DNA from: Cryomorphaceae bacterium BACL7 MAG-120322-bin74
GTDB lineage: Bacteria; Bacteroidota; Bacteroidia; Flavobacteriales; Schleiferiaceae
Direction: 5' to 3'
Assembly: GCA_001438205.1 (NCBI GenBank)
Contig: LICG01000010.1
Location: forward strand, 1-56,008
Length of the DNA stretch: 56,008 nt
Shown here piece by piece: positions 1-56,008 of the stretch (position 1 is its first letter; every line of letters starts with the position of its first letter). The notes under the pieces are model-generated. The model saw only the letters and a list, made by a program, of their open reading frames with translations, did no database searches and was not told the DNA's origin. The translations under genes were made by a program, and so were the position numbers.

Positions 1-1173
1 GCTTTGAGCTTCCTCTTGGTGGGATGTGAGGGCTACTTTGGGTCCAAAACTGACCTGGATTTTATTGACGTCCCCAACTACAGCGTTAGAGACATCGCCT
101 ATGTACCAATTCAACCCGCCTTTGGTGGTTTTGTGCACCCCTCAGATCTCTGCATTGGTTTTGATGAGTTGCTTTATGTCGTGGATGAAGCGACCGAGGA
201 AATCATTTGCCTAAATGAGTCCGGAGCAGAGCAAGGGCGCTTCTTCGTGCCTGGGGTGCGCACCGTGCGTCAAGACCGTCAATTAGACTTATTGGCTATC
301 GGAACCCACGATACCACGATCAATGGCGTTGCTTACTCCTTAGATTGCCTCTACCGAATCCACCAAATTGGACAAGGCGGCGCCTACGGACTTTCATATG
401 CCCGTGTAGTAAACAAGAACGTTCACCCTTTTTACTTCAAAAACACCTTTTCGACCTCGGACGCGCAAGTACGCTTTGGACAAGTGGCCATACTCGCCAA
501 TAACCAATCCGATAAAAACAACCGCTACTATGTTTCGCGGACAGGCCCGAGTTCCAATAACGCCAACCAAGGTCCCGATGATGCCGTGATCCTTTTTGAT
601 CAATCAGACCAATATATCTCCCCGCTCAGTGTAACCACTTCTTCTGGATTGTACACGCATTACTTTCAAGACCCATCGGGCTTGGTTAGTTTTGCCCAAC
701 CCCCCCAATACACCGCCGCCGCAGGCGATGATTTTTGGTTTAGCTCCTTAGATCCAGACCAAGCATTGCAGATCCAGCACATCACATTTGAAGAAACTGA
801 ATTTGGCGCGGATTACCGCCCAGTTATTTATGCAGGAGACAATAGCTTGGCAGATCGATGGATCAACCAGGCCAACCGCTTTACTGCGCCTAGTGCCATG
901 ACCATGGCAGGAGATAATACCCGCTACCTATTTGTCGTTGACCGCGAACGGGATTCCGTTTATCAATTTACCGCAAGCGGGCTCGAGGGTATTCCCCCTC
1001 CTCCAGCGAGTGGAGAAACTCGCTACACGCGGGTATCCTTCGGAGGAACGGGCAGTGGGCCAATGCAATTCATTGAACCTTTAGCTGTTGCCCACTGGAA
1101 AAAGATCCTGTACGTCGTAGATGCCGGGAATGGCCGCATCTCAAGATTTAGATGCACCCTTGATTTTCAATAA
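1..1173 (+). CDS. Beta-propeller-like lipoprotein, 5' end missing
   Basis: The frame is open from the first base, so the true start lies outside the window. The first visible residues, ALSFLLVGCEG, are the end of a lipoprotein signal peptide with a lipobox (LVGC) whose Cys would be lipidated. The rest (about 385 residues) contains short NHL/beta-propeller-like strands such as LYVVDEATEEIICLN near the start and ILYVVDAGNGRISRFR at the end. Proteins of this kind are surface or periplasmic binding scaffolds; I cannot name a ligand. The next gene begins 46 bases downstream with its own promoter box. Alternative: any 6-8-bladed propeller lipoprotein of unknown function. Confidence 0.7.
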   Translation, partial: ALSFLLVGCEGYFGSKTDLDFIDVPNYSVRDIAYVPIQPAFGGFVHPSDLCIGFDELLYVVDEATEEIICLNESGAEQGRFFVPGVRTVRQDRQLDLLAIGTHDTTINGVAYSLDCLYRIHQIGQGGAYGLSYARVVNKNVHPFYFKNTFSTSDAQVRFGQVAILANNQSDKNNRYYVSRTGPSSNNANQGPDDAVILFDQSDQYISPLSVTTSSGLYTHYFQDPSGLVSFAQPPQYTAAAGDDFWFSSLDPDQALQIQHITFEETEFGADYRPVIYAGDNSLADRWINQANRFTAPSAMTMAGDNTRYLFVVDRERDSVYQFTASGLEGIPPPPASGETRYTRVSFGGTGSGPMQFIEPLAVAHWKKILYVVDAGNGRISRFRCTLDFQ

Positions 1174-1206
1174 CCTTTTGCTAACGTTCAAATCCTTTAC
1201 AAGGAG

Positions 1207-1214
1207 TACTTTTG
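1207..1214 (+). promoter_or_regulatory. Promoter -7 box (TAnnTTTG) for the multidomain secreted protein
   Basis: TACTTTTG matches the Bacteroidota sigma-70 -7 consensus. It ends 5 bases before the ATG at 1220, so transcription would start at or within a few bases of that codon. No TTG is seen 19 bases upstream. If the mRNA starts at about 1220, translation is leaderless or uses the ATGs at 1232 or 1235. Confidence 0.5.
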
Positions 1215-1219
1215 TTCCA

Positions 1220-4200
1220 ATGAAAATTCCAATGATGAAGAAGTTTTACACTCTGGCCTTGATGGCCTTCTCCGTATTCGCTTTTGCGACAAACCACGCC
1301 GTTTCGGTGGTCAATACGAGTTTTTCGCCAGCCAGCATTAGCGTGGCACAGGGAGATACCGTTACCTGGACACAGGTGAATGGCACCCACAATGTGAATG
1401 GCTCTATGGCTACTTTCTCTAACAATCCCGCTAGTTTTGGCAATGGCGCAGCAGCAAGTGGAACATGGTCCTACCAATATGTCTTTGCGCTACCAGGCAC
1501 CTATCAATACCAATGTGACCCTCATGCTTCTAGCATGCAAGGCACTATTACGGTGACGGCTTCAGCAAGTCCCTGTAGCGATTTCTTCATTTCAGAATAT
1601 GTGGAAGGATCCAGCAACAATAAAGCGCTGGAGATTTTCAACCCAACAAGCAGCGCCAAAAACATGGGGGGCTATACCCTTGCGCTCTTTTCAAATGGTG
1701 CGACCTCCACAACCAATACGTTTGTCTTCCCCTCTTGGATTACGATCCCTGCGGGCGGAACCTATGTGATTGCGCATGCCCAAGGCGCTGCAGGCCTTTT
1801 AGCTGTGGCCGATACCAACTACGGCTACCCGAATGTCGTGAGCTATAACGGCAATGATGCGGTCGTGCTTTTAGATCCAAACAATGATACCTTGGATATT
1901 ATTGGCATTGTGGGTATTAATCCTGGAAGCAATTGGACCGTGGGGTCCGGTGCCACCAATGAATATACCCTCGAGCGCATGTCTTCGGTGACCAAAGGCC
2001 AATTGGATTGGACCATTGGCGCAACCGAATGGACCGTATATCCTCAAAACACCTTTACCCAGTTGGGAAGCCACACTTCTGTATGTGGTGGAGCAACGCC
2101 CAGCTATAACATGATTGGGGACTACACTACAGAAGATGCCAATGGTGTTGCAGATAGCTTAAGTGCCTATGCGCACTTTATCGGCGTCATTACCTCCATT
2201 GATTACGATGGCAATGCAGGCTATAGCTTTTACATGCACGATGGCACAGGGGGTATCAACGTATATAAGTCAAGTGACATAGGTACCTATACTTCTCCCA
2301 TGATGGGTGATTCCATCGAGGTGTATGGTAGCATCCTTCAGTACAATGGTTTGACAGAGTTGGTTCCTGACACACTGAATCTTTTGGCTACTGGCGCTTC
2401 CATTATGGCCCCGACGGTTTCTTCTTCTTTGGGTGAGCCCGAAGAATCTGAGCTGGTGCGTTATAACAACATGACCCTTGTTACCCCTACTCAATGGTCT
2501 AATACCGGCTCTGGTTTTAACGTAGACATCACCGATGGCAACAATACATATATAATGCGTATTGATGCTGACTGTAGCATCTTTGGCACCGCTGTCCCCA
2601 CTGGACTCATTGATGTCATCGGCATTGGAAGCCAGTTTGATAATTCTAGTCCCTACACCAGTGGCTACCAGATTTTCCCGCGTATCACCAGTGACATCAT
2701 AGCCAGCTCAACGAGCACCGGCAATGCGGATGCCATTGCAGACTATACAACGGTAGATGCCAATGGGGTAGTAGATAGTCTTGCTGCCTATGCGCACTTT
2801 ATTGGAACCGTCACCTCTATTGATTTTGACGGAAATGCAGGATACAGCCTCTACATGCATGACGGAACTGGGGGTGTCAACATATACAAATCAACCGACC
2901 TTGGCGCCTATACTTCGCCTATGATGGGCGATTCCATTGAGGTCTATGGTAGCATCCTTCAGTACAATGGTTTGACAGAGTTGGTTCCTGACACACTGAA
3001 TCTTATTGCGACAGGCACCTCGATCATTCCTGCTGCCGTGTCTAGTGTTTTAGGAGAAGCACAAGAGTCCGAATTGGTCCGTTACAACAACATGACCATC
3101 GTCACCCCATCGCAATGGACTAACAGCGGCTCTGGATTCAATGTGGACATTACCGATGGTAGTTCTACCTACGCGATGCGCATTGATGCAGATTGCAACC
3201 TCTATGGAACTTCTGCTCCTACAGGCATGTTTGATGTGATCGGTATCGGAAGTCAGTTTGATAATTCGAATCCCTACACCAGTGGGTATCAGCTTTTTCC
3301 TCGTGACACCAATGACCTCATTCCCGTGGTCGCCACGAGCCCAAGCATCCGCTTTGCTGTTGGCGCTAGCCAGGTGCTAGAAGGCAATGTAACCCATGAC
3401 CTTCACCTGGTGATCAACCCCGTTCTTACTTCCGCCTCAACCGTTACCCTGCACCACAGTGCGGGCGCTGGATTTGTGGTTGGAACGGACGCTACCTTCT
3501 CTCCAAGTATTTCGGCTACAGGAACAACCTTGACCGTTCCTGCCAATACAGATACCTTGACTATCTCTATCACCCTTGTGGACGATGTATTTACCGAGGG
3601 CGATGAGCACATCGACTTCATCCTTGACAATGTGGGTAGCGGTTTGATGATCGGAACGGTCGATAGCACGCGTTTTACCATCATTGACAATGACATTGTG
3701 ATCCCAACGTATACCATCCCACAGATTAAAGGGCAAGATGCCAATGGGGTTTCTGATTCGGCGGGTGTCTACTGTAAACTTAACGGTATTGTCCTAGGCG
3801 TAAACACTCAATCTTCGAGCACTGGCAATGTCGCCTTTACGATTCACGATGGCACCGTTGGATATGGTGTATTCTCTCCATCCTCTGCCAATCACAACTA
3901 CAGCGTGAATGAAGGTGACATTGTAAGGATCACTGGAACTATTGGACAGTTTAATGGCCTGGCCCAGATCAATGCAGATTCCATTGCTGTTGTGGGTACG
4001 GGCGCAACGCTTCCTACGCCCAATACCATTGTGGCCATGGACGAGAGTACAGAAAATGACCTGATTCGTATGAACAATGTTATGGTCGTGAATCCTGCTC
4101 AGTGGACCAACGCAGGTTCTGGATTCAACGTGGACATCACGGATGGCACAAACACCCTCCAATTGCGTATTGATGCTGACGTAGACCTATACAGCCAGCC

Positions 4201-5098
4201 CTGCCCTGTGGGAATATTTGATGTGGTAGGCATTGGTGGCCAGTATGACAATAGTTCCCCGTATACCAGTGGTTACCAGATGCTACCTCGCTACATTGCG
4301 GATGTGATTTTCCCGACGCCTATGTCCTATGACTTAGCCGTTACAGAAATCATGGCAGGATCTAACGACCCTAACAGCAATGTCAGTGACGATTGGTTTG
4401 AAATCTTGAACTACGGTAGTACGTCTGTCAATCTTGATGGTTTTTCATGGGATGATAACAGCCTTGCTCCAGGGACATCTGTATTCCAAAACGTGACCAT
4501 TGCCCCAGGGGAAGCTATTGTTATTTGGGCTGGAACGCAGGCCAATGAGGCTGATTTTGCTGCAGCATGGTCCTTAACAAGTACCAATGTTCAAATTATC
4601 TCTTCAGATGAATTGGTCAACAGCGCGTATCCTAGCCTCAGCTCAAGCAGTGATATTGTTGCATTGTATGACACTTCTTCCACCCCCATAGAAATATGTA
4701 AGGCTGAATACACCAATACCATGGCAGGTCATTCAGTGGAGTTTGACACCAACTGCACGTACTTAGGCAATGCCGCCTTGGGTGCTCGTGGCGCATATAC
4801 CTCCACGGGTAGCGATGTTGGCTCTCCAGGGAACCAAACCATTGGTCTAGGAGAACCCCGCATGGAAAACATTGCATTGTACCCGAATCCTGCCACTTCA
4901 ACGGTTACTTTGACTTTACCTATGGATGGTCTAAAGTCCGTGCGCATGGTCAATGCCCTTGGCCAGACCGTTGTTAGCAAGCAAACCACAGGTCAACAAT
5001 TGACCTTTGCCCTTGACGGTATGAAGGCGGGTATTTACATGGTACGTATTCAGAGCGAAAATGGCCAGCGCACATTGCGTATGATCGTTCAGCACTAA
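1220..5098 (+). CDS. Secreted multidomain cupredoxin / OB-repeat / Calx-beta protein with T9SS sorting domain
   Basis: Of about 1292 residues. The frame is open from 1121, but the start is placed at 1220 because MKIPMMKKFYTLALMAFSVF is a typical signal peptide; ATGs at 1232 and 1235 are also possible. Domains in order: a cupredoxin (residues about 26-112) with a type-1 copper ligand set H57, C99, H102, M106; a lamin-tail domain (about 120-290); two near-identical OB-fold/DUF5689-like repeats (about 300-500 and 510-705) opening with IADYTTVDANG-type sequence; a Calx-beta domain (about 715-830, ending FTEGDEHIDFILDN); a third OB-like repeat; a second lamin-tail domain; and a C-terminal type A T9SS sorting domain (LYPNPATSTVTLTL, then GIYMVRIQSENGQ). 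Such a protein is exported through the type IX system and anchored on or released from the cell surface. The OB/lamin-tail combination is often found with secreted nucleases, but no nuclease catalytic domain is visible. A terminator follows. Confidence 0.85.
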   Translation: MKIPMMKKFYTLALMAFSVFAFATNHAVSVVNTSFSPASISVAQGDTVTWTQVNGTHNVNGSMATFSNNPASFGNGAAASGTWSYQYVFALPGTYQYQCDPHASSMQGTITVTASASPCSDFFISEYVEGSSNNKALEIFNPTSSAKNMGGYTLALFSNGATSTTNTFVFPSWITIPAGGTYVIAHAQGAAGLLAVADTNYGYPNVVSYNGNDAVVLLDPNNDTLDIIGIVGINPGSNWTVGSGATNEYTLERMSSVTKGQLDWTIGATEWTVYPQNTFTQLGSHTSVCGGATPSYNMIGDYTTEDANGVADSLSAYAHFIGVITSIDYDGNAGYSFYMHDGTGGINVYKSSDIGTYTSPMMGDSIEVYGSILQYNGLTELVPDTLNLLATGASIMAPTVSSSLGEPEESELVRYNNMTLVTPTQWSNTGSGFNVDITDGNNTYIMRIDADCSIFGTAVPTGLIDVIGIGSQFDNSSPYTSGYQIFPRITSDIIASSTSTGNADAIADYTTVDANGVVDSLAAYAHFIGTVTSIDFDGNAGYSLYMHDGTGGVNIYKSTDLGAYTSPMMGDSIEVYGSILQYNGLTELVPDTLNLIATGTSIIPAAVSSVLGEAQESELVRYNNMTIVTPSQWTNSGSGFNVDITDGSSTYAMRIDADCNLYGTSAPTGMFDVIGIGSQFDNSNPYTSGYQLFPRDTNDLIPVVATSPSIRFAVGASQVLEGNVTHDLHLVINPVLTSASTVTLHHSAGAGFVVGTDATFSPSISATGTTLTVPANTDTLTISITLVDDVFTEGDEHIDFILDNVGSGLMIGTVDSTRFTIIDNDIVIPTYTIPQIKGQDANGVSDSAGVYCKLNGIVLGVNTQSSSTGNVAFTIHDGTVGYGVFSPSSANHNYSVNEGDIVRITGTIGQFNGLAQINADSIAVVGTGATLPTPNTIVAMDESTENDLIRMNNVMVVNPAQWTNAGSGFNVDITDGTNTLQLRIDADVDLYSQPCPVGIFDVVGIGGQYDNSSPYTSGYQMLPRYIADVIFPTPMSYDLAVTEIMAGSNDPNSNVSDDWFEILNYGSTSVNLDGFSWDDNSLAPGTSVFQNVTIAPGEAIVIWAGTQANEADFAAAWSLTSTNVQIISSDELVNSAYPSLSSSSDIVALYDTSSTPIEICKAEYTNTMAGHSVEFDTNCTYLGNAALGARGAYTSTGSDVGSPGNQTIGLGEPRMENIALYPNPATSTVTLTLPMDGLKSVRMVNALGQTVVSKQTTGQQLTFALDGMKAGIYMVRIQSENGQRTLRMIVQH

Positions 5099-5123
5099 GA
5101 ACGCTCATGTCTCCAACAACCTC

Positions 5124-5154
5124 AAAGCCGGTCCGATTGGGCCGGCTTTTTTTT
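5124..5154 (+). terminator. Rho-independent terminator after the T9SS protein
   Basis: AAAGCCGG and its complement CCGGCTTT pair around a GATT loop, followed by eight T residues. It lies 26 bases after the stop codon. Confidence 0.9.
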
Positions 5155-5188
5155 GACAAGATTAGGGCCCACCCCGCCCCGTGAGAGC

Positions 5189-5220
5189 AAAAAAAAACCA
5201 GTGCGTAATACACTGGTTTT
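5189..5220 (-). terminator. Terminator downstream of tRNA-Gly
   Basis: On the minus strand AAAACCAGTG pairs with CACTGGTTTT around a 7-base loop and runs into a T tract. It begins 4 bases past the tRNA 3' end. The A run on the plus side means the hairpin could also stop plus-strand transcripts. Confidence 0.85.
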
Positions 5221-5224
5221 GCTG

Positions 5225-5297
<73 letters not shown>

Positions 5298-5307
5298 AGG
5301 GGGGCGA

Positions 5308-5337
5308 CAAAAATAGAAAGAAAACTTGCTTGCACAA
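5308..5337 (-). promoter_or_regulatory. Promoter for tRNA-Gly
   Basis: On the minus strand TTG (5337-5335), a 19-base spacer and TATTTTTG (5315-5308) match the Bacteroidota -33/-7 promoter. Transcription would begin about 5 bases upstream of the mature tRNA 5' end. Confidence 0.75.
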
Positions 5338-5355
5338 GCACTTTAAAATGAAATT

Positions 5356-7950
5356 TTAGCCTTTTCCAAAGCGTTCTTTCCACCGTTGGACAAGGAGTAA
5401 CGCTTCCATAGGCGTCATCGCATTCGGATCTACTTCTTTCAGCTCTTCCTGAAAAGCATCCACTTCTGGATCTTGCCATTGGATAAAGGAGAGTTGCGCT
5501 GCAGGTCTTGCCGATTCACCCACGACCGCTGCCTCCTTTTCTCCATGAAGCTTTTCTAAATCACGCAATACTTCCTGCGCGCGCAACACTACGGGCTTGG
5601 GCATTCCCGCCATCCTGGCTACATGTATGCCAAAAGAATGATTCGACCCTCCTGGTGCCAAAGTGCGCAAGAAAACTACACGACCATCTTCTTCCAAGAT
5701 CGACACATGGCGGTTTGCGATACGGGCAAAACGACCTTCCAAGGCGTTTAGTTCGTGATAATGGGTAGCAAATAGCGTCAATGGACGGAATGGATGATGG
5801 TGCAAGTATTCTGCTATGGATTGCGCAATACTTACGCCATCGTACGTGGCCGTCCCTCGGCCAATTTCATCTAAAAGAACCAAGCTCCGATCTGTCAATC
5901 CATGAAGGATGCTGGCAGTCTCTGCCATTTCAACCATAAAGGTGGATTCGCCCTCACTCAAGTTATCACTTGCGCCAACGCGGACAAAGAGTCGATCCAA
6001 TAAGGGCAGCGATGCCTCTATGGCGGGCACACAAGCCCCCATTTGTGCCAAAATTGCTTGAATAGCCGTTTGCCGGAGCAAGGCCGATTTACCACTCATA
6101 TTGGGACCCGTCAAAATCCAAATTTGCTCTTCTTGTGATCCAAGTTGAACATCATTCGGCACATAGACCTCTCCTTCTGGCAGCCTTTGCTCAATGACGG
6201 GGTGTCTTCCCCCTTTGACGGACCAATGCAAGGCTTTTGAAAAAGTTGGACGCACCCATTGGTGGCGCTGAGCCAAATGGGCAAATGTTAGCAAGACATC
6301 TACTGCTGCCATGCATCGCGCCGTTTTGAGCAAAGCAGGTACATGGGACTGGGCAGCGGTGATAAAGTCAGCATACAGGGACTGTTCCAGGGTTTGCACC
6401 TTTTCATCTGCGGCCAGAATTTCTGTTTCTAAGGTTTTGAGTTCCTCCGTGATATACCGCTCTGCATTAACCAAGGTTTGCTTGCGAATCCACACATCAG
6501 GCACTAGCTCCTTCTGGCTATTTCGCACTTCTAAATAATAGCCAAAGACAGAATTAAAGGCAATTTTTAACCCTTGAATGCCTGTCGCTTCTATCTCTCT
6601 CGCAAGAATGCCCTCTAAAACTTGGTTGGCATCACGCTTCAAATTTTTATAGCGATCAAGTTCTGCATGATAGCCAGGCCGAAACAAATTCCCTTTGTTG
6701 GCAATGGCCGGAGGATCTTCTGCCAAAGCGGTAAGCGTCGCATCGCGCCAATCTGCCATGGGGTCAAGCTCCTCCAGATAAGGCATCCAAGCAGGATCTC
6801 CATTCAAATGTCCGCCAAGGGTTTCTACCGAAAAAAGAGACTGGGCCAAGCGCTGTAATTCACGTGGACCTATTCGACCCGTAGACAATCGCGTCGCCAT
6901 GCGTTCCATGTCCCCTAATTGGCTCAAAAGGTCGCGCAATGCATTGCGCAAATCACCATCTGAAATACCCGCGGCTACGGCTTCTTGACGTTGGGCAATG
7001 GCCGCGGAATCCACTAGGGGCAATGCAAGCCAACGCCGCAGCCATCGACCTCCCATGGGGCTAGTCGTTTGATCTAGAATATCTAAAAGCGCTGTGCCCC
7101 CTTCGTGTGGCGTGTGGAAGAGCTCCAAGTTTCGGAGCGTAAACTTATCCATCCACAAGTGCGTGGCTGGACGGAGACGCTGCACCGATTGGATATGCTT
7201 TGTGGCACCATACTTCGACTGCGCCAGATAATGTAGCAGTACTCCGGCAGCGATGGTGCCCAACGGGGCATCCTGTAAACCAAAACCTTTTAAACTTTGG
7301 GCATCAAATTGCTTTTGTAAACATTCTTGCGCATGCGCAGCCTGAAATACCCAGTCTTCCATACTAGACGGCGTTCGATTCCCTAGCAATTGCTGGGTTG
7401 TGGCGCCACGCTCACGTCGATTATAGACAACTTCACTCGGCGCAAAGGTTTGCATCCACTTCAAGGCGTCCGCGACTTGGCTTTGCGCTACCATAAACTC
7501 CCCCGTTGAAACGTCCAAAAAGGCAAGGCCCACTTGATCTCCCTCGGGATGAACCACAGCTAAATAATTATTTGCTTTGGACTGCAACAAGGAATCCTGG
7601 TGGGCAATTCCCGGTGTCACCACTTCTGTGACCCCGCGCTTTACAATGCCTTTTACCGTTTTAGGATCTTCGAGTTGCTCGCAGATTGCAACTTTAAATC
7701 CTGCTTTGACCAAGCGCGGTAAATAGGTATCCAAGGAATGATGGGGAAACCCGGCAAGTTCCATGTCTGCCGCTGCCCCGTTGCTTCGCTTGGTCAAGAC
7801 AATCTCAAGTGCTTTAGACGCTTTGATCGCATCTTGGCCAAATGTTTCATAAAAGTCCCCTACGCGAAAAAGCAACAATGCTTCTGGATACTCCGCCTTG
7901 AGGGCGTTGTATTGAAGCATAAGGGGGGTTTCTTTTGAGGATGTAGCCAT
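5356..7950 (-). CDS. mutS: DNA mismatch repair protein MutS
   Basis: 864 residues, normal length for bacterial MutS. It binds mismatches and small loops as a dimer and recruits MutL using ATP. The N-terminal mismatch-reading motif is present (LLFRVGDFYETF, the Phe-Tyr-Glu wedge). The ATPase shows Walker A GPNMSGKSALLRQTA and Walker B LVLLDEIGRGTATYDG, followed by a FATHYHEL switch. The frame is open to 7998 only through a TTG codon; ATG at 7950 (MATSSKETPLMLQYNALK) gives the usual short leader before the mismatch domain. It is divergent from the RNA methyltransferase, with 42 bases between starts. Confidence 0.97.
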   Translation of the reverse strand: MATSSKETPLMLQYNALKAEYPEALLLFRVGDFYETFGQDAIKASKALEIVLTKRSNGAAADMELAGFPHHSLDTYLPRLVKAGFKVAICEQLEDPKTVKGIVKRGVTEVVTPGIAHQDSLLQSKANNYLAVVHPEGDQVGLAFLDVSTGEFMVAQSQVADALKWMQTFAPSEVVYNRRERGATTQQLLGNRTPSSMEDWVFQAAHAQECLQKQFDAQSLKGFGLQDAPLGTIAAGVLLHYLAQSKYGATKHIQSVQRLRPATHLWMDKFTLRNLELFHTPHEGGTALLDILDQTTSPMGGRWLRRWLALPLVDSAAIAQRQEAVAAGISDGDLRNALRDLLSQLGDMERMATRLSTGRIGPRELQRLAQSLFSVETLGGHLNGDPAWMPYLEELDPMADWRDATLTALAEDPPAIANKGNLFRPGYHAELDRYKNLKRDANQVLEGILAREIEATGIQGLKIAFNSVFGYYLEVRNSQKELVPDVWIRKQTLVNAERYITEELKTLETEILAADEKVQTLEQSLYADFITAAQSHVPALLKTARCMAAVDVLLTFAHLAQRHQWVRPTFSKALHWSVKGGRHPVIEQRLPEGEVYVPNDVQLGSQEEQIWILTGPNMSGKSALLRQTAIQAILAQMGACVPAIEASLPLLDRLFVRVGASDNLSEGESTFMVEMAETASILHGLTDRSLVLLDEIGRGTATYDGVSIAQSIAEYLHHHPFRPLTLFATHYHELNALEGRFARIANRHVSILEEDGRVVFLRTLAPGGSNHSFGIHVARMAGMPKPVVLRAQEVLRDLEKLHGEKEAAVVGESARPAAQLSFIQWQDPEVDAFQEELKEVDPNAMTPMEALLLVQRWKERFGKG

Positions 7951-7973
7951 AGAAGGGGCGGGGAAAGAGGGAT

Positions 7974-7989
7974 TACCTTTGCGAAGATA
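7974..7989. promoter_or_regulatory. Abutting divergent -7 boxes for mutS and the RNA methyltransferase
   Basis: TACCTTTG (plus, 7974-7981) lies 11 bases before the methyltransferase ATG. Directly next to it, TATCTTCG (minus, 7989-7982, one mismatch to TAnnTTTG) would drive mutS with a leader of about 25 bases. The plus box is strong by sequence; the minus box is an inference. Confidence 0.5.
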
Positions 7990-7992
7990 ACC

Positions 7993-8550
7993 ATGCAAAA
8001 ACGTCTAACGAACGAACTGGACCGCTTGAGTGCTGAAGACTTTGCTTCAGCGCCAAAAACGCCTGTTTGGATCATCCTAGAAAATGTGCGGAGCGCCCAC
8101 AATGTGGGGAGTTTTTTTCGGACCGCCGACGCTTTTGGCTGTGCCGGCATATCTCTTTGCGGCTATACAGCCCAGCCCCCTCATAAGCAAGTGGACAAAG
8201 TGGCCCTGGGCGCAACGGAGTCAGTGCCCTGGAAGGGCTTTACAACAGCATCAGAAGCCATTGAAGACGCAAAAGCACAAGGCTATATAGTCCTTGCGAT
8301 TGAGCAAGCGAAAGGTGCCTACTCATTAGACGCGCTACCGACTCCTCCGGCGGGCATTGCCCTCATTTTTGGCAATGAAGTAGAGGGCGTCGACCAGGCA
8401 ACTTTGGATCTTTGTGATGGGGCGATTGAGGTGCCACAATTTGGCATGAAGCACAGCCTCAATGTGAGTGTTTGCGGTGGAGCCGTCCTGTGGGAGGCTA
8501 CACGCAAATACCGCGGTCTAGCAGGAGAGGAAGCCGCATTCTCTATTTGA
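7993..8550 (+). CDS. SpoU/TrmH-family RNA 2'-O-methyltransferase
   Basis: 185 residues, one SPOUT domain without an extra RNA-binding domain. All three SpoU motifs are visible: motif 1 NVRSAHNVGSFFRTADAF, motif 2 ALIFGNEVEGV, motif 3 VPQFGMKHSLNVSVCGG (the knot that binds SAM). The family methylates ribose 2'-OH in tRNA or rRNA; the substrate cannot be read from sequence. The last 8 bases overlap the end of the convergent small membrane gene. A -7 box 11 bases ahead of the ATG predicts an almost leaderless mRNA. Confidence 0.9.
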   Translation: MQKRLTNELDRLSAEDFASAPKTPVWIILENVRSAHNVGSFFRTADAFGCAGISLCGYTAQPPHKQVDKVALGATESVPWKGFTTASEAIEDAKAQGYIVLAIEQAKGAYSLDALPTPPAGIALIFGNEVEGVDQATLDLCDGAIEVPQFGMKHSLNVSVCGGAVLWEATRKYRGLAGEEAAFSI

Positions 8551-8758
8551 TGATCCAACCCCAAAAACGCTGATGCAACTTGGGGAGTATTATCCCCATG
8601 AAAGGCACCAAAATCATCGTCAGAACCAATGTTTTTATCCATTGGTTAAAGCCTTCCATCAGGGGGAAGAGTAATACGAAGAGGATATTTACGGAAGGAT
8701 AAATGAACAACCAGGTGATCAACATCAGTTTCCATTTCTTCGGCTCAGGGGTATGCAT
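8543..8758 (-). CDS. 71-residue two-helix membrane protein
   Basis: A short hydrophilic N-terminus (MHTPEPKKWK) precedes two hydrophobic helices, about residues 11-32 and 40-61, ending in a basic and aromatic tail (LHQRFWGWIIK). The sequence resembles the membrane tail found at the C-terminus of some antibiotic-biosynthesis-monooxygenase (ABM) domain proteins, here without the ABM domain. That resemblance is from memory. Function unknown. It converges with and overlaps the methyltransferase gene by 8 bases. Regular codon use and the helix pattern support a real gene. Confidence 0.65.
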   Translation of the reverse strand: MHTPEPKKWKLMLITWLFIYPSVNILFVLLFPLMEGFNQWIKTLVLTMILVPFMGIILPKLHQRFWGWIIK

Positions 8759-8787
8759 AAGATATAGAATGAAATAAAAAACGAAAA

Positions 8788-8810
8788 AAGGGGCCCAATC
8801 TGGGCCCCTT
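8788..8810 (-). terminator. Terminator after the OmpA-type lipoprotein gene
   Basis: On the minus strand AAGGGGCCCA pairs with TGGGCCCCTT around a 3-base loop and leads into six T residues. It sits 22 bases after the lipoprotein stop codon and may also separate the 71-residue membrane gene. Confidence 0.88.
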
Positions 8811-8831
8811 CATATTTCTAGGTTGTTCCTA

Positions 8832-9566
8832 TTACTGGATAAACTGGAACTCTACGCGGCGGTTGTGGACATTCTTCTTGCTCAACAACTCCGATTCACC
8901 TTTTGAAACTACTTCAAAACGCGCTTCAGAGATATTGAACGTGGAAGTCAATACACGCACGACTGCCTTCGCACGACGCTCACCTACTTTCAGGTTTACG
9001 CGCTCAGAACCTGTAGCATCCGCATGACCCACAACACGCAAACGCAAGCTTGGGTTTGTCTTCATCATTTTCGCCACTACGGCTAATTTTGCTTCGTCTT
9101 CTGCGCTTACTGTCACAGAATTGGTAGAAAAGTGTACTTCAGGAATAAATGCTTCCGCAACCTGCGTAGTCACGCTTCCTTCAATTTTCTTGCCTTGAAA
9201 ATTAACCAATGCACCCGCTGGGGTATTGGGTTCCATATCCTTTGAGTCCAACACGCCGTCACCGTCGCTATCCAACTCACGGCCAGAAGCGTCAACACGC
9301 GCACCGCGTTGCGTAAAAGGATCTGTGTCTAGCTCATGGCGTACGCCATCACCATCCAAATCCAACGCGCGGCCAGAGCCGTCAATCAAAGCACCTTTCG
9401 GTGTATTTGCTTCTAAATCAAATGCATCGGAAACTCCGTCTCCATCTGAATCCGCCTGAACTTTAGCCAAGTCACCTTTGAGGGCGCCTACCTGCTCTTC
9501 AAGTTCTTTCATTTGTCCGCAAGAGGCCAATGCCAAGGCGGCAATTCCTAAAAACGCGTATTTCAT
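8832..9566 (-). CDS. OmpA-family lipoprotein with calcium-binding repeats
   Basis: 244 residues. The signal peptide MKYAFLGIAALALASCGQ ends in a lipobox (LASC). A short coiled region (KELEEQVGALKGDLAKVQ) leads into three thrombospondin type-3-like repeats, each with DSDGDGV or DLDGDGV calcium loops (about residues 40-118). The C-terminal OmpA domain (about 140-244) has the peptidoglycan-binding residues: Asp in VVGHADATGS and Arg in NRRVEFQF. It probably ties the outer membrane to peptidoglycan. ATG at 9566 is chosen over an in-frame TTG at 9572. The gene is 2 bases from folK, but a -7 box lies inside the end of folK. Confidence 0.9.
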   Translation of the reverse strand: MKYAFLGIAALALASCGQMKELEEQVGALKGDLAKVQADSDGDGVSDAFDLEANTPKGALIDGSGRALDLDGDGVRHELDTDPFTQRGARVDASGRELDSDGDGVLDSKDMEPNTPAGALVNFQGKKIEGSVTTQVAEAFIPEVHFSTNSVTVSAEDEAKLAVVAKMMKTNPSLRLRVVGHADATGSERVNLKVGERRAKAVVRVLTSTFNISEARFEVVSKGESELLSKKNVHNRRVEFQFIQ

Positions 9567-9568
9567 GG

Positions 9569-10090
9569 TCAATATTTTTCGGTTGTTTGATGCAAATGTA
9601 CCAAATTTTCATCTCGGCAACAGGCCAGTAGGGCGCGCACCGAAAGATTTTCTACCGGATGAATCCATTCTCCCCAATGTTCGGCGACGGGATGCAGTAC
9701 AAATCGTCGAATGTGCATGCGCGGATGTGGAACTATCAGGTTTTCAGAAACATACACTCCACCCTCCCATAAGATGATATCCAGATCAATTCGACGATTT
9801 TCGTAGCCTGACACAGCCGTATTTCGGACGCGACCGAGTTTTTTTTCTATTTCAATACAGCGCGTCATAAAGACACTAAGATCCCCTTCCCAAGTCACTT
9901 CCACGGCTTGGTTGATGAAATCTGGACCCTCAAATCCCCATGCTGCACTGCGCCACAGGGATCCGGCCAACACAATCTCTGTCTCTCTTTGCAAAGCTTC
10001 ACGCGCTTGGCCTAAAGCCAACAGGGCATCAGGGGCATTGCTGCCCAATAAGAGAATGGCCCGATTTTGGCGGGACTGGTTGGGAATCAT
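9569..10090 (-). CDS. folK: 2-amino-4-hydroxy-6-hydroxymethyldihydropteridine pyrophosphokinase (HPPK)
   Basis: 173 residues, the typical HPPK length. It transfers pyrophosphate from ATP to the dihydropterin in folate synthesis. Visible motifs: AILLLGSN at the N-terminus, the family signature region ENRRIDLDIILW holding the metal-binding Asp pair, and PHPRMHIRRFVLHPV. The frame extends upstream to 10243, but ATG at 10090 (MIPNQSRQNRAILLLGSN) gives the family N-terminus. It is divergent from sppA with 34 bases between starts, and upstream of the OmpA-type lipoprotein in the same direction. Confidence 0.93.
   Translation of the reverse strand: MIPNQSRQNRAILLLGSNAPDALLALGQAREALQRETEIVLAGSLWRSAAWGFEGPDFINQAVEVTWEGDLSVFMTRCIEIEKKLGRVRNTAVSGYENRRIDLDIILWEGGVYVSENLIVPHPRMHIRRFVLHPVAEHWGEWIHPVENLSVRALLACCRDENLVHLHQTTEKY
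9593..9600 (-). promoter_or_regulatory. -7 box for the OmpA-type lipoprotein, inside folK
   Basis: TACATTTG on the minus strand, 27 bases upstream of the ATG at 9566 and within the last codons of folK. A TTG lies 17 bases further upstream (9620-9618), slightly short of the usual 19-base spacer. Confidence 0.55.
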
Positions 10091-10124
10091 GTTACTTTGA
10101 AAAACGACTGAACGCAAATCTCCG

Positions 10125-11831
10125 ATGAAAATATTCTTCGCCAGCTTTTTTGGGGTACTCGCTGCCCTTTTCTTTTTGATTTTAATCGGCATCGGATTTG
10201 CCGGCATGTCTGAAGAGGCCCCCAAAATAGAACCACAAACCACTTTGGTTCTTCAACTTTCAGGAGCCATTCAAGACCGTCCAACTTCATCTTTGGCCTT
10301 GCTCAATGAGCTCCTGGACCAGCCGAATACCACTTCGCTAACCGAAACACTCTTGGCTTTAAAAGCAGCAGCCGATGATGACCGCGTCAAAGCCCTACGG
10401 ATTGAGATGGGTCTTTTTGATATGGGCTATGCCAGCATTCAAGAACTCCGGTCCGCTATGAAGCATCTACAAGATATGGGCAAGCCCGTTGTCGTATACA
10501 GCAAATTATATACGCAAAAGGCCTTTTATCTGGCGCGCGCTGCAGAAAAAGTTTACTTACCTGCGCCGGGTATGATTGAATTCTCAGGGTTGTCTACCTC
10601 CCCACTTTATTTTAAAGGAGCGCTAGATAAGCTCGGTGTAAAAGCCCATTTAATTAGAGGTTCAGACAATATTTATAAAAGTGCGGGCGAGCCCTTTATT
10701 GCCGACGAAATGTCCGATGCCAACCGTCATCAAATAGAGGAAAGGCTACAATCTCTCTATTCTGGCATCCTTGAAGATCTCGAAGCAGATGGTGTTGATA
10801 CTGAGGCTTTGGATCAGCGTATCACCGAAAACCCTCTTTTTAGTGCCGAAGAAGCCCTTGCGATGGGTTTAATCGAGGGTATACAGTATACCTGGCCCAC
10901 GGGGGATGATGCCACGGAGATGATGGTAGAAGATTATTACCATGCGCTTGAGGCGCCATCTGCCAAAAAGTCGATTGCCGTATTGATTGCAGAGGGAGAT
11001 GTGCAAGATGGGAGCGGGAGCGATGGCGTCATCACAGATGAGAGCATGCGTGAGGCGATCGAAAAAATTCGGAAGCAAAAGCGCATAGGCGCCGTAGTCT
11101 TACGTATTAACTCCCCCGGAGGTTCTGCCCTTGCCTCTGACATGATTTGGGATGCCCTCCAAAATCTAGCCAAAGAAAAACCCTTGGTGATTTCGATGGG
11201 GGACGTTGCCGCATCCGGTGGGTATTATATCGCCGTTCCAGGGCAGACCCTTTTTGCTAATCCCGCCACCATTACAGGTTCCATTGGGGTGTTTGGCTTA
11301 CTCTTTAGTGCAGAAGACCTCCTTCATAATACCTTGGGCGTAAAGAGTCAACCCGTAGGCACCCACCCATTGAGTACAGCCTTACAGCTTGATCAAGCGC
11401 CAAGTTCCGCTATGCTGGCTGTGCTCCAAAAGAACGTAGACCGAACCTACACTCGATTTAAGGCGGTGGTCGCCGAGGGTCGTGCCTTGGCGCAGTCCCA
11501 AGTTGACAGCTTAGCGCGAGGACATGTTTATACCGGGCGGGATGCCCTTCGTTTAGGCTTGATTGACCAAGAAGGTGGTTTTCTACAGGCCCTGTCCTTT
11601 GCCCAAGACTTGGCTTATCCCGATGAGGAGGCTGCGCGCATTGTCTTCTATCCCGAAGACATGGACCCCCTCACGCAGCTTTTATCGTCCTTAGGCGCAA
11701 AAACGCAGATGTGGTGGAATGCCTGGTCGCATCAAGGTGCGCTTAAAGCTTTTTCACAATTGCAAGAGCGCGTGATGGATCTTCAAGCATGGGAGGGTGT
11801 CCAAATGCGTGCGCAAACGTTAAATTTATAA
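10125..11831 (+). CDS. sppA: Signal peptide peptidase SppA, long (67K) type
   Basis: 568 residues: an N-terminal membrane anchor (about 2-27) and two tandem S49 domains, as in the long E. coli-type enzyme. It cleaves leftover signal peptides in the membrane with a Ser-Lys dyad. The likely nucleophile is S364 in GDVAASGGYYIA and the general base K185 in DNIYKSAGEPF, matching the family's split placement of the dyad. LRINSPGGSALASD is the oxyanion-loop region. The queuosine-precursor-type transporter follows after 3 bases, so they probably share an mRNA. Confidence 0.95.
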   Translation: MKIFFASFFGVLAALFFLILIGIGFAGMSEEAPKIEPQTTLVLQLSGAIQDRPTSSLALLNELLDQPNTTSLTETLLALKAAADDDRVKALRIEMGLFDMGYASIQELRSAMKHLQDMGKPVVVYSKLYTQKAFYLARAAEKVYLPAPGMIEFSGLSTSPLYFKGALDKLGVKAHLIRGSDNIYKSAGEPFIADEMSDANRHQIEERLQSLYSGILEDLEADGVDTEALDQRITENPLFSAEEALAMGLIEGIQYTWPTGDDATEMMVEDYYHALEAPSAKKSIAVLIAEGDVQDGSGSDGVITDESMREAIEKIRKQKRIGAVVLRINSPGGSALASDMIWDALQNLAKEKPLVISMGDVAASGGYYIAVPGQTLFANPATITGSIGVFGLLFSAEDLLHNTLGVKSQPVGTHPLSTALQLDQAPSSAMLAVLQKNVDRTYTRFKAVVAEGRALAQSQVDSLARGHVYTGRDALRLGLIDQEGGFLQALSFAQDLAYPDEEAARIVFYPEDMDPLTQLLSSLGAKTQMWWNAWSHQGALKAFSQLQERVMDLQAWEGVQMRAQTLNL

Positions 11832-11834
11832 GGA

Positions 11835-12536
11835 ATGGAGGCCCTACTCTCACCGCAAAAACGCCAACATGCGCTTTGGCTTTATGTGTTATTGGCTGGG
11901 TTGTTCACCGCGGCATTGGTGGCCTGCAACCTCGTCGCCAACAAGTTTATTGAAGTAGACTTAGGATTCCACACTTTTATTATCTCCGCTGGGGTCTTAC
12001 CCTATCCCCTGACTTTTTTAGTCACAGACCTCTTGAGTGAGTTTTATGGTAAAAAACGAACCAATATGGTGGTCCTCAGTGGCTTTTTCATCCTGCTTTT
12101 TGTCCTTGGGGTTTTATGGCTCGGTGCCCAATTCGATGCCATTGAGGGATCGCCTGTCACAGATTCGGCATACGCCATGGTTTTTGGCAATTCCAAAAGA
12201 GTCATTCTTGCCTCGATGGCTGCTTATATCGTCGCGCAACTTGTAGATGTTCGGCTCTTTCATTTTTGGAAAGAGGTAACCAAAGGCAAACACCTCTGGG
12301 TTCGAAACAATTTCTCTACTATGCTCTCTCAATTTGTCGATACAGTACTCGTTGTTGGGATCATTTTTTATGACCGAGCCGACTTAGGCGTGATTGAGCA
12401 GATGGTGTTGGATGGTTGGCTGTTTAAAGTCCTATGTGCCGCTCTTGACACGCCCTTGATGTATCTCGGAACTTGGGCCTTCAGACGCCACTTCAAGCAG
12501 ACAGAATATCCTGAGCACGTAGATATCCTTTCTTGA
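11835..12536 (+). CDS. yhhQ: Queuosine precursor transporter, VUT/YhhQ family
   Basis: 233 residues with about six hydrophobic helices. Motifs typical of the family: VACNLVANKFIEV in the first helix region, GVLPYPLTFLVTDLLSEFYGKK, and SQFVDTVLVVGIIFY. YhhQ imports queuosine precursors such as preQ0 or preQ1 for tRNA modification; that function is known from E. coli, and the assignment here is by family. It is 3 bases after sppA and converges with the DUF2797 gene. Confidence 0.88.
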   Translation: MEALLSPQKRQHALWLYVLLAGLFTAALVACNLVANKFIEVDLGFHTFIISAGVLPYPLTFLVTDLLSEFYGKKRTNMVVLSGFFILLFVLGVLWLGAQFDAIEGSPVTDSAYAMVFGNSKRVILASMAAYIVAQLVDVRLFHFWKEVTKGKHLWVRNNFSTMLSQFVDTVLVVGIIFYDRADLGVIEQMVLDGWLFKVLCAALDTPLMYLGTWAFRRHFKQTEYPEHVDILS

Positions 12537-12565
12537 AGCCTACGCGTGCTTTTTGACCCATGGGG

Positions 12566-13363
12566 TTAGGACACGGTCCACCGGGCGTGCATGCCTTCAT
12601 GCGATCGAACATTAAATACACGGCCATCTCTAAACAAAAGATATTGGCCCCTGATTCCAGCCAGGACCCCTTCAAAAGCATCACGGCCTTGAAGTTTTAG
12701 GGCCTTGGCTTTCACCACAGGCTGCGCCGGGTAGGTCAGAGTATGTTCTTCTCCGTCTGTCTTAAAAAAGGAGCGCATTTCCGCTGGAAAAAACTGCCCT
12801 GCCCGCAAGGCTTCCACCGAAAGGTCTTGCCCTTCTTCCAGTCCTGCTAGCATATTTCGCCACGCCGTTTTGTCGCTATAATGTGCCTTTAATGCGACTT
12901 CAATGACGCCTGCCTGAAATCTGTTTTCTGTTTGCGCAATGATGCGAACGCGGGATGCCCCCTGGTCCATCCAGCGCGTATGGCGCTGCGCTAGGCGTGT
13001 AACGCCGACCTTCAGTCCTCCACTGTCAGCCAAGTAGACGATGTGCGGCTGCAATTGGTATTTGGCCTCATAAGCCAAGTCTCGATCTCCTTGTCCTACG
13101 TGAGCAGTACTTAATTCTGGGCGCAGAATAGAATCCCCCGCCATCGGGCTTTCAAAAAAGCAGCGCTTACAACAACCCATCCGAAACAAAGCAGAAAAAG
13201 TACCATCGCAAACTTTGCATTCCCACAAGCCAAGTGCCTCTATTTGAATACGCTGACCGATGTAGGTATTGAGGTGTAAAATATGGGCACCCGCTTCAGC
13301 ATACACCTGAATAGGAGACTGAAATACTAAAACGAGCTTTGAGAGAGGGCCTTCTGTTTGCAT
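12566..13363 (-). CDS. DUF2797 zinc-finger protein
   Basis: 265 residues. Two Cys pairs (WECKVCDGTF and MGCCKRCFFES, about residues 48-69) look like a zinc site. The middle part HIVYLADSGGLKVGVTRLAQRHTRWMDQG-type sequence (about 118-145) resembles a GIY-YIG-like core: a Tyr-Leu strand, GVTR and an Arg/Trp helix. The family is conserved in Bacteroidota and Actinobacteria but has no established function. It is divergent from the GH3-family gene, with a clear minus-strand promoter in the 40-base gap. Function remains unknown. Confidence 0.8.
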   Translation of the reverse strand: MQTEGPLSKLVLVFQSPIQVYAEAGAHILHLNTYIGQRIQIEALGLWECKVCDGTFSALFRMGCCKRCFFESPMAGDSILRPELSTAHVGQGDRDLAYEAKYQLQPHIVYLADSGGLKVGVTRLAQRHTRWMDQGASRVRIIAQTENRFQAGVIEVALKAHYSDKTAWRNMLAGLEEGQDLSVEALRAGQFFPAEMRSFFKTDGEEHTLTYPAQPVVKAKALKLQGRDAFEGVLAGIRGQYLLFRDGRVFNVRSHEGMHARWTVS

Positions 13364-13384
13364 GAATCCTGTACCTTACGCACT

Positions 13385-13392
13385 CAAAGGTA
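13385..13392 (-). promoter_or_regulatory. -7 box for the DUF2797 gene
   Basis: TACCTTTG on the minus strand, 21 bases upstream of the ATG at 13363. No TTG is seen at the expected -33 spacing. Confidence 0.6.
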
Positions 13393-13403
13393 CCCCCTAA
13401 ACC

Positions 13404-14933
13404 ATGGCCTTTTCGCCCATTACAGATTTGATTGTTTGGCGCCTCAAAGGACGCCTGGCCCGCATGCGTAGGATGATGGAGGACCCCCTCACTGTGCAAC
13501 GCGAACAATTTGATATGCTCATGCATCGGGGTGCCAAAACGGCCTATGGTCAAGCGCATGGCATTGAGTCAGGCATTTCCCCCATGTCCTATTCCCAGCG
13601 CGTCCCTATTATCAATTACGAAAGTCTCACCCCTTGGATCGACCGTACGATGAAGGGCGAGCAGGGCCTGCTTTGGGATGGTCCGATTGCCTGGTTTGCC
13701 AAAAGCAGTGGGACGACTGCGGCACGGAGTAAGTTCATTCCTGTTAGTAGAGAATCCTTAGATGATAATCACCTGGCTGGCGGCCGGGATTTATTAGCCC
13801 TTTACACGGCCCAATGTGAAGATTCTAGGCTTTTTGATGGTTTGAGTTTACGACTCGGGGGTTCGACTAAAATCAATGACCTCCATGGGGTCTCCTATTT
13901 TGGCGACCTCTCTGCCATTATGATTGAAAATCTGCCTTTCTGGGCAGAGTGGCGCTCTACCCCCTCCCACGAGGTGGCCCTATTAGAAGAGTGGGAAGAA
14001 AAAATTGAACGCATCATCAGCCAAGTAATCAAACAAAATGTAACCTCCCTTTTTGGTGTTCCCTCTTGGATGCTCGTCCTGATGCGCCGCGTCTTAGAAA
14101 ATAGAGGTGTGAAGCACCTTAGTGAGGTTTGGCCTAACCTAGAACTCTTTGTGCATGGCGGTGTGAGCTACACGCCTTACCATGCACCCTTTGAGGCTAT
14201 TCTTCCCAAACAGAGATTCTCTCGCATGGAAACCTACAACGCGTCAGAAGGCTTTTTTGCGATTCAAGACGACCTTCGACAGCCCGGACTTTTGCTCCTT
14301 CTGGACCATGGAATCTACTATGAGTTTATTCCCATGGATGATTTTCATGGCCGAAATTCAAGCCTTGCCCTTCCATTGAGTGATGTAGTATGCGGTGTTG
14401 ACTATGCCATGGTTATTAGCACAGTTGGTGGCCTCTGGCGCTACATTGTAGGAGATACGCTGCGCTTTGTTTCATTGGCCCCCTACCGCGTAGAAATTTC
14501 AGGAAGGACACGTTTGTACATCAATGCATTTGGAGAAGAGCTCATCATGGGCAATGCCGAAAAAGCCATGAACCAAGCATGTCAAGCCACTGGCGCTTCG
14601 ATCAAAGATTATACAGCGGGACCTTCTTTTATGGAAGGAAATAAAAGTGGGGCACATGAATGGCTCATCGAATTTACCACACCCCCTTCCTCTTTGACAG
14701 CCTTCAGAGAAGCCCTAGATGGTTCGCTCCGGGAATTAAATTCTGACTATGATGCCAAAAGACACAAGGATTTGGTCTTGCGCATGCCTATTGTCCATAT
14801 GATGTCCGGCGACACCTTTCATAACTGGCTTAAATCCAAAGGAAAACTAGGCGGACAGAACAAAATTCCACGACTTTCTAACGACCGAAAATTGATTGAG
14901 GAAATTCTATTTTTTCAGCGCTCGAAGGCCTAA
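13404..14933 (+). CDS. GH3 auxin-responsive-promoter family protein (acyl-adenylate-forming amido synthetase fold)
   Basis: 509 residues, the usual length for bacterial GH3 proteins. The nucleotide-binding signature AWFAKSSGTTAARSKFIPVS (about residues 92-111) corresponds to the SSGTT P-loop-like motif of GH3 adenylases. Later ETYNASEGFFAIQ and GLWRYIVGDTLRF match the conserved Tyr/Glu and Gly-Asp ATP-binding motifs. In plants GH3 joins amino acids to jasmonate or auxin; the substrate of the Bacteroidota version is not known. The deoxynucleoside kinase follows 9 bases downstream. Confidence 0.9.
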   Translation: MAFSPITDLIVWRLKGRLARMRRMMEDPLTVQREQFDMLMHRGAKTAYGQAHGIESGISPMSYSQRVPIINYESLTPWIDRTMKGEQGLLWDGPIAWFAKSSGTTAARSKFIPVSRESLDDNHLAGGRDLLALYTAQCEDSRLFDGLSLRLGGSTKINDLHGVSYFGDLSAIMIENLPFWAEWRSTPSHEVALLEEWEEKIERIISQVIKQNVTSLFGVPSWMLVLMRRVLENRGVKHLSEVWPNLELFVHGGVSYTPYHAPFEAILPKQRFSRMETYNASEGFFAIQDDLRQPGLLLLLDHGIYYEFIPMDDFHGRNSSLALPLSDVVCGVDYAMVISTVGGLWRYIVGDTLRFVSLAPYRVEISGRTRLYINAFGEELIMGNAEKAMNQACQATGASIKDYTAGPSFMEGNKSGAHEWLIEFTTPPSSLTAFREALDGSLRELNSDYDAKRHKDLVLRMPIVHMMSGDTFHNWLKSKGKLGGQNKIPRLSNDRKLIEEILFFQRSKA

Positions 14934-14942
14934 ATTTGGAGG

Positions 14943-15557
14943 ATGCACATCGCCATCGCCGGAAACATCGGCTCAGGGAAAACCACCCTCACAACATTGC
15001 TTTCTAAGCACTATTCTTGGGACGCTCACTATGAAGAAGTGGACCAAAATCCCTACTTAGATGATTTTTATAGCGACATGATGCGCTGGTCGTTCAACTT
15101 GCAAATCTTCTTTTTGCATAGCCGCTTCAAACAAATTCATGACATCCGAAAGTCAGGCAAGACCGTGATCCAAGACCGCACGATTTATGAAGATGCCACC
15201 ATTTTTGCCCCCAACCTTCACGATATGGGGCTTATGTCATCTCGCGATTTTGATGCCTATATGCGCCTGTTTGATTTGATGGAGGAATTTATCAATCCCC
15301 CCGATTTGCTGATTTATCTCAGTGCTTCTGTCCCCACCTTGGTGGAACAAATTCAAAAGCGCGGTCGTCCATATGAAAATTCGATTCGTCTTGACTATCT
15401 ACAACGCTTAAACGAGCGATACCAGGATTGGATCAAGGGGTATGACAAAGGCAAGTTGCTCATCATTGATGTGGACAACAACCATTTCCCTGAAAATCCA
15501 GAAGACTTAGGCGCAATCATTTCACGCATTGACGCAGAATTGAACGGGCTATTTTAA
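14943..15557 (+). CDS. Deoxynucleoside kinase (dNK/dCK-dGK family)
   Basis: 204 residues. It phosphorylates deoxynucleosides for the dNTP salvage pathway. The P-loop is GNIGSGKTT at residues 7-15; the substrate-site segment WSFNLQIFFLHSRFKQ and the catalytic DRTIYED (the DRS-like motif) are clear, as is the lid RGRPYE. The exact base preference (dA, dG or dC) cannot be read. A GGAGG lies directly against the ATG with no spacing, too close for a normal Shine-Dalgarno site. A bidirectional terminator follows. Confidence 0.92.
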   Translation: MHIAIAGNIGSGKTTLTTLLSKHYSWDAHYEEVDQNPYLDDFYSDMMRWSFNLQIFFLHSRFKQIHDIRKSGKTVIQDRTIYEDATIFAPNLHDMGLMSSRDFDAYMRLFDLMEEFINPPDLLIYLSASVPTLVEQIQKRGRPYENSIRLDYLQRLNERYQDWIKGYDKGKLLIIDVDNNHFPENPEDLGAIISRIDAELNGLF

Positions 15558-15607
15558 CCCTATCCATCGTCTGAGTCAAATCACGACCCGCAGAAATTTG
15601 AAGACAT

Positions 15608-15644
15608 AAAAAAACCCGCGGCGCAAGCCGCGGGTTTTTCTTTT
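15608..15644. terminator. Bidirectional terminator between dNK and hppA
   Basis: AAAACCCGCGGC and GCCGCGGGTTTT form a 12-pair stem with a GCAA tetraloop. T runs follow on both strands, so it can end both convergent transcripts. Confidence 0.93.
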
Positions 15645-15657
15645 ACGTAGCTTTTTC

Positions 15658-18027
15658 TCAGCTATGATGAGGGCACGATGCGCCTTCCTTCATGCAATCT
15701 GCTGAGCAACTATGTGCAGCAGCCGTTTCTGTGGCTTCAGCCGCCGCATCCCCTTCCTGGGCATGCATGGAGCAAGAAGCAGGATCGTTATGGCAAGCTT
15801 CCGAACAAGTATGTTCTTCTTCCGTTGCCTCTGCGGCATGCATAGGACAGTTTCCAGATGCCATGCACTCCGCAGAACATTGATGATCTGCCATTTCTAT
15901 TGCATGGTCCGCAGTAGCCTCACCATGGCCATCCACGCCAACCGCAATGAAAGGCGCAATAATCAAGGCCACAATAGAGGTCAATTTGATCAAGATGTTC
16001 ATGGACGGGCCTGAGGTATCCTTGAAGGGATCCCCCACCGTATCACCCGTTACGGATGCCTTGTGGGCATCAGAACCTTTGTATTCCATTTTACCGTCAA
16101 TGCTCACGCCTTTTTCAAATGACTTCTTGGCATTATCCCAAGCGCCTCCCGCATTATTTTGGAACATCCCCATCAATACACCACTCACGGTAATACCGGC
16201 AAGCAAGCCGCCTAGGGCTTCAGGCCCAAAAGCAAAGCCCACCACAATAGGAGAAAGTAAGGCCAACGCACCTGGAGCGACCATTTCACGAATGGAAGCT
16301 GCCGTAGAGATTTCGACACATTTTTCATATTCGGGCTTACCCGTTCCTTCCATAATACCTGGAATCTCTTTGAACTGGCGGCGAACTTCCTTTACCATTT
16401 CCATGGCCGCTTTACCCACTGCCGAAATAGCCAATGAGCTAAAGAAGAAAGGAATCATCGCGCCCACGAAGAGCATGGCCAACACATCTGCCTTGTAGAT
16501 GTCAATGCTCGTAATACCCGCAAGACCTACATATGCCGCAAACAAAGCTAAAGCTGTCAAGGCTGCAGAGGCAATAGCAAATCCTTTTCCTGTGGCCGCC
16601 GTAGTGTTACCTACTGCATCCAAGTTGTCGGTGCGATCCCGCACTTCACTTGGCAGGCCACTCATTTCTGCAATACCTCCTGCGTTATCCGCAATCGGTC
16701 CAAAGGCATCAATAGCCAACTGCATCGCCGTAGTTGCCATCATCCCTGCAGCCGCAATGGCTACACCATATAAACCTGCCAACCAGAAAGAGCCATAAAT
16801 ACCGCTAGCCAAGATGAGGATGGGCAATACCGTCGATTCCATTCCGATCGCAAGGCCGCCAATCACATTGGTGCCGTGACCTGTGGCAGACTTCTGCACA
16901 ATGCTATTCACGGGACGACGACCCATGGAAGTATAGTATTCGGTGACTAGACTCATCAACGTACCGACAACCAATCCCAAAATAATGGCCCAAAACACAT
17001 CCATTTTGGTGATGTCCAGCACAACTGCTCCACGTGTAAAGGTCATCACCTCAGGAAGCATATAATCGATTAAGAAATACGAAGAAACAGCCGTCATCAA
17101 CATCGAGCTCCAGTTGCCCTTATTCATAGCTGCCATGACGCTGTCATTGTCAGACTTGATCCGAACCAAGAAGGTGCCTAAAATTGAGTATACGATACCA
17201 AGGCCTGCTATCACCATCGGGAGAAGGATAGGTGCGTTGCCACCGTAGTTGTCCACGCTCACCACTTCGCGGCCCAAGACCATGGTAGCCAACATCGTCG
17301 CAACATAGGAGCCAAAAAGGTCAGCACCCATCCCTGCTACGTCACCGACGTTGTCGCCCACGTTATCCGCAATGGTTGCAGGGTTACGGGGGTCATCTTC
17401 AGGGATGCCCGCTTCTACTTTACCCACCAAATCCGCACCTACGTCGGCCGCCTTGGTATAGATACCGCCACCAACACGCGCAAAAAGAGCGATGGATTCA
17501 GCCCCTAAAGAGAAGCCTGCTAGTACTTCTAGGGCTTGCTGCATGGGGTACATGCCTTTGAACACGACGTACAACGTACTCAAGCCCAAAACAGCAAGAC
17601 CAGCGACGCCCAGACCCATCACGGCACCGCCGTTAAAAGAGACCTGCAATGCTTTCGCTAAAGAGGTGCGCGCAGCTTGTGTGGTGCGAACATTTGCCTT
17701 GGTGGCGATGTTCATGCCGATCCAACCTGCAAATGCACTAAAAAAGGCGCCAATCACAAAGGCAATCGCAATAACCCAATCTGTATGTTCCGCTACAGCT
17801 TCAAGCTCTGCAGACCAGCCAAGTATGACAGCAGCAATAGCAACAAAAATGCCCAGAACGCGCCATTCGGCATGTAAAAAGGCCAAAGCGCCACGTGAAA
17901 TGTGTCCAGCAATCTCCACCATGGTGGCGTCGCCCGCATCTTGTTTGTTCACCCAAATGGCTTTGCCAATCATGACGGCTAAGCCCAAAAGGCCCAATAC
18001 GGGAACGATGAGTTCAATTTGGTTCAT
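15658..18027 (-). CDS. hppA: K+-dependent membrane-bound ion-pumping pyrophosphatase with Cys/His-rich tail
   Basis: 789 residues, about 16 membrane helices. It couples pyrophosphate hydrolysis to pumping of H+ or Na+. Catalytic motifs: DVGADLVGKVEAGIPEDDP (from residue 195), TIADNVGDNVGDVAGMGADL, and a third acidic loop DNAGGIAEMSGL. GNTTAATGKG carries Ala rather than Lys, the signature of K+-dependent enzymes. The gate residue normally Glu in DLFES is Gly239 (DLFGS), and an extra Glu177 occurs in GAESIALFARVGGG, a pattern I recall for flavobacterial H+-pumping types. Unusually, a hydrophilic tail after the last helix (from about residue 700) holds three motifs of the form HxCSxxCx4-5C with closing His/Met. 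A -7 box lies 50 bases upstream. Confidence 0.95.
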   Translation of the reverse strand: MNQIELIVPVLGLLGLAVMIGKAIWVNKQDAGDATMVEIAGHISRGALAFLHAEWRVLGIFVAIAAVILGWSAELEAVAEHTDWVIAIAFVIGAFFSAFAGWIGMNIATKANVRTTQAARTSLAKALQVSFNGGAVMGLGVAGLAVLGLSTLYVVFKGMYPMQQALEVLAGFSLGAESIALFARVGGGIYTKAADVGADLVGKVEAGIPEDDPRNPATIADNVGDNVGDVAGMGADLFGSYVATMLATMVLGREVVSVDNYGGNAPILLPMVIAGLGIVYSILGTFLVRIKSDNDSVMAAMNKGNWSSMLMTAVSSYFLIDYMLPEVMTFTRGAVVLDITKMDVFWAIILGLVVGTLMSLVTEYYTSMGRRPVNSIVQKSATGHGTNVIGGLAIGMESTVLPILILASGIYGSFWLAGLYGVAIAAAGMMATTAMQLAIDAFGPIADNAGGIAEMSGLPSEVRDRTDNLDAVGNTTAATGKGFAIASAALTALALFAAYVGLAGITSIDIYKADVLAMLFVGAMIPFFFSSLAISAVGKAAMEMVKEVRRQFKEIPGIMEGTGKPEYEKCVEISTAASIREMVAPGALALLSPIVVGFAFGPEALGGLLAGITVSGVLMGMFQNNAGGAWDNAKKSFEKGVSIDGKMEYKGSDAHKASVTGDTVGDPFKDTSGPSMNILIKLTSIVALIIAPFIAVGVDGHGEATADHAIEMADHQCSAECMASGNCPMHAAEATEEEHTCSEACHNDPASCSMHAQEGDAAAEATETAAAHSCSADCMKEGASCPHHS

Positions 18028-18076
18028 AGGTATTTAAAATAGAGGTGTATGTTCGGTGTGGTCTATAATCGGGCGG

Positions 18077-18084
18077 CAAAAATA
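18077..18084 (-). promoter_or_regulatory. -7 box for hppA
   Basis: TATTTTTG on the minus strand, 49 bases before the hppA ATG, giving a leader of about 44 bases. The pdhB gene ends 30 bases further upstream. Confidence 0.55.
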
Positions 18085-18114
18085 GCCCTTTTAAATTTGT
18101 TTCTAAAATAGGGT

Positions 18115-19095
18115 CTACCCGCGGTACATCACTTCTTTAATGGCCTTCACCAACTGCTCTTTGTTTGGCAAGAAAGCTTCCATTAAAGTAGGGGCATACG
18201 CGGCAGGGGTGTCTGCCGTTGTTAAACGCACCACAGGCGCATCTAAATAGTCAAACGCGCGCTTTTGCACCATATAGGTAATCTCTGTCGCAATACTGCC
18301 CAAAGGCCACGCTTCTTCAAGGCAAACCAAGCGATTGGTTTTCTTCACAGATTCAATGACCGTATCATAGTCAATGGGGCGAACCGTGCGCAAATCCACG
18401 ACCTCCACCGAAATACCTTCTTCGGCCAATTCCTCTGCTGCTTGAAGTGCAAGCTTGATGATTTTGCCAAAAGACACGACGGTCACATCTGTGCCTTCCC
18501 GTTTGATGTCGGCCACGCCAATGGGAATGGTGTACTCTTCTTCGGGGACTTCGCCTTTGTCTCCATACATCTGCTCAGACTCCATCACAATAACAGGATC
18601 CTCATCGCGAATGGCCGATTTTAAGAGTCCTTTAAGGTCATAAGGGGTAGAGGGAACGACCACCTTTAGGCCTGGGCAGTTAGCATACCAGCTTTCAAAC
18701 GCTTGGCTATGCGTGGCGCCAAGTTGACCCGCAGAGGCGGTAGGACCACGAAAAACAATGGGAATATTGAATTGGCCACCGCTCATTTGGCGCATCTTGG
18801 CCGCGTTATTGATGATCTGATCAATGGCCACCATGGAAAAGTTGAAGGTCATAAACTCCACGATGGGGCGCAAGCCATTCATCGCTGCACCTACCGCAAT
18901 CCCGGCAAAGCCAAGTTCTGCAATCGGGGTGTCCAGTACCCTTTTGGGACCGAATTCGTCTAACATGCCTTTGGATGCCTTATAGGCTCCATTGTACTCT
19001 GCAACTTCTTCACCCATAAGGATGACGTTCTCATCGCGGCGCATTTCTTCGCTCATGGCTTCTGCCACGGCTTCACGGAATTGAATCTGACGCAT
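18115..19095 (-). CDS. pdhB: Pyruvate dehydrogenase E1 component, beta subunit
   Basis: 326 residues, the full length of E1-beta. With the alpha subunit it decarboxylates pyruvate on thiamine diphosphate and passes acetyl to E2 lipoate. Conserved stretches: the N-terminal MRQIQFREAVAEAMSEEMRR, the MGEEVAEYNGAYKASKGM thiamine-site Glu region, FMTFNFSMVAIDQIINNAAK and LRTVRPIDYDTVIESVKKT. No alpha subunit is present in the window. It is divergent from etfB and has its own -7 box. It could be the beta chain of another 2-oxo-acid dehydrogenase, but pyruvate is most likely. Confidence 0.93.
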   Translation of the reverse strand: MRQIQFREAVAEAMSEEMRRDENVILMGEEVAEYNGAYKASKGMLDEFGPKRVLDTPIAELGFAGIAVGAAMNGLRPIVEFMTFNFSMVAIDQIINNAAKMRQMSGGQFNIPIVFRGPTASAGQLGATHSQAFESWYANCPGLKVVVPSTPYDLKGLLKSAIRDEDPVIVMESEQMYGDKGEVPEEEYTIPIGVADIKREGTDVTVVSFGKIIKLALQAAEELAEEGISVEVVDLRTVRPIDYDTVIESVKKTNRLVCLEEAWPLGSIATEITYMVQKRAFDYLDAPVVRLTTADTPAAYAPTLMEAFLPNKEQLVKAIKEVMYRG

Positions 19096-19120
19096 CTGTC
19101 GTTATAATCTAAGTAGTCGG

Positions 19121-19128
19121 CAAAAATA
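19121..19128 (-). promoter_or_regulatory. -7 box for pdhB
   Basis: TATTTTTG on the minus strand, 25 bases upstream of the pdhB ATG. Confidence 0.6.
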
Positions 19129-19141
19129 AGGACTTCAGCCC

Positions 19142-19149
19142 TATTTTTG
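19142..19149 (+). promoter_or_regulatory. -7 box for the etfB operon
   Basis: TATTTTTG on the plus strand, 40 bases before the etfB ATG. It is divergent from the pdhB box 13 bases away. The -33 element is unclear. Confidence 0.55.
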
Positions 19150-19189
19150 TGGCACTTCCTTCGCTTAAGGGGAAGTAAAAAGGCTCAAC

Positions 19190-19936
19190 ATGAAGATATT
19201 GGTTTGTATCAGTCACGTGCCGGACACGACCGCTAAGATTAATTTCACGTCGGATAGCTCGGCTCTAGACGGGAATGGCATTCAGTTTGTCATCAATCCC
19301 TATGATGAATTTGGCCTCACCAAGGCCCTCCAACTTAAAGAAAAACATGGCGGCACAGTGACCGTCGTGACCTATGGCGATACCCGTGTTGAACAAACAT
19401 TGCGCAAAGCATTGGCTATTGGTGCCGATGATGCCGTGCGCCTTGACGGCATTCCTACTGACCCCATGCAAGTCGCAGGTGAGCTGGCCGCACATGTCCA
19501 AAGCGCAGGGTACGATTTGGTGATTTGTGGACAAGAATCCATCGATTATAACGGCGGTATTGTGCCGGGGGCTCTTGCCGCACATCTTGACTGGGCTTTT
19601 GTCAATGCATGCATTGGTCTAACCCTGGAAGGCCAGCAAGCCGATTGCTTACGCGAAATGGATGGCGGAAAAGAAGCGGTCAAAGCTACCTTGCCTATGG
19701 TGATTGCCGGCAAAAAAGGGTTGGTAGAAGAAAGCGAGCTTCGCATTCCCAACATGCGCGGCATCATGACCGCTCGTACCAAACCGCTTATCCCTCAGCC
19801 TTTGGCTGGCACAACGCCAGCAAGTCATCCGGCATCCTTTACCAAGCCCGCCCCCAAAGCTGCGGTGCAACTTATTGATTCGTCCAACCTTGAGGAGCTG
19901 GTCCGCCGCCTCCATGAAGAAGCTAAAGTCATTTAA
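19190..19936 (+). CDS. etfB: Electron transfer flavoprotein beta subunit
   Basis: 248 residues. With EtfA it carries electrons from acyl-CoA dehydrogenases to the respiratory chain. The start MKILVCISHVPDTTAKINF is typical, and DLVICGQESIDYNGGIVPG and LRIPNMRGIMTARTKPL are conserved EtfB segments (AMP site and signature). First gene of a tight plus-strand operon: etfA starts 2 bases after its stop. Confidence 0.95.
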   Translation: MKILVCISHVPDTTAKINFTSDSSALDGNGIQFVINPYDEFGLTKALQLKEKHGGTVTVVTYGDTRVEQTLRKALAIGADDAVRLDGIPTDPMQVAGELAAHVQSAGYDLVICGQESIDYNGGIVPGALAAHLDWAFVNACIGLTLEGQQADCLREMDGGKEAVKATLPMVIAGKKGLVEESELRIPNMRGIMTARTKPLIPQPLAGTTPASHPASFTKPAPKAAVQLIDSSNLEELVRRLHEEAKVI

Positions 19937-19938
19937 TC

Positions 19939-20892
19939 ATGGTGCTCATTTTTGCCGAAACTTGGAATGGTCATTTCAAGAAGTCTACGTTTGAAGCCGT
20001 TCGTTATGGCGCACAATGTGCGACCAGCCAAGGAAGTAAGGCCGTCGCCATTGTAGTAGGCCCTTGCGCGCCCCCAGTGGAGTCGCTTGGCGCCTATGGT
20101 GCAACGCACGTCATCCACCTTCACGGGAGTGACCGCTTTGAACCCTTTGCCTTTGCCGCCGCCATTGCAGCGGTAGCCAAAGAACATGACGCCACCCACA
20201 TCATTGTCAGTGGCACGGCCAATGGCAAAGCTCTGGCCGGTGTGCTGGCTTCAAAGGCCTCCGCTTCAGCCATTTCCAACATTACCGCTCTACCCACAGG
20301 ATTTGCGCCCCTTACGGTGCAGCGTTCCGCTTTCTCTTCTAAAGGAATTGAGGTATGTGTTAGTGATGCGCGCTGTACGGTCATGGTTCTTGTGCCGAAT
20401 GCCCTTGGCGCAGGTGCTGCGGGATCTGACACAGCACAAGTAGAGGACCGTCATATTTCCTTTGAAGGGAAAAGCCACCCAGGCGATGCCCAAGTGGCTT
20501 CTGGCAGCATTCCTTTACCGGAGGCTGAACGGGTTATCTCAGCAGGACGTGGAATGAAAGGACCAGAAAATTGGGGGATGATCGAAGAACTTGCCACCGT
20601 GCTTCAGGCAGGAACAGCCTGTTCAAAGCCCGTATCTGACATCGGATGGCGCCCTCACAGTGAACACGTCGGACAAACAGGTATCCAAATCAACCCTCAG
20701 CTCTACATTGCGATTGGTATTTCAGGGGCCATCCAACATTTGGCGGGCGTAAGCGGATCCAAAACCATTGTCGTCATTAACAACGACCCTGAAGCCCCCT
20801 TCTTTAAAGCAGCAGACTATGGCATCATAGGAGATGCTTTTGACGTGGTTCCACGATTAACGCAGGCCCTCAAGGCATACCTAAGTAATTAA
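19939..20892 (+). CDS. etfA: Electron transfer flavoprotein alpha subunit
   Basis: 317 residues. It binds the FAD of the EtfAB heterodimer. The C-terminal FAD domain is clear: [14 protein letters not shown], then [18 protein letters not shown], then [20 protein letters not shown] and [21 protein letters not shown]. The next gene, the bifunctional nuclease-like protein, starts 2 bases after the stop, so translation is probably coupled. Confidence 0.95.
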
Positions 20893-20894
20893 GG

Positions 20895-21509
20895 ATGGGG
20901 GACAAGATTCGACTCCATGTAAAAGGCCTCACCTACAGTGATCGTCCCTCTGGGGCCTATGCCCTTTTATTAGAGTCGGAAGAAGACAAGCGGAAACTTC
21001 CTATTGTGATTGGGGCCTTTGAAGCACAGAGCATTGCCATTGCCCTAGATAAAATGACACGGCCCCCGCGGCCTATGACCCATGATCTCTTTGCTGCTGT
21101 CATGGAATCCCACCAAATTGACTTGACCGAAGTCGTCATTCGGGATTTTCAGGATGGGGTGTTTTTTGCGCTCCTTGTATTTCAACGCGGAGGGGACATA
21201 CGTACAACAGATGCGCGGCCCTCAGACGCTATTGCGCTGGCTTTGCGTGCAGATTGCCCCATTTATGCAGAACGAAGTGTCATGGACAAGGCGGGCCTTG
21301 CGGCGGCTGAGGCCAAAGTTGCGGCCGTCCAATCCGACGAGGCGAATGAGAATGACGGCAATTCTTCAGATTCCCATCCAGAAGTTGATGATTCCCTTGA
21401 TTTGCAACAGGCCAAAAAAGACGATTTAGCCTCTTTATTAAGTAGTGCCTTAGAGCAAGAAGATTACGAACTTGCAGCTCGTATCCGTGATGAACTAAAT
21501 AAACGCTAA
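20895..21509 (+). CDS. Bifunctional nuclease family (DUF151) protein with UVR motif
   Basis: 204 residues. The N-terminal DUF151 domain (about 1-135) has the family features LPIVIGAFEAQSIAIAL, MTHDLFAAVM and DARPSDAIALALRADCPIY. An acidic linker (NENDGNSSDSHPEVDD) leads to a C-terminal UvrB/UvrC (UVR) helical hairpin, LASLLSSALEQEDYELAARI. Plant and bacterial members have DNase/RNase activity; the role in Bacteroidota is not established. It is embedded between etfA and the nucleoside transporter with 2-base gaps, and this order is one I associate with flavobacterial genomes. Confidence 0.88.
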   Translation: MGDKIRLHVKGLTYSDRPSGAYALLLESEEDKRKLPIVIGAFEAQSIAIALDKMTRPPRPMTHDLFAAVMESHQIDLTEVVIRDFQDGVFFALLVFQRGGDIRTTDARPSDAIALALRADCPIYAERSVMDKAGLAAAEAKVAAVQSDEANENDGNSSDSHPEVDDSLDLQQAKKDDLASLLSSALEQEDYELAARIRDELNKR

Positions 21510-21511
21510 GC

Positions 21512-22795
21512 ATGGAAATCCTGCGCGCCCTTGGTAGTCTTGTGCTCATCTTTGGCATCTTGGTTTTGGCTAGTGCCAACCGTCGTGCTATCTCTTGGTC
21601 CATCGTCGTCAAGGGAATGCTCATCCAATTTGGCTTGGCCTTCCTCATTTTAGAGGTAGATCAAATTTCTGCGCTCTTTGACAGGGTTGGTAAGGGTTTT
21701 GTGGCATTGTTAGGCTTTGCCCGCGAAGGCAGTCTCTTCTTGTTTGGCGATCTGGTAGGACGTGTAGATTCCTTCGGGTACATCTTCGCCTTCCAAGTTT
21801 TACCAACGATCATCTTCTTTAGCGCTATTACGAGTTTGCTTTTTCATTTTGGCATCTTACAACGGGTGGTTTGGGTCTTTGCCTGGTTCATGAAGCGGAC
21901 GTTGAAGCTTTCCGGTGCGGAATCCCTTTCTGCCGCTGCCAACGTTTTTGTAGGTCAAACCGAAGCCCCACTATTAGTTAAGCCTTATATCGCAGGCATG
22001 ACACGTTCCGAGCTGCTCTGCCTCATGTCTGGAGGAATGTCCACCATTGCCGGCGCTGTCTTGGCCGCTTATATCAACTACTTAGGCGGTACGGATGAGG
22101 CCCGTCAGATTTTCTTTGCACGCCACCTGCTGGCGGCGTCGGTCATGAGTGCTCCTGCTGCCATTGTCGCGGCTAAAATCTTGATGCCCGAAACGGAAAC
22201 CTTTGTAGACACGGCTGAGGTTAAAATCGAAAAACAGGGCAACTGGCTTGAGGCCATTGCACACGGTACCGCAGACGGCCTAAAAATGGCCGTCAACGTA
22301 GGTGTGATGCTCCTTGTCTTTACCGCGCTCATTGCGCTCGTAAACGCCCTCATGAGTGGAGCGCTCGGGGAGTGGACTGGACTCAATGAATGGCTTGCAG
22401 ATGTTACCGAAGGTCGCTACACGGAATTTAACCTCCAAGCCCTATTTGGACTCACCTTAGCCCCTCTTACCTGGCTAATGGGCGTGCCTTGGTCCGACGC
22501 AGCGGCTGTGGGTCAACTCCTTGGCGAAAAGACTGTATTGAATGAGTTTTATGCCTATGTTTCCATGGGTACCCTCATGGAAAATGGACAACTCACCTCT
22601 GAAAAAGCGCAAATCCTGTCCACTTATATCCTTTGTGGATTTGCCAACTTTGCCTCTATTGGCATTCAAATTGGCGGAATTGGGGCCTTGGCGCCAAGCC
22701 GCAGGAAAGATCTCAGTCAGCTGGGCCTTCGCGCACTTTTGGCCGGCACAGCTGCTTCCTTGTTAACGGCTATCTTAGTAGGCCTCCTCTACTAA
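21512..22795 (+). CDS. nupC: Concentrative nucleoside transporter (CNT/NupC family)
   Basis: 427 residues with about 10 membrane helices. It imports nucleosides by ion symport. The CNT signature is exact: NVFVGQTEAPLLVKPYIAG, followed by TRSELLCLMSGGMSTIAGAV. The N-terminal part is somewhat longer than in NupC. Position before thyA and folA fits pyrimidine nucleotide supply. Whether the ion is H+ or Na+ cannot be told. Confidence 0.92.
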   Translation: MEILRALGSLVLIFGILVLASANRRAISWSIVVKGMLIQFGLAFLILEVDQISALFDRVGKGFVALLGFAREGSLFLFGDLVGRVDSFGYIFAFQVLPTIIFFSAITSLLFHFGILQRVVWVFAWFMKRTLKLSGAESLSAAANVFVGQTEAPLLVKPYIAGMTRSELLCLMSGGMSTIAGAVLAAYINYLGGTDEARQIFFARHLLAASVMSAPAAIVAAKILMPETETFVDTAEVKIEKQGNWLEAIAHGTADGLKMAVNVGVMLLVFTALIALVNALMSGALGEWTGLNEWLADVTEGRYTEFNLQALFGLTLAPLTWLMGVPWSDAAAVGQLLGEKTVLNEFYAYVSMGTLMENGQLTSEKAQILSTYILCGFANFASIGIQIGGIGALAPSRRKDLSQLGLRALLAGTAASLLTAILVGLLY

Positions 22796-22825
22796 ACTGC
22801 GTCAAACCCATCGGAATTTACATTT

Positions 22826-23707
22826 ATGCAGCCCTACTTAGACCTCATACAACGCGTACTCGATCAGGGCGTGCGCAAAGAAGACCGCACAGGAACTGGG
22901 ACCTTATCTGTTTTTGGCCATCAGATGCGCTTTGATCTTCAAGAGGGATTTCCTCTGGTTACCACAAAGAAACTACACCTGAAAAGCATTTTGCATGAGC
23001 TGATATGGTTTATCCGGGGCGAAACAAACATTCGTTACCTCTGCCAAAATGGGGTACGTATTTGGGATGACTGGCCTTATGCAACGTATGCCGAATCTGC
23101 TGACTTTACCGGGGAAGACATTCGCGCTTTTTCCGCACGCATTGCGGAAGATGCGGATTTTGCGACTAAATGGGGCGAACTAGGTCCTGTTTATGGCCAT
23201 CAATGGCGCAGTTGGCCTGGACCGAATGGTGCCGTCGTTGACCAGCTCAAAAATGTGTTAGAGGACTTGCGTAATAAACCCGATTCTAGACGCCACATTG
23301 TGAGTGCTTGGAACCCTGGCTACATTGACCAAATGGCCTTGCCTCCTTGCCATGCTTTCTTCCAGTTTTATGTCGCAGAAGGCAAATTGAGTTGCCAACT
23401 TTATCAACGTTCTGCCGATATTTTCTTGGGGGTGCCCTTTAACATCGCTTCTTATGCTTTGTTGGTGCACTTTATGGCCCAGGATTTGGGTTTAGAGGTA
23501 GGGGATTTTGTTCACACCCTCGGGGATGCACACATTTATAGCAATCATTTGGACCAAGTCGGTCTTCAGCTCACCCGAGAACCTAAAAAACTTCCAACGC
23601 TAAGACTTAACCCTAGTGTGACTTCCCTCTTCGATTTCACTTTTGAAGATGTTCAACTAGAAGGATATACCCCACATCCACATATTGCAGGCGCGGTTGC
23701 GGTGTAA
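22826..23707 (+). CDS. thyA: Thymidylate synthase
   Basis: 293 residues, ThyA type. It methylates dUMP to dTMP using methylenetetrahydrofolate. The catalytic Cys is in [14 protein letters not shown]; the phosphate-binding Arg is in [11 protein letters not shown] and [13 protein letters not shown] is conserved. An insertion around residues 85-115 ([20 protein letters not shown]) is the usual one of longer ThyA forms. It produces dihydrofolate, which the next gene reduces. Confidence 0.97.
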
Positions 23708-23716
23708 CTTAGACAA

Positions 23717-24199
23717 ATGTTTACGCTTATTGTTGCCCATGATTCTAATCGATTGATTGGAGGCGGAAATGCCCTGCTTTGGCGTCTGCCAGAAGATCTT
23801 AAGCGCTTCAAAGAACGCACCTCTGGTCATCCCATTATCATGGGAAGAAAGACCTTTGAATCGATTGGCCGCCCACTGCCAAACCGCACCAATATTGTGG
23901 TTACACGAAATACTGCCTTTCAGGCGGAAGGGGTCACCATAGCCTCTTCCTTAGAAAACGCGGTTGGACTTGCCTCTTTGATTGACCAGAATGTATTTCT
24001 CATTGGAGGGGGCGAATTGTACACCCAAGGGTTGCTCTTTGCTGATGCCATCGAAGTGACAGAAGTTCAAGGTATTTTTGAGGGGGACACCTGGTTTCCC
24101 TCCTACCAAGACAGCTTTAAAGAGGTCGCACGTGAGACTTTTTTACCCTCAGAAACGCAACCACTCGGCTATGCTTTTGTGCGTTGGGAGAAGAAATGA
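23717..24199 (+). CDS. folA: Dihydrofolate reductase
   Basis: 160 residues. It reduces dihydrofolate with NADPH. Hallmarks: MFTLIVAHDSNRLIGG, LLWRLPEDLKRFKERTSG (substrate site, with Glu in place of the catalytic Asp as in some families), PIIMGRKTFESIGRPLPNR and FLIGGGELYTQGL. It starts 9 bases after thyA and converges with clpX. Confidence 0.96.
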   Translation: MFTLIVAHDSNRLIGGGNALLWRLPEDLKRFKERTSGHPIIMGRKTFESIGRPLPNRTNIVVTRNTAFQAEGVTIASSLENAVGLASLIDQNVFLIGGGELYTQGLLFADAIEVTEVQGIFEGDTWFPSYQDSFKEVARETFLPSETQPLGYAFVRWEKK

Positions 24200-24213
24200 A
24201 AAGAATTTTGGCC

Positions 24214-25422
24214 TTACGCCGCTCTTAAACCATCGGTCTTAGAGAGCTTTTCTTCCACCATTTCAGCTGTTACCTCTACCGTTTCGGGCAACTCATACAT
24301 CGCATCCGTTAGAATAGCTTCGCAAATACTGCGCAAGCCACGGGCGCCAAGCTTAAACTCTAATGCTTTATCAGCGATTAATTCCAGGGCTTCGGGTGTA
24401 AACGTGAGCGACAAGCCATCCATCTCAAATAAATGCGTGTATTGCTTCACCAACGCATTCTTCGGTTCTGTTAAGATGCGCAACAACGTGTCACGTGTCA
24501 AGGGCTCTAAGAAGGTCAATACCGGCATCCGACCAATCAGCTCAGGAATTAAGCCAAAGGCTTTTAAATCTTGCGGCGCGATGGCACTGAGGAAATTTTC
24601 TTGAACGATCTCGCTTCTGCGCAAGCTTCCGCCGTAGCCCACAACCTGCGTGTTTAAGCGGCGCGCAATATGGCGTTGAATCCCATCAAAGGCACCCCCC
24701 GCCACAAAGAGGATATCGCGTGTATCCACTTCGACAAACTTCTGGTCAGGGTGCTTACGCCCTCCCTTGGGGGGAACATTCACTTTGGTTCCTTCGAGCA
24801 ATTTTAAAAGGGCCTGCTGTACCCCTTCTCCCGAAACGTCACGGGTAATAGAGGGGTTGTCACTCTTTCGGGCAATTTTGTCAATTTCATCAATGAAAAT
24901 AATGCCCCGCTGCGCCGCCTCTACATTGTAGTCCGCCGCTTGCAGTAAACGCGTGAGAATGCTCTCAACATCTTCCCCTACATAGCCTGCTTCCGTTAGC
25001 ACGGTGGCATCTACAATAGCAAAAGGAACATTGAGTATCCGGGCAATCGTCCGTGCCAACAAGGTTTTGCCTGTACCTGTTTCTCCGACCAAAATGACAT
25101 TGGACTTTTCAATTTCAAAATCATCTACGCCTCCTTTCAGGACGCGTTTGTAGTGATTGTAGACGGCCACGCTCAAGGTCTTCTTTGCCGCATCTTGGCC
25201 AATGACATACTGGTCCAAATGTGCTCGGATGTCTTTGGGTTTAGGCAGTTCAAAACTGTTGTCGGCAGGTCCGTCTTCTTGGCCCTGTCTTGATTCTTCT
25301 AAAACAATTTCATGCGCCTGCTCAATGCAAGATTCACAAATGTGCGCATCCAGGCCTGCAATGAGCAAGCCCGCATCCCCTTTGGGACGGCCACAGAACG
25401 AACATTGTGAAGCTTCCGCCAT
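24214..25422 (-). CDS. clpX: ATP-dependent Clp protease ATP-binding subunit ClpX
   Basis: 402 residues. It unfolds substrates and feeds them to ClpP. The N-terminal zinc domain is present (CSFCGRPKG at residues 7-15 and [11 protein letters not shown]). The AAA+ core has Walker [13 protein letters not shown], Walker [11 protein letters not shown], the pore loop around GYVGED and the sensor-2 GARGLR. The start codon shares one base with the clpP stop, so the two are translationally linked. Confidence 0.97.
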
Positions 25423-26093
25423 TACTTATTTTTCTTACTGGTAAGCACTTCGTCAATCATGCCGTAGGCCTTTGCTTCTTCTGCCGTCATCCAATAGTCG
25501 CGGTCCGAATCCTTCTCCACCTTATCAAAAGGCTGTCCAGAATGAGTGGCAATGATGTCGTATAATTCTTTCTTGAGTTTTAAAATCTCTGTCAAAGTGA
25601 TCTCCATATCACTGGCCTGGCCTTGTGCGCCGCCCATAGGCTGGTGAATCATGACTCTTGAATGCTTTAATGCAGAGCGCTTTCCAGCCGTTCCGGCGCA
25701 CATCAACACAGCGCCCATCGAGGCGGCAATACCCGTACAAATCGTGGCCACATCCGGGCTAACTACTTGCATGGTATCATAAATACCTAGTCCTGCATGC
25801 ACAGAGCCCCCCGGGCTATTCAAATAAATCTGGATATCTTTTTTACTGTCAGCAGATTCTAAAAAGAGCAACTGTGCCTGCACAATATTGGCTACCTGGT
25901 CATTGATGCCTGTACCCAAAAAGATGATGCGGTCCATCATGAGACGCGAGAATACATCCATTTGCGCCACATTCAACTGACGCTCCTCAATGATATAAGG
26001 CGTCAACGAATTGTCGACGTATTGCTCCATGTGCATGCTGCTAATGCCTTTGTCCAGCATCGCGTAGCGCTTAAACTCTTTTCCGAAATCCAT
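25422..26093 (-). CDS. clpP: ATP-dependent Clp protease proteolytic subunit
   Basis: 223 residues. Ser-His-Asp triad: Ser in [12 protein letters not shown], His in [13 protein letters not shown], Asp in [15 protein letters not shown] 25-30 residue N-terminal propeptide is expected to be removed by self-cleavage. ATG at 26093 ([11 protein letters not shown]) is preferred over an in-frame TTG two codons earlier. It lies 12 bases after tig and overlaps clpX by one base. Confidence 0.97.
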
Positions 26094-26105
26094 TTTCAAC
26101 AGATA

Positions 26106-27446
26106 TTATTTTTTGCTATTGGCCAATTTAAGGAAATCCGCATAGCTACTCTTACTTGTTTTCAAGCTGAACGCGCCCTTAAAGAAAGCCATCATCTTGT
26201 CTTGCAATAGTTGTTCCGAAAGTTGCTCAGACTGCTCACGATTTTGCAAAACGCTCATGGCCAGTTGCTCTGCTTGTTCGTCATCCATAGCTTGGCCAAA
26301 CTGCGCCATGCGGCTCTTGACCATTTCCACAGCATGGGCGGCCAATTCTTCTTTGTGAACATGCAAATGGTGTTCGCGAACCAATGTGCCTTCAATCAAT
26401 TGCCAACGCATGGCTTTCTCGGTATTCGGCCACTGCTCCTCTACCTCATCCATGTTAGGGGCATTTTCACCCTGTTGGGTAATCCACTTCTTCATGAAAG
26501 CTGCAGGTAGATTCATTTTCGTCTTCATCAAGTGGTCCGTGACCGTGTTGAAAAAATGGGTATCTGAATCTCGCTGGTAAAGACGTTTCAGATCATCTTC
26601 AATCTTGCCACGCATTTCTGCTTCACTGCTCACTTCTCCTTCACCAAAAAGCTTGTCAAACAGTTCTTGGTTGATCTCCGCTGGCTCAAGATGATAAATC
26701 GTCTTCAACGTCAAAACAAACAACCCTGTGCTGGCTGCTTGCTCTATTTCTGTTAAACCTAGCACCTCTTCTAGCGCAAAAGAATCCATGAAATGCTTGC
26801 TTGCATTCAATTCTAACGTTTCGCCCTTTGTCATGGCTATTGCCGCCTTTGCCACCTTCTTGTCGCTAATAGACTTTACGCCAACACGTCCTTCTTTTAC
26901 CTCTGTTCCTTCTACAGGTTGACCTTTTTTGTCTACCATTTGAAAGCCTCCAAAGAGAATGTCTTCGGCACCCACCGCTTCCACTTCAGACATCTTGCCA
27001 TAGCGGTTGCGAATATTGTCCACTTCCTCATCTAGAACAGATTTTGTCGGTTCAATTTCAACATAGGGAAGCTTTACCTTTTCACTGATGTCCAGGTCAA
27101 AAGAAGGTGCCACGCCGATTTCAAATTTTACTTCAAACTTTTCTGACATAAAGTCCACTTGGCTTGGCATGGGAAGTGGCTGCCCCAAGATTTCTAATTT
27201 CTCTGACTCGAGGTAATTGTACAATCCATCTTGAAGCAATTTATTTACCTCGTCCACGCGCACTGAAGACTCATATTGTTTGCGAATCATCGTCATGGGC
27301 GCCATGCCTTGACGGAAGCCAGGAATGTTGGCACGTTTGCGGTAATCTGTCAATGACTTTTCTACTTTTTCCGAAAAATCAGATTGGGCAATTTCAATAG
27401 AGATGACCCCGTTGTTCTTGGCGTCAATAGTGTGGGAAACATTCAT
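26106..27446 (-). CDS. tig: Trigger factor
   Basis: 446 residues. A ribosome-bound chaperone for nascent chains. The N-terminal ribosome-binding domain includes GFRQGMAPMTMIRKQY, the Bacteroidota form of the GFRxGK(x)P loop. The middle peptidyl-prolyl isomerase domain is poorly conserved, as usual in this phylum, and the C-terminal arm domain is helical. The frame opens six codons earlier, but ATG at 27446 (MNVSHTIDAKNNGV) fits the family start and leaves a leader of about 23 bases after the -7 box. First gene of the tig-clpP-clpX unit. Confidence 0.93.
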   Translation of the reverse strand: MNVSHTIDAKNNGVISIEIAQSDFSEKVEKSLTDYRKRANIPGFRQGMAPMTMIRKQYESSVRVDEVNKLLQDGLYNYLESEKLEILGQPLPMPSQVDFMSEKFEVKFEIGVAPSFDLDISEKVKLPYVEIEPTKSVLDEEVDNIRNRYGKMSEVEAVGAEDILFGGFQMVDKKGQPVEGTEVKEGRVGVKSISDKKVAKAAIAMTKGETLELNASKHFMDSFALEEVLGLTEIEQAASTGLFVLTLKTIYHLEPAEINQELFDKLFGEGEVSSEAEMRGKIEDDLKRLYQRDSDTHFFNTVTDHLMKTKMNLPAAFMKKWITQQGENAPNMDEVEEQWPNTEKAMRWQLIEGTLVREHHLHVHKEELAAHAVEMVKSRMAQFGQAMDDEQAEQLAMSVLQNREQSEQLSEQLLQDKMMAFFKGAFSLKTSKSSYADFLKLANSKK

Positions 27447-27474
27447 AAGTTCAGAGTCTTTCAAAAAAGGACGG

Positions 27475-27482
27475 CAAAGGTA
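27475..27482 (-). promoter_or_regulatory. -7 box for tig-clpP-clpX
   Basis: TACCTTTG on the minus strand, 28 bases upstream of the tig ATG. No good TTG at 19 bases. Confidence 0.6.
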
Positions 27483-27535
27483 CGAAGCGATTATGGGATG
27501 CGCGTCTATTCAAAGAAAAGACCTGCACCAAAACC

Positions 27536-27562
27536 AAAAATCCCCGCCATTCCGGCGGGGAT
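27536..27562 (-). terminator. Terminator after the tRNA-Thr / tRNA-Leu pair
   Basis: On the minus strand AATCCCCGCC pairs with GGCGGGGATT around a 5-base loop, followed by a T run. It begins 8 bases past the tRNA-Leu 3' end. Confidence 0.9.
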
Positions 27563-27569
27563 TCTGTTG

Positions 27570-27651
27570 TGCGCGAAGGGGGACTCGAACCCCCACATCC
27601 TACGGACACTAGATCCTGAGTCTAGCCTGTCTACCATTTCAGCACTCGCGC
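27570..27651 (-). tRNA. tRNA-Leu(CAG)
   Basis: 82 bases with a long variable arm. Acceptor GCGCGAG/TTCGCGC (one G-U pair), D arm with GGTAGAC, anticodon stem CTAGA/TCTAG with loop CTCAGGA (anticodon CAG), T arm GGGGGTTCGAGTCCCCC. CCA is not encoded. It lies 10 bases downstream of tRNA-Thr and shares its promoter. Confidence 0.96.
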
Positions 27652-27661
27652 TAGGCTTAAG

Positions 27662-27734
27662 AGCCACTCATGGGACTCGAACCCACGACCCTCGCATTAC
27701 GAATGCGATGCTCTACCAACTGAGCTAAAGTGGC
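27662..27734 (-). tRNA. tRNA-Thr(CGT)
   Basis: 73 bases. Acceptor GCCACTT/GAGTGGC, D arm AGCTCAGTTGGTAGAGC, anticodon stem TCGCA/TGCGA with loop TTCGTAA (anticodon CGT), T arm GTGGGTTCGAGTCCCAT. CCA is not encoded. First of a two-tRNA transcript. Confidence 0.96.
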
Positions 27735-27743
27735 GAAGAGGCC

Positions 27744-27774
27744 CAAAGGTAATTAAGCAAGAAAATATGGACAA
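27744..27774 (-). promoter_or_regulatory. Promoter for tRNA-Thr and tRNA-Leu(CAG)
   Basis: Minus strand TTG (27774-27772), a 20-base spacer, then TACCTTTG (27751-27744). Transcription would start just upstream of the tRNA-Thr 5' end at 27734. Confidence 0.75.
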
Positions 27775-28146
27775 TTAGTCCTGGCCTTCTTTCTGACGGG
27801 CTTGGATCTTAGAATCCGCCATGCCCATATTAGATTGAATCAATATATAAATCCAACCCTTGGCTTCGATTTTCACCGCAGTATGCTGGTCATCGCCATA
27901 GGTATCCAAAATCCGAAGCGTTTGATCTTTGCTGGGTTGATAAATACGGCGGACCACTTCCATATAATCCTCCGCATTTCTTCCGGAGACCTCGTACCAG
28001 GTGCGGACACTGGTTCCCTGCTCCAAAAAGGTCTTAAAATGGGTGCCATGAAACGCATGGGGCACTTCAATGGCCACGCTCTGCCCCAACAGAAATAGTG
28101 GCCACACAAGCATGAAAAATAGAAAAAGGTGTTTCAATCGGTACAT
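27775..28146 (-). CDS. Small secreted protein of unknown function
   Basis: 123 residues. The signal peptide MYRLKHLFLFFMLVWPLFLL with GQS at the cleavage site is clear. The mature part is mixed: IEVPHAFHGTHFKTFLEQGT, then YIYQPSK-type sequence and an amphipathic C-terminus. The pattern of a strand-rich small domain (EAKGWIYILIQS) is reminiscent of DUF4783-like secreted proteins, but I cannot confirm it. It has a -7 box 9 bases upstream and lies just upstream of the tRNA-Thr promoter with no terminator between. Confidence 0.65.
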   Translation of the reverse strand: MYRLKHLFLFFMLVWPLFLLGQSVAIEVPHAFHGTHFKTFLEQGTSVRTWYEVSGRNAEDYMEVVRRIYQPSKDQTLRILDTYGDDQHTAVKIEAKGWIYILIQSNMGMADSKIQARQKEGQD

Positions 28147-28154
28147 TCTAAGGG

Positions 28155-28162
28155 CAAAACTA
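28155..28162 (-). promoter_or_regulatory. -7 box for the 123-residue secreted protein
   Basis: TAGTTTTG on the minus strand, ending 8 bases before the ATG at 28146; a very short leader is predicted. Confidence 0.5.
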
Positions 28163-28238
28163 CCGTAATAAACGACGAAGAGACCATTTTCTGATATAAA
28201 GGGTATAATTCATATATATTAGGTCTTTACTAAACACT

Positions 28239-28246
28239 TATCTTTG
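28239..28246 (+). promoter_or_regulatory. -7 box for the OmpA-family protein
   Basis: TATCTTTG, 19 bases upstream of the ATG at 28266, preceded by an AT-rich stretch (28190-28235). No clear -33 TTG. Confidence 0.6.
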
Positions 28247-28265
28247 GGTTTAAACCGCAAAAGCC

Positions 28266-29198
28266 ATGAAAAAAATCTTCGCCGCTATACTTGCCCTCAC
28301 CTCTGTAGTGGGCATTTCACAAACCACTCCTTCCATTGAAGTAGGAGGCGGAATGGCCCTTAAGCATACAGAAGATTTTTATATTCCCCGTTTAACCGTG
28401 GCAGGCGCCAATCTTTTTAAGGGTCTAGGTATTTATGCTACCTATGAGCAGCGCAACGAAGTAAACTTTATTGACGACTTTAATGGAGATGGGAATTACC
28501 AGCGTTATACCGTTGGCCCTATGCTTACACTAAACTCTAGCCTGTATGCTTTTGCAGGCCTCAGTCCTGTGGGTCCTTATGGCCTCGGACATAGCTTTGG
28601 CAAAGTGCGCAAGGAGATTGGCTTAGGCCTCGTATTTAACCCGATCACCTTGCGTCTGGGATATTCCAATTGGGTTGGAACTACTATTGGTGTTGCTTAT
28701 CGTTTTGGCGCACCAAAAGAATCTAGTCCTAAAAGAGTCATCACTGTCAGCCGCCGCACTGCAAAGCCAAGCGAGGCTCCGCGTGTGGACACTGTGCGTA
28801 TTGTTGAAACGGTAGTCATCAAAGAAGAAGTCATTAAGGAAATCATTAAGGAAGTTGAAAAGCCCCTTGAACTTACCCATATTGCCACACTCTATTTCCA
28901 ATTTAACCAAACCAATTACACCGCAGAAAGCCAAGCCCTATTGGCTGAAGTCGTTGCGACCATCCAGGCCAATCCAGATCAAACCATTGTGATTATTGGC
29001 CACACCGATGAGGTTGGAACAGATGCCTACAACTACACCCTAGGCCTAAATCGAGCACAAGCCTTGGCAAATGCCCTTGTCATTAAGCATGGCGTTCATG
29101 CATCACAAATTGAGGTGCGTTCCGAAGGCAAGGAAAGCCCAGCCAATGCAGTGAATGCAGATAAAAACCGTCGAGTTGAAGTATACTATAAAAAGTAA
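28266..29198 (+). CDS. OmpA-family outer membrane protein
   Basis: 310 residues. Signal peptide MKKIFAAILALTSVVGISQ. An N-terminal half of about 150 residues has alternating strands typical of a small beta-barrel or PorP-like domain. A Lys/Glu/Ile linker (VVIKEEVIKEIIKEVEKP) leads to the OmpA C-terminal domain, with Asp in IIGHTDEVGTDAYN and Arg in NRRVEVYYKK for peptidoglycan binding. It probably anchors the outer membrane. It has its own promoter and terminator. Confidence 0.88.
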   Translation: MKKIFAAILALTSVVGISQTTPSIEVGGGMALKHTEDFYIPRLTVAGANLFKGLGIYATYEQRNEVNFIDDFNGDGNYQRYTVGPMLTLNSSLYAFAGLSPVGPYGLGHSFGKVRKEIGLGLVFNPITLRLGYSNWVGTTIGVAYRFGAPKESSPKRVITVSRRTAKPSEAPRVDTVRIVETVVIKEEVIKEIIKEVEKPLELTHIATLYFQFNQTNYTAESQALLAEVVATIQANPDQTIVIIGHTDEVGTDAYNYTLGLNRAQALANALVIKHGVHASQIEVRSEGKESPANAVNADKNRRVEVYYKK

Positions 29199-29217
29199 AA
29201 GGCAACTTTAGACCATT

Positions 29218-29250
29218 AAAAAAGCCGGCTTCCGCCGGCTTTTTTTATTT
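29218..29250. terminator. Terminator shared by the OmpA gene and the 45-residue ORF
   Basis: AAAAAAGCCGGC and GCCGGCTTTTTTT form a strong stem with a short loop. A/T tracts on both sides make it bidirectional. The stop codon of the minus-strand small ORF lies inside the tract. Confidence 0.9.
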
Positions 29251-29382
29251 CTTGTCTTCCAAGGATTTGATTCGGTCCTCAAGCTTTCCGATCCAGGTCT
29301 TCATGAGATTCAACATCATGAACAAAAAGACAACGAGGAGGCTGCTGATCACAGCAAAAACGATTTCGGTTGACATGGTCAT
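29245..29382 (-). CDS. 45-residue single-helix membrane protein behind tRNA-Leu(TAA)
   Basis: Translation gives MTMSTEIVFAVISSLLVVFL followed by FMMLNLMKTWIGKLEDRIKS and LEDKK: one membrane helix (about residues 6-27) and a charged amphipathic tail that could form a coiled coil. ATG at 29376 (MSTEI) is an alternative start. It begins 11 bases after the tRNA-Leu 3' end with no terminator or promoter between, and ends in the shared terminator. This suggests it is made from the same transcript as the tRNA. Function unknown; the composition is strongly protein-like. Confidence 0.65.
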   Translation of the reverse strand: MTMSTEIVFAVISSLLVVFLFMMLNLMKTWIGKLEDRIKSLEDKK

Positions 29383-29392
29383 TTTACTTTAG

Positions 29393-29474
<82 letters not shown>

Positions 29475-29489
29475 AGTTTTAGGATGGCG

Positions 29490-29497
29490 CAAAGATA
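29490..29497 (-). promoter_or_regulatory. -7 box for tRNA-Leu(TAA)
   Basis: TATCTTTG on the minus strand, 15 bases upstream of the mature tRNA 5' end; it would also drive the small ORF downstream. Confidence 0.65.
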
Positions 29498-29516
29498 GGG
29501 GAGCAAGTGCAAATGA

Positions 29517-29651
29517 CTAACGTTCTTCGTGTAAATCTCGCCATTCTCGTTTAAGCCTTGTCAAGGTAGAGTAGGAGACGTTCAAATAATTAGCAATTTC
29601 AGACTGAGAACAATAAAATTTACCTTCCAGTGGATTGGCTCTACGACACAA
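29517..29651 (-). pseudogene. Helix-turn-helix C-terminal remnant
   Basis: A minus-strand frame without an ATG reads QSEIANYLNVSYSTLTRLKR and ends REWRDLHEER before TAG. This is a convincing helix-turn-helix of the kind found at the C-terminus of transposase-like or regulator proteins. It is open only back to a stop at 29660; a TTG at 29651 is the only possible start. A different frame upstream begins with an ATG and runs into a stop at the same place, so a frameshift or truncation is likely. It lies between tRNA-Leu and the flavin reductase gene, a common site of insertion and decay. The rest of the gap 29475-29744 holds only promoter boxes. Confidence 0.35.
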
Positions 29652-29711
29652 AAGTTGTCAACAAGTTCCTCGCATTTTTCCCTTTCATTCGGCCTTGCTG
29701 TTTCGAAGTGG

Positions 29712-29719
29712 TACTTTTG
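29712..29719 (+). promoter_or_regulatory. -7 box for the flavin reductase-like gene
   Basis: TACTTTTG, 25 bases upstream of the ATG at 29745. It supports that ATG rather than the upstream in-frame one at 29655, which would place the promoter inside the gene. Confidence 0.6.
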
Positions 29720-29744
29720 TTCTACGAATAGACGTACGCGTATT

Positions 29745-30665
29745 ATGATCCATCTAAAGCCCGAAGAACTCAGTATTCCAGACCTTCAGCGAACCTTACA
29801 GTTCGCTGTTGGCCCTCGGCCCATTGCCCTTGCTTCCACGGTCGATAGGGATGGGCGCGTCAACCTGAGTCCCTTTAGCTTTTACAATGTTTTTAGCACC
29901 AATCCACCCATTCTTGTTTTTTCACCTGCCCTTAGAGGACGTGATGGCAGCAGCAAAGACACGCTACAGAATGTGCTTGCTGTCCCCGAAGTGGTCATTC
30001 ACAGTGTCAGTCACGCGATGGTGGAGCAAACGAGCCTATCAAGCACGGAATATGCTACTGGTGTGAATGAATTCGCCAAAGCGGGCTTTACTGCCATCCC
30101 GAGCACGCATGTGCAGCCCCCTCGTGTGGCCGAAGCACCCGTTGCCATGGAATGTGAGGTCATTGAAGTAAAGGCATTGGGCGATGGGCCTAGCGCAGGT
30201 AATCTGGTTATTTGTGAAGTAAAGCTCATTCACATTCATAGCTCCGTGTTAGATGAAGAGGGCCGTTTGGATCAAAATCAGCTAGATTTAGTAGGACGCC
30301 TCGGCGGTGATTGGTATGTCCGAGCAAACGGCGATGCCCTTTTTGAGGTTGAAAAGCCCATTGCTACCCGCGGTATTGGGGTAGATGCTTTGCCGCCTTC
30401 TATTCAAAAATCCACCATCCTTAGCGGCAATGACCTCGGCCGATTAGGCAATGTGGAGATGCTTCCAACGGAAGAAGAAATTGCGGAATTTGCAACGCAC
30501 CGTAGAATTCGCGAAATCTTTGAACAAACCTCTGACCGCATCGAACGCCGCGAAATGCTTCATCATTACGCTAAAGAGGCACTTGAATTAAGTAAAGTGA
30601 AAAAGGCGTGGAAAATTCTTCTCACAGACCGCTTGAATGCCCCAAAGGGAAGCCCTAATTTGTAA
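29745..30665 (+). CDS. Flavin reductase-like, FMN-binding split-barrel protein
   Basis: 306 residues. The FMN-binding split barrel occupies about residues 1-200: GPRPIALASTVDRDGRVNLS and FSFYNVFSTNPPILVFSPAL are the phosphate- and flavin-binding strands, and TSLSSTEYATGVNEFAKAGF is the conserved loop of the family. A helical C-terminal extension (about 225-306) is typical of Bacteroidota members. Likely an NAD(P)H-dependent flavin or flavoprotein reductase; the substrate is not known. The DUF3127 gene follows 27 bases later. Confidence 0.88.
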   Translation: MIHLKPEELSIPDLQRTLQFAVGPRPIALASTVDRDGRVNLSPFSFYNVFSTNPPILVFSPALRGRDGSSKDTLQNVLAVPEVVIHSVSHAMVEQTSLSSTEYATGVNEFAKAGFTAIPSTHVQPPRVAEAPVAMECEVIEVKALGDGPSAGNLVICEVKLIHIHSSVLDEEGRLDQNQLDLVGRLGGDWYVRANGDALFEVEKPIATRGIGVDALPPSIQKSTILSGNDLGRLGNVEMLPTEEEIAEFATHRRIREIFEQTSDRIERREMLHHYAKEALELSKVKKAWKILLTDRLNAPKGSPNL

Positions 30666-30692
30666 CTTCAATTCTTCTTTCAATACGTACAC

Positions 30693-31091
30693 ATGGAAAT
30701 CACAGGCACCGTAAAAAAAATCATGGATGTTCAACAAGTGAGCCCCGCTTTTCGCAAACGCGAATTGGTGGTGCAAACCGATGAGCAATATCCCCAACCC
30801 ATTCTAGTTGAGTTCACGCAAGACCGTGCAGATTTGTTGAACCGCGTCCAAGAAGGACAAAAAGTAACGGTCTCCATTAATATCCGCGGACGTGAATGGA
30901 CATCAAAAGAAAACGAAACCCGCTACTACGTATCCATTCAGGGATGGCGCATACAGAATGCAGAAAATGCTACCCCTTCTGCACCCCCTAGCCAGGGCGC
31001 TACCTATGGCGGCGGCGCACCTGTTGCCGCTACACCTGCTGCGCCTAACACGAATGCTTTTGACGGCGATGATGATGACTTGCCCTTCTGA
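30693..31091 (+). CDS. DUF3127 OB-like protein with SSB-type acidic tip
   Basis: 132 residues. The first 90 form a compact strand-rich DUF3127 domain (MEITGTVKKIMDVQQVSPAF, VEFTQDRADLL, KVTVSINIRGREW). A Pro/Ala/Gly-rich linker follows, and the protein ends FDGDDDDLPF. That order (OB fold, flexible linker, acidic tail ending in a hydrophobic pair with Pro-Phe) is the layout of single-stranded DNA-binding protein, whose tip ends DDDIPF and recruits repair enzymes. A role in DNA metabolism is inferred; the family is uncharacterised as far as I know. Confidence 0.85.
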   Translation: MEITGTVKKIMDVQQVSPAFRKRELVVQTDEQYPQPILVEFTQDRADLLNRVQEGQKVTVSINIRGREWTSKENETRYYVSIQGWRIQNAENATPSAPPSQGATYGGGAPVAATPAAPNTNAFDGDDDDLPF

Positions 31092-31114
31092 TCAAACAAA
31101 CTTTTGATTCATTT

Positions 31115-31146
31115 ATCCGGTGCCCTACAGGCATCGGATTTTTTTT
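31115..31146 (+). terminator. Terminator after the DUF3127 gene
   Basis: ATCCGGTGCC pairs with GGCATCGGAT (one G-U) around a 5-base loop, followed by eight T residues. Confidence 0.9.
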
Positions 31147-31161
31147 GCACTCTACCGAAGC

Positions 31162-32127
31162 TCAGCTCCGAACATCTAGCACATCACGCAGGGCGGTTCC
31201 CAATGCCATAAAAGCTAGGACGAGCGATGCCAGTGCGATGCCAGGAATTAAGGCCAGGTGTGCTTGCCCCGTAAGCAAATAAGCATAATGGTCTCGGATC
31301 ATGCCGCCCCAAGAAGGCATTGGGGGCTGCGCCCCTATCCCAAGAAAACTAAGCCCTGATTCTAATAAGATGGCCGAAGCAAATTGGCTTGCAGCCAAAA
31401 CAATTAAAGCAGGCACAACCTGGGGTAAAATATGACGGCGCAGTATCCGTCCTGGACGATAGCCCAAAACCTCCGCTGCCTGCACAAATTCGGCTTGCTT
31501 TATCGAAAGTACCTGACCCCGCACCAATCGCGCTACCTCTACCCAAGCGGTAAGGCCTACAGCAATAAAGACTTGCCAAAAGCCCTTCCCAAGGACAAAA
31601 CTCAAGGCAATGACCATGAGAAAGGTGGGAATGCTCCAAAATATTTGAATGATGGTCTGCAGTACGCTGTCAACCCTGCCTCCATAATAGCCGGCTACCG
31701 CACCCAATGGAATGCCCAATAAAAGCGCGATGAAAACAGAAATAAGGCCCACACTCAAAGAAATACGCGCACCTAGGATCAACCGACTCGCGAGGTCTCG
31801 ACCATAGCGGTCCGTTCCTAACCAAAAGCGCATATGTCCTGATGGATGCGCTTCCCATTGCGGCAGGGTGGGATCCCCTGTCACCCACCAGCTCCAAGGG
31901 CGCTGGGCAGTCCGCTGCGCTGCTTCTATGGGCAAATCCGCTCCCATGGGCTGTGCTGCATAGGCTAATTGCATTCGATTGGCATCGGGCGTCTTATCTA
32001 GGATGAATGTATATGCGCCTATGGCTACGACGATCCAAAGTCCCAAAATGAGCAAGCCCCACCTACCAAGCCCGTGCGCCCAGAGCTTGGACAATAAGTG
32101 GGTAGATGGGGGATTCCCTTCGTTCAT
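31162..32127 (-). CDS. ABC transporter permease, OppC/DppC type
   Basis: 321 residues: one N-terminal helix, a periplasmic loop of about 80 residues, and five further helices. The binding-protein-dependent permease (EAA) motif is EFVQAAEVLGYRPGRILRRH, with the OppC signature FWLGTDRYGRDLASRLILGA and SGLSFLGIGAQPPMPSWGGM. It belongs to peptide or nickel importers, yet no partner permease, ATPase or binding protein lies nearby. It begins 27 bases after the tail-specific protease gene, so they likely share an mRNA. Confidence 0.92.
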   Translation of the reverse strand: MNEGNPPSTHLLSKLWAHGLGRWGLLILGLWIVVAIGAYTFILDKTPDANRMQLAYAAQPMGADLPIEAAQRTAQRPWSWWVTGDPTLPQWEAHPSGHMRFWLGTDRYGRDLASRLILGARISLSVGLISVFIALLLGIPLGAVAGYYGGRVDSVLQTIIQIFWSIPTFLMVIALSFVLGKGFWQVFIAVGLTAWVEVARLVRGQVLSIKQAEFVQAAEVLGYRPGRILRRHILPQVVPALIVLAASQFASAILLESGLSFLGIGAQPPMPSWGGMIRDHYAYLLTGQAHLALIPGIALASLVLAFMALGTALRDVLDVRS

Positions 32128-32154
32128 ATAGGATATACTAGGTGCATGCAGGTC

Positions 32155-34251
32155 TCAATCCTGGTTTTCGCTTTGTCTGGGCATGGCCTGCACGATGCGC
32201 ACAGCTTCGCCCAGATAGATGTCCGTCGAGAGATTCTTAAACCAACGCGTATACTCCGTCACTTTTGCGCTGTCCAACGTGGTCTCTTGCTCAGGGTAGG
32301 CATAGCTTACCGCGAGGGTGTCCGTCGACTTTAGCAAATCATCATAGACCTTGGAGTCCTCCTCCATGCGGGCTTCACGTGCAAAATACAGGTCATAACG
32401 CAAAGGCACCAAGGTTTGATCTTGCTGCATTTTCAGCCAGTGCGCATAGGTAGCAATACGTGAAAATTCAGGGTTAGCTTCGATGCGCGCCTGGGCTTCC
32501 GCTACATAGGGTTTTGCTGTGTGACGAATTTTGTCCATCGCTGGGTCAACGCCATCGACCGCCAAAGGATTTTCTAATTCTCTTTCACCGTAGGGAATCT
32601 CTTGGTACGGGTGGGGCAACACCACATCACTCTCTACGCCTTGAAGCTGTGTGGTTCCGCCCGTCACACGGTAATATTTTTGAATCGTTAATTTTAATGC
32701 TCCAAGGGGCTTTGAGGTATTGAATGGGCCTGCCGCCCTATCTAAATCCAGCATGTTTTGTACACTGCCCTTGCCAAATGTTTGACGCGTTCCCACCACA
32801 ATAGCACGGTCATAATCTTGTAAAGCCGCTGCGACAATTTCAGACGCTGAGGCGGTTCCCTCATTAACCATAACCAACAAGGGTCCCTCCCAGGCTGCCC
32901 CCGCTGCGCGGTCGTCATAAGAGCGAACACGCTGCCCGGATGTTTTTACTTGAACAACCGGTCCCTTGTCAAAAAAGAGTCCCGCAATATCCACTGCAGC
33001 AGGAAGTGAACCTCCACCATTCCCCCGAAGGTCAAAGATGAGGCGCTCCATTCCTTGCGCCTTGAGAATGTCTATTTCTTTCTTGACGTCTTCTGCGCAG
33101 TTCCGGTTGTTGTCATCATAGAAGTCAACATAAAACTTAGGCAGGCGGATATACCCCGTTTTGCCCTCTGCCCCCAATCGTGCAGAACGAGCAAATGTGG
33201 CTTCAATTTCTACGATATCCCGGACGATGGAAATGATCTTCTCCGTCCCGTCTTTTTTGCGCACCGTAAGGCGCACTTCTGTTCCCTTTTTCCCACGCAC
33301 TTTGGAAACCACTTTGTTCGTACTCATCCCTACAATGTCTTCGGGCTCAGCTTCACCTTGCGCCACCTTTAGCAACTTGTCCCCCACCTCTAGATCCCCT
33401 TGACGCCAGCAGGCAGATCCGGTCACAATACTGGTGACGACCGTAAACTCTCCATCTTGTTGCAAAGACGCACCAATACCTTCTAATTGACCCGTCATTT
33501 CAATTTCAAAATTCTCTTGCTGTCGCGGTGGAAAGTACTGGGTATGCGGATCAAATACACCGGTATAGGCATTGATGTACAACCCAAACCAATCGGCACG
33601 TTCCATGTCTGACATACTGCTGAACCACTCATTGTGGATGTCTAATTCCTTTTCGCGCGCCTTCTTTTCTTCTTCCGCAAAGCCTTCGTCACCCAACGTG
33701 AATTTCGCTTGACCTGCAGAATCAGCAGCGATAGAACGGTCATACAGTCTGCTCAAAACACGGAACGTCAAGTAATCTGTCCAATACGCTTTCATGCCTT
33801 CCGCATCCGCCGCATAGGGGCGTTTTTCGGCATCGGTTTCAAATGTGGCCGACCGGCCATAATCCAAGGGCGCCGATAAAATGTCCTGATATAATTGTTG
33901 GGTCTCCTTAAAGCGCTTGTTCCAAAGTTCTTGTGTCAGGTTAAAAAAGGTCAAGTCAGATTGGATCAAGGCATCATCCAAGCGATCTCGATACACGGCC
34001 ATGGCCTCCACATCCTCTTGCAAGAGAAACCGTTTTTCTGCATCCATGGATTCCAAGAAAAATGCAAACACTTCCTCAGACAAGGCGTCATCAAAGGGTT
34101 TTGGCTGATAGTGGATCCCACTGAGCGCATCATGGACCAAAAGCATGACCACTTTTTCTTGGTCATCTGTCGCTGGTTTCCAGGAAAAACTAAGGACAAG
34201 TCCCGCGAATAGAACTAATGCGGGCAGGGTGAATTTTAAATTCTTCTTCAT
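32155..34251 (-). CDS. prc: Carboxy-terminal (tail-specific) processing protease, Prc/Tsp type
   Basis: About 698 residues. Start at 34251 (MKKNLKFTLPALVLFAGLVL) gives a normal signal peptide or anchor; longer in-frame ATGs upstream are unlikely because the promoter lies there. An N-terminal helical domain with ESMDAEKRFLLQEDVEAM is followed by a PDZ domain (GIGASLQQDGEFTVVTSIVT), the S41 protease core with RLIFDLRGNGGGSLPAAV, catalytic Ser in EGTASASEIVAAAL and Lys in TRQTFGKGSVQN, then a DUF3340-like C-terminus. It trims or degrades envelope proteins. It is divergent from the TonB receptor. Confidence 0.93.
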   Translation of the reverse strand: MKKNLKFTLPALVLFAGLVLSFSWKPATDDQEKVVMLLVHDALSGIHYQPKPFDDALSEEVFAFFLESMDAEKRFLLQEDVEAMAVYRDRLDDALIQSDLTFFNLTQELWNKRFKETQQLYQDILSAPLDYGRSATFETDAEKRPYAADAEGMKAYWTDYLTFRVLSRLYDRSIAADSAGQAKFTLGDEGFAEEEKKAREKELDIHNEWFSSMSDMERADWFGLYINAYTGVFDPHTQYFPPRQQENFEIEMTGQLEGIGASLQQDGEFTVVTSIVTGSACWRQGDLEVGDKLLKVAQGEAEPEDIVGMSTNKVVSKVRGKKGTEVRLTVRKKDGTEKIISIVRDIVEIEATFARSARLGAEGKTGYIRLPKFYVDFYDDNNRNCAEDVKKEIDILKAQGMERLIFDLRGNGGGSLPAAVDIAGLFFDKGPVVQVKTSGQRVRSYDDRAAGAAWEGPLLVMVNEGTASASEIVAAALQDYDRAIVVGTRQTFGKGSVQNMLDLDRAAGPFNTSKPLGALKLTIQKYYRVTGGTTQLQGVESDVVLPHPYQEIPYGERELENPLAVDGVDPAMDKIRHTAKPYVAEAQARIEANPEFSRIATYAHWLKMQQDQTLVPLRYDLYFAREARMEEDSKVYDDLLKSTDTLAVSYAYPEQETTLDSAKVTEYTRWFKNLSTDIYLGEAVRIVQAMPRQSENQD

Positions 34252-34282
34252 GAATAGGATGCGTATCAAAGCGAGCATGCGC

Positions 34283-34290
34283 CGAAAGTA
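34283..34290 (-). promoter_or_regulatory. Likely -7 box for the tail-specific protease
   Basis: TACTTTCG on the minus strand (one mismatch to TAnnTTTG), 31 bases upstream of the ATG at 34251. Inferred from position. Confidence 0.4.
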
Positions 34291-34383
34291 CATAAATCGT
34301 GCCCCTAAAGGAAGACTTGGCATAGCATTTGTCCAATTGGGGCTGAACATGCTCCCCCTCCTCGGGTTATAGGGACACAAGTT

Positions 34384-36753
34384 ATGCGCCAAATCACACT
34401 TTTCCTTGCCTTCATTGGCCTTATTTCGCCCATTTTGGCGCAAAATTTTACCATCAGCGGAACCCTTACTGAGGCAAGCAGTGGGGAAAGTATCCCCTCG
34501 GCTCTCGTGGTAGCTCGGTCCAGTAGTGGAAATACCACCGCAACGACCAACCCTTATGGCTTTTACAGCCTCACGGTCCCAAAGGGAGTCTCCTACACCA
34601 TCCGTGTGGAATATATCGGCTATGCGCCTTTTAAGCAGGTACTGGGGCCTTTAAATACAGCAAAAACCCTCAATATTACCCTGAAGGAAGAATCTACCCA
34701 GTTAGGCGAAGTGGAGGTCGTTTCGGAACGACTAAACGCCAACGTGACCACAACGGAAATGAGCGTAAGTTCCCTCACAGCAAAGGAGATTAAGAAGGTC
34801 CCTCAGCTTTTAGGCGAAACCGACATTATCCGAACCCTCACCTTGTTGCCCGGCGTTTCGACCGTTGGGGAAGGCGCTAGCGGTTTTAACGTGCGAGGAG
34901 GCAATGCGGATCAAAACCTTATTCTTTTAGATGAAGCGCCTGTATATAATTCTTCCCACCTCTTTGGGTTCTTTAGCATCTTTAATGCAGACGCCGTAAA
35001 AGATGTAAAGCTCTATAAAGGCGGAATGCCCGCTCATTATGGAGGTCGACTCTCTTCTGTTTTGGATGTACGACAAAAAGAAGGTAACAGCCAAAAATTT
35101 GCAGGAACGGGAGGTATTGGTCTCCTCTCCAGTCGTCTAATGATTGAAGGTCCTTTAGTGAAAGACAAAGTCAATTTTATGCTGGCGGGGCGCCGTTCTT
35201 ATTTTGACCTTTTCTTCCCATTGTTTAACTCCCCTGAGTTGGATAATACGACCATTTATTTTTATGACCTGAATATCAAAATCAATGCAAAACTGAGTGA
35301 CAAAGACCGCGTTTTTGTGAGTTCATATTTTGGGCGTGATCAGTTTGGGGCATCTGACCTTTTTGATTTTGGCTGGGGGAACTGGACGAGTACCCTCCGG
35401 TGGAATCGCCTCATTCGTCCTACCCTCTTTTTTAATGCCACGGCCGTCTATTCCGACTATAATTACCAACTCGGTACACCGGTAGATGCGGAGCCTGCAT
35501 TCATTTGGGACTCACGCATCGAGAATTATGTCACCAATGCCGGCTGGACCTGGTACCCGAACCCCGCTCATACCGTTGACTTTGGCGTGCAAAACACGGC
35601 GTATGTCTTTCACCCTGGCGCCATTTCTGGTGTCTTTAGCCTCGAATTGCAACAAGAATATGCCACCGAACCCGCGCTCTATATCAGCGATGACTGGCGC
35701 ATTACGGATGTTTTCACTGCCACCTATGGGCTACGCTACAGTACCTTTTTCAATTTGGGCGGAAGAGATATTCAAGTATACCGCAATCCCCATAACCCAA
35801 TCCAGCAAGAGGCCACAGGCATTGTGCCTTATGCCCCAGGGGAAATCATTGCTTCCTATACGGGCCTAGCAGGACTCGAGCCAAGATTGGCCCTGAACTA
35901 TCAGGTAGGTGCACGATCTGCCCTCAAGGCTAGTTATAACCGATCGAGGCAATACATCCACCTAATCAGCAACAACACCACGGCTACCCCAGTGAATGTA
36001 TGGCGCCCAGCAGGACAATTTATTGAACCGGCCACCGTAGATCAAGTTGCGTTAGGTTGGGCACAAAACTTTGGCGACAATGGCATTCGGTTAAGTGTAG
36101 AAGGCTATTACAAAGCATTCCAAAATTTACTGGACTACAAGGACGGTGCCGATCTCATATTCACAGAATATATCGAAACACAACTCCTGAAAGGAGCTGG
36201 ACGGGCTTATGGCACAGAAGTTCTTTTGGAGAAAAAGCGTGGGGCGGTAACGGGATGGTTGGGCTATACCCTTTCTCGTACAGAAAGACATGTAGATGGT
36301 GGGACCCGTCAAACGCGCATCAACAATGGCCAGTGGTACCCGGCCAACTACGACAAATTACATGACCTCAACTTGGTCGCCAATTGGAGTATTTCTAAGG
36401 CCTGGGAAGTCGGTGGAAGCTTTGCCTTCCAATCGGGCCGACCCATCACCTACCCCGATTCGCGTGCGGAATTTGAAGGCATGTACTTCCCCGTCTATAC
36501 TAACCGAAATGGCGCACGCACCCCGCCAAGCCACCGATTAGATCTTTCAGCAACCTATACGCTTGGCGCGCAAAAAGCCCAAAAACCATGGGAATCCTCC
36601 TTCGCCTTTGGCGCCTATAATGTCTATGCGCGGCGGAACCCCTACAGCATCTTTTTCCGTGCTGACTTTTCACAACCCACCAATGTTCAGGCCTATCGCT
36701 TGTCCATTTTTGGCTCGATCATCCCTTACTTCACCTACAATTTCAATTTCTGA
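34384..36753 (+). CDS. TonB-dependent receptor with carboxypeptidase-like N-domain
   Basis: 789 residues. Signal peptide MRQITLFLAFIGLISPILAQ, then a CarboxypepD_reg-like domain (about 22-105) with ASSGESIPSALVVARSSSGN, a plug domain (about 110-220: DIIRTLTLLPGVSTVGEGAS, GFNVRGGNADQNLILLDEAP) and an outer-membrane barrel ending in an aromatic strand YFTYNFNF. It imports an unknown ligand using TonB energy. Its stop overlaps the DUF4249 start by one base (TGATG), so the two products are probably made together. Confidence 0.93.
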   Translation: MRQITLFLAFIGLISPILAQNFTISGTLTEASSGESIPSALVVARSSSGNTTATTNPYGFYSLTVPKGVSYTIRVEYIGYAPFKQVLGPLNTAKTLNITLKEESTQLGEVEVVSERLNANVTTTEMSVSSLTAKEIKKVPQLLGETDIIRTLTLLPGVSTVGEGASGFNVRGGNADQNLILLDEAPVYNSSHLFGFFSIFNADAVKDVKLYKGGMPAHYGGRLSSVLDVRQKEGNSQKFAGTGGIGLLSSRLMIEGPLVKDKVNFMLAGRRSYFDLFFPLFNSPELDNTTIYFYDLNIKINAKLSDKDRVFVSSYFGRDQFGASDLFDFGWGNWTSTLRWNRLIRPTLFFNATAVYSDYNYQLGTPVDAEPAFIWDSRIENYVTNAGWTWYPNPAHTVDFGVQNTAYVFHPGAISGVFSLELQQEYATEPALYISDDWRITDVFTATYGLRYSTFFNLGGRDIQVYRNPHNPIQQEATGIVPYAPGEIIASYTGLAGLEPRLALNYQVGARSALKASYNRSRQYIHLISNNTTATPVNVWRPAGQFIEPATVDQVALGWAQNFGDNGIRLSVEGYYKAFQNLLDYKDGADLIFTEYIETQLLKGAGRAYGTEVLLEKKRGAVTGWLGYTLSRTERHVDGGTRQTRINNGQWYPANYDKLHDLNLVANWSISKAWEVGGSFAFQSGRPITYPDSRAEFEGMYFPVYTNRNGARTPPSHRLDLSATYTLGAQKAQKPWESSFAFGAYNVYARRNPYSIFFRADFSQPTNVQAYRLSIFGSIIPYFTYNFNF

Positions 36754-37625
36754 TGAAGACTCTCCGTATTTTTTTTAGCGCAGCATTCCTTGCTGTCAGT
36801 GGCGCGGGCATCCTCTTCACGGGTTGTCAGGACCCCATTGACTTGACCTTGCCAGATGGAGAAATTCGACTCATCGTTAATGGGTCAGTAGGGGACAACC
36901 AATCCGTTTATGCAGACCTAAGTTGGAGCGTGAATTATCTGAGCGAAACAGCCAATCCATCGGTAGAGAATGCCCTGGTTATTTTATATGAAAATGGCCT
37001 GCCCGTAGACACGCTACATCATGTGGGAAAGGGCCATTACGATGGTGATTTTATCGGCAGCTATGCCCAGTCATATCACGCAGCGGTCACCCTTCCCCAG
37101 AACGGTGATCTCCCCTACGGAACATGGCGCTCTGCACCCGAAGCCATGGGGCGTTGTCAAACCATCGACTCTATCTATAGTGCCTTTGTCCCTCGGGCGC
37201 CTTTTGTGCGTGAAGGCTATTATGTGTATGCCCACTGGACTGAAATTGCCGGATCCGGCGACTATTATCGCGCCAAAATCTGGCGCAATGATACCCTCGA
37301 AAATGCTCCCTTCAATTTGAGTGTTTTTGATGACGGATTCTTGGATGGGCGGGCAAACAATGGCCTAGATCTTCCCGCTATTGAGGTGGCTGGTCCAGAC
37401 ACTGTAGGCGTGACCTACACGTTAGAAATCGGCAGCATTCCCTTGGGCTTATTCAGCTATCTACAATTATTGCGCGAACAGACGCTGCAAGTCGGTGGGC
37501 TGTTTGATGCCCCCCCTGCCCCCATTGTGGGGAATATTTACCGCGATGGCAACCCGGATGACTTTGCCCTCGGTTATTTCTACGCGTCTGCCCGAAGGCA
37601 AGCCGCTGTAACCATCACCCCTTAA
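36753..37625 (+). CDS. DUF4249 lipoprotein, partner of the TonB receptor
   Basis: 290 residues. A lipobox ILFTGCQDP ends the signal sequence (Cys at about residue 25). The mature part starts with Ig-like strands (EIRLIVNGSVGDNQSVYADL, SVENALVILYENG) and a beta-rich C-terminal half, the DUF4249 layout. These lipoproteins are encoded beside TonB-dependent receptors and probably act as surface-exposed partners; the ligand is unknown. It is translationally coupled to the receptor. Confidence 0.88.
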   Translation: MKTLRIFFSAAFLAVSGAGILFTGCQDPIDLTLPDGEIRLIVNGSVGDNQSVYADLSWSVNYLSETANPSVENALVILYENGLPVDTLHHVGKGHYDGDFIGSYAQSYHAAVTLPQNGDLPYGTWRSAPEAMGRCQTIDSIYSAFVPRAPFVREGYYVYAHWTEIAGSGDYYRAKIWRNDTLENAPFNLSVFDDGFLDGRANNGLDLPAIEVAGPDTVGVTYTLEIGSIPLGLFSYLQLLREQTLQVGGLFDAPPAPIVGNIYRDGNPDDFALGYFYASARRQAAVTITP

Positions 37626-37658
37626 GTGATTTCAAGGGGAACCTTTACCTTTACCCCT

Positions 37659-38936
37659 ATGGACCCTACAACAATTAATCCTGGCCATTGGGCCCGAACT
37701 TTTTTTGAATCACAAGACCTTAGTGAATCCCTTGTTGCCGGGCTCACGGTAGGGGTTGATTTTGTGGTGCTCGTCTTAGTGAGTCTTTTGGCTGATTATG
37801 TCACGCGCAGCATCCTTATGCGGATAATTCGTCGCTGGGTCTTAAAAACCAAAGCAACTTGGGATGACCATTTTTTGAAAGAAAAAGTTTTTGAGGCGTT
37901 GGTCCACCTATTGCCGACTATCCTGGTACGCGCATTTATCCCAGTGGTTTTTGAGCATGCCACAGATTGGATTTCTCCTCTACAAAAAGGTCTGAGTTAT
38001 TTATTGGTCTACCAGATTGCCCTCTTATTAAACCGGACTGCCCGCGCGACAAGCCATGTCCTCGAAGATCAGGAACGTTTTAAAGACAAGCCTATTCGGA
38101 CCCTGCTTTCCGTGCTACAGTTTATGACCTGGTTTATAGCCATTTTAGCCGCTGTTTCTATTGCGTCAGAAACGCCTTTGGGCAATTTACTTGCGGGCAT
38201 GGCCGGGGCAACGGCCATCATCATCTTGATCTTCCAGGATGCCATCAATGGATTGTTAGCCAATTTTCAGATTTCGATGTATGATCTGCTTCGCAAAGGA
38301 GATTGGATCACCTTTGAAAAATATGGAGTGGATGGAGATGTTTTAAGTGTTGACTTGACTACGGTCAAAATCAAGAATTTTGACAATACCATCTCCTCTG
38401 TCCCCGCGAAAGCATTTGTGACAGACAGTTTTGTCAATTGGCGCGGAATGCAAATCGCCAACGTGCGCCGGATCAAACGGAATTTAGTATTGGATTTGGA
38501 TAGTGTCCATTTCTGTGACGACACATTGCTAGAACACATACAAGGCATTGAGCGCGTGAGTGCATACCTAGAAGAGCGCCAACGTGACATTTCCAAACAT
38601 AATACCGCAGTAGGAGCGAATAAAGACAATCCAGTTAATGGCCGCCATATGACCAATTTGGGCATCTTTCGCATGTATGCCACTGCCTATTTGGAAGAAC
38701 ATTCTCTAATATCAAAAGAGCATTCCTTAATGGTTCGCCAATTGCAACCTCTAGGAACCGGGGTCCCTTTGGAGATTTATTGCTTTGCCAAAGAAATTAA
38801 TTGGGTGCCCTATGAAGGTGTTGTCTCGGACATTTTTGATCACCTGATTGCCGCCGCTCCCGCCTTTGGATTGCGCTTATATCAAGCCCCAACTTCCCGT
38901 AGCGGGTACAAGGGCATTGATTCAACTGCCCTTTAA
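37659..38936 (+). CDS. MscS-family mechanosensitive channel, YbdG-like
   Basis: 425 residues. The frame opens with a GTG at 37626, but ATG at 37659 (MDPTTINPGHWARTFFE) is better placed. About five helices are followed by the pore helix and beta domain: ETPLGNLLAGMAGATAIIIL, then DAINGLLANFQISMYDLLRKGDWI. A long cytoplasmic domain (about 270-425) resembles YbdG/MscM. It opens under membrane tension to protect against osmotic shock. It follows the DUF4249 gene and precedes ruvC by 3 bases. Confidence 0.9.
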   Translation: MDPTTINPGHWARTFFESQDLSESLVAGLTVGVDFVVLVLVSLLADYVTRSILMRIIRRWVLKTKATWDDHFLKEKVFEALVHLLPTILVRAFIPVVFEHATDWISPLQKGLSYLLVYQIALLLNRTARATSHVLEDQERFKDKPIRTLLSVLQFMTWFIAILAAVSIASETPLGNLLAGMAGATAIIILIFQDAINGLLANFQISMYDLLRKGDWITFEKYGVDGDVLSVDLTTVKIKNFDNTISSVPAKAFVTDSFVNWRGMQIANVRRIKRNLVLDLDSVHFCDDTLLEHIQGIERVSAYLEERQRDISKHNTAVGANKDNPVNGRHMTNLGIFRMYATAYLEEHSLISKEHSLMVRQLQPLGTGVPLEIYCFAKEINWVPYEGVVSDIFDHLIAAAPAFGLRLYQAPTSRSGYKGIDSTAL

Positions 38937-38939
38937 ACC

Positions 38940-39530
38940 ATGATCATCCTTGGCGTCGATCCTGGTACCGTAATTTTGGGCTATGCGATCATCCAAGTAG
39001 AAGGAAAAAAGCTCACGTGTCTTCACCTAGATGCGCTTAAATTAAATCCAAAAAAAGATCCTTTTGATCGATTGGCCGACATCCACTCAGCCATCGCAGA
39101 ACTTTTTGCTATCTATCGTCCTGATACGCTTGCCATGGAAGCTCCCTTCTTTGGTAAGAATGTTCAATCTATGCTGAAACTTGGAAGAGCACAAGGGGTG
39201 ATTATGTCCGCAGGTCTAGCTGCAAGAATTCCTGTTGAGGAATATTCTCCGCGGAAAGTAAAACAGGCTATCACAGGCAATGGTGCCGCCAGCAAGGAAC
39301 AAGTAAGCGGAATGCTCCAACACATCTATGGCCTAAAGGAAATGCCCAAATCACTAGATGCCACGGATGGTTTGGCCGTTGCCACTTGCCACGCATACGC
39401 ATTAGACTCGCCCATCCGAACCGTTTCCCCATCAAAATTAAAAGCGGCACCTAAGGGAAAGGGGAAAGGTTCTTGGGCAGCTTTCTTGACCCAGCATCCA
39501 GATCGCGTAAAAGATGAAAAAAGCAAATAA
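38940..39530 (+). CDS. ruvC: Crossover junction endodeoxyribonuclease RuvC
   Basis: 196 residues. It resolves Holliday junctions as a dimer with RuvAB. The catalytic acidic residues appear in ILGVDPGTVILGYAII (Asp), TLAMEAPFFGKNVQSMLKLG (Glu) and LDATDGLAVATCHAY (Asp pair). A lysine-rich C-terminal tail (KAAPKGKGKGSW) is common in this phylum. It converges with the HIT gene. Confidence 0.96.
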   Translation: MIILGVDPGTVILGYAIIQVEGKKLTCLHLDALKLNPKKDPFDRLADIHSAIAELFAIYRPDTLAMEAPFFGKNVQSMLKLGRAQGVIMSAGLAARIPVEEYSPRKVKQAITGNGAASKEQVSGMLQHIYGLKEMPKSLDATDGLAVATCHAYALDSPIRTVSPSKLKAAPKGKGKGSWAAFLTQHPDRVKDEKSK

Positions 39531-39545
39531 TTTTGCCTCAGCGCA

Positions 39546-39953
39546 TTAGGAGGCCAGTGTCTCTATAGACCCGGCTATTTCTGCTGCAATTTCCTCTAGG
39601 GCCGCAGATGTCAACTGCAATTTTGGTCGTGCAAAATTGAGGTCACCTTCCGTTCTCAACGGGACCAAGTGTATGTGTGCGTGTGGAACTTCGAAGCCTA
39701 ACACGGCAACCCCAATCCGGTTACACGGAATACATGCTTCCATGCCTTTTGCCACCTTGTGCGCAAATGCCCACACAGACTTAAACTCATTTTCGGGAAG
39801 GTCAAATAGTCGATCGACTTCCATTTTTGGCACAACAAGTGTGTGGCCTTTTGATAAGGGGCGAATATCGAGAAAAGCCATCGCATGCGCACTTTCCGCC
39901 ACTTTGTGGCAAGGAATTTCGCCTTGCATGATTTTGGTAAAAATGGATGCCAT
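39546..39953 (-). CDS. HIT-family nucleotide hydrolase (HINT type)
   Basis: 135 residues. The histidine triad is HAHIHLVPL (HxHxH). MASIFTKIMQGEIPCHKVAE at the start is the standard HINT N-terminus and DIRPLSKGHTLVVPKMEVDR is the conserved strand. It hydrolyses purine phosphoramidates such as AMP-lysine. It follows greA by 12 bases on the same strand. Confidence 0.95.
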   Translation of the reverse strand: MASIFTKIMQGEIPCHKVAESAHAMAFLDIRPLSKGHTLVVPKMEVDRLFDLPENEFKSVWAFAHKVAKGMEACIPCNRIGVAVLGFEVPHAHIHLVPLRTEGDLNFARPKLQLTSAALEEIAAEIAGSIETLAS

Positions 39954-39965
39954 GGCGTTGCTTCC

Positions 39966-40436
39966 TTATCGCGTGATGTCAAGAATTTCCAACTGCATGG
40001 TGCCATTGGGGATCTCAATGACCACCGTCTCCCCTACGGTACGTCCTAAAAGACCGTTTCCAATGGGGCTGTTAACCGAGATTTTACCTGCCTTCAAATC
40101 TGCTTCTTGCTCCGCGACAAGCGTGTAGGAGAATTCCATTTTATTTATCGGATTACGCAATTTAACCTTGGATAAGATCAAGATTTTGCTACTGTCCAAC
40201 TGACTCTCATCTATGATGCGTGCATTGGCCATGACCACTCCCATCTTGGCAATTTTTAACTCCAGGAGCCCTTGGGCTTCTTTGGCTGCATCATACTCTG
40301 CATTTTCACTTAGATCGCCTTTGTCACGCGCTTCTGCAATCTGGGCAGATATCCGCGAACGCTCTACAGACCTAAGCTGTTCAAGATCTTCCTTGAGCTT
40401 TTTAAAGCCCTCCGGGGTTAGGTAGGATACGGTCAT
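39966..40436 (-). CDS. greA: Transcription elongation factor GreA
   Basis: 156 residues. It rescues stalled RNA polymerase by inducing RNA cleavage. The N-terminal coiled coil carries the acidic tip: EARDKGDLSENAEYDAAKEA contains the conserved DLSENAEY. The C-terminal FKBP-like domain ends GNGLLGRTVGETVVIEIPNG. Start at 40436 (MTVSYLTPEGFKKLKEDLEQ) is standard. A hairpin lies 22-47 bases upstream of the ATG. Confidence 0.96.
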   Translation of the reverse strand: MTVSYLTPEGFKKLKEDLEQLRSVERSRISAQIAEARDKGDLSENAEYDAAKEAQGLLELKIAKMGVVMANARIIDESQLDSSKILILSKVKLRNPINKMEFSYTLVAEQEADLKAGKISVNSPIGNGLLGRTVGETVVIEIPNGTMQLEILDITR

Positions 40437-40457
40437 AGTGATGAAGTTTTAAACGAG

Positions 40458-40483
40458 AATGAGATCCCCGAGGGGATCTCATT
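40458..40483 (-). terminator. Perfect hairpin between the PorV-like gene and greA
   Basis: AATGAGATCCCC and GGGGATCTCATT are perfect complements separated by 2 bases. The T tract after it on the minus strand is weak (CTCGTTT), so it is either a poor terminator or a transcript-stabilising stem at the end of the upstream operon. Confidence 0.55.
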
Positions 40484-40508
40484 GAAGGAAGGGAATAAAA
40501 ATTTTCGC

Positions 40509-41543
40509 TTAGAGCATAAGCGTAGCGCCCATCGTGTGGACGCCCGCAAAGGCGGAATTAGTTAAACGGTATGCGTAACTCAAACTAAGCTTGGAGGTTC
40601 CGCCTGTTGGGGCATTGACACTAAAGCCCATAGCGGGTCCAGAGAATGCCTCGTTGGCTATTCCGTCAAATCGGTTGTCAAAGGCTGCATAAGATGCGCG
40701 CACTTGGAAAATGTCATTGTGATCAAACTCCAGTCCAACCGTGAATTGATCTTTCTTGAAAGAGTTTGAGATAAAATTTCCCGCAAGATTTAAGCGGTTT
40801 TTTGCATCCAAGTCAAAGCGCTTCGAAGCACCAATCGCTAACTGGGTTGGCAATTCAAATTGCTCCGTACGACTATCGAAGGTGCTCGTGTGCGATCCTG
40901 TCGGTACAGGCAATACAATGGCCATACCATCACCCGAATAGCCAAATGATGGGCCGATGTTGCGCAATGTGATGCCAAAACGAAAATCGCGTTCAGCCCC
41001 CGTGACATATTGTACCCCTGCATCAAAACAAACGCCCGTTGCATTCAGGTTACTAATACTTGAATTGTACAGTTTAATGTTGATTCCGCCATAGATGCTC
41101 TGTGTGAATTTCTTGGCATACGCAATTCCAATAATGGTCGAAGAAGGGCTGAAATAACCTGCACCGCCTTCAGGCAACTCAGTTGTGGTTACTTCAATTT
41201 GGCCATAATTCATGCCCGTGATGTGGACGCCAAGGACTCCATCATTGCCTACTGGCGTAGCAAAAGAGGCGGAATTCAATTGAATACCACTTCCCACTAA
41301 CCACTGACTATTGGCAAATCCTGTTTGTAATCCTGTCGTAAACGCCATGCCTGCAATATTGCCATACATAGATTCCATCCCCACAACGTTGGCGGTATTT
41401 GCCTCTGACCAGCCCGCTGTGCGCGCCCAGGGATTTATCAATAATTCGGAGGCGCCAGCAGAACCAGAACGTACAGGGTTTCCGGCAAATGCAACCGAAC
41501 CGGCTGCAACAAGTGCGAGTGTTAGGAGAGTCTTTTTCATCAT
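40509..41543 (-). CDS. PorV/PorQ-family outer-membrane barrel protein
   Basis: 344 residues. Signal peptide MMKKTLLTLALVAAGSVAFA. The N-terminus SGSAGASELLINPWARTAGW and the YGNIAGMAFTTG segment correspond to the conserved start of PorV/PorQ-type barrels (SGxxxxxLxINPxAR and WNPAGLA). The remainder has repeated beta strands ending YRLTNSAFAGVHTMGATLML. PorV is the shuttle and attachment factor of the T9SS. This is a paralogue, last in the operon after the TonB receptor and the giant secreted protein. Start may be the first or second of two adjacent ATGs. Confidence 0.8.
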   Translation of the reverse strand: MMKKTLLTLALVAAGSVAFAGNPVRSGSAGASELLINPWARTAGWSEANTANVVGMESMYGNIAGMAFTTGLQTGFANSQWLVGSGIQLNSASFATPVGNDGVLGVHITGMNYGQIEVTTTELPEGGAGYFSPSSTIIGIAYAKKFTQSIYGGINIKLYNSSISNLNATGVCFDAGVQYVTGAERDFRFGITLRNIGPSFGYSGDGMAIVLPVPTGSHTSTFDSRTEQFELPTQLAIGASKRFDLDAKNRLNLAGNFISNSFKKDQFTVGLEFDHNDIFQVRASYAAFDNRFDGIANEAFSGPAMGFSVNAPTGGTSKLSLSYAYRLTNSAFAGVHTMGATLML

Positions 41544-41554
41544 CTGTTCTATGC

Positions 41555-44500
41555 TTAGAATCCAGTTGGGTCAAATGGACGAAGGGTTCCAAAGAATTTA
41601 ATTACTTTCTCGCCGATGCCAGGGGCATCAATGTGAAGAAGGTACACGCCACTTGCGATAGGAACACCATAATTATTTTTCAAGTCCCAATACAACCACG
41701 TGTCACTGTTGTCCTTGCGCAATGTGCGCACCAAAGCTCCTTCTACGGAGTAAATATTGATGGTGCAATTTACGGGCAGATTGGTGATTTTAACCAAGTT
41801 ATCCAACTGTGACTGCTCATAGGCAGACATACTGAAGTATGGATTTGGCACCACGCGAATGTTGTCCAAAGCATTGAAAGCCACAAGATTGTTGCCCTTG
41901 TCTGTGGCCACATTGTTGGTGTTAAAGTTGTATAAAGGATTGCTGTTGTTGGTGCCATCCGTTTCATACTTCTCATAGGGGCGTGCTATACGGATACGTA
42001 CGCGCGCATCCGAAGGCATATCCGTGTACAGATCTCGGTCAGCAAAGCGTCGATCCATCAATGGAATGCTTACCCACATCAAGGACTTGGTAACTTTATT
42101 GCGATTCAGAATCTGGCCCATGTTATTCAACTCGGTATAAAGTGGGTTGAGGGTCTCATCAGCTCCCGTATAATCCAAAGGCACTTTAGAAAGTCCTTGT
42201 TGGAAGAAGGGCCCAAAAACATAAATGTTGTGCTGGCCACCAAACTTAAAACCACCTGTAACAGGATCCGCAGGGTAGGTTGATAGACGGTCTGAAGGGT
42301 TGAACAACATATCATTGCCATTGTCCGCTACCATCCATGAATTCTCACCAAAGGCGATATTCAAACGAGTACCCGTCTCAACGTCAATCGCATAGCCAGG
42401 GAACCAAGACCATCCTGTCTCCGTTGCGTTACGAACCAACGTGCCGTCAGGCTGCTTGTCCCAACTCAACCCTGAACGCAAACGCCATTTGCGCACGGCG
42501 CCTTCTGTCAAATCTTGGTCTTCACCCATTTCCAATACAGGAACGCGCGTCCATTTGGTATGATCCTTTGTGAAGACAATGTCCACACTATGCAAATCAC
42601 GTGGATTCATGCGGGCACTAAAGGCAGACATCGAAGAGTCTGCCGGACCCATACCATAGATATTGTTGCCTGCATCGTACCCGCGACCCAAATAACTCAC
42701 ATAGGGGAATGGCCCCCATGTCCCACCTACAATATTTGTAAATAGTGACTTTGGGTCATTCGGATAATCACGGTAATAAGAGCCTGGTTTAGACGAAAGG
42801 TCATTTTGGCCTGCTAAAATCCAGTTGCGCGGTCCATAGCTGTCGTCATCTTTGACACCAGATAACCACGTTTGGGTTGGATCTTCATAAATAACTTCTG
42901 ATTCAAGAATTCCTGCATTACGTGCATTATCCGGGTCATTTCCTGGATTCTCCTGGTCACGAATCTCAACGCTCAATCCAAGTTCAGGAATAATCTGCTC
43001 ATTAATAAAGGAGATCGCGGTCATAGATGTCGCAATCACATTGCCTGCCATATCCTCTACCTGCCAGTTAGCATTGCTGCCCGTGCCATCAAAACGCAAG
43101 CGGTAGTTACCAGAAGGTACATTCAAGGGATCCACCACTTTCACATTGACAGGGCCATATCCACTCTTGTACGTGGGGTTACTCAAAACATAATTTTTGA
43201 CAATTGCATCATGAGAGGCTGAATCTAATTCTAATGTTGTTCCGCCATTGCCCATTCCTTCGATGCGCGTGATGATCGGGCTATATCCATACGATGAATT
43301 CTGAACGGTTCCACCGGCCTCAGAGTCCACCATGTGCGGAATGCCCTGGTATTTCTTCACGTTGTTACGTCCACCCAGGAAGGGCTTACGCTGCCCACTA
43401 GGATGAAGTACTAGATCAAACGGCTCGTACTCGTTGTATGCATAAGCCACCACCGTGAAATAGTAGGGGGTATGATTGACTAAACGACGGTCTGTACCCG
43501 TTGCAAATGCATCTTCCTTTACGCGGAAACTCATCTGAATGCCTTCATCATTATTTTCAAGCGTCATGTCCTGAGGGATCAACAACTCTAAGTCTGCATC
43601 TAGTTCCCAGTTGATCAAACGCGCAATGCCGTTCTTGATGTCACACTGGGCAATCAAACGCGCTTGGTTGGGATCATACCGGTCACCGACAGAAGCGTTG
43701 GCATTGGTCATTTGGAAGATTTGAAATCCTTCAAACTTAAACGTGTTGTCCGAGAAAGGAATCAACGGATCAATTTCTTCGTAATCCAAGTGCTGGTTGT
43801 TCTGCCCATCACGGTAGCTCAGCATCAAAATCACTTCGCGGTCAAGCTCTTGAATTTCCATATCTGGGGCATCGGGGCCATTCAAGATTTGGAAACAATT
43901 GTCAAATAAGCTTTGCGCCTTATCGTCCGCAATCAAAATCTTTTCTACAGAAGCAAATAAGTCTGCCTTGTTGTAGTCACGCTCCCAAACCACACCTGTC
44001 GTGATAAAGTTGAGGGCGCCAGGCGCCAAGGAGAAGGGTCCGGCATTGTGCAAACCACGCTTATCTTCTGAGTTGTTTGGCGACTCATACCAGTTTTGAG
44101 AGGCAGTTGGTGCATTGTTTCCGGTTGTGTCATAGGTATTACCGGGGTAGGCAAATAGCGTAGATAATCCAGAACCATCCGCAGTGAATCCGTCACCATT
44201 GGCAGGGTTACCTGGACCTGAAGGTGTCTCAACCACCAATGGATTCCCATTCTTCCAACGCGACTGCATAAAGTTATAATACTCCGCAGCGGTATTTGGG
44301 TTACCAGAGAAGGCAGATCCTGTATTGTTGTAATACATGAAACCTGACATGATGATACGCTCATTGACCCCGGTAACAGGGTTTTCTTCTACACAGTCTC
44401 CATTGTCATCCCGCACCCCATCAATACAACCATCACGGTCATTATCAAGTCCATCAAAATAGTCTGCAAAGGGACCCTGGAAGAAGTCAAACCCTACCGC

Positions 44501-45523
44501 AGGTGGGTTGAGGCCATAGCCCAAAGGGCCTTCATCATTTAAGTCCGCATTGTAGCAATAACCCAATCCACGAGGGATGTCGCAACCAATGATGTCATCC
44601 AAATAGTTACCCAAGTCCGGGTCAAACCATGTAGAGAAGTAGGTATTGGTTAACCGGAAAGTCGATTTATTGATGATCCGGTAATTATTGAAGGTCATGT
44701 TGTTAATCTCGTCATTCGTGGCAAATGAAAATGCCTGTGCACGAATCTCGAAACCAAGCGCACCCGCAGAAGTTTCTGTGTGGATGTTACCACGGTCATT
44801 ATAGACCCACCAAATCGTCTGGTCACCATAAAGGACATCCGTCTCTTTTCGGCGGCAGTCAAATTGACGATCTAAGTCATACGCTGGATAGTCTTCTAAT
44901 GGGTCATAACGCTGGTCGCCATCAAGGTCAATGAAGGGCGCTAATTGGTAGGGCAATTCCCCTTCTGCACCGTGTGCTGGCCATTCCAAAATAATGTCAG
45001 GAATATTGCCTTCATAGCCAGGGAATTTATCAGCGACATCACAATCAGGATCGTTTTTACAAAGCAACCAAGCGCGGTGCATTTCTACTTCTTCACGTGT
45101 AATCAACCACTGTTTGTCATACTTATCGCAAATTTCTTTGTTGATAGACGCAAGGCCGTCCGTTGAAAGAGGGCCAGGCCAGAAGTCAACACCACGCTGA
45201 CGATAGGTCACAGCAGCTAATTTGAGCTGATTTCCTTCGTCCAATCCACCAAGCCAAAGGGCACCAGCAAACATGGAGTGCTTACCGCCTCCTTTAGGCA
45301 CCTCGTAACGCGCAGTGTTCAAATCCCACCACATGTCACCACCGGCTAGGATGGTTGCACGAACGTTGTTAATGTTTAGGTCGGTCTGGGCACGTGCAGG
45401 CTGGCAGAGCTCCTCAACCGTTTTGTTTGAAAGTCCTCTCGCCCCTACCGTATTGATATCGGGACGGGCAGTTAATGCGGCTGTAGCAGCCAGCCAGGCA
45501 AAACCAAATAGAATCTTCTTCAT
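41555..45523 (-). CDS. Giant secreted protein of a TonB/PorV-like operon
   Basis: About 1322 residues. Signal peptide MKKILFGFAWLAATAALTAR (ATG at 45523; the frame opens seven codons earlier without support). The N-terminal third is rich in Trp, Tyr and Asp and holds calcium-type loops DLDGDQRYDPLEDYPAYD and DGLDNDRDGCIDGVRDDNGD. The C-terminus NCTINIYSVEGALVRTLRKD and GVYLLHIDAPGIGEKVIKFF is a FlgD-like/T9SS type fold, suggesting export by the type IX system. No enzymatic motif was recognised. It starts 21 bases after the TonB receptor gene and is followed by the PorV-like gene 11 bases later. Confidence 0.8.
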   Translation of the reverse strand: MKKILFGFAWLAATAALTARPDINTVGARGLSNKTVEELCQPARAQTDLNINNVRATILAGGDMWWDLNTARYEVPKGGGKHSMFAGALWLGGLDEGNQLKLAAVTYRQRGVDFWPGPLSTDGLASINKEICDKYDKQWLITREEVEMHRAWLLCKNDPDCDVADKFPGYEGNIPDIILEWPAHGAEGELPYQLAPFIDLDGDQRYDPLEDYPAYDLDRQFDCRRKETDVLYGDQTIWWVYNDRGNIHTETSAGALGFEIRAQAFSFATNDEINNMTFNNYRIINKSTFRLTNTYFSTWFDPDLGNYLDDIIGCDIPRGLGYCYNADLNDEGPLGYGLNPPAVGFDFFQGPFADYFDGLDNDRDGCIDGVRDDNGDCVEENPVTGVNERIIMSGFMYYNNTGSAFSGNPNTAAEYYNFMQSRWKNGNPLVVETPSGPGNPANGDGFTADGSGLSTLFAYPGNTYDTTGNNAPTASQNWYESPNNSEDKRGLHNAGPFSLAPGALNFITTGVVWERDYNKADLFASVEKILIADDKAQSLFDNCFQILNGPDAPDMEIQELDREVILMLSYRDGQNNQHLDYEEIDPLIPFSDNTFKFEGFQIFQMTNANASVGDRYDPNQARLIAQCDIKNGIARLINWELDADLELLIPQDMTLENNDEGIQMSFRVKEDAFATGTDRRLVNHTPYYFTVVAYAYNEYEPFDLVLHPSGQRKPFLGGRNNVKKYQGIPHMVDSEAGGTVQNSSYGYSPIITRIEGMGNGGTTLELDSASHDAIVKNYVLSNPTYKSGYGPVNVKVVDPLNVPSGNYRLRFDGTGSNANWQVEDMAGNVIATSMTAISFINEQIIPELGLSVEIRDQENPGNDPDNARNAGILESEVIYEDPTQTWLSGVKDDDSYGPRNWILAGQNDLSSKPGSYYRDYPNDPKSLFTNIVGGTWGPFPYVSYLGRGYDAGNNIYGMGPADSSMSAFSARMNPRDLHSVDIVFTKDHTKWTRVPVLEMGEDQDLTEGAVRKWRLRSGLSWDKQPDGTLVRNATETGWSWFPGYAIDVETGTRLNIAFGENSWMVADNGNDMLFNPSDRLSTYPADPVTGGFKFGGQHNIYVFGPFFQQGLSKVPLDYTGADETLNPLYTELNNMGQILNRNKVTKSLMWVSIPLMDRRFADRDLYTDMPSDARVRIRIARPYEKYETDGTNNSNPLYNFNTNNVATDKGNNLVAFNALDNIRVVPNPYFSMSAYEQSQLDNLVKITNLPVNCTINIYSVEGALVRTLRKDNSDTWLYWDLKNNYGVPIASGVYLLHIDAPGIGEKVIKFFGTLRPFDPTGF

Positions 45524-45544
45524 AGGAATTCGGAATTCAATCAT

Positions 45545-48500
45545 TTACAAACCTAGGCGCACACCTAGGCGAATTTGACGGGGAACAGAGAAGTTGAAAG
45601 GATTGACCATGCTTACGTTATACAAGTCAGCAAATGACTGCGCATTGGTCGTAAACAAAATGGCCTGCTGGCCCCGTGAGGATGCCAAGTATCCATCGTC
45701 CGTAGGAGACCCTGTGAACGGATAGATATTAAGAACATTGGCGGTATTCAAGAGGTTCAATACCTGCATGTATACTTCAACGCTCTTTTTATTTTTTGCA
45801 TAATACCAAACCTTGTTGGCTGTCATGTCAATCTTATACTGCCAGGGCTTACGTGAGCCGTTGAGGACCCCCACAATAGGGGAAGCTAATTCGGTCAAAG
45901 CATAGGCACGCACACGACGTGAATAGGGCCAGCCTGAAAATGCCGTACCCAATAGGTTCACCCCTGCATTTTCAAAAATGCGGATGTTCTTGATCACTGG
46001 ACCGTTGTAATCCGTTCCCTTTCCATAGCGGAAGTCAAGATTTCCTGAGACAGTATGACGCTGGTCATAGTCCAATGGCTGGATATAGCGCAAGTTGGGT
46101 TGACCCGAACGCGCTAGGGCAAGACCGGAGTTTACACCCGAACCCGTACCATCTGCAAAGGAGAGTGAGTACTGCGCATTCAACATGACATTTCCTGTGC
46201 GGCGCATGTCATACTGAAAGCTAAATCCTTTTGCAGTAGTGAAGTCACGATTGCCATACATAATGTAGGTGGTAGGATAGGCCTCCGTAACGGAAACGGT
46301 TTGGATCAAGTCGCGGTACTCTCGGTAGAAGGCATTGACCTTTAAGGCAGAACGCTCGCCCAACATTTGACGGAAACCAATTTCATATTCCGTCATTTTC
46401 TGAGGAAGCAACTCTGGGTTAGGCAAAGTGGAAGATCCATACTCCAAGTTCACATAGTTGACTGGGTTAAAGCGGGACAGCCCAGCACTGGGACGCTGAA
46501 CCAATAGGTCGTAGTGCGCAAAGAACTCCGCCTCATCCGAAATAGGGAACTGGAATGAGATACGTGGAGACACCGTCACCTGGGGGCTGTAATCCTTGAA
46601 GCTTTTCTCGCTCAAGACAGGCTGATCTGGATTGCCCTGATCTGTAAAGTTGTCTTCAAAGATCCAAGGCTTTGCCTGACCCCCTGAAAGATTAGAAATG
46701 AGGGTAGGATTAGATTGCGGTGAGCCATCTGCATTAAACCAATCGAAGCCACTGCGGTAACCCACAATACGCTTCGGGTTCTTGATGTTGTCTACATACA
46801 CAACATAATCATCCCCAATTGATTCTGGGATATCGCTTCCTTCAAGGCCGCCCATGGCGCGCACATCCGCCACCGTGCGGCTATTGTAAAGGGTAAAGGG
46901 ATCCTTTAACACGGGCTGGTTGGCGTCAAAGCGGTCAACACGCACACCGATATTAAAAAAGAGGTCATTGAATAGAAACTGATCTTGGATATACCCTGCC
47001 ATGTAAATCGGCTGGAACGCGGCCATAGGATAGGTGCGGTTTCCGTTGGCATCCTTTGCCTTGAAGAAGTCAGACAAAGACGGATTATACGTCAGCATTT
47101 GGCCTGTGTAATCATAGCCATAATAGCTTACATAAGAACCCCCACCGAAGTTGAGTAATTCTTGTGCGCTGAAGAGGCCCAAGCCACCGTATGACATTAA
47201 GTCCTCTGGATTGATGTTGTCCACATCCAGTAATACTTGGTCTGCACCATCTTTATCCAGGCCAAGCGCAATGCGAAGGTTGCGGTCAAAAGTACGCGGC
47301 TTATTTACGTCCAACGCACGGTTATAATTGATGGTGTCTTGGAAAACACCGTCGCGGAAGACCAGAATAGGATTCTCTGTATCTAATTCCTTCATATGAT
47401 CATTCTGCAGATTGCGCATCAAGGTCCATAAGGCCGTTCCTCCCACACTGAATCCGCGGTCAAAACGTTGCTCATATTCAAGACCTGCAATCAAAGAGTG
47501 TCCGCCGATATCAAAATTGGTTGAGGCCGTGATACGGAACTGTTCTGCCTGGCTATAGCCATAGTTGGTTTGAATTGTCCCCACATTGCCAAACAGGCTA
47601 TAAATGCTGTAGGGCGATTGACCATTCAATAGTCCTCCCCCTTGTTGGATGTTGGTCAAGTTATTGATTTGGTTGTTGATCTGCCCTGAAGCCACTAAGT
47701 CATAGTAGGTGGAGGTATAGTTCGCCAAAATAGGATTGTACGCACTCGGGGTAAATTGAACGGCTGTATCTAAGTCGAGCAACTTACGGAAGGCATTGAT
47801 TCCAGTTTTTTCATCTTGACCAAAGCCATAGAAGGAGGTTCGCTGGGTCTCAAAATTACCCACGTGGCCATAACGGAAGATATTGTCACGGTGGTTAGGA
47901 TCCCAGTTGCGGTCTAAGTTGCGGGTATAGTCTACTTGAATGGTGTAATACGCATTTTTGATCAAGGATTCTGCATCCTCACCTGCGCCACCAAACTGCT
48001 GTGTGAAGCGCATATAGGTGGAAAAGTCACGGGAGTTATATGCCCCGTTGTTCTGCCAGTTCATCAAAGAATTCGAGAAGCTCGCATTCCGGCCAAAACC
48101 TTGGTTGAATCGCGCACCGATCACCAAATTCGTTTTTTTGCTCGTTTTGATGTTGATGTTACCCGTAGCACGGATGCCATTGGTCGCTACATTCAATCGG
48201 CTATTTGCCGTCTCAAGATCATCTGAGCGCAGTAATTCCGCTGCACGGATCGTTCCCAGCCCTGCTGCTGTCGGCAGTAAAGGGTTTTGTTGCAATCTCA
48301 ACAACACATCATCCTTGACCTTGTATACAGGGAGTGAATACGGGCGTCCATCTCCGTTGTGCTGGATCTCTGCAGAGAAGAGGTATCCTACAATGGGTGC
48401 TTCTGTTTTCTTGTTGCGCAAAAGGGGGCCACCAATGGTCAACCCGCCCAGGTGATAGTTATAGGGGTCGAACAAAGCAGAGGTGACATATTCTGCTGTA

Positions 48501-49195
48501 CCAAAAAACCGTGGCGAAGGGCCGCGCGTGGTGGTGGAAATGACACCCCCGGTGACGTCCCCATAGTTGGCAGGAATACCCCCTGTGATAATTTCTGTTG
48601 TTTGAATCGCCTCACGCGGAAGGTTAATATCGCCACGCACTTTTACCCCATCAATGAAGACAACGTTTGCATCTCCACGACCTCCACGGAAATAGCTTGC
48701 ACCTGAACTTTCATCTTGCACAACCCCTGACGTCAGGGTTAGCACGCCACTCACGCCACGTGTTGCGAGGTTACGAATCTGTTCAGCCCCGAAGGTGACA
48801 GAGGTTTTACCTTTTTCAATCAAAGGCGCTTCATATGAAGCGGTGACTTCTACTTCGCCCAAGACTACGTCAGCCGAAGAAAGCTTAAAGTCAATGTTGG
48901 TAATACGTCCACCATCAATGGTAACACCCGTAAGCGTGCTCTTGTTGTAGCCAAACGCCTCACAAGAAAGAGTATACGTTCCAGTCTGGACAGGGTTGAT
49001 GTTGTAGTTGCCATCAAAGTCCGTTTGGCCTTTCGCAATCTCGTATCCTCCAGAGAGAACGCGAATAATAGCTTGGTACTGCTCTTCCCCCGATTTCTTG
49101 TCGGTGACGGTTCCTTTTAACTGTCCTGGTCGCTGTGCATGTGCCGTAAAGCCAAGGGCTAAAGCCAACAAGAGTACTCCAAATCGAATGCGCAT
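45545..49195 (-). CDS. Large TonB-dependent receptor
   Basis: 1216 residues. Start at 49195 gives signal peptide MRIRFGVLLLALALGFTAHA; the frame extends further upstream. A CarboxypepD_reg-like domain (about 22-110: GQLKGTVTDKKSGEEQYQAI, GGRITNIDFKLSSADVVLGE) is followed by a plug (RNLATRGVSGVLTLTSGVVQ, FRGGRGDANVVFIDGVKVRG) and a large barrel whose last strand is PRQIRLGVRLGL. It probably works with the giant secreted protein and PorV-like barrel as a surface uptake or export-linked complex. The intergenic region upstream (49196-49290) has only imperfect promoter boxes. Confidence 0.92.
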   Translation of the reverse strand: MRIRFGVLLLALALGFTAHAQRPGQLKGTVTDKKSGEEQYQAIIRVLSGGYEIAKGQTDFDGNYNINPVQTGTYTLSCEAFGYNKSTLTGVTIDGGRITNIDFKLSSADVVLGEVEVTASYEAPLIEKGKTSVTFGAEQIRNLATRGVSGVLTLTSGVVQDESSGASYFRGGRGDANVVFIDGVKVRGDINLPREAIQTTEIITGGIPANYGDVTGGVISTTTRGPSPRFFGTAEYVTSALFDPYNYHLGGLTIGGPLLRNKKTEAPIVGYLFSAEIQHNGDGRPYSLPVYKVKDDVLLRLQQNPLLPTAAGLGTIRAAELLRSDDLETANSRLNVATNGIRATGNINIKTSKKTNLVIGARFNQGFGRNASFSNSLMNWQNNGAYNSRDFSTYMRFTQQFGGAGEDAESLIKNAYYTIQVDYTRNLDRNWDPNHRDNIFRYGHVGNFETQRTSFYGFGQDEKTGINAFRKLLDLDTAVQFTPSAYNPILANYTSTYYDLVASGQINNQINNLTNIQQGGGLLNGQSPYSIYSLFGNVGTIQTNYGYSQAEQFRITASTNFDIGGHSLIAGLEYEQRFDRGFSVGGTALWTLMRNLQNDHMKELDTENPILVFRDGVFQDTINYNRALDVNKPRTFDRNLRIALGLDKDGADQVLLDVDNINPEDLMSYGGLGLFSAQELLNFGGGSYVSYYGYDYTGQMLTYNPSLSDFFKAKDANGNRTYPMAAFQPIYMAGYIQDQFLFNDLFFNIGVRVDRFDANQPVLKDPFTLYNSRTVADVRAMGGLEGSDIPESIGDDYVVYVDNIKNPKRIVGYRSGFDWFNADGSPQSNPTLISNLSGGQAKPWIFEDNFTDQGNPDQPVLSEKSFKDYSPQVTVSPRISFQFPISDEAEFFAHYDLLVQRPSAGLSRFNPVNYVNLEYGSSTLPNPELLPQKMTEYEIGFRQMLGERSALKVNAFYREYRDLIQTVSVTEAYPTTYIMYGNRDFTTAKGFSFQYDMRRTGNVMLNAQYSLSFADGTGSGVNSGLALARSGQPNLRYIQPLDYDQRHTVSGNLDFRYGKGTDYNGPVIKNIRIFENAGVNLLGTAFSGWPYSRRVRAYALTELASPIVGVLNGSRKPWQYKIDMTANKVWYYAKNKKSVEVYMQVLNLLNTANVLNIYPFTGSPTDDGYLASSRGQQAILFTTNAQSFADLYNVSMVNPFNFSVPRQIRLGVRLGL

Positions 49196-49290
49196 AAGTC
49201 GTGCGTTTAGGTCGTGATTTTGCAAATCCTTAAAGGATCTAAGTAGCGAAAATAACCAATAAATCCTGCCCTTTGGCGTTATTTGGACCA

Positions 49291-49298
49291 TAGATTTG
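49291..49298 (+). promoter_or_regulatory. -7 box for the Rieske-like lipoprotein
   Basis: TAGATTTG ends 6 bases before the ATG at 49305, predicting a leaderless or nearly leaderless transcript. Confidence 0.5.
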
Positions 49299-49304
49299 TA
49301 GAAA

Positions 49305-49736
49305 ATGAAACGACTCGTACTTTTCTTTGGTGTTTTTGCAGGTGTTCTCGGCTGTGATAACCGCTCGCAGCAACACCCTGTCCCCTACGTTCCGGTCAAT
49401 GAGACCATCTACGTAAATACCCCATCAGCCTATGATCTTCAGTTTGTAGGGGGTGCCGTGGCCTATCCCGGATGGGGGTACCGTGGAGGGGTTATTTACC
49501 GTCGGACACAATTTGGAGACGCCAATGATTTTGGGGTGTATGACCTTTGCTGTCCAAACCACGTATCCAGCGCCTGCGGCACTCTTTTCCTAGTAGACAA
49601 TTTAACGGCAGAATGCCCGTGTGATGGCCAACAATTTCTACTTTTTGACGGCCAAGCCTTAGACGGTGTCAGTACATGGGGATTGCGGCCCTATCAAGTC
49701 GGTTACGACGGCGTGGCGCTGTACATTTCAAATTAA
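49305..49736 (+). CDS. Degenerate Rieske-like lipoprotein
   Basis: 143 residues. Lipobox VLGC at residues 14-17. The C-terminal half looks like a Rieske [2Fe-2S] domain: DLCCPNHVSSACG (C82, C83, H86) and ECPCDGQQFLLFDGQALDG (C104, C106, D107). A true site needs CxH and CxxH; here the first has two spacer residues and the second His is Asp107. The fold is likely kept but the cluster lost. Other members sit beside TonB receptors; here it is divergent from the large receptor. Function unknown. Confidence 0.7.
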   Translation: MKRLVLFFGVFAGVLGCDNRSQQHPVPYVPVNETIYVNTPSAYDLQFVGGAVAYPGWGYRGGVIYRRTQFGDANDFGVYDLCCPNHVSSACGTLFLVDNLTAECPCDGQQFLLFDGQALDGVSTWGLRPYQVGYDGVALYISN

Positions 49737-49856
49737 GGGTACGGGTGGGCGTCTTTCTTGGATCAATCCAAGCACAGAAGCCCCTGCTTCACGTGAGATG
49801 CTGTAGCTTTCTCCTTCACATTTAATAAGAAGACCCCCTGGGTCAAAGCTCTGTTC
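49731..49856 (-). other. 42-codon open stretch directly past the desaturase stop
   Basis: After the desaturase TAG the same frame stays open for 42 codons and reads EQSFDPGGLLIKCEGESYSI followed by SREAGASVLGLIQERRPPVP. No ATG, and no early GTG or TTG, is present. It may be a readthrough extension, a decayed gene or chance. It overlaps the last codons of the convergent Rieske-like gene. No terminator is visible in this gap. Confidence 0.3.
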
Positions 49857-50948
49857 CTAAGCCATTTGACCCATTAGGCGCAGATGCGCTACATGCGACT
49901 TAACCGCACTGGCGAAGGTTTTAAATTCGGTATAAGAGACATTAAATTCTGAGCACGTCTCTTTCACGATTTTGGCTAAATCAGGGTAGTGTATGTGCGA
50001 GATCCGGGGGAAAAGATGATGTTCTACCTGAAAATTGAGACCGCCCAAGAACCAAGTCAAGAACTTGCTTTTCGTAGCAAAATTAGCCGTGGTAGTAATC
50101 TGATGAATGGCCCATTCCTCTTCGGTCTCAAGGGCTTTCTCATGGGAGTGCGATGCAAAGGATGCTTCGGTCACCACGTGGGCTAATTGAAATACAAACG
50201 CGAGAACAAATCCAGCTACCATGCCCATCAACATAAAACCTCCAAGCCAAGGTAAAAAGCCCAATTTCAATATAGGAAATCCGACAAACAGGCCAAGATG
50301 CAACGCTTTCCACCCCCAAAAACCTATGTGCTGAGCACGTGTCAGCTTAGGAATTGGCACATTGCCTACTTTCCCTAGAAAGTATTTTTTGTAGTCCGTG
50401 TAGACGACCCATTGGATGTACAAAAATGCATAGAGTGCTGAAAAGTAAATGTGCTGAAAGCGGTGGATGCCCAATCGCTCTTGACTAGGCGCCATGCGCA
50501 ACAAGGCGCCAGCATCAATATCGTCATCTACCCCTTCAATATTGGTAAAGGTGTGGTGCACGGTGTTGTGCTTGGTTTTCCACATCAAAATACTTGCGCC
50601 CAAAAAGTTGACGGTATGACCTGCCATTTCGTTGAGCCAATCATACTTTGAAAAGCTCCCATGGGCACCGTCATGCATAATGTTAAAACCAATGGCTGCA
50701 GTAAGAAGGCCCATGGCCAACCACAACATCCACGCCACTTCAAATGTGGGGGCGGCAATGACCAAGCTGAGGTAGGATGCTAAAAAAGCGGTAATAAAGA
50801 AGCCCGTCTTCACATAAAGTCGCATATTGCCTTTTGGGCTAATATTATTCGAGGTGAAGTGGGCATTGACCCGCTTGGTCAATTCTTGATAGAAAGGCTG
50901 ACCCGCTTTGGGCGCAAACCGCGGCGCACGGAAAAGAGGTTGTGACAT
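49857..50948 (-). CDS. Membrane fatty acid desaturase (acyl-CoA / linoleoyl-type)
   Basis: 363 residues. Three histidine boxes bind the di-iron centre: MHDGAHGSF, KHNTVHHTF and QVEHHLFP. Helical segments lie at about 50-95 and 200-240. It introduces a double bond into acyl chains, likely for membrane fluidity. The regiospecificity (delta-9, delta-6 or other) cannot be told; the HDGAH and QxxHH boxes resemble front-end type enzymes without the cytochrome b5 domain. The -7 box TACCTTCG ends 5 bases before the ATG, so the mRNA is probably leaderless. Confidence 0.92.
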   Translation of the reverse strand: MSQPLFRAPRFAPKAGQPFYQELTKRVNAHFTSNNISPKGNMRLYVKTGFFITAFLASYLSLVIAAPTFEVAWMLWLAMGLLTAAIGFNIMHDGAHGSFSKYDWLNEMAGHTVNFLGASILMWKTKHNTVHHTFTNIEGVDDDIDAGALLRMAPSQERLGIHRFQHIYFSALYAFLYIQWVVYTDYKKYFLGKVGNVPIPKLTRAQHIGFWGWKALHLGLFVGFPILKLGFLPWLGGFMLMGMVAGFVLAFVFQLAHVVTEASFASHSHEKALETEEEWAIHQITTTANFATKSKFLTWFLGGLNFQVEHHLFPRISHIHYPDLAKIVKETCSEFNVSYTEFKTFASAVKSHVAHLRLMGQMA

Positions 50949-50953
50949 AGTGA

Positions 50954-50961
50954 CGAAGGTA
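50954..50961 (-). promoter_or_regulatory. -7 box for the desaturase
   Basis: TACCTTCG on the minus strand (one mismatch), ending 5 bases before the ATG at 50948. Confidence 0.45.
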
Positions 50962-51028
50962 ATACCAAATAAACCCCAAATTGTCCAAAGGGTTCATTTT
51001 GGATGGTGTTTGGCCTATGCGCACAACA

Positions 51029-51985
51029 TTAAAATAATACGGAAGCGATCTGCTCGGTGGCGTCGGCCTTGCCCATGGTGTAGTAATGCAGCACGGGTAC
51101 ACCCTTTTGCATCAGTTCTTTAGATTGTTCAATGCACCATTCAATTCCTACTTGCTTAACCTCCGCAGGCGTTTTTGCCGCTTCGACCGCGTCTACGAGG
51201 TCGTCTGGCAAATTGAGATGGAAGTTTCTTGGAATGGTAGCCAGCTGACCCCCTGTGGCGATGGGCTTAAGTCCCGGTATAATAGGGACTTCAATTCCCG
51301 CTGCGCGGCATTTGTCGACAAAGGCAAAATAATAGGCGTTGTCAAAGAACATCTGGGTCACGATGTACTCTGCGCCTGCTTCCACTTTTGCCTTGAGGTA
51401 CTTTATATCGGTTCGAAGGCTTGGTGCCTCAAAATGCTTCTCGGGGTAACCCGCCACCCCAACACAAAAATTGGAGGGATTGTTGTTTTCTACTTCATCA
51501 TGCAAGTACCGGCCATGGTTAAGGTCCACTACTTGCTTGAGCAAATCAATCGCAAAAGCGTGGCCATTGGGTTCGGGTTTAAACGCGCCATCTGCACGCA
51601 GGGCATCTCCCCGAAGGACCATGACATTGTCAATGCCTAAGAAGTGCAAATCGATGAGGGCGTATTCTGTTTCTTCGCGAGAAAACCCACCGCAAATCAC
51701 ATGGGGGACCGTGTCCACCTTGAATTGGTTCTGAATGGCTGCACAGATGCCCACCGTCCCTGGTCGCTTGCGGGTATGCACTTTTTCTAGCAGACCATTC
51801 TCTCGCTTTTTGTAGACAAATTCCTCCCGATGGCTGGTGACATCAATGAACTTAGGCCCGAATTCTACCAAGCGCTCTATGGTGCCAAAAAGATCATCAA
51901 TGCGCGTTCCCTTGAGCGGTGGTAAAATTTCGAAGCTGAAGAGGGTCTTGCCTTTTGCAGCATGAATATGGTCAATTACTTTCAT
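51029..51985 (-). CDS. metF: Methylenetetrahydrofolate reductase
   Basis: 318 residues. It makes 5-methyltetrahydrofolate, the methyl donor for methionine synthase. Features: FSFEILPPLKGTRIDDLF (Glu at the active site), DVTSHREEFVYKK, IDNVMVLRGDAL (FAD site), VGVAGYPEKHFEAPSL and YIVTQMFFDN. The frame opens upstream inside metH2, but ATG at 51985 (MKVIDHIHAAKGKTLFSFE) is right and lies 4 bases after the metH2 stop. Last gene of metH1-metH2-metF, under SAM-I riboswitch control. No terminator was seen after it. Confidence 0.95.
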   Translation of the reverse strand: MKVIDHIHAAKGKTLFSFEILPPLKGTRIDDLFGTIERLVEFGPKFIDVTSHREEFVYKKRENGLLEKVHTRKRPGTVGICAAIQNQFKVDTVPHVICGGFSREETEYALIDLHFLGIDNVMVLRGDALRADGAFKPEPNGHAFAIDLLKQVVDLNHGRYLHDEVENNNPSNFCVGVAGYPEKHFEAPSLRTDIKYLKAKVEAGAEYIVTQMFFDNAYYFAFVDKCRAAGIEVPIIPGLKPIATGGQLATIPRNFHLNLPDDLVDAVEAAKTPAEVKQVGIEWCIEQSKELMQKGVPVLHYYTMGKADATEQIASVLF

Positions 51986-51989
51986 AGGT

Positions 51990-54620
51990 TCAGAGGTCGA
52001 GCAGGGGGCTAAGCCAACGAGCAGCATCCTCTAAAGAAATGCCACGGCGCTGCGCATAATCCTGCAATTGATCTTGGTTGATTTTTGCCAAGCCGAAATA
52101 CTTGGATTCTGGATGGGCAAAATAATAGCCGCTCACGGCAGCTGTGGGATACATGGCCTTGTGTTCTGTTAGTTGGATCCCTGTATGCTTTTCAACCTCT
52201 AATAAGTCGAATAGAAGGTCCTTCTCTAGGTGGTCCGGGCAAGCGGGGTAGCCCGGCGCAGGCCGAATGCCTTGATAGTCCTCTGAGATGAGTCTATCGG
52301 CATCGAGGTTTTCTGTTGCGGCATAGCCCCAAAATTCTTTTCGCACTCTTTCGTGCACATGCTCGGCAAAAGCTTCTGCCAGCCGATCTGCTAGCGCCTT
52401 TAACATCAAGGCACTGTAATCGTCTTGACTTGCCTCAAAGGCAGCCACGCGCTCGTCCACGCCATGCCCAGTTGTGACCGCAAATAAGCCTAAAGTGTCT
52501 TGACCGGCAGGGTCAATAAAATCGGCTAAAGCCAAATAGGGCAAACCTTCTTTTTTCTGGCCTTGCTGACGCAGTGTCAAGAAATGATGGGTTGCCCCCT
52601 GGGCGTCTTCCACCGCTATATCATCCCCCTTTTGTTTAGCCGCAAAGAAGCCATAGACTCCGTGGGCTTGAAGCCATTTTTCGTCCACAATTTTTTTCAG
52701 CATTGCCTGTGCATCCGCATACACTTCCTGGGCTTGTGCCCCTACTAAGTCATCCTGAAATATGCGCGGAAATTTTCCATGTAAATCCCAGGCCATAAAG
52801 AAGGGGGTCCAGTCAATGTAGGGAACCAACTCTTCGAGTGGGTAATCGCGCAATGGAAAGACTCCGTGGGCTCTGGGGGCAGTAGGTTTCTGCGTAAAGT
52901 CCGGGCGGTATCGGTTGGCCCTTGCCGCTTCAATAGGCATAAAATTGCGTTGACTGCTTCGGTTCGCGTATTGCTCGGCCAAGCGCAGATAGTCTTCTCG
53001 GATTTCTTTGGCAAATTCAGCGCCCTCAGCGCCCAATAATTTCTGTACGACAGGGACAGAGCGGGAGGCATCATTGACATGCACCACAGGGCTATCAATG
53101 GATGGTTGAATTTTGACCGCCGTATGCGCTCTAGACGTGGTTGCCCCGCCAATAAGCAAGGGCTTGATGATGCCCTGGCGCTGCATTTCTGAAGCGAGGA
53201 ACACCATTTCGTCAAGGGAAGGGGTAATCAACCCACTTAGCCCAATCGCATCGACATCATGTTGCACGGCCGCATCGAGAATCTTTTGCGGAGGGACCAT
53301 CACCCCTAGGTCAATGACTTCGTAGTTGTTACACTGCAGCACCACACTGACGATATTTTTACCGATATCATGTACATCCCCTTTGACGGTCGCCATGAGG
53401 ATTTTGCCTTTCTTTCGCGGGGCCGAATCAGACGTTTCAAAAAAGGGTTCCAAGTAGGCGACGGCCTTCTTCATGACGCGCGCCGACTTTACTACTTGAG
53501 GCAAGAACATTTTACCGGCGCCAAAAAGGTCCCCTACCACATTCATTCCGGCCATCAGAGGTCCTTCGATGACCTTTAAAGGGGTACCCAATTCTATACG
53601 CGCCTGCTCCGCATCCGCTTCAATATGGGCATCTAACCCGCTGACCATGCTGTATTCAATGCGTTCGGCAATGGGCAAGAGGCGCCAAGATTCATCCTTT
53701 TCTCGCACAAAAGCGGCACCACGAACGGATTCTGCCAATGTGAGCAAGCGTTCCGTGGCGTCTTCGCGGCGATCGAGTAAAACATCCTCCACGTGTTCGC
53801 GCAAAGCGGGATCGATCTTGTCATACACAATGAGCTGACTCGGATTGACAATGCCCATATCCATGCCGTGCGCGATGCTATGATAGAGAAAACAGGCATG
53901 CATAGCCTCGCGCACTACATCGTTTCCGCGAAAAGAGAAGCTCACATTGGACACTCCGCCGCTCACTTTGGCGCCGGGCAAATGTTGTTTGATCCAGGCG
54001 GTAGCCTCAAAAAAGTCTAGCGCATTGCGACGGTGTTCGTCCATGCCTGTAGCCACCGGGAAGATGTTAGGGTCAAAAATGATGTCCTCGGCAGGAAACC
54101 CGACAACCTCCGTCAATAGGCGGTAGGCTCTTTCACAAATTTCAATGCGCCGTGCATAGCTGTCTGCTTGTCCCTGCTCATCAAATGCCATGACAATCAC
54201 CGCGGCGCCAAAGCGGCGTACCATCTTGGCATGGGCCATAAATTCCGCTTCTCCCTCCTTGAGCGAGATCGAATTGACCACAGCCTTGCCTTGCACACAT
54301 TTGAGCCCCGCGACAATGATGTCCCATTTGGATGAATCAATCATGATCGGAATCCGCGATATGTCCGGCTCCGACGCAATCAGATTTAGGAAGGTGGTCA
54401 TGGCATAGACACCATCCAACATTCCCTCATCCATGTTGACATCTAAGATTTGGGCGCCCCCCTCTACTTGGTCCCGCGCGATGGCGAGTGCCTCTTCATA
54501 CTGCTCTTCTTTGATGAGACGCAAAAATTTGCGCGAACCCGTGACATTGGTGCGCTCTCCTATATTGACAAAGTTGCTTTGCGCCGAAATTTTCAGCGGC
54601 TCTAGTCCACTTAATTTCAT
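51990..54620 (-). CDS. metH: Methionine synthase, folate/cobalamin/activation subunit
   Basis: 876 residues: the C-terminal two-thirds of MetH as a separate protein. A pterin-binding domain (about 1-320: [34 protein letters not shown]) is followed by the cap and cobalamin domains, with axial H417 in [12 protein letters not shown] and downstream [13 protein letters not shown], and the activation domain with the SAM-site motif [12 protein letters not shown] near residue 790. The homocysteine-binding half is the upstream gene, overlapped by 4 bases (ATGA). This split is usual in Bacteroidota. Confidence 0.96.
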
Positions 54621-55609
54621 GCTTGCAGCGGTTTACGGGGTTGAATACCCTGCGCCGCCAAAGCAAAGGCTTTGATGTGGGCTGGGGTGGTACCACAGCA
54701 TCCACCCAGAATATTGACGATGCGCAAGTCGAGGTATTCTTTGACGGCTGCAGCCATGTCTTCGGGGCTTTCATCATAGCCGCCAAAAGCATTGGGCAAC
54801 CCCGCGTTGGGGTAAGCACTGATGAGAAAGGGGGCCTCAGCCGAAAGTGTTTGCAAATAGGGGCGCAAATCTTTGGCCCCCAAAGCACAATTCAGGCCGA
54901 TGCTGAGCAAGGGCATATGACTTAGTGAAATAAGGAAGGCCTCCGTGGTCTGCCCGCTCAAGGTGCGGCCGCTGGCGTCCGTAATGGTGCCACTTACCAT
55001 GATGGGGATTTCTTGTCCGCGCTGTGCAAAAGCCTCTTGAACTGCAAAGAGGGCCGCTTTGGCATTGAGGGTATCAAAGACCGTCTCAATAAGCAATACA
55101 TCCACGCCGCCTTCCATCAAAGCTTCCGCCTGGGTTTGATAGGCCCCCGCTAATTCATCAAAAGTGATGCTCCGATAAGCCGGTCGGTTGACGTCAGGGC
55201 TCAAGGAAAGGGTCCGGTTGGTCGGGCCCATCGCCCCCGCTACAAAGCGCGGTTTGTCCGGTGTGGAGAAGGCTTCTGCCGCCCTTTTGGCGATACGTGC
55301 CCCTTCTAGATTGATCTCGCGGGCCAAGGACTCCATGCCATAGTCTGCCATAGAAATCACCTGTGCATTGAAGGTGTTGGTCTCTATAATGTCCGCGCCT
55401 GCAGCCAAATACTGGCGGTGTATGTCTTCAATGATGTCGGGACGCGTAAGATTGAGCAGGTCGTTGTTCCCCTTAACGGGTTGATGCCACGCAGCAAATC
55501 GTGCACCGCGATAGCCTGCTTCATCCAAACGATAATCTTGAATTAAAGAACCCATGGCCCCATCAAGAATGAGGATGCGTTCGGATGCAGCAGATTGTAG
55601 GGTTGTCAT
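54617..55609 (-). CDS. metH: Methionine synthase, homocysteine-binding subunit
   Basis: 330 residues, homologous to the first domain of MetH. It activates homocysteine on zinc held by C241 (GLNCALGA) and C304/C305 (LGGCCGTTP). The start [20 protein letters not shown] and [12 protein letters not shown] are typical. Its TGA overlaps the ATG of the next gene, so the two halves are made in step and must assemble. The ATG at 55609 lies directly after a hairpin downstream of the riboswitch. Confidence 0.96.
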
Positions 55610-55640
55610 GTCCTGGGTTGTTTATGCTTAACCCAGAAGG
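55610..55640 (-). promoter_or_regulatory. Hairpin between the SAM-I aptamer and metH1 ATG
   Basis: On the minus strand CTGGGTT and AACCCAG pair around a 10-base loop, with outer GTC/GAC pairs, and the stem ends directly at the ATG. A second stem, AGGCAA/TTGCCT, lies between it and the aptamer and uses the 3' strand of P1. Together these look like an expression platform that hides the translation start. Inference from complementarity only. Confidence 0.55.
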
Positions 55641-55657
55641 ACACGAGGCAAATATTG

Positions 55658-55769
55658 CCTTGCGCTCATCTATCTGTGCTGCAACAGCATCAGAGGGAGT
55701 TAGCACCCTTTTTACGGGGTTGCCAAGACGTCGTAGGGCCCTTCCCTCGGTCTTTCTGGATAAGCAAGG
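55658..55769 (-). ncRNA. SAM-I (S-box) riboswitch ahead of metH1-metH2-metF
   Basis: About 112 bases. The minus-strand sequence holds the S-box core in order: CTTATCC, GAGGGA, GGCCC, CTTGGCAACC, GGTGCTAACTCC and GATGAG. P1 is formed by CCTTGC and GCAAGG, extended by TTATC/GATGA. AAGAC/GTCTT form P2. SAM binding should turn off the methionine operon. It lies between the promoter and metH1. Confidence 0.9.
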
Positions 55770-55800
55770 CAAAGGTACGCTTGATTTTGAGGCGAACAAA
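55770..55800 (-). promoter_or_regulatory. Promoter of the metH operon
   Basis: Minus strand TTTG (55800-55797), a 19-base spacer, then TACCTTTG (55777-55770): a full match to the Bacteroidota promoter. The start of transcription would fall at the 5' end of the SAM-I aptamer. Confidence 0.8.
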
Positions 55801-55859
55801 TCCGAAATTCTACACCCATCTTCTTTTTTAGTCAAAATGTACCTAAAAGTAAAAAAGGA

Positions 55860-55889
55860 TTGCGCAATTCCCTTAGGCACTTACCTTTG
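55860..55889 (+). promoter_or_regulatory. Promoter of the divergent SAM-II transcript
   Basis: ATTG (TTG at 55860-55862), a 19-base spacer and TACCTTTG (55882-55889). It points out of the window and would start RNA at about 55894, just ahead of the SAM-II-like element. Between the two promoters (55801-55859) I see only AT-rich spacer. Confidence 0.8.
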
Positions 55890-55895
55890 CTCCTG

Positions 55896-55945
55896 TGTGG
55901 AAGGATTTGTCCGATTGCAACCACGGTAAAAAATGCTAAACCCGG
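55896..55945 (+). ncRNA. SAM-II-like riboswitch
   Basis: About 50 bases, the size of a SAM-II aptamer. In order: P1 5' strand TGTGG (55896-55900), GGATTTG, CCG, ATTGCA (55914-55919), P1 3' strand CCACG (55921-55925), a TAAAAA linker, and TGCTAAA (55934-55940). These match the SAM-II plan of P1, the GATTT / CCG-ATTGCA loop and the GCTAAA pseudoknot strand. The regulated gene lies beyond 56008 on the plus strand. Confidence 0.75.
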
Positions 55946-55976
55946 CTTTCCGCGTACAGCATTTACCGTTTCTTTT
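55923..55976 (+). terminator. Terminator-like hairpin overlapping the SAM-II core
   Basis: ACGGTAAAAAATGCT (55923-55937) pairs with AGCATTTACCGT (55958-55969) apart from three extra A residues, and TTTCTTTT follows. The left arm is the conserved core of the aptamer, so aptamer folding and this hairpin exclude each other. The remaining 32 bases to the window end hold no start codon that I recognise. Confidence 0.55.
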
Positions 55977-56008
55977 GGCTCCTCCCGCAGTAATACCAAA
56001 ATCATTAC

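Follow-up and report, generated by a model that had tools for sequence, protein, structure and literature searches.

The SAM-II and SAM-I elements and their genes

The window, by which we mean the whole 56,008-nucleotide stretch of DNA under analysis, is the entire contig C10, one of 77 in a 1.74 Mb genome, and it ends at position 56008. Shortly before this end, the plus strand carries TGTGG, GGATTTG, ATTGCA, CCACG, and TGCTAAA, which the original prediction had read as the spaced elements of a SAM-II fold. All five can be read on that strand, and a covariance search bore out the fold, as the Rfam model RF01726 (SAM-II with long loops) matched with an E value of 7.1e-9 and a score above its gathering score. 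P1, GATTTG, GATTGCAACC, and TGCTAAA are present in the Rfam alignment and are invariant across 13 members of the genus. By its sequence the element is a SAM-II riboswitch, and SAM binding is predicted for it. The related model RF00521 (SAM_alpha) had no match here, and its control genomes gave none either. The likeness to these families consists of the same aptamer by covariance score (RF01726) and a position 5' of a SAM gene. A SAM-I riboswitch for metH-metF lies on the opposite strand, so that one intergenic region houses two unrelated SAM sensors. The following features were assigned there and in the adjoining genes:

51029–52027, minus strand: metF, methylenetetrahydrofolate reductase (TIGR00676, 298 bits; cut-off 293.7)
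51990–54620, minus strand: remaining domains of metH as a separate gene (TIGR02082, 1174.5 bits, profile positions 328–1181)
54617–55609, minus strand: N-terminal (homocysteine) part of metH as a separate gene (N-terminal part of the profiles TIGR02082 and NF007024)
55604–55643, minus strand: hairpin whose base includes the metH start codon, a possible SAM-I expression platform (from folding)
55663–55766, minus strand: SAM-I (S box) riboswitch aptamer (RF00162, 68.9 bits; cut-off 44.4)
55770–55777, minus strand: putative promoter element of the SAM-I transcript, TACCTTTG (from the sequence)
55882–55889, plus strand: putative Bacteroidota-type -7 element TACCTTTG, with TTG at 55860–55862 (from the sequence)
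55891–55949, plus strand: SAM-II (long loop) aptamer (RF01726, 59.1 bits; cut-off 44)
55897–55900, plus strand: P1 5' strand GTGG, with its partner CCAC at 55921–55924 in the aptamer (from the Rfam alignment)
55911–55918, plus strand: P2 pseudoknot 5' strand CCGATTGC (from the sequence)
55934–55945, plus strand: presumed P2 3' strand TGCTAAACCCGG (from the sequence and the Rfam alignment)

The pairing of 55911–55918 with 55934–55945 is what we take to be P2 of the SAM-II fold. By eye, and uncounted, P2 shows CTG..CAG in some loci where others show CCG..CGG. A second SAM-II copy was not found among the 150 of 667 first-look candidates scored in the same genome. An upstream ORF starting from the ATG within AAAAAATGCTAAA was considered as well and was dropped, because its frame ends differ among relatives and some of them (a handful, inspected by eye) have GTG or AGG in place of the ATG. 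The motif TAnnTTTG, presumably the Bacteroidota -7 promoter consensus, is found a short distance 5' of the aptamer in 98 of 116 SAM-II leaders, compared to 1 of 116 control stretches taken 76–100 nt upstream, and 10 of the 14 loci with a closely spaced back-to-back pair described below have an element of this type upstream of SAM-I. Because promoter elements precede both aptamers, the SAM-I and SAM-II transcripts probably have separate starts.

The contig ends before the gene that the SAM-II element would control. The genome has a single metK match, which sits at the extreme end of contig C32 with its ATG beginning at the second base (TATGAGC...), and the ends of C10 and C32 have no sequence overlap. 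When 13 members of the genus were aligned, the window stopped where the other 12 have TATG, AATG, or CATG. From these two contig ends and the alignment, metK most likely lies directly 3' of the SAM-II element. The broader survey comprised 116 SAM-II leaders from three overlapping sets: 60 relatives (this genome included), 247 class members, and 88 family members. Six of these leaders fell slightly under the RF01726 cut-off (E < 0.001) and were retained. The next gene was metK in 114 of the 116, and contig ends truncate the remaining two, the window and G168. Searching named genomes with a DNA pattern returned at least 118 loci, 68 of them titled Bacteroidales; metK was next in 111 of the 118 listed and in three more by eye, where the MetK sequence has one differing motif letter, while the other four were too short or at an edge. 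A position within the 5' leader of a SAM gene thus holds directly in the relatives, and for the window by way of the facing contig end. The original prediction was right in expecting a SAM-linked gene downstream, although the gene is evidently metK and not the metX, metA, or metY that it had named.

On the other strand, no second SAM-I copy was found among the 150 of 151 first-look candidates scored in this genome. The fold of 55595–55668 (minus strand) has an energy of -22.6 kcal/mol (z -2.87), which was equaled by 3 of 200 shuffles. Within 51990–55609, metH is split into genes of 330 and 876 amino acids with a 4-base end overlap. A fatty-acid desaturase-like gene follows metF at 49857–50948 (minus strand); its NCBIfam matches to DesA/DesB are weak and far below cut-off. 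The two aptamers lie on opposite strands with 124 nt between them. Among the 60 genomes (this one included), 41 have SAM-II, 41 have SAM-I, and 36 have both. A divergent pair 66–136 nt apart occurs in 14 of the 60, and one within 2.5 kb in 23, with some hidden by fragmented contigs. In all 14 back-to-back loci the SAM-I strand contains an ORF bearing the N-terminal motif of MetH, and in 9 of them the first metH gene has 330 amino acids. Three members of the genus (G012, G014, and G006; loci L019, L024, and L026) have divergent SAM-I and SAM-II elements ~1.36 kb apart. In the sample of 247 class members, SAM-II was found in 40 (34 over the cut-off), SAM-I in 177, and both in 34. Two members of the genus, G015 and G013, keep a SAM-I element that faces metK. 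In G015 (L034, 1693–1749) the SAM-II is diverged (26.3 bits, below cut-off, and excluded from the members), whereas in G013 (L035) SAM-II was undetected; a loss of the metK switch is possible in both. Seven other members of the genus are also without a SAM-II match.

Complementarity between the leader and the aptamer

The original prediction had also proposed that a segment downstream of the aptamer forms an alternative hairpin that excludes the aptamer core. This segment, AGCATTTACCGT at 55958–55969, pairs in the minimum free energy (MFE) fold with CGGTAA...ATGCT, which comprises the A-rich linker and the pseudoknot 3' strand. Taken by itself, that fold is unexceptional (z -1.29; 24 of 200 shuffles were equally good). 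When the AGCATTTACCGT duplex was tested specifically, it stood out from both shuffled leaders (p 0.035) and the leaders of other genera (p 0.010). The hairpin is, by sequence complementarity, part of a larger structure in which the leader complements nearly the whole aptamer:

55958–55990, plus strand: predicted anti-aptamer leader strand (MFE fold; aptamer-leader pairing -20.2 versus a shuffle mean of -6.6 kcal/mol)

In reverse order, this strand complements the pseudoknot 3' strand, the linker, the P2 5' strand, GGA..GGA, and the 5' P1 region. The shuffled pairing energies had a standard deviation of 3.2 kcal/mol, and the window reached p 0.005, the lowest value that 200 shuffles allow; with 76 leaders from other genera as the null, p was 0.013. 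Both the duplex test and the whole-aptamer pairing test support an alternative hairpin that is mutually exclusive with the aptamer, as had been predicted.

Folds from many genera showed the same arrangement: in reverse order, the leader pairs with the P1 5' strand, GGAAGGAUUUG, the P2 5' strand, the linker, and UGCUAAA, so that the aptamer is taken up into a single long hairpin. We compared the aptamer-leader interaction energies to those of dinucleotide-shuffled leaders, which yielded p<0.05 for 74 of 115 leaders (mean -12.4 versus -5.5 kcal/mol). To allow for the non-independence of related genomes, the combined test took genus medians, and Fisher's method over 50 of them gave 1e-26. In a rerun with controls, the mean z was -2.60 with 66 of 114 at p<0.05, whereas equal-length controls from the metK coding region (z 0.05, 4/114) and from upstream (z 0.02, 3/114) were null. 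G168, cut by a contig end, was omitted from the 115-leader tests and both G168 and G000 from the 114-leader tests. The pairing is also ordered, as the positions of the partners in the leader run in reverse, with medians of 44, 36, 33, 29, 22, 17, 13, 9, and 9 nt when taken from the 5' flank to the 3' tail (G168 and G031 omitted). A second set, ungrouped by genus, was drawn from the 111 listed pattern loci by subtracting 5 common to the first set and 2 duplicates. Its 104 leaders gave z -1.66 with 30 of 104 at p<0.05, compared to 3 of 104 in each of two controls, and the figures were near-identical for the second set with 4 removed (105 loci).

Shuffling is a generous null, and the leaders of other genera themselves complement the conserved aptamer. 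With other-genus leaders as the null, the excess shrank to 23 of 100 at p<0.05 (Fisher 1.9e-6; 15 of the 115 were left out of this tally for having fewer than 15 foreign leaders of sufficient length), with 6 of 13 in the window's own genus versus 1 of 23 outside the order. Counted as exact complements, own segments were no better than those of other genera for the P1 5' strand (p 0.57) or the P2 5' strand (p 0.41), and they were better for the P2 3' strand (p 0.014). RNAalifold detected no pair with changes in both partners in the genus alignments A1 (13 sequences) and A2 (16 sequences), where alignment of the leader is poor and the aptamer side is under constraint; a 7-bp aptamer-leader helix was recovered as the main consensus helix of A2, and A1, the window's own genus, returned only the aptamer's own pairs. 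The pseudoknot-strand hairpin alone was a weaker signal than the whole-aptamer test, with p<0.05 for 14 of 47 leaders within the order and 4 of 29 outside it, and against foreign leaders Fisher's method gave 0.003 for the family and 0.14 for the whole set. GCAATC occurs with GATTGC (13/79) and GCAAGC with GCTTGC (16/32), and the two are never crossed, which carries little weight because the 16 represent one genus.

The metK start region and competing explanations

In 114 leaders, the metK ATG lies 44–150 nt (median 66.5) past the end of the aptamer model, which places these elements outside the direct-occlusion type, in which the ribosome-binding site is within P2. Leader and start region are complementary beyond expectation in the first set (z -0.85, 26/114, versus 3, 5, and 9 of 114 for coding controls) and, among the listed pattern loci, in the second (z -0.59, 16/104 versus 6/104). 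Within the window's own genus the effect was not above chance (z -0.43, 2/12; by folding z 0.09, 0/12), so that this complementarity is weakly shown and only outside the genus. The start region was more paired in folds with the aptamer withheld (0.49 versus 0.44, n = 115), and it was paired at 0.57 versus 0.51 with shuffled leaders (22/114 at p<0.05), a small effect. Two candidate features of the window belong here, each from folds that assume C10 and C32 to abut and that have no pseudoknot energy term:

55976–55981, plus strand: TGGCTC, candidate partner of the metK start
55989–56008, plus strand: AGTAAT...ATTAC(T), a predicted small hairpin directly 5' of the metK start (aptamer-withheld fold)

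In the free fold, TGGCTC belongs to the aptamer-paired stretch; with the aptamer withheld, its partner is GAGCTA at the metK start. Both the TGGCTC-GAGCTA and the AGTAAT-ATTACT pairings compete with the aptamer pairing in these folds. Because the own genus is not above chance, the start pairing in the window is a suggestion only.

Evidence for termination was sought in the same leaders. A simple terminator scan of 55500–56008 found none (0.6 expected), and self-folding of the leaders was weaker than that of shuffles (z +0.41, 1/114 at p<0.05). Thus, the leaders have no evident hairpin or terminator of their own, nor was the intrinsic terminator found that terminator-type SAM-II elements have between P2 and the gene. 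The original prediction had noted a T run after its hairpin and suggested from it a reversed logic, in which the hairpin would terminate transcription without SAM and SAM would turn the gene on. The window does have the hairpin followed by TTTCTTTT, and past the outer end of the long hairpin T runs occur slightly more often than in the shuffled controls (23/115 versus 123/896), although none of the 13 own-genus leaders has one there. After the pseudoknot-strand helix itself, T runs are at the level of chance (14/94 versus 61/461), and the window is the only one of its 13 genus members to have one. With the metK start included in the fold, the anti-aptamer helix runs on beyond the T run to ~55990. 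Activation by its own product would also make little sense for a SAM synthetase. Taken together with the empty terminator scan, this renders a reversed switch highly improbable. The accompanying idea of an anti-sequestering element fared better, as it comes close to the mechanism that we propose below.

Two further explanations accept the anti-aptamer pairing and differ in its consequence. The leader, hidden within the long hairpin in the free state, could upon release by SAM let Rho load onto a C-rich, G-poor, unstructured RNA and terminate transcription before metK. The leaders (up to -30) indeed have 26% C and 16% G, while C equals G in the 200 nt upstream, and they are unusually unstructured on their own. 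The C excess, however, follows from complementarity to a G-rich aptamer and is for that reason not independent evidence, and Rho would leave the complementarity between leader and start region unexplained; we regard this explanation as unlikely. Alternatively, the pairing might merely tune the affinity for SAM or shield the mRNA from decay, with metK controlled in some other way. The small size of the start-region effect, and its absence in the own genus, would fit such a role, but the second set repeats the leader-start complementarity, and we consider tuning or shielding rather less likely still.

A strand-exchange model and its relation to known SAM riboswitches

The reading that we favor, and hold to be reasonably probable, is that the SAM-II element controls metK by strand exchange and is OFF with SAM, with SAM binding assumed from the aptamer. 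Its starting points are evident in the sequences, namely the aptamer, the metK target in relatives, the promoter position, and the aptamer-leader complementarity. Without SAM, the leader would pair with nearly the whole aptamer as one long hairpin, the A-rich metK start would remain open, and metK would be translated (ON). With SAM, the freshly made aptamer would be bound and held by its pseudoknot; because the SAM-bound pseudoknot holds the aptamer, the leader would be blocked from it, and the freed leader would tend toward the metK start region and reduce translation (OFF). The co-transcriptional timing of these events, and an effect upon translation in place of Rho-dependent termination or RNA decay, are what we infer. 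A normal OFF logic for a gene whose product makes SAM is the best reading of the data, and the reversed logic is not supported.

A broader proposal, which we advance tentatively and which may well prove wrong, is that a reverse complement of nearly the entire aptamer is the expression platform across the Bacteroidia and serves as a one-way timer, joined in part of the group by a SAM-I on the opposite strand that gates metH-metF. Under such a timer, SAM could bind only once the aptamer is complete and before the leader has emerged, and transcripts still unbound would then be locked ON by the long hairpin.

Several points of comparison are offered by the accessible parts of published accounts. 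The metA element has a promoter just before P1 (PMC1273637), and the window is alike in this respect. The metX SAM-II has its ribosome site inside P2 and acts by direct occlusion (PMC10907184), and many other SAM-II elements have intrinsic terminators (PMC2258182); the present element differs from both in the distance of its ATG from the model and in a leader that competes for nearly the whole aptamer. Another parallel is the Sinorhizobium meliloti metA SAM-II, which acts on a distant AUG with the involvement of a Shine-Dalgarno sequence in the riboswitch and a terminator (PMC9373788). The start codon is far from the aptamer in both cases, whereas the portion of that account available to us describes no whole-aptamer competitor. 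Tandem SAM-II/SAM-V elements, as well as SAM-II together with SAM-I/IV, were reported in 2022 within one transcript (PMC9481103). Two classes of SAM sensor lie side by side there as they do here, but here each strand carries one of the two sensors, SAM-I or SAM-II, together with a promoter-like element and genes that belong to it. Coexistence as such is therefore already known, while the divergent arrangement was not found in print. As far as the open-licence literature was accessible, it holds no description of a whole-aptamer competitor for SAM-II (PMC2864571 and PMC12121620 included) or of a divergent SAM-I/SAM-II pair, neither of which is proof of novelty, and no account of SAM-II action in Bacteroidota, where the metK ATG is far from the aptamer.

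The whole-aptamer competitor gives a model of the switch that is clear and open to testing, as well as a natural setting in which to study kinetic control. If the broader proposal is true, the recycling and the use of methionine would be set by two differently designed sensors within one intergenic region.
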